NCBI GenBank assembly: GCA_903861015.1
Contig: CAIOSL010000025.1
Coordinates: 1-9,473, forward strand
From: an uncultured bacterium
GTDB taxonomy: Bacteria > Patescibacteriota > Saccharimonadia > Saccharimonadales > Saccharimonadaceae
DNA: 9,473 bases
Direction of reading: 5' to 3'
Positions 1 through 9,473 of the stretch are shown here, piece after piece (the first letter of the stretch is position 1; every line of letters starts with the position of its first letter). The notes beneath the pieces are model-generated. The model was not told the origin of the DNA. It saw only the letters and a program-made list of their open reading frames with translations, and made no database searches. Position numbers and translations under genes: made by a program.

Positions 1-201
1 CGCAATTATCCAAAAAGCTTGGCCGAGGACGAGGCCGAAGCGTGGGAAAAGTGGCGAGCGGCCAAGATTGCGGCCGATATGCCAGCTTTTATCAAATCAT
101 TGCAAAAGCTATCGGCGACAGTTAACGACGAAGACAAGGTATTTGTCTTGCAAGAGCTGAAATTATGGGCTGAAAGCATTATGCCGGTCGATTTTGAGTA
201 A
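1..201 (+). CDS. sbcB: Exodeoxyribonuclease I, C-terminal fragment (5'-truncated by window edge)
   Basis: The reading frame is open from base 1 and ends in TAA, giving 66 residues with no start in view, so this is the end of a longer gene. The peptide opens with RNYPKSL, then an acidic stretch leading to EAWEKWRAAK, and closes with LQELKLWAES before the final residues. This order matches the C-terminal helical domain of ExoI as I remember it from E. coli (RNFPGTL, a W-containing helix, then a final ALWQYADE-like helix). ExoI is a 3'-5' single-strand DNA exonuclease acting in mismatch repair and recombination. The catalytic DEDD exonuclease domain lies outside the window. No terminator other than the large palindrome at 219-407 follows. 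An unrelated protein with a similar helical tail is possible but less likely. Confidence 0.72.
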   Translation, partial: RNYPKSLAEDEAEAWEKWRAAKIAADMPAFIKSLQKLSATVNDEDKVFVLQELKLWAESIMPVDFE

Positions 202-218
202 CTAAGTTCATTTTTCAT

Positions 219-407
219 CCACCGTTCACCATGACAATACTAATATAATATCCTGTTTATCTGACGCGGCAATAATAATGTCTGGTTTGCTTTGTGCCCT
301 GCGTAACTCACTTTGTTCAGACATACTCGGATAGCAAGGCACTCCAGCCATTATTATTCCGGTCATCTAAGGGATATTATATTAGTATCGTCATGTTGAA
401 CGGCTGG
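219..407 (+). repeat. Palindromic element, copy 1: two-stem hairpin with conserved loops
   Basis: The outer arms 222-253 and 372-403 are complementary over 32 bases with 2 mismatches. Inside them an inner stem pairs about 269-298 with about 331-360, including AATAATAATG against CATTATTATT. Between the stems is an internal loop whose 5' side, with the end of the outer stem, reads ATCCTGTTTATCTGACGCG (250-268); the other side is 361-370, followed by GGGATATT. The apical loop is 301-330 (GCGTAACTC ... ACATACTCGG). All these loop motifs, plus GTTGAACGGCTGG at 395-407, recur in inverted orientation in the element at 1375-1607. Copy 1 sits between the convergent ends of sbcB and the repressor gene, so it could also act as a terminator. 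It carries no ORF. It may be a structured RNA, a MITE-like element or a recombination hairpin. The strand given is the one matching the minus strand of copy 2; transcription is not shown. Confidence 0.85.
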
Positions 408-430
408 CGACTTATTGGTATTGATTAAAA

Positions 431-658
431 CTACAGACCCTTAAATAGTTGCTCAATCGATATATCCAAAGATTCTGCTATTTTATATAAAGTCGAAATT
501 GTTGGCTTGCGACGACCTTGTTCAATGAAGCCTATATGTGAGCGATCGATGTTGCTCTCTGATGCCAGATTTTCTTGGGACATGTTTTTTGCTTTGCGAG
601 CGGATATTATGCGCTTGCCGATTTCTTTGTATATTTCTTCGATGGATTTTTTACTCAT
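431..658 (-). CDS. Small XRE/Cro-C1 family helix-turn-helix transcriptional regulator
   Basis: This 75-residue protein is a single HTH domain with almost no extra sequence. The segment RKAKNMSQENLASESNI (helix 1 end, helix 2 and turn), then DRSHIGFIEQGRRKP (recognition helix and following turn) and TLYKIAESLDISIEQLF (helices 4-5), is the classic Cro/C1 pattern. Such proteins bind short palindromic operators as dimers and usually repress their own and a neighbouring promoter. It is divergent from the DUF4352-type gene at 755, and the 96-base gap holds three TGATTACA-type sites, the likely operators. The ATG at 658 is the best start; a weak AGG lies 8 bases before it. I could not identify a convincing promoter for it. 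The gene is more AT-rich than uvrA and may be part of an accessory insert. Family assignment is firm; the target is inferred. Confidence 0.9.
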   Translation of the reverse strand: MSKKSIEEIYKEIGKRIISARKAKNMSQENLASESNIDRSHIGFIEQGRRKPTISTLYKIAESLDISIEQLFKGL

Positions 659-671
659 ATCTAAAGCCTAT

Positions 672-689
672 TGATTACAAAAGTAAGTA
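672..689. promoter_or_regulatory. Operator-like site O1 (imperfect palindrome)
   Basis: The left arm TGATTACA (672-679) is perfect. After a 2-base spacer (AA) the right half AGTAAGTA is a degenerate version of TGTAATCA. It lies 13 bases upstream of the repressor start codon, so occupancy would fit autoregulation. Its centre is 20 bases from O2. Binding is inferred. Confidence 0.6.
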
Positions 690-691
690 AC

Positions 692-709
692 CACTGACAT
701 TTGTAATCA
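692..709. promoter_or_regulatory. Operator-like site O2 (one perfect half-site), over the -35 of the DUF4352 gene
   Basis: The right arm TGTAATCA (702-709) is perfect and the left arm CACTGACA keeps only about half of TGATTACA. The divergence coincides with the -35 hexamer CTGACA (694-699), so the site may be a compromise between promoter and operator. Binding here would block RNA polymerase at the DUF4352-type gene. Confidence 0.6.
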
Positions 710-722
710 GATAGTTTATAAT
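694..722 (+). promoter_or_regulatory. Sigma70-type promoter of the DUF4352-type gene
   Basis: A -35 CTGACA (694-699, 5 of 6 to consensus) is followed after exactly 17 bases by a consensus -10 TATAAT (717-722). Transcription would start near 729, inside operator O3. Both hexamers are overlapped by operator-like palindromes, so repression by the divergent XRE protein is the simplest reading. Confidence 0.8.
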
Positions 723-739
723 GATTACAAATGTAATCA
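722..739. promoter_or_regulatory. Operator-like site O3 (perfect 8-bp arms)
   Basis: TGATTACA (722-729), spacer AA, TGTAATCA (732-739) is a perfect inverted repeat. It overlaps the last base of the -10 box and the predicted start of transcription. It is the best of the three sites and its centre is 30 bases from O2, so the three centres are spaced by about two and three DNA turns, as expected for cooperative dimers on one face. Confidence 0.78.
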
Positions 740-754
740 ACGAAAGGTATTCGT

Positions 755-1315
755 ATGGGAAGTGACAGTAAAAAAACTAACTGGTTTATGAGACATAAAG
801 TATTATCAGCTATTGGCGTGCTTGTGATAATAAGTGCCATTGCGTCATCTAGTAATAGTCAAACGGCGACAAAAGTTAGCGATGCTTCTAGTAACAATCA
901 AACGACATCAACTACCAAAGAGCAAACTGTATTTAAGGTCGGTGATGTAATCAGTTTTGATAGCAAAAAATTGACTGTTACTTCTGCGGAACGTAATTGG
1001 AATAGTGGGAATGAATACATAAAACCGCAGAGTGGTAATGAATTTGTAAAAGTTCAGGTTGCAATCGAGAATAATTCAAACAATCAGATTTCATACAATA
1101 CCTTTGATTGGAAGATGCAAGATTCGCAAGGAGTTATTAAGGATATCTCAGCCAATACTTATATGGCTGACGGTAATCTTGGTAGTGGTAATCTAGCTGC
1201 GAACGGTAAAGTATCAGGATCGTTGATATTTGAAGTTACTAATGGCGACAAAGGCTTGGTTTTGCAATATAATCCATCTTTTTGGTCAGATAAAAAGCTG
1301 GAGATTCAACTGTAA
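755..1315 (+). CDS. Membrane-anchored or secreted protein with DUF4352-type (immunoglobulin-like) domain
   Basis: This is a 186-residue protein. After a short charged N-terminus (KKTNWFMRHK) comes one hydrophobic segment, VLSAIGVLVIISAIAS (about 17-32), acting as a signal anchor or signal peptide. No lipobox cysteine is present, so it is not a lipoprotein. A Ser/Thr/Asn-rich linker (33-58) leads to a beta-rich domain (about 60-186). That domain has VGDVISF, then EFVKVQVAIENNSNNQISYN, DWKMQDSQG and GSLIFEV, the pattern of the extracytoplasmic DUF4352 fold, which has no known enzymatic activity. The start ATG at 755 has an SD-like GAAAGG 7 bases upstream. It is divergent from the XRE regulator and followed by a strong terminator. 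A hand-counted line (781-840) is 37% G+C against 45% in a line of uvrA (1801-1860), consistent with acquired DNA. Specific function unknown. Confidence 0.75.
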   Translation: MGSDSKKTNWFMRHKVLSAIGVLVIISAIASSSNSQTATKVSDASSNNQTTSTTKEQTVFKVGDVISFDSKKLTVTSAERNWNSGNEYIKPQSGNEFVKVQVAIENNSNNQISYNTFDWKMQDSQGVIKDISANTYMADGNLGSGNLAANGKVSGSLIFEVTNGDKGLVLQYNPSFWSDKKLEIQL

Positions 1316-1332
1316 ACGAATCATCAAGTTTT

Positions 1333-1365
1333 ATAGCCTGAATACATAATTCAGGCTATTTTTTT
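1333..1365 (+). terminator. Rho-independent terminator after the DUF4352-type gene
   Basis: An 11-bp perfect stem (ATAGCCTGAAT 1333-1343 with ATTCAGGCTAT 1349-1359) has a 5-base loop and is followed by a run of T to 1365. It lies 17 bases past the stop codon and would isolate this gene from the element and uvrA downstream. Confidence 0.9.
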
Positions 1366-1374
1366 AATAAAATA

Positions 1375-1607
1375 CCAGCCATTCAACTTATCGCAAGCGC
1401 ATTGCGAGCTATTTCTTATACAATATCCCTTTGGCTGGCCGTTAAAATTCAATCAACTGAACCATGCTACCCGAGTATGTTTGAGTAAAGCGAGTTACGC
1501 AGAATACATAGTTTAGTTGATTTAATTTTAAGCGCGACAGACAAACAGGATGTTGGGTAAGTAATAGTGAGCGATGCGGTATATAGATAGTTATACTAGC
1601 GGACTGG
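1375..1607 (-). repeat. Palindromic element, copy 2 (inverted relative to copy 1)
   Basis: Read on the minus strand this has the same order as copy 1. ATCCTGTTTGTCTGTCGCG (1551-1533) matches copy 1 at 17 of 19. The apical loop at 1500-1471 matches at 26 of 30, and all four differences are transitions. GGGATATT follows the inner stem (complement of 1422-1429), and GTTGAATGGCTGG (1387-1375) matches 12 of 13. The inner stem pairs 1442-1465 with 1508-1531 (24 bases, 3 mismatches). Its sequence is unrelated to the inner stem of copy 1, yet it is still self-complementary. The outer stem, from about 1375-1422 against 1550-1607, is longer and looser than in copy 1 (roughly 70% with bulges). The element lies between a terminator and the uvrA promoter, in the 327-base gap before uvrA. 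It carries no ORF. Confidence 0.82.
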
Positions 1608-1642
1608 AATATTTTGATTAAAAAGAGTATAATAATTGGGCT
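1605..1642 (+). promoter_or_regulatory. uvrA promoter, apparently leaderless
   Basis: A consensus -10 TATAAT lies at 1628-1633 and the uvrA ATG begins only 9 bases after it, so the transcript would start about 2-3 bases before the start codon or at it. No SD sequence could fit. The -35 region (1605-1610, TGGAAT) is poor and abuts the end of element copy 2. Confidence 0.7.
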
Positions 1643-4456
1643 ATGTCAGAGGTAATTAAAGTTGTTGGTGCCCGCGAGCACAATCTAAAGAATATCAGCG
1701 TCGAGATTCCGCGCGATAAATTAGTTGTGATTACTGGGTTGTCGGGATCGGGCAAATCGTCACTAGCTTTTGACACGATCTATGCCGAGGGCCAGCGGCG
1801 TTATGTCGAGAGTTTGTCGAGTTATGCTCGGCAGTTCTTGGGCATGATGGAAAAACCAGACGTTGATTATATTGAGGGCCTCAGTCCGGCGATCAGCATC
1901 GACCAAAAATCAACCAGTCGCAACCCACGCAGTACGGTAGCGACCGTGACCGAAATTTATGATTATTTGCGTCTACTTTATGCCAGGATTGGCGTGCCGC
2001 ATTGTCCGGTTTGTGGCAAGTCGGTTTCGCGTCGAACATCTGAAACGATTATTGACGAAGTGATGAAGTTGGTTGAGGGCACCAAAATTATGGTTTTGGC
2101 GCCAATTGTCAAAGCCAAAAAAGGTGAGTTTGCCCACATCTCTGAACAATACAGCCGTAATGGCTTTGCTAGGGCTCGGGTGGATGGTGTGGTTTACGCG
2201 CTGGACGAGTTTCCAACGCTTGATAAAAAATACAAACACAATATCGAGATTGTAGTTGATCGTATTGCGATGTCGGCCGAAATGACCGGGCGCGTCACAC
2301 AGTCGGTCGAACAAGCCTTGGAGCTAGCAGACGGTGTTGTAGAAATCTTGAACACTGACGACAATACAGTATCGACCTACAGCCAGCGCTACGCTTGTTT
2401 GGACCATCCAGACGAGGATATCCCCGAGCTTGAACCGCGCCTGTTTAGCTTTAATGCTCCACAAGGGGCGTGTCCGGTTTGTATGGGTCTGGGTATGCGC
2501 CTAGAGGTTGACCCAGACTTGGTTTTTAACCCAAATCTGACAATATCCGAGGGTGCGATTCGACCGTACAACAGGGTAAATAGTGACGCCTGGTATATGA
2601 AACGCCTAACCAAAGTGGCCGAGGCGCATGGGTTTAGCGTTCATGTACCGGTCGGACAACTGTCACCTGACGACCTCAACAAAATTCTTTACGGTACCGG
2701 CAATCAAAAATACACGGTCGAGTTGGGCAATGGCCGCAATTACGATTCAACTTACGAAGGTGTTATCCCTAATCTTGAACGTCGCCACAAAGAAACCGAC
2801 AGCGAATTTATGCGCAAAGACATCGAACGTTTTATGCGCGAACGTCAATGTTACACATGTAAAGGCGCCCGTTTAAAACCAGTTGTATTAGCGGTTACTG
2901 TCCATGGTTTGAGTATTATGGACGTTTGTAATTTGGATATTAATAATGCGTTGGATCTTTTTCAGAATACATTAAAACTTGATGACAAAGAGCAGTTTAT
3001 TGCCTCGCAAATTACCAAAGAAATCATGTCACGCTTGGGCTTTATGAACAATGTCGGTTTGGGCTATATCGAGTTGGGACGAGCGGCCAATACTTTGTCG
3101 GGCGGCGAGGCGCAGCGTATTCGTTTGGCAACCCAGATTGGTTCGGGCTTGCAGGGGGTACTTTATGTTTTGGACGAGCCGTCGATTGGGTTGCATCAAC
3201 GCGACAATGGTCGCTTGATCGAAACACTCAAGCATTTGCGCGATTTGGGTAATACCGTGATTGTGGTCGAACACGACGAGGACACAATTCGACATGCTGA
3301 TTATCTGTTGGATATTGGCCCTGGGGCAGGCCAGTTGGGCGGGCATGTTGTAGCATCCGGCACTCCGGAAGAGGTCTCTAGGGACAGTAATAGTGTTACC
3401 GGCCGTTATCTAAGCGGCGCCGAAAAAATCGAAGTTCCCAAAAAACGTCGGCCGATTTTGCAAGATCGCCAATTGATCGTCCGCGGGGCACGCGAAAATA
3501 ATCTTAAAAATATTGACGTAGCTTTTCCGCTGGGCGTTATGACAGTGGTTAGTGGTGTTAGTGGCAGCGGCAAGTCAACTCTGGTAAATGATATCTTGGC
3601 CAAAGAATTATTGGCGCGTTTGCATCACGCGCAGGTTGTTCCGGGTGTTCATAGTAATATTGACGGCGTCAAATTGCTCGACAAAGCGATCGTGATTGAT
3701 CAGTCGGCAATTGGCCGTACGCCAAGGTCTAACCCAGCTACCTACACCGGTGTCTTTACGGCAATCCGCGAGCTGTTTGCCTCGACGCCCGAAGCCAATA
3801 TTCGGGGTTACAAGGCTGGTCGGTTTAGCTTTAATGTCAAGGGTGGCCGCTGCGAAAACTGTCAGGGTGATGGTGTAATCAAGATTGAAATGCACTTTTT
3901 GCCAGATGTTTATGTGACATGTGATGTCTGTAAAGGCAAGCGCTATAACCGCGAAGCGCTCGAAATCAAATACAAAGGCTCGACCATTAGCGATGTTTTG
4001 GAAATGACAGTCGAACAATCGGCCAAGTTCTTTGAGAATGTTCCGGCGATTGCCAGAAAACTCGATACATTGGTCGAAGTTGGTTTGGGCTATATTCGTT
4101 TAGGTCAACCGGCCACAACATTTAGTGGCGGCGAGGCTCAGCGTATCAAATTAGCCAGCGAGCTGGCCCGTCGATCGACCGGCAAGACGCTTTATATTTT
4201 GGACGAGCCAACTACTGGTTTGCATAGTGCCGATGTCAAACGCCTGCTGGCGATCTTGCAGCGCCTGGTCTCGGGCGGCAACAGCATGGTTATTATCGAA
4301 CATAATTTGGATGTAATCAAAACCGCCGATCATTTGATCGACATGGGACCTGAGGGCGGTATGGGTGGCGGTGTGGTAGTAGCCAGCGGCACCCCCGAGG
4401 ATGTGGCCAAAAACTCCGCTTCGTTTACTGGGCATTACCTAAAAGCTATGCTTTAA
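1643..4456 (+). CDS. uvrA: Excinuclease ABC subunit A (UvrA)
   Basis: At 937 residues this is full length for UvrA (about 940). UvrA is the dimeric ATPase that finds bulky DNA lesions and loads UvrB in nucleotide excision repair. ATPase I has Walker A GLSGSGKS (32-39), signature LSGGEAQR (485-492) and Walker B LYVLDEP (507-513). ATPase II has GVSGSGKS (638-645), FSGGEAQR (827-834) and LYILDEP (850-856). The second zinc module is intact, CX2C-X19-CX2C at C737, C740, C760 and C763. In the first, C277 and C280 are present, but the upstream pair is C252-X2-H255 rather than CX2C, so His probably replaces one ligand. The ATG at 1643 follows the TATAAT box by 9 bases, suggesting a leaderless transcript. 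The gene ends 6 bases from the convergent DedA gene with no obvious terminator hairpin between. No frameshift or truncation seen. Confidence 0.98.
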
Positions 4457-4462
4457 ATTGCT

Positions 4463-5158
4463 TTAGCGTTTATAGCGGAATAATTTCTTGAATTCTAGTT
4501 TGGTTGCGGTCCAAATTGCTTGGCATTGGCTTTTGTCTTTCAGTAAATGATAAATCGCTGGTCCGACTGATAGTATAACTATTAAAGCCACGATAGGCAG
4601 CACGACGGTGTCGATATCGATGCCAAGGCTGTGCAATAATTCGCCGATCGAAAAACCTAAATAGGTTATAGCAGTGGTCCATAATGCGCCGCCGATTAGG
4701 TTATATGTCATGAAAGTTTTGTAGTTCATCTTGGCGACACCAGCGACCAGTGGTACAAAGGTGCGAATAATCGGAATAAAACGAGCGATAATAATGGTTT
4801 TGCCGCCGTTTTTGTCGTAAAACTCTTGGGCGCGTTCGACGTTTTTTTGATGGAACAAGATTGAGTTGGGCCGATTAAACAAGCGCGGTCCCAGCCGACG
4901 GCCAAACATATAACCAACGGCTGACCCCAAAACCGACGAGACAAAGAGTGTGGCGATAACGATGTTAATATTAAGATCCAGACGAAAATTTGGCGTGCCC
5001 TGAATCAAAAAACCGATTGTAAACAGCAGGCTGTCGCCAGGCAAGAAAAAGCCAATCAACAGGCCGTTTTCGGCGAATATTATCGCTGCCACTATCAGTA
5101 GGGCCGACAGTGGTCCGGCACTTTGGGCGAAAGAAACAAGATCAAAACCAGGTATCAT
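4463..5158 (-). CDS. DedA-family (SNARE-associated/VTT domain) inner membrane protein
   Basis: From the ATG at 5158 the protein has 231 residues, usual for the family. It carries the two family hallmarks. The first is ENGLLIGFFLPGD (30-42), in the first re-entrant/membrane region. The second is ARFIPIIRTFVPLVAG (125-140, with R126, P129, R132, P136 and G140), the conserved Arg-containing loop, followed by KM. Several hydrophobic segments (about 15-37, 43-54, 64-86, 121-142, 150-170 and 181-200) fit a polytopic membrane protein with a basic C-terminal tail. DedA proteins are linked to undecaprenyl-phosphate or phospholipid translocation and to membrane homeostasis; the substrate here cannot be read off. 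An in-frame GTG at 5176 would extend it by 6 residues, but it lies upstream of the likely -10 box (5167-5172), so the ATG is preferred. It is divergent from the bL25 gene. Confidence 0.92.
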   Translation of the reverse strand: MIPGFDLVSFAQSAGPLSALLIVAAIIFAENGLLIGFFLPGDSLLFTIGFLIQGTPNFRLDLNINIVIATLFVSSVLGSAVGYMFGRRLGPRLFNRPNSILFHQKNVERAQEFYDKNGGKTIIIARFIPIIRTFVPLVAGVAKMNYKTFMTYNLIGGALWTTAITYLGFSIGELLHSLGIDIDTVVLPIVALIVILSVGPAIYHLLKDKSQCQAIWTATKLEFKKLFRYKR

Positions 5159-5166
5159 ACTTAAGT

Positions 5167-5172
5167 ATTTTA
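5167..5172 (-). promoter_or_regulatory. -10 box for the DedA gene, apparently near-leaderless
   Basis: On the minus strand TAAAAT is followed after 8 bases by the ATG at 5158, so transcription would begin within one or two bases of the start codon. No SD precedes that ATG. The same arrangement is seen at uvrA and uvrC in this window. No clear -35 was found. Confidence 0.5.
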
Positions 5173-5190
5173 GCACGGTCAGGCGACAAA

Positions 5191-5240
5191 TGTTATACTA
5201 GGTATAGCAGTTATTATTAAACGACTGAGGAAAAGGAAAA
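5191..5240 (+). promoter_or_regulatory. Extended -10 promoter and ribosome binding site of the bL25 gene
   Basis: TGTTATACT (5191-5199) reads as an extended -10 (TGn plus TATACT) with no good -35. Transcription would start near 5206, leaving a leader of about 38 bases. A purine-rich stretch, GAGGAAAAGGA (5227-5237), supplies the ribosome binding site before the ATG at 5244. This gene thus uses a conventional led transcript, unlike uvrA and uvrC. Confidence 0.6.
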
Positions 5241-5243
5241 AAC

Positions 5244-5930
5244 ATGAGCGATATTCTACTGAATCTAGATACAAGGACTGCCGAAGGCAAAAAAGTAGCT
5301 AAATTACGACAGGGCGGCTATGTGCCGAGTGTGGTCTATGGTGGTCACGATCAAGTCCAATTAACTCAATCTAAAGTTGCCGAAACAACCAAGGCGATTC
5401 ACGCTGCCGGCAAACATTCACCGGTTAATCTGGTGATTGACGGCACCAAGCATTTGGCGATCGTCAAGACAATTGATATTGATCCTGTGCGACGCGAATT
5501 GCGTCACATTGCGTTTCATACAATTAACAAAAACGATGTTATTACGACCGAGGTTCCAGTGTTGCTGGTTGGCCTCGGTGACAGCGCCGCTGAACGTGCC
5601 GGTCTGGTTATTTTGCAAGCGATCGAACATCTCGAGATCAAGGCAAAACCAGCCGATTTGCCCGAGGCGATCGAATTGTCGTTGACCAGCCTGACGACGA
5701 CTGAAGACAAACTGACGGTTGGCGATGTTAAATTGCCTAGCGGTGTCGAGTTTGCCGATGTTGACCAGGACCTAGATTTGGTCATTGCTAACGTCTACGA
5801 ACCAAGCGCACTACAGGCGGCTAATGATGCCGCAGCTGGTACGGCCGAAGATGTAACCGAGGTAGCTGCCGAAAAGGGCGCCGAAGTTACAGCCGACGCT
5901 GCCAAGGCCGACGCCACATCCAAGAAATAA
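5244..5930 (+). CDS. rplY: 50S ribosomal protein bL25, CTC/TL5 type (long form)
   Basis: The protein has 228 residues. Residues 1-95 are the L25 domain that binds 5S rRNA, with LDTRTAEGKKVAKLRQGGYVPSVVYGG close to the family pattern of R, GK, LR, G, VP and VVYG. Residues about 100-185 form the extra beta-rich CTC/TL5 domain (EVPVLLVGLGDSAAERAGLVI, then LPEAIELSLTSL and LPSGVEF). The final 40 residues are a low-complexity Ala/Glu/Lys tail (about 188-228), common in long forms. It is well translated by appearance: a purine-rich SD precedes it and a strong terminator follows directly. It is divergent from DedA and convergent with the ABC exporter. The short E. coli form has only the first domain. 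Identification is secure; the tail has no assigned role. Confidence 0.96.
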   Translation: MSDILLNLDTRTAEGKKVAKLRQGGYVPSVVYGGHDQVQLTQSKVAETTKAIHAAGKHSPVNLVIDGTKHLAIVKTIDIDPVRRELRHIAFHTINKNDVITTEVPVLLVGLGDSAAERAGLVILQAIEHLEIKAKPADLPEAIELSLTSLTTTEDKLTVGDVKLPSGVEFADVDQDLDLVIANVYEPSALQAANDAAAGTAEDVTEVAAEKGAEVTADAAKADATSKK

Positions 5931-5944
5931 CTAGGTTTTAAAAT

Positions 5945-5979
5945 AAAAAACTCCGCCAAATAACTGGCGGAGTTTTTTT
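5945..5979. terminator. Bidirectional terminator shared by the bL25 and ABC exporter genes
   Basis: The 14-base arms AAAAAACTCCGCCA (5945-5958) and TGGCGGAGTTTTTT (5965-5978) are perfectly complementary around a 6-base loop. The GC-rich core is flanked by A and T runs, so it works in both directions. It lies 14 bases past the bL25 stop and overlaps the stop of the convergent ABC gene. Confidence 0.95.
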
Positions 5980-7726
5980 ATTCTTCGATAAATCCGCCTG
6001 ATTGATGTGACCAAAGTTTGGCATAAATGCCGTCTTGCTTCAGTAGCTCGGTGTGGCTGCCTTGCTCGACAATCTTGCCTTTGCTTAGAACAACGATTCG
6101 ATCAAGTTTAGCGATGGTCGATAAGCGATGAGCGATAACAATACTGGTACGGCCCTTCATCAACTTGTCGAGTGATTGCTGGATTAGTTTTTCACTTTCG
6201 CTGTCCAGTGCCGAGGTAGCCTCGTCAAGGACCAAAATAGGCGCGTCTTTTAGTAGTGCGCGTGCAATGGCGATGCGTTGTTTTTGGCCGCCACTCAACT
6301 TGATGCCGCGTTCACCGACGGTGCTATCCAGGCCGCCTGGCAGTTTGGCGATAAATTCTTCGGCGTTCGCTTGCCGGATTGCGGTCATAATTTGGTCGTT
6401 GGTGGCGTCTTGCTTGCCATAGATTATGTTGTCGCGTAGACTGCGATGAAACAGCATTGGTTCTTGCGGAACGTAGGCGATTGACCTACGCAGGCTGTTT
6501 TGGGTAACATCGCGAATATCATGACCACCGATCAAAATCGCACCACCGGTTACGTCGGCAAAGCGCAGCAGCAAGTGGGTGATTGTAGTCTTGCCGGTAC
6601 CAGAATGCCCGATCAGGCCAACTTTTTCACCGGCCTTAATTGACAAGTTGATATGGTGCAAAACGTCGCTGTTGTTGTCGGCATATCGATATGACACGTT
6701 GCATAGTTCGATTGTTGGTTGAATATCGCCAAGCTTGATTGCGTCGGGGCGGTCGGTGACTTGGGTGGGCAGTGCTAACATGTCGCTCATCGGGGCGGCC
6801 TCGAGCAAGGCTTGGTCATAACCAGTTAACATCTCGCCCAGGTTAAATAATTGCGAGGCGATACGCTGCAGATAAACCAACATAAAGACAGCCGTTGCCA
6901 CCGGCATTTGGCCGCTGCTAACCAGCGCGGCGCAGATACTGATGGCGGTTATTTGGACGATTGCCATAGCCAAAATCCGCAGTGACCCCTCGGCACCAAC
7001 AATCCGCAAATCTTTCATATAGGCGGTGCGGTATTGGTCGTTGATCAAGTCGAGGTGTTTAACCTCTTGCGCCTCGTTGGCGAATGTTTTAATTACCAAG
7101 CTGTTAGTAAGCGAGTCGGCCACCTTGCCGTTAGATTCGGCGACTAATTCTTTGCGGGCGTGCCGGTATTGTTTGCGGTAACGAATACTGAACTTAACCT
7201 CCATTATAATGCCGGCCAGCAATACTACTAGAACCAGTGACAAAATCGGCGACTGTTGGCCAACGATAAACAAACCGACGGTTACAGATATGACAAATCC
7301 GAGCGTCCGAATAATTAATAGGTCCTGCAGGTTGACATGGCTGCGCAAGAAGTCGATATAACGGCTGGTCAGTGCGCCGATTTTTTCGTTAACAAAAAAG
7401 TTGAGGTCTTTGGCGATAAGTTTGTCAAAAGTATCGTGCGCCAGCGAAAACCGAACATTTGACTCGTGTTTCATAAGTGCCTGAAAGCCGGCAAAGTTGA
7501 GGCCAAAACCGATGATTGCGGTGGCTGCCGCGGTAACAATAAATCGAATCGTCGCATCGTTTTGTTGTGAGTTAAGGCCGCCAATCGCCTGGCTGAGAAA
7601 GAAAGGCAGCAGAGTGTCAAGTATTAAACTGGCTAGCGGGATGCTGATGAGGGCGATAAAAAAACTGACTTTATATTTTTTGATTTGTTGCCAATAAAGC
7701 TTAATTGTGTGTTTGTTAGTGTCCAA
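5978..7726 (-). CDS. ABC transporter half-exporter (fused membrane and ATPase domains)
   Basis: With the TTG start at 7726 the protein has 582 residues, the normal size of a type I (type IV fold) half-exporter that works as a homodimer or heterodimer. Residues about 1-310 form the six-helix membrane domain, with intracellular coupling segments such as GKVADSLTNSLVIKTFANE. The ATPase domain has Walker A GHSGTGKT (about 373-380), Q-loop YVPQEPMLF, signature LSGGQKQR (about 475), Walker B ILVLDEATSALD and the switch His in IVIAHRLST. Substrate cannot be told from sequence; lipid, peptide or drug export are all known in this class. The start is set by a perfect SD, AAGGAGGA (7733-7740), 6 bases before the TTG. 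An upstream in-frame TTG at 7765 precedes that SD and is rejected. No partner half-transporter gene is adjacent. It is divergent from uvrC. Confidence 0.96.
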   Translation of the reverse strand: MDTNKHTIKLYWQQIKKYKVSFFIALISIPLASLILDTLLPFFLSQAIGGLNSQQNDATIRFIVTAAATAIIGFGLNFAGFQALMKHESNVRFSLAHDTFDKLIAKDLNFFVNEKIGALTSRYIDFLRSHVNLQDLLIIRTLGFVISVTVGLFIVGQQSPILSLVLVVLLAGIIMEVKFSIRYRKQYRHARKELVAESNGKVADSLTNSLVIKTFANEAQEVKHLDLINDQYRTAYMKDLRIVGAEGSLRILAMAIVQITAISICAALVSSGQMPVATAVFMLVYLQRIASQLFNLGEMLTGYDQALLEAAPMSDMLALPTQVTDRPDAIKLGDIQPTIELCNVSYRYADNNSDVLHHINLSIKAGEKVGLIGHSGTGKTTITHLLLRFADVTGGAILIGGHDIRDVTQNSLRRSIAYVPQEPMLFHRSLRDNIIYGKQDATNDQIMTAIRQANAEEFIAKLPGGLDSTVGERGIKLSGGQKQRIAIARALLKDAPILVLDEATSALDSESEKLIQQSLDKLMKGRTSIVIAHRLSTIAKLDRIVVLSKGKIVEQGSHTELLKQDGIYAKLWSHQSGGFIEE

Positions 7727-7732
7727 ACAAAG

Positions 7733-7740
7733 TCCTCCTT
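7733..7740 (-). promoter_or_regulatory. Strong Shine-Dalgarno that fixes a TTG start for the ABC exporter
   Basis: On the minus strand AAGGAGGA is followed by 6 bases and then TTG (7726-7724). This is the best SD in the window and shows that the cell's 16S rRNA anti-SD is in use, although some neighbouring genes look leaderless. Confidence 0.85.
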
Positions 7741-7782
7741 GGTTAAAATGTATATTAAATTTCAAGACTAGAGGACCCGCAG

Positions 7783-7805
7783 GTCATAATACTGTTAATT
7801 ATGAC
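7783..7805. promoter_or_regulatory. Palindrome in the ABC exporter / uvrC divergent intergenic region
   Basis: GTCATAAT (7783-7790) and ATTATGAC (7798-7805) form a perfect 8-bp inverted repeat around 7 bases. A second small dyad, GACC-CGCA-GGTC (7774-7785), overlaps its left edge. Position between two divergent genes suggests an operator, but no adjacent regulator gene points to a binder. It does not resemble the TGATTACA operators at 672-739. Confidence 0.45.
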
Positions 7806-7837
7806 GCAAAACTGGCCTAACCGCAAGTGATTAATTG

Positions 7838-7850
7838 TATAATAATATAG
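7838..7850 (+). promoter_or_regulatory. uvrC promoter, apparently leaderless with GTG start
   Basis: A consensus -10 TATAAT (7838-7843) is followed by 6 bases and then GTG (7850-7852), putting the predicted transcription start on the G of the start codon. No SD is present. The ten bases GTATAATAAT at 7837-7846 also occur at the uvrA promoter (1627-1636), each preceded at short distance by TGATTA. Confidence 0.7.
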
Positions 7851-9127
7851 TGAATCAAGCATTAAGCGACAAGTTAAAGACCTTACCCATTAGCCCTGGG
7901 GTTTATTTTCATAAAGACCAGTCGGGCGAGGTGATTTATGTTGGCAAAGCGGCGGTGTTAAAAAATCGCGTACGGCAGTACTTCCAAAATTCACGCGATA
8001 TGGATATCAAAACCAAAGCCTTGGTGGCCGAAATTGTCGATACTGACTGGATCGAAGTTGAAAGCGAGATAGATGCTTTGTTTTTGGAAGCCGAAATGAT
8101 CAAGCGCTACATGCCGCGATTTAATATTCTGCTGCGTGACGACAAATCGTTGATCTATGTCCGGATTGATATGAAGAGTGATTGGCCCTATGTCAGCTTT
8201 ACGCGCAACCCGGCCGATGACAAGGCCGAATATTATGGCCCATATTATAACGGTTTTGCGGTCAAAAAAGCTTTGCGTTATTTGCGACGAGTATTCCCGT
8301 ATTATACTGCCACACCAAAGGTTGGCGGTCGGCCAGATTTGGATGCGCATTTGGGTTTGTCGCCAACTAATATGACGGCCGACGAATACAAAGTTAATCT
8401 GCGCAAATTGATTAGTTATATTAAAGGTGATCGCAAGGCCATCTTGGTTGAATTAGAGCGCGACATGAAAAATGCGGCCATCGCCCATGATTTTGAAACC
8501 GCCGCTATAATTCGCAACAAATTAAATAGTTTGCGCGAGTTGCAGCGCCGGATTATGTTTGGCGACAAAGAGTTCTTGGACATCAGCAAGGATCAGGCGC
8601 TGAGTGATCTGGTTGATTTGCTAAATCTGCCCAAAGTGCCGGTTAGAATCGAAGGTTACGATATATCGCACATGAGCGGCACCAATGTGGTGGCCAGTAT
8701 GGTGGTTTTTAAAAACGGCGCCAGTGATCGCAGCGAGTATCGCAAATTCAAGACCAAGATCGAGCATAATAACGATTTTTATAACATGAACGAAACCATT
8801 ACGCGTCGTTTAAGTGAAAAGAATTTAAAAAGTTGGGGGCGGCCGGATTTGGTTTTGATCGATGGCGGCAAGGGTCAGTTGGATGCGGCGATCAAAGCTC
8901 GTGACGAAAGGTTGATGTCGACAATCCCGGTTATTGGACTGGCCAAGCGTGAAGAACAGATTGTCTTAAAAGATTTGGACTATAATCGTCAAAAACTTGC
9001 TGACCTTAATGGCTACGTCACGATCAGCGACGATTATATTTTGATCAATTTGCCTCATTCGACCCACATTGTTAAAAAGCTGGCGCCGCAGGCTTCAAAT
9101 ATTTTGCGAAAAATTGCTTTTTTGTGA
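7850..9127 (+). CDS. uvrC: Excinuclease ABC subunit C (UvrC), 3' end lost at an apparent chimeric junction
   Basis: UvrC makes both incisions in nucleotide excision repair. The GTG at 7850 gives MNQALSDKLKTLPISPGVY, the normal UvrC beginning; an upstream in-frame TTG (7835) overlaps the -10 box. In order are the GIY-YIG nuclease (GVYFHKDQSGEVIYVGKA, NRVRQYF, then EAEMIKRYMPRFN), the UVR helix pair that binds UvrB (LERDMKNAAIAHDFETAAIIRNKL), and the RNase H-like nuclease (EGYDISH, PDLVLIDGGKGQL). Only 425 residues are present against about 600. Similarity stops after LPHSTHIVKKL (about 9090); the expected RDExHRFA motif with its catalytic His and the C-terminal HhH pair are missing, and the last 15 residues look unrelated. 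The region that usually has four Fe-S cysteines reads FPYYTATPKVGGRPDLDAHLGL, and the fragment contains no cysteine at all. The TGA stop probably belongs to the joined DNA. Confidence 0.93.
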   Translation: MNQALSDKLKTLPISPGVYFHKDQSGEVIYVGKAAVLKNRVRQYFQNSRDMDIKTKALVAEIVDTDWIEVESEIDALFLEAEMIKRYMPRFNILLRDDKSLIYVRIDMKSDWPYVSFTRNPADDKAEYYGPYYNGFAVKKALRYLRRVFPYYTATPKVGGRPDLDAHLGLSPTNMTADEYKVNLRKLISYIKGDRKAILVELERDMKNAAIAHDFETAAIIRNKLNSLRELQRRIMFGDKEFLDISKDQALSDLVDLLNLPKVPVRIEGYDISHMSGTNVVASMVVFKNGASDRSEYRKFKTKIEHNNDFYNMNETITRRLSEKNLKSWGRPDLVLIDGGKGQLDAAIKARDERLMSTIPVIGLAKREEQIVLKDLDYNRQKLADLNGYVTISDDYILINLPHSTHIVKKLAPQASNILRKIAFL

Positions 9128-9473
9128 AAACCCCCTGGGTTATGGTGTACGTTTTGATCAGCAACAACTGTTTACATTGAAAGATGCCACCTAATGTATG
9201 CCTTTCATAAGAGCCGCTGGCAGAAAAGGTTTCCTGCCTGTTTAGGGTACGCCAGGTTCCAAGGTCCTTTCTTTAGCACCCCGCCGGGCTGCACTCCTGC
9301 CTGGTGGGTTCGGCCAGGGACCACCTTCTGGGTCTTAAAGTGATGACCTGTGTGACCACTCATCCGCTCTGCCCGCCATCACAGCCCGCCCCACGTTGGA
9401 AGTCCATCTTGGCTATCACAGCCTGGTGTTTTGTGTTGTCAGAAAGAGAGACAGAGAGCGAGCAGAACCACCC
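9092..9473. other. Probable non-bacterial (vertebrate-like) sequence joined to the contig
   Basis: From shortly after the last recognisable UvrC codon the sequence changes character. There is no bacterial-style ORF, and G+C is higher (57% in the line 9301-9360). CpG is depleted: I count about 11 in 9128-9473, roughly half of what base composition would give, while CpG is frequent in the flanking genes. It ends with a GA-rich simple repeat (AGAAAGAGAGACAGAGAGCG) of vertebrate type. No gene, RNA or insertion-sequence end was recognised. The exact junction is uncertain, between about 9080 and 9130. Host DNA in a metagenome assembly is the most likely source; an unusual bacterial non-coding region is the alternative. 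Confidence 0.6.

Follow-up and report, generated by a model that had tools for sequence, protein, structure and literature searches.

Two large hairpins that face each other in the window (the whole stretch of 9,473 nt analysed here, an entire contig, G000:C25, of a small genome) probably form the ends of a mobile element that is absent from the catalogues searched. Their family has stems that covary and loops that stay fixed; its neighbouring copies pair convergently, and several sites are occupied per genome. Occupation of an orthologous site varies between genomes, copies are found inside open reading frames, and at one site the same hairpin pair encloses unrelated DNA. The reading to which we give about an even chance is that the hairpins bound a single non-autonomous mobile unit, that a recombinase encoded elsewhere would recognize them in their folded single-stranded form, and that the genes for a HTH protein and a DUF4352 protein are exchangeable cargo. 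The first-pass annotation, which had proposed either a structured RNA or a hairpin-DNA mobile element, is supported in this, the second option being the better supported; it missed that the pair is the unit and that its interior is exchangeable.

The pair is flanked by the tail of an exonuclease I-like gene (1–201) on one side and by uvrA (1643–4456) on the other. Copy 1, of the short-apex form, is the left end of the proposed unit (221–410, plus strand; match 248–378 to the model R1 described below, 118 bits), and copy 2, also short-apex but of another stem type, is the right end (1375–1580, minus strand; R1 match 1422–1553, 137 bits). Both copies had initially been placed at 219–407 and 1375–1607; two copies are indeed there, and their approximate ends are better read as given here, from a common ACC start and GGCTRGC end judged by eye, with copy 2 being without the terminal GCGA of the usual 3′ end. 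The interior (411–1374), which is the proposed exchangeable cassette and matches a cassette bracketed by hairpins in another species of the genus (G006), comprises a gene for a Cro/C1-type HTH protein of 75 aa (431–658, minus strand; PF01381, E 8.6e-16) and a gene for a DUF4352 protein of 186 aa (755–1315, plus strand; PF11611, E 3.6e-24). Between these genes, positions 669–751 hold repeated, inverted TGATTACAAA/TTTGTAATCA units that resemble an operator of the HTH protein. At the far end of the window, past the uvrC stop, positions 9128–9473 look vertebrate-like by eye and possibly represent a chimeric or contaminated contig end.

The outer arms of copy 1 (222–253/372–403) pair over 32 nt with 94% complementarity, confirming the 32 self-pairing bases described at first, and its inner arms (271–294/335–358) over 24 nt with 83%. 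The self-pairing inner arms claimed for copy 2 are paired in the computed fold yet absent from the inverted-repeat listing. Folds of 209–415 (plus strand, z −11.9) and 1365–1615 (minus strand, z −5.0) each beat 200/200 dinucleotide shuffles. The two copies share an inverted match of 102 nt (238–339/1462–1563, 71%), in which the loops align (GCGTAACTC..CATACTCGG, CCTGTTT.TCTG.CGCG, AAGGGATATT and GGCTGG) whereas most stem columns do not, the arms pairing within each copy; a common architecture with fixed loops, and stems that differ between copies and still pair with themselves, are thus both borne out. The conserved apical motif (299–330, plus strand, in copy 1, with a mini-hairpin; 1471–1502, minus strand, in copy 2; both from loop alignment and apex scoring) had been described as a conserved 30-base loop, and it is conserved, although in most copies it contains a variable mini-hairpin of its own (at least 2 bp in 29 of 35 distinct apices scored; 1 in window copy 2). 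GNA/GNNA loops at the apex were considered and rejected, being found in only 11 of the 35.

Of 149 related genomes searched as DNA with copy 1, 13 gave matches; 10 belong to the genus (the window's own genome included), while G077, G092 and G117 look like chance matches when judged by their folds. Two models were built, R1 from alignment A2 (20 copies, cores of 131–134 nt) and R3 from alignment A4 (15 long-apex copies); both also match their own building copies, and they find matches in 17 (R1, E 1e-3) and 19 (R3) of the 28 genus genomes. Merged, and with one row dropped as an opposite-strand double match (G016:C4:137579), they yield 78 copies in 19/28 genomes, from 1 to 16 per genome, in which long and short apex types were assigned by a 15-bit difference between R3 and R1; the further copies in related genomes on which the first-pass annotation had staked its claim are therefore present. 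Since several contigs end at hairpins, the element seems to break assemblies and these copy numbers are lower bounds; contigs that end in or next to a hairpin are G006:C17, G011:C7, G011:C29, G017:C2, G017:C5, G019:C72 and G021:C27. Copies in the same genome have long stretches in common. To the right of several single copies (L073, L078, L079, L085) there is a CAGACTGTGCCGGTAGGCAGCCGAACGCCA-like sequence that may be another partner hairpin. The earlier statement that the element fits no known RNA family agrees with Rfam (release 15), in which no family reached its gathering score, either in the window or for the elements of 20 loci from across phyla, these loci giving two tRNAs only. In relaxed scans the window scored 25 bits and another copy 32.8 bits against MIR2863 (gathering score 94), read as the resemblance of any long hairpin to a miRNA precursor; a Lachnospiraceae copy had no match. 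In a single literature library, sequence searches found no paper, and among the papers listed by keyword none described these hairpins.

The family extends beyond the genus. The apex form of divergent copies, used as a 31-base pattern, matches at least 120 stretches in genome_contigs, and the taxa among the matches listed (80 titles) are Nitrospira, Nitrospirales, Lachnospiraceae, Bacteroidales, beta- and gammaproteobacteria, Sulfurimonas, Desulfobulbaceae, Patescibacteria and Saccharibacteria; the phyla with the loop motif include Patescibacteria, Nitrospirota, Bacillota, Bacteroidota and Pseudomonadota among those matches. Isolates with the motif in this list include Pseudobutyrivibrio sp. 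YE44, Barnesiella sp. An22 and Iodobacter sp. BJB302. Because the search pattern fixes the apex, apex identity in these matches is given by construction, the adjoining stems being free. A third model, R2, which is mainly a sequence profile with four outer pairs offset by one column, found 2 to 25 matches in each of 15 genomes chosen for holding the motif; in 379 genomes of the phylum, 24 match at E 1e-4 and 11 below 1e-8, at least one of the latter (G094) folding doubtfully. Exact patterns of the window's own apex had no matches in genome_contigs or viral_contigs, a 24-base form of the wider motif had none in viral_contigs, and a typed 36-base consensus had none in plasmids, phages or E. coli (E 0.01).

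Covariation of the stems lies above shuffled and slid controls in three alignments, and the outcome that had been named as fatal to the structural claim, covariation no greater than chance, did not come true. In A2 the score is 0.377 compared to 0.119 for shuffled alignments and 0.026–0.102 for slid partners; 23 of 36 pairs are changed on both sides with pairing kept, and both-side changes occupy 107 cells and one-side changes 6. The long-apex alignment A4, with its branched apex, scores 0.340 against 0.132 shuffled. A5, which brings together 66 non-redundant segments from several phyla, scores 0.570 against 0.194 shuffled (slid 0.078–0.252), and its both-side changes fill 129 cells against 58; two further measures in A5 are inseparable from shuffles, namely both-side-changed pairs (6 vs 6.0) and further pair types (reached by 45/500). 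Kinship among copies raises such scores, and the slid controls preserve kinship. The first-pass annotation took compensating change in the stems as the mark of selection on structure; the covariation itself stands, but it is no proof of selection on its own, since a palindrome whose arms copy each other can give the same signal.

All 17 pairs of genus copies that lie within 1.5 kb of each other are convergent, none being divergent or tandem, so the pair looks like the unit. In these 17 pairs the apex types are long with short in 11, short with short in four and long with long in two, and the gaps measure 35–133 nt in 12 and 364–1175 nt in five; many other genus copies are single, these being draft genomes. 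The 7-bp inner ends are spaced by 16 nt in three compact pairs and by 13, 59 and 61 nt in three others. The two window copies are 65.6% alike, and they are 84.7% and 88.6% like the plus and minus copies, respectively, of a cargo-free pair elsewhere in G006, a comparison of the window pair with drafts only; the tree of hairpin copies is largely unresolved. Outside the genus, among the matches listed, most copies are single, and neighbours closer than 1.5 kb are convergent at four pattern loci and in the same direction at one. In a proteobacterial MAG (G161) the dimer itself is the repeat: seven loci have a common dimer left end, five of which continue into the second hairpin, some of the loci break off where their contig ends, and among certain left flanks and right ends the resemblance reaches beyond the matched unit. 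No target duplication was seen in the G161 units or at the sbcB-uvrA site. In two of the G161 loci (L376, L378) about 75 nt of similar sequence, judged self-complementary by eye, are inserted into the apical loop of a single hairpin per dimer, the left in one and the right in the other. For REPs it has been argued that heterodimers may persist because two arms of the same sequence would make an unstable palindrome (PMC3733652), and by analogy the same argument could apply to heterodimers of large hairpins.

Orthologous sites differ in what they hold. uvrA was found in 24 of the 28 genus genomes. Between sbcB and uvrA, G008 has 47 bp and G026 has 56 bp; R1 matches occupy this gap in G000, G006 and G017, and the remaining genomes have other DNA there, the sbcB end not being found in two. 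G006 has at uvrA a hairpin pair without cargo. Directly upstream of uvrA at the same sbcB-uvrA site, G004 (L299) and G007 (L302) have a second hairpin type with a common GGCGCCGGGGCCC-like core. The window cassette has its counterpart at a different site of G006, beside a TylF-like gene, between a long-apex and a short-apex hairpin (window 428–1308 vs L067 282–1162, 82.5% identity over 881 nt; the contig begins inside the left hairpin); the G006:C17 proteins are 88% (HTH) and 85% (DUF4352) identical to those of the window. At the TylF site of G007 the same two hairpin types surround a TM2/Lipoprotein_Ltp gene, and at that of G020 there is one hairpin, with an unrelated and unbracketed neighbour gene. 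The clearest exchange is at rpoC-rpsL in two species (G015 and G019), where the flanks and both hairpins are common (91.8% and 87.3%), homology ends at the outer-arm ends (the inner hairpin ends of the pair), at most about 20 nt from where the models end, and the two interiors have no match to one another. The G015 interior contains a 138-aa ORF without Pfam match, and that of G019 a tRNA (RF00005, 39 bits; L345 1000–1124) with a long extra stretch and, by eye, an anticodon loop CTAAGGA; ARAGORN found no tRNA between the hairpins, including L345, where Rfam calls one. rpsL was found in 25/28 genus genomes, with R3 matches beside it in two of the 25 (G015 and G019) and rpoC out of reach in six others; at most sites the pair is present in few genomes. 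Copies also lie inside open frames, in ABC ATPase and RecJ genes of G004 and twice in RecJ in G498. RecJ genes from two different families of the phylum (L099, L333) both have in-frame copies.

Palindromes scattered through bacterial genomes are generally classed as short REPs, of which many are linked to RAYT transposases. As described in PMC3733652, REPs are dispersed extragenic palindromes of 20–40 bp in several phyla that form inverted dimers, many of them heterodimers, with DNA that may be inserted between the partners; they lie between tandem or convergent genes and avoid divergent gene pairs, some are inside genes, and CGTC-family REPs also occur without an adjoining RAYT. The hairpins share with REP/BIME/REPIN sequences the dispersed palindromes, the opposite-orientation dimers (17/17 neighbouring pairs), often heterodimers, the insertable DNA, the few divergent flanking gene pairs (6/78 and 4/41), the in-gene copies and the spread over several phyla. 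They differ in measuring about 190–206 nt (in the window) instead of 20–40 bp, in their conserved asymmetric internal loops, in having no GTAG or CGTC tag seen (the genus end is GGCTRGCGA in 54 genus rows, by eye) and, compared with GTAG REP families, in that no RAYT adjoins them (0/20 Y1 loci). On account of the size, the unseen tag and the lack of an adjoining RAYT, they are regarded as REPIN/BIME-like in working and are not filed there. MITEs and composite transposons are non-autonomous inverted ends with or without cargo at several sites per genome, and the pairs resemble them in each of these respects, but the ends here are self-folding hairpins, no target duplication was seen (G161, sbcB-uvrA) and no related autonomous element came up among the loci analysed. 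Integron attC sites are folded single-strand hairpins beside exchangeable genes in a same-direction array; that idea is borrowed here, whereas these hairpins face each other, with no same-direction neighbours within 1.5 kb in the genus. Likewise, IS200/IS605 elements have subterminal hairpins read as single-stranded DNA, an idea also borrowed, whereas here two copies of one hairpin family face each other and Y1 was not found in 7/15 carriers, in G000 or between the window hairpins.

Membership of a REP/BIME/REPIN family with a RAYT (Y1) transposase as its mover would account for the opposite-orientation dimers, many of them heterodimers, the avoidance of divergent gene pairs and the in-gene copies, as reported for REPs (PMC3733652), and Y1 genes do occur in 17/28 genus genomes, in 10 of the 11 whose best R1 match reaches at least 100 bits compared to 7 of the 17 others (hand count). 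The size of the hairpins (about 190 nt vs 20–40 bp) and the location of Y1 nevertheless make it quite improbable: R1 finds nothing at E 10 in any of the 20 Y1 loci of the genus, different short palindromes occur at the three inspected, and Y1 had no match in 7/15 carrier genomes of other groups (some incomplete). Y1/RAYT as mobiliser is therefore unsupported, the co-occurrence standing against this outcome. The palindromes near Y1 genes at L232, L238 and L242 (AACCAGGGTC..GGTT and AAAAGGTCCGTCCTTTT) are as expected of ordinary REPs. Among neighbour genes that do not overlap the element, no family occurs in more than seven loci. It is also unlikely, though somewhat less so, that the family is a structured non-coding RNA, which would be made from the element's own promoter, would bind a protein or ligand through its conserved internal loops and would be dispersed only secondarily. 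The covariation with fixed internal loops, the branched long apex and a strand asymmetry of the mismatches are in its favour: in the long arms of 110 hairpins, read on the query strand, A.C outnumbers G.U (163 vs 100; by hairpin, 53 vs 30), as in the 28 best hairpins (70 vs 32, p 2e-4) and in the genus (121 vs 46, in 28/54 copies, the other 26 not matched by the apex expression), the copies in these counts not being independent. On the other hand, the sign of the asymmetry differs between long arms and apex, since the seven pairs adjoining the apex have 27 A.C vs 31 G.U, and the inner four 1 vs 12, in the opposite direction. A working strand had been proposed from these mismatches, and the claim is withdrawn, as the long arms favour the complement of copy 1 and the apex-adjacent pairs do not; the pattern hints at a single-stranded working form without naming the strand. 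No Rfam family exceeds its gathering score, and the hairpins have no orientation bias to flanking genes (tandem gene pairs 27 vs 20, of 78, and 13 vs 16, of 41). There is likewise no overall bias between leading and lagging strands (60 vs 51; genus 26 vs 26). In G456:C3 all 11 R2 matches are on one strand over about 0.9 Mb, unlike other sets. The mobile-DNA reading is better supported than the RNA reading, by the convergent pairs, variable sites, copies within open frames, cargo exchange and lack of orientation bias.

The strongest rival for the cargo part is that the hairpins are passive, ordinary homologous recombination between dispersed copies and flanking genes swapping the interiors with no dedicated enzyme. 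It gains from the 87–92% identity of hairpins and flanks between species at rpoC-rpsL, from the long common stretches of same-genome copies and from the absence of any enzyme found nearby; it does not specially predict convergent-only pairing (17/17) or junctions at both inner hairpin ends and leaves the spread over phyla unexplained, and we hold it to be improbable, if less so than the RNA. Neutral palindromes kept perfect by arm-to-arm template switching, with covariation as a result of copying and not of selection, would fit the excess of both-side over one-side changes in A2. This is the least probable of the explanations weighed, because asymmetric internal loops stay fixed while stems change (the apex of A5 is fixed by the search pattern) and because pairing is directed and convergent.

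Under the preferred reading of the hairpins as the ends of a mobile unit, a dedicated enzyme would move the pair or swap its interior, the folded single strand would be what the enzyme sees, and the fixed internal loops would be its signal, the stems needing only to pair. Against this reading, no movement was observed, and neither target duplications nor exact outer ends were found. A broader version, tentative and rather doubtful in our judgement, is that facing hairpins with a cross-phylum loop signal constitute a new class of mobile DNA, in which they would serve as single-stranded recombination sites and a recombinase would move the pair and swap cassettes. In any case, this is a family of paired hairpins much larger than REPs, with no Rfam entry and no adjoining gene found, and in very small genomes it brackets exchangeable genes. 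Should the hairpins prove passive, the family still accounts for repeats at many contig ends; if the mechanism is true, it would imply a wide-ranging recombinase and a way for Saccharibacteria-like cells to exchange genes.
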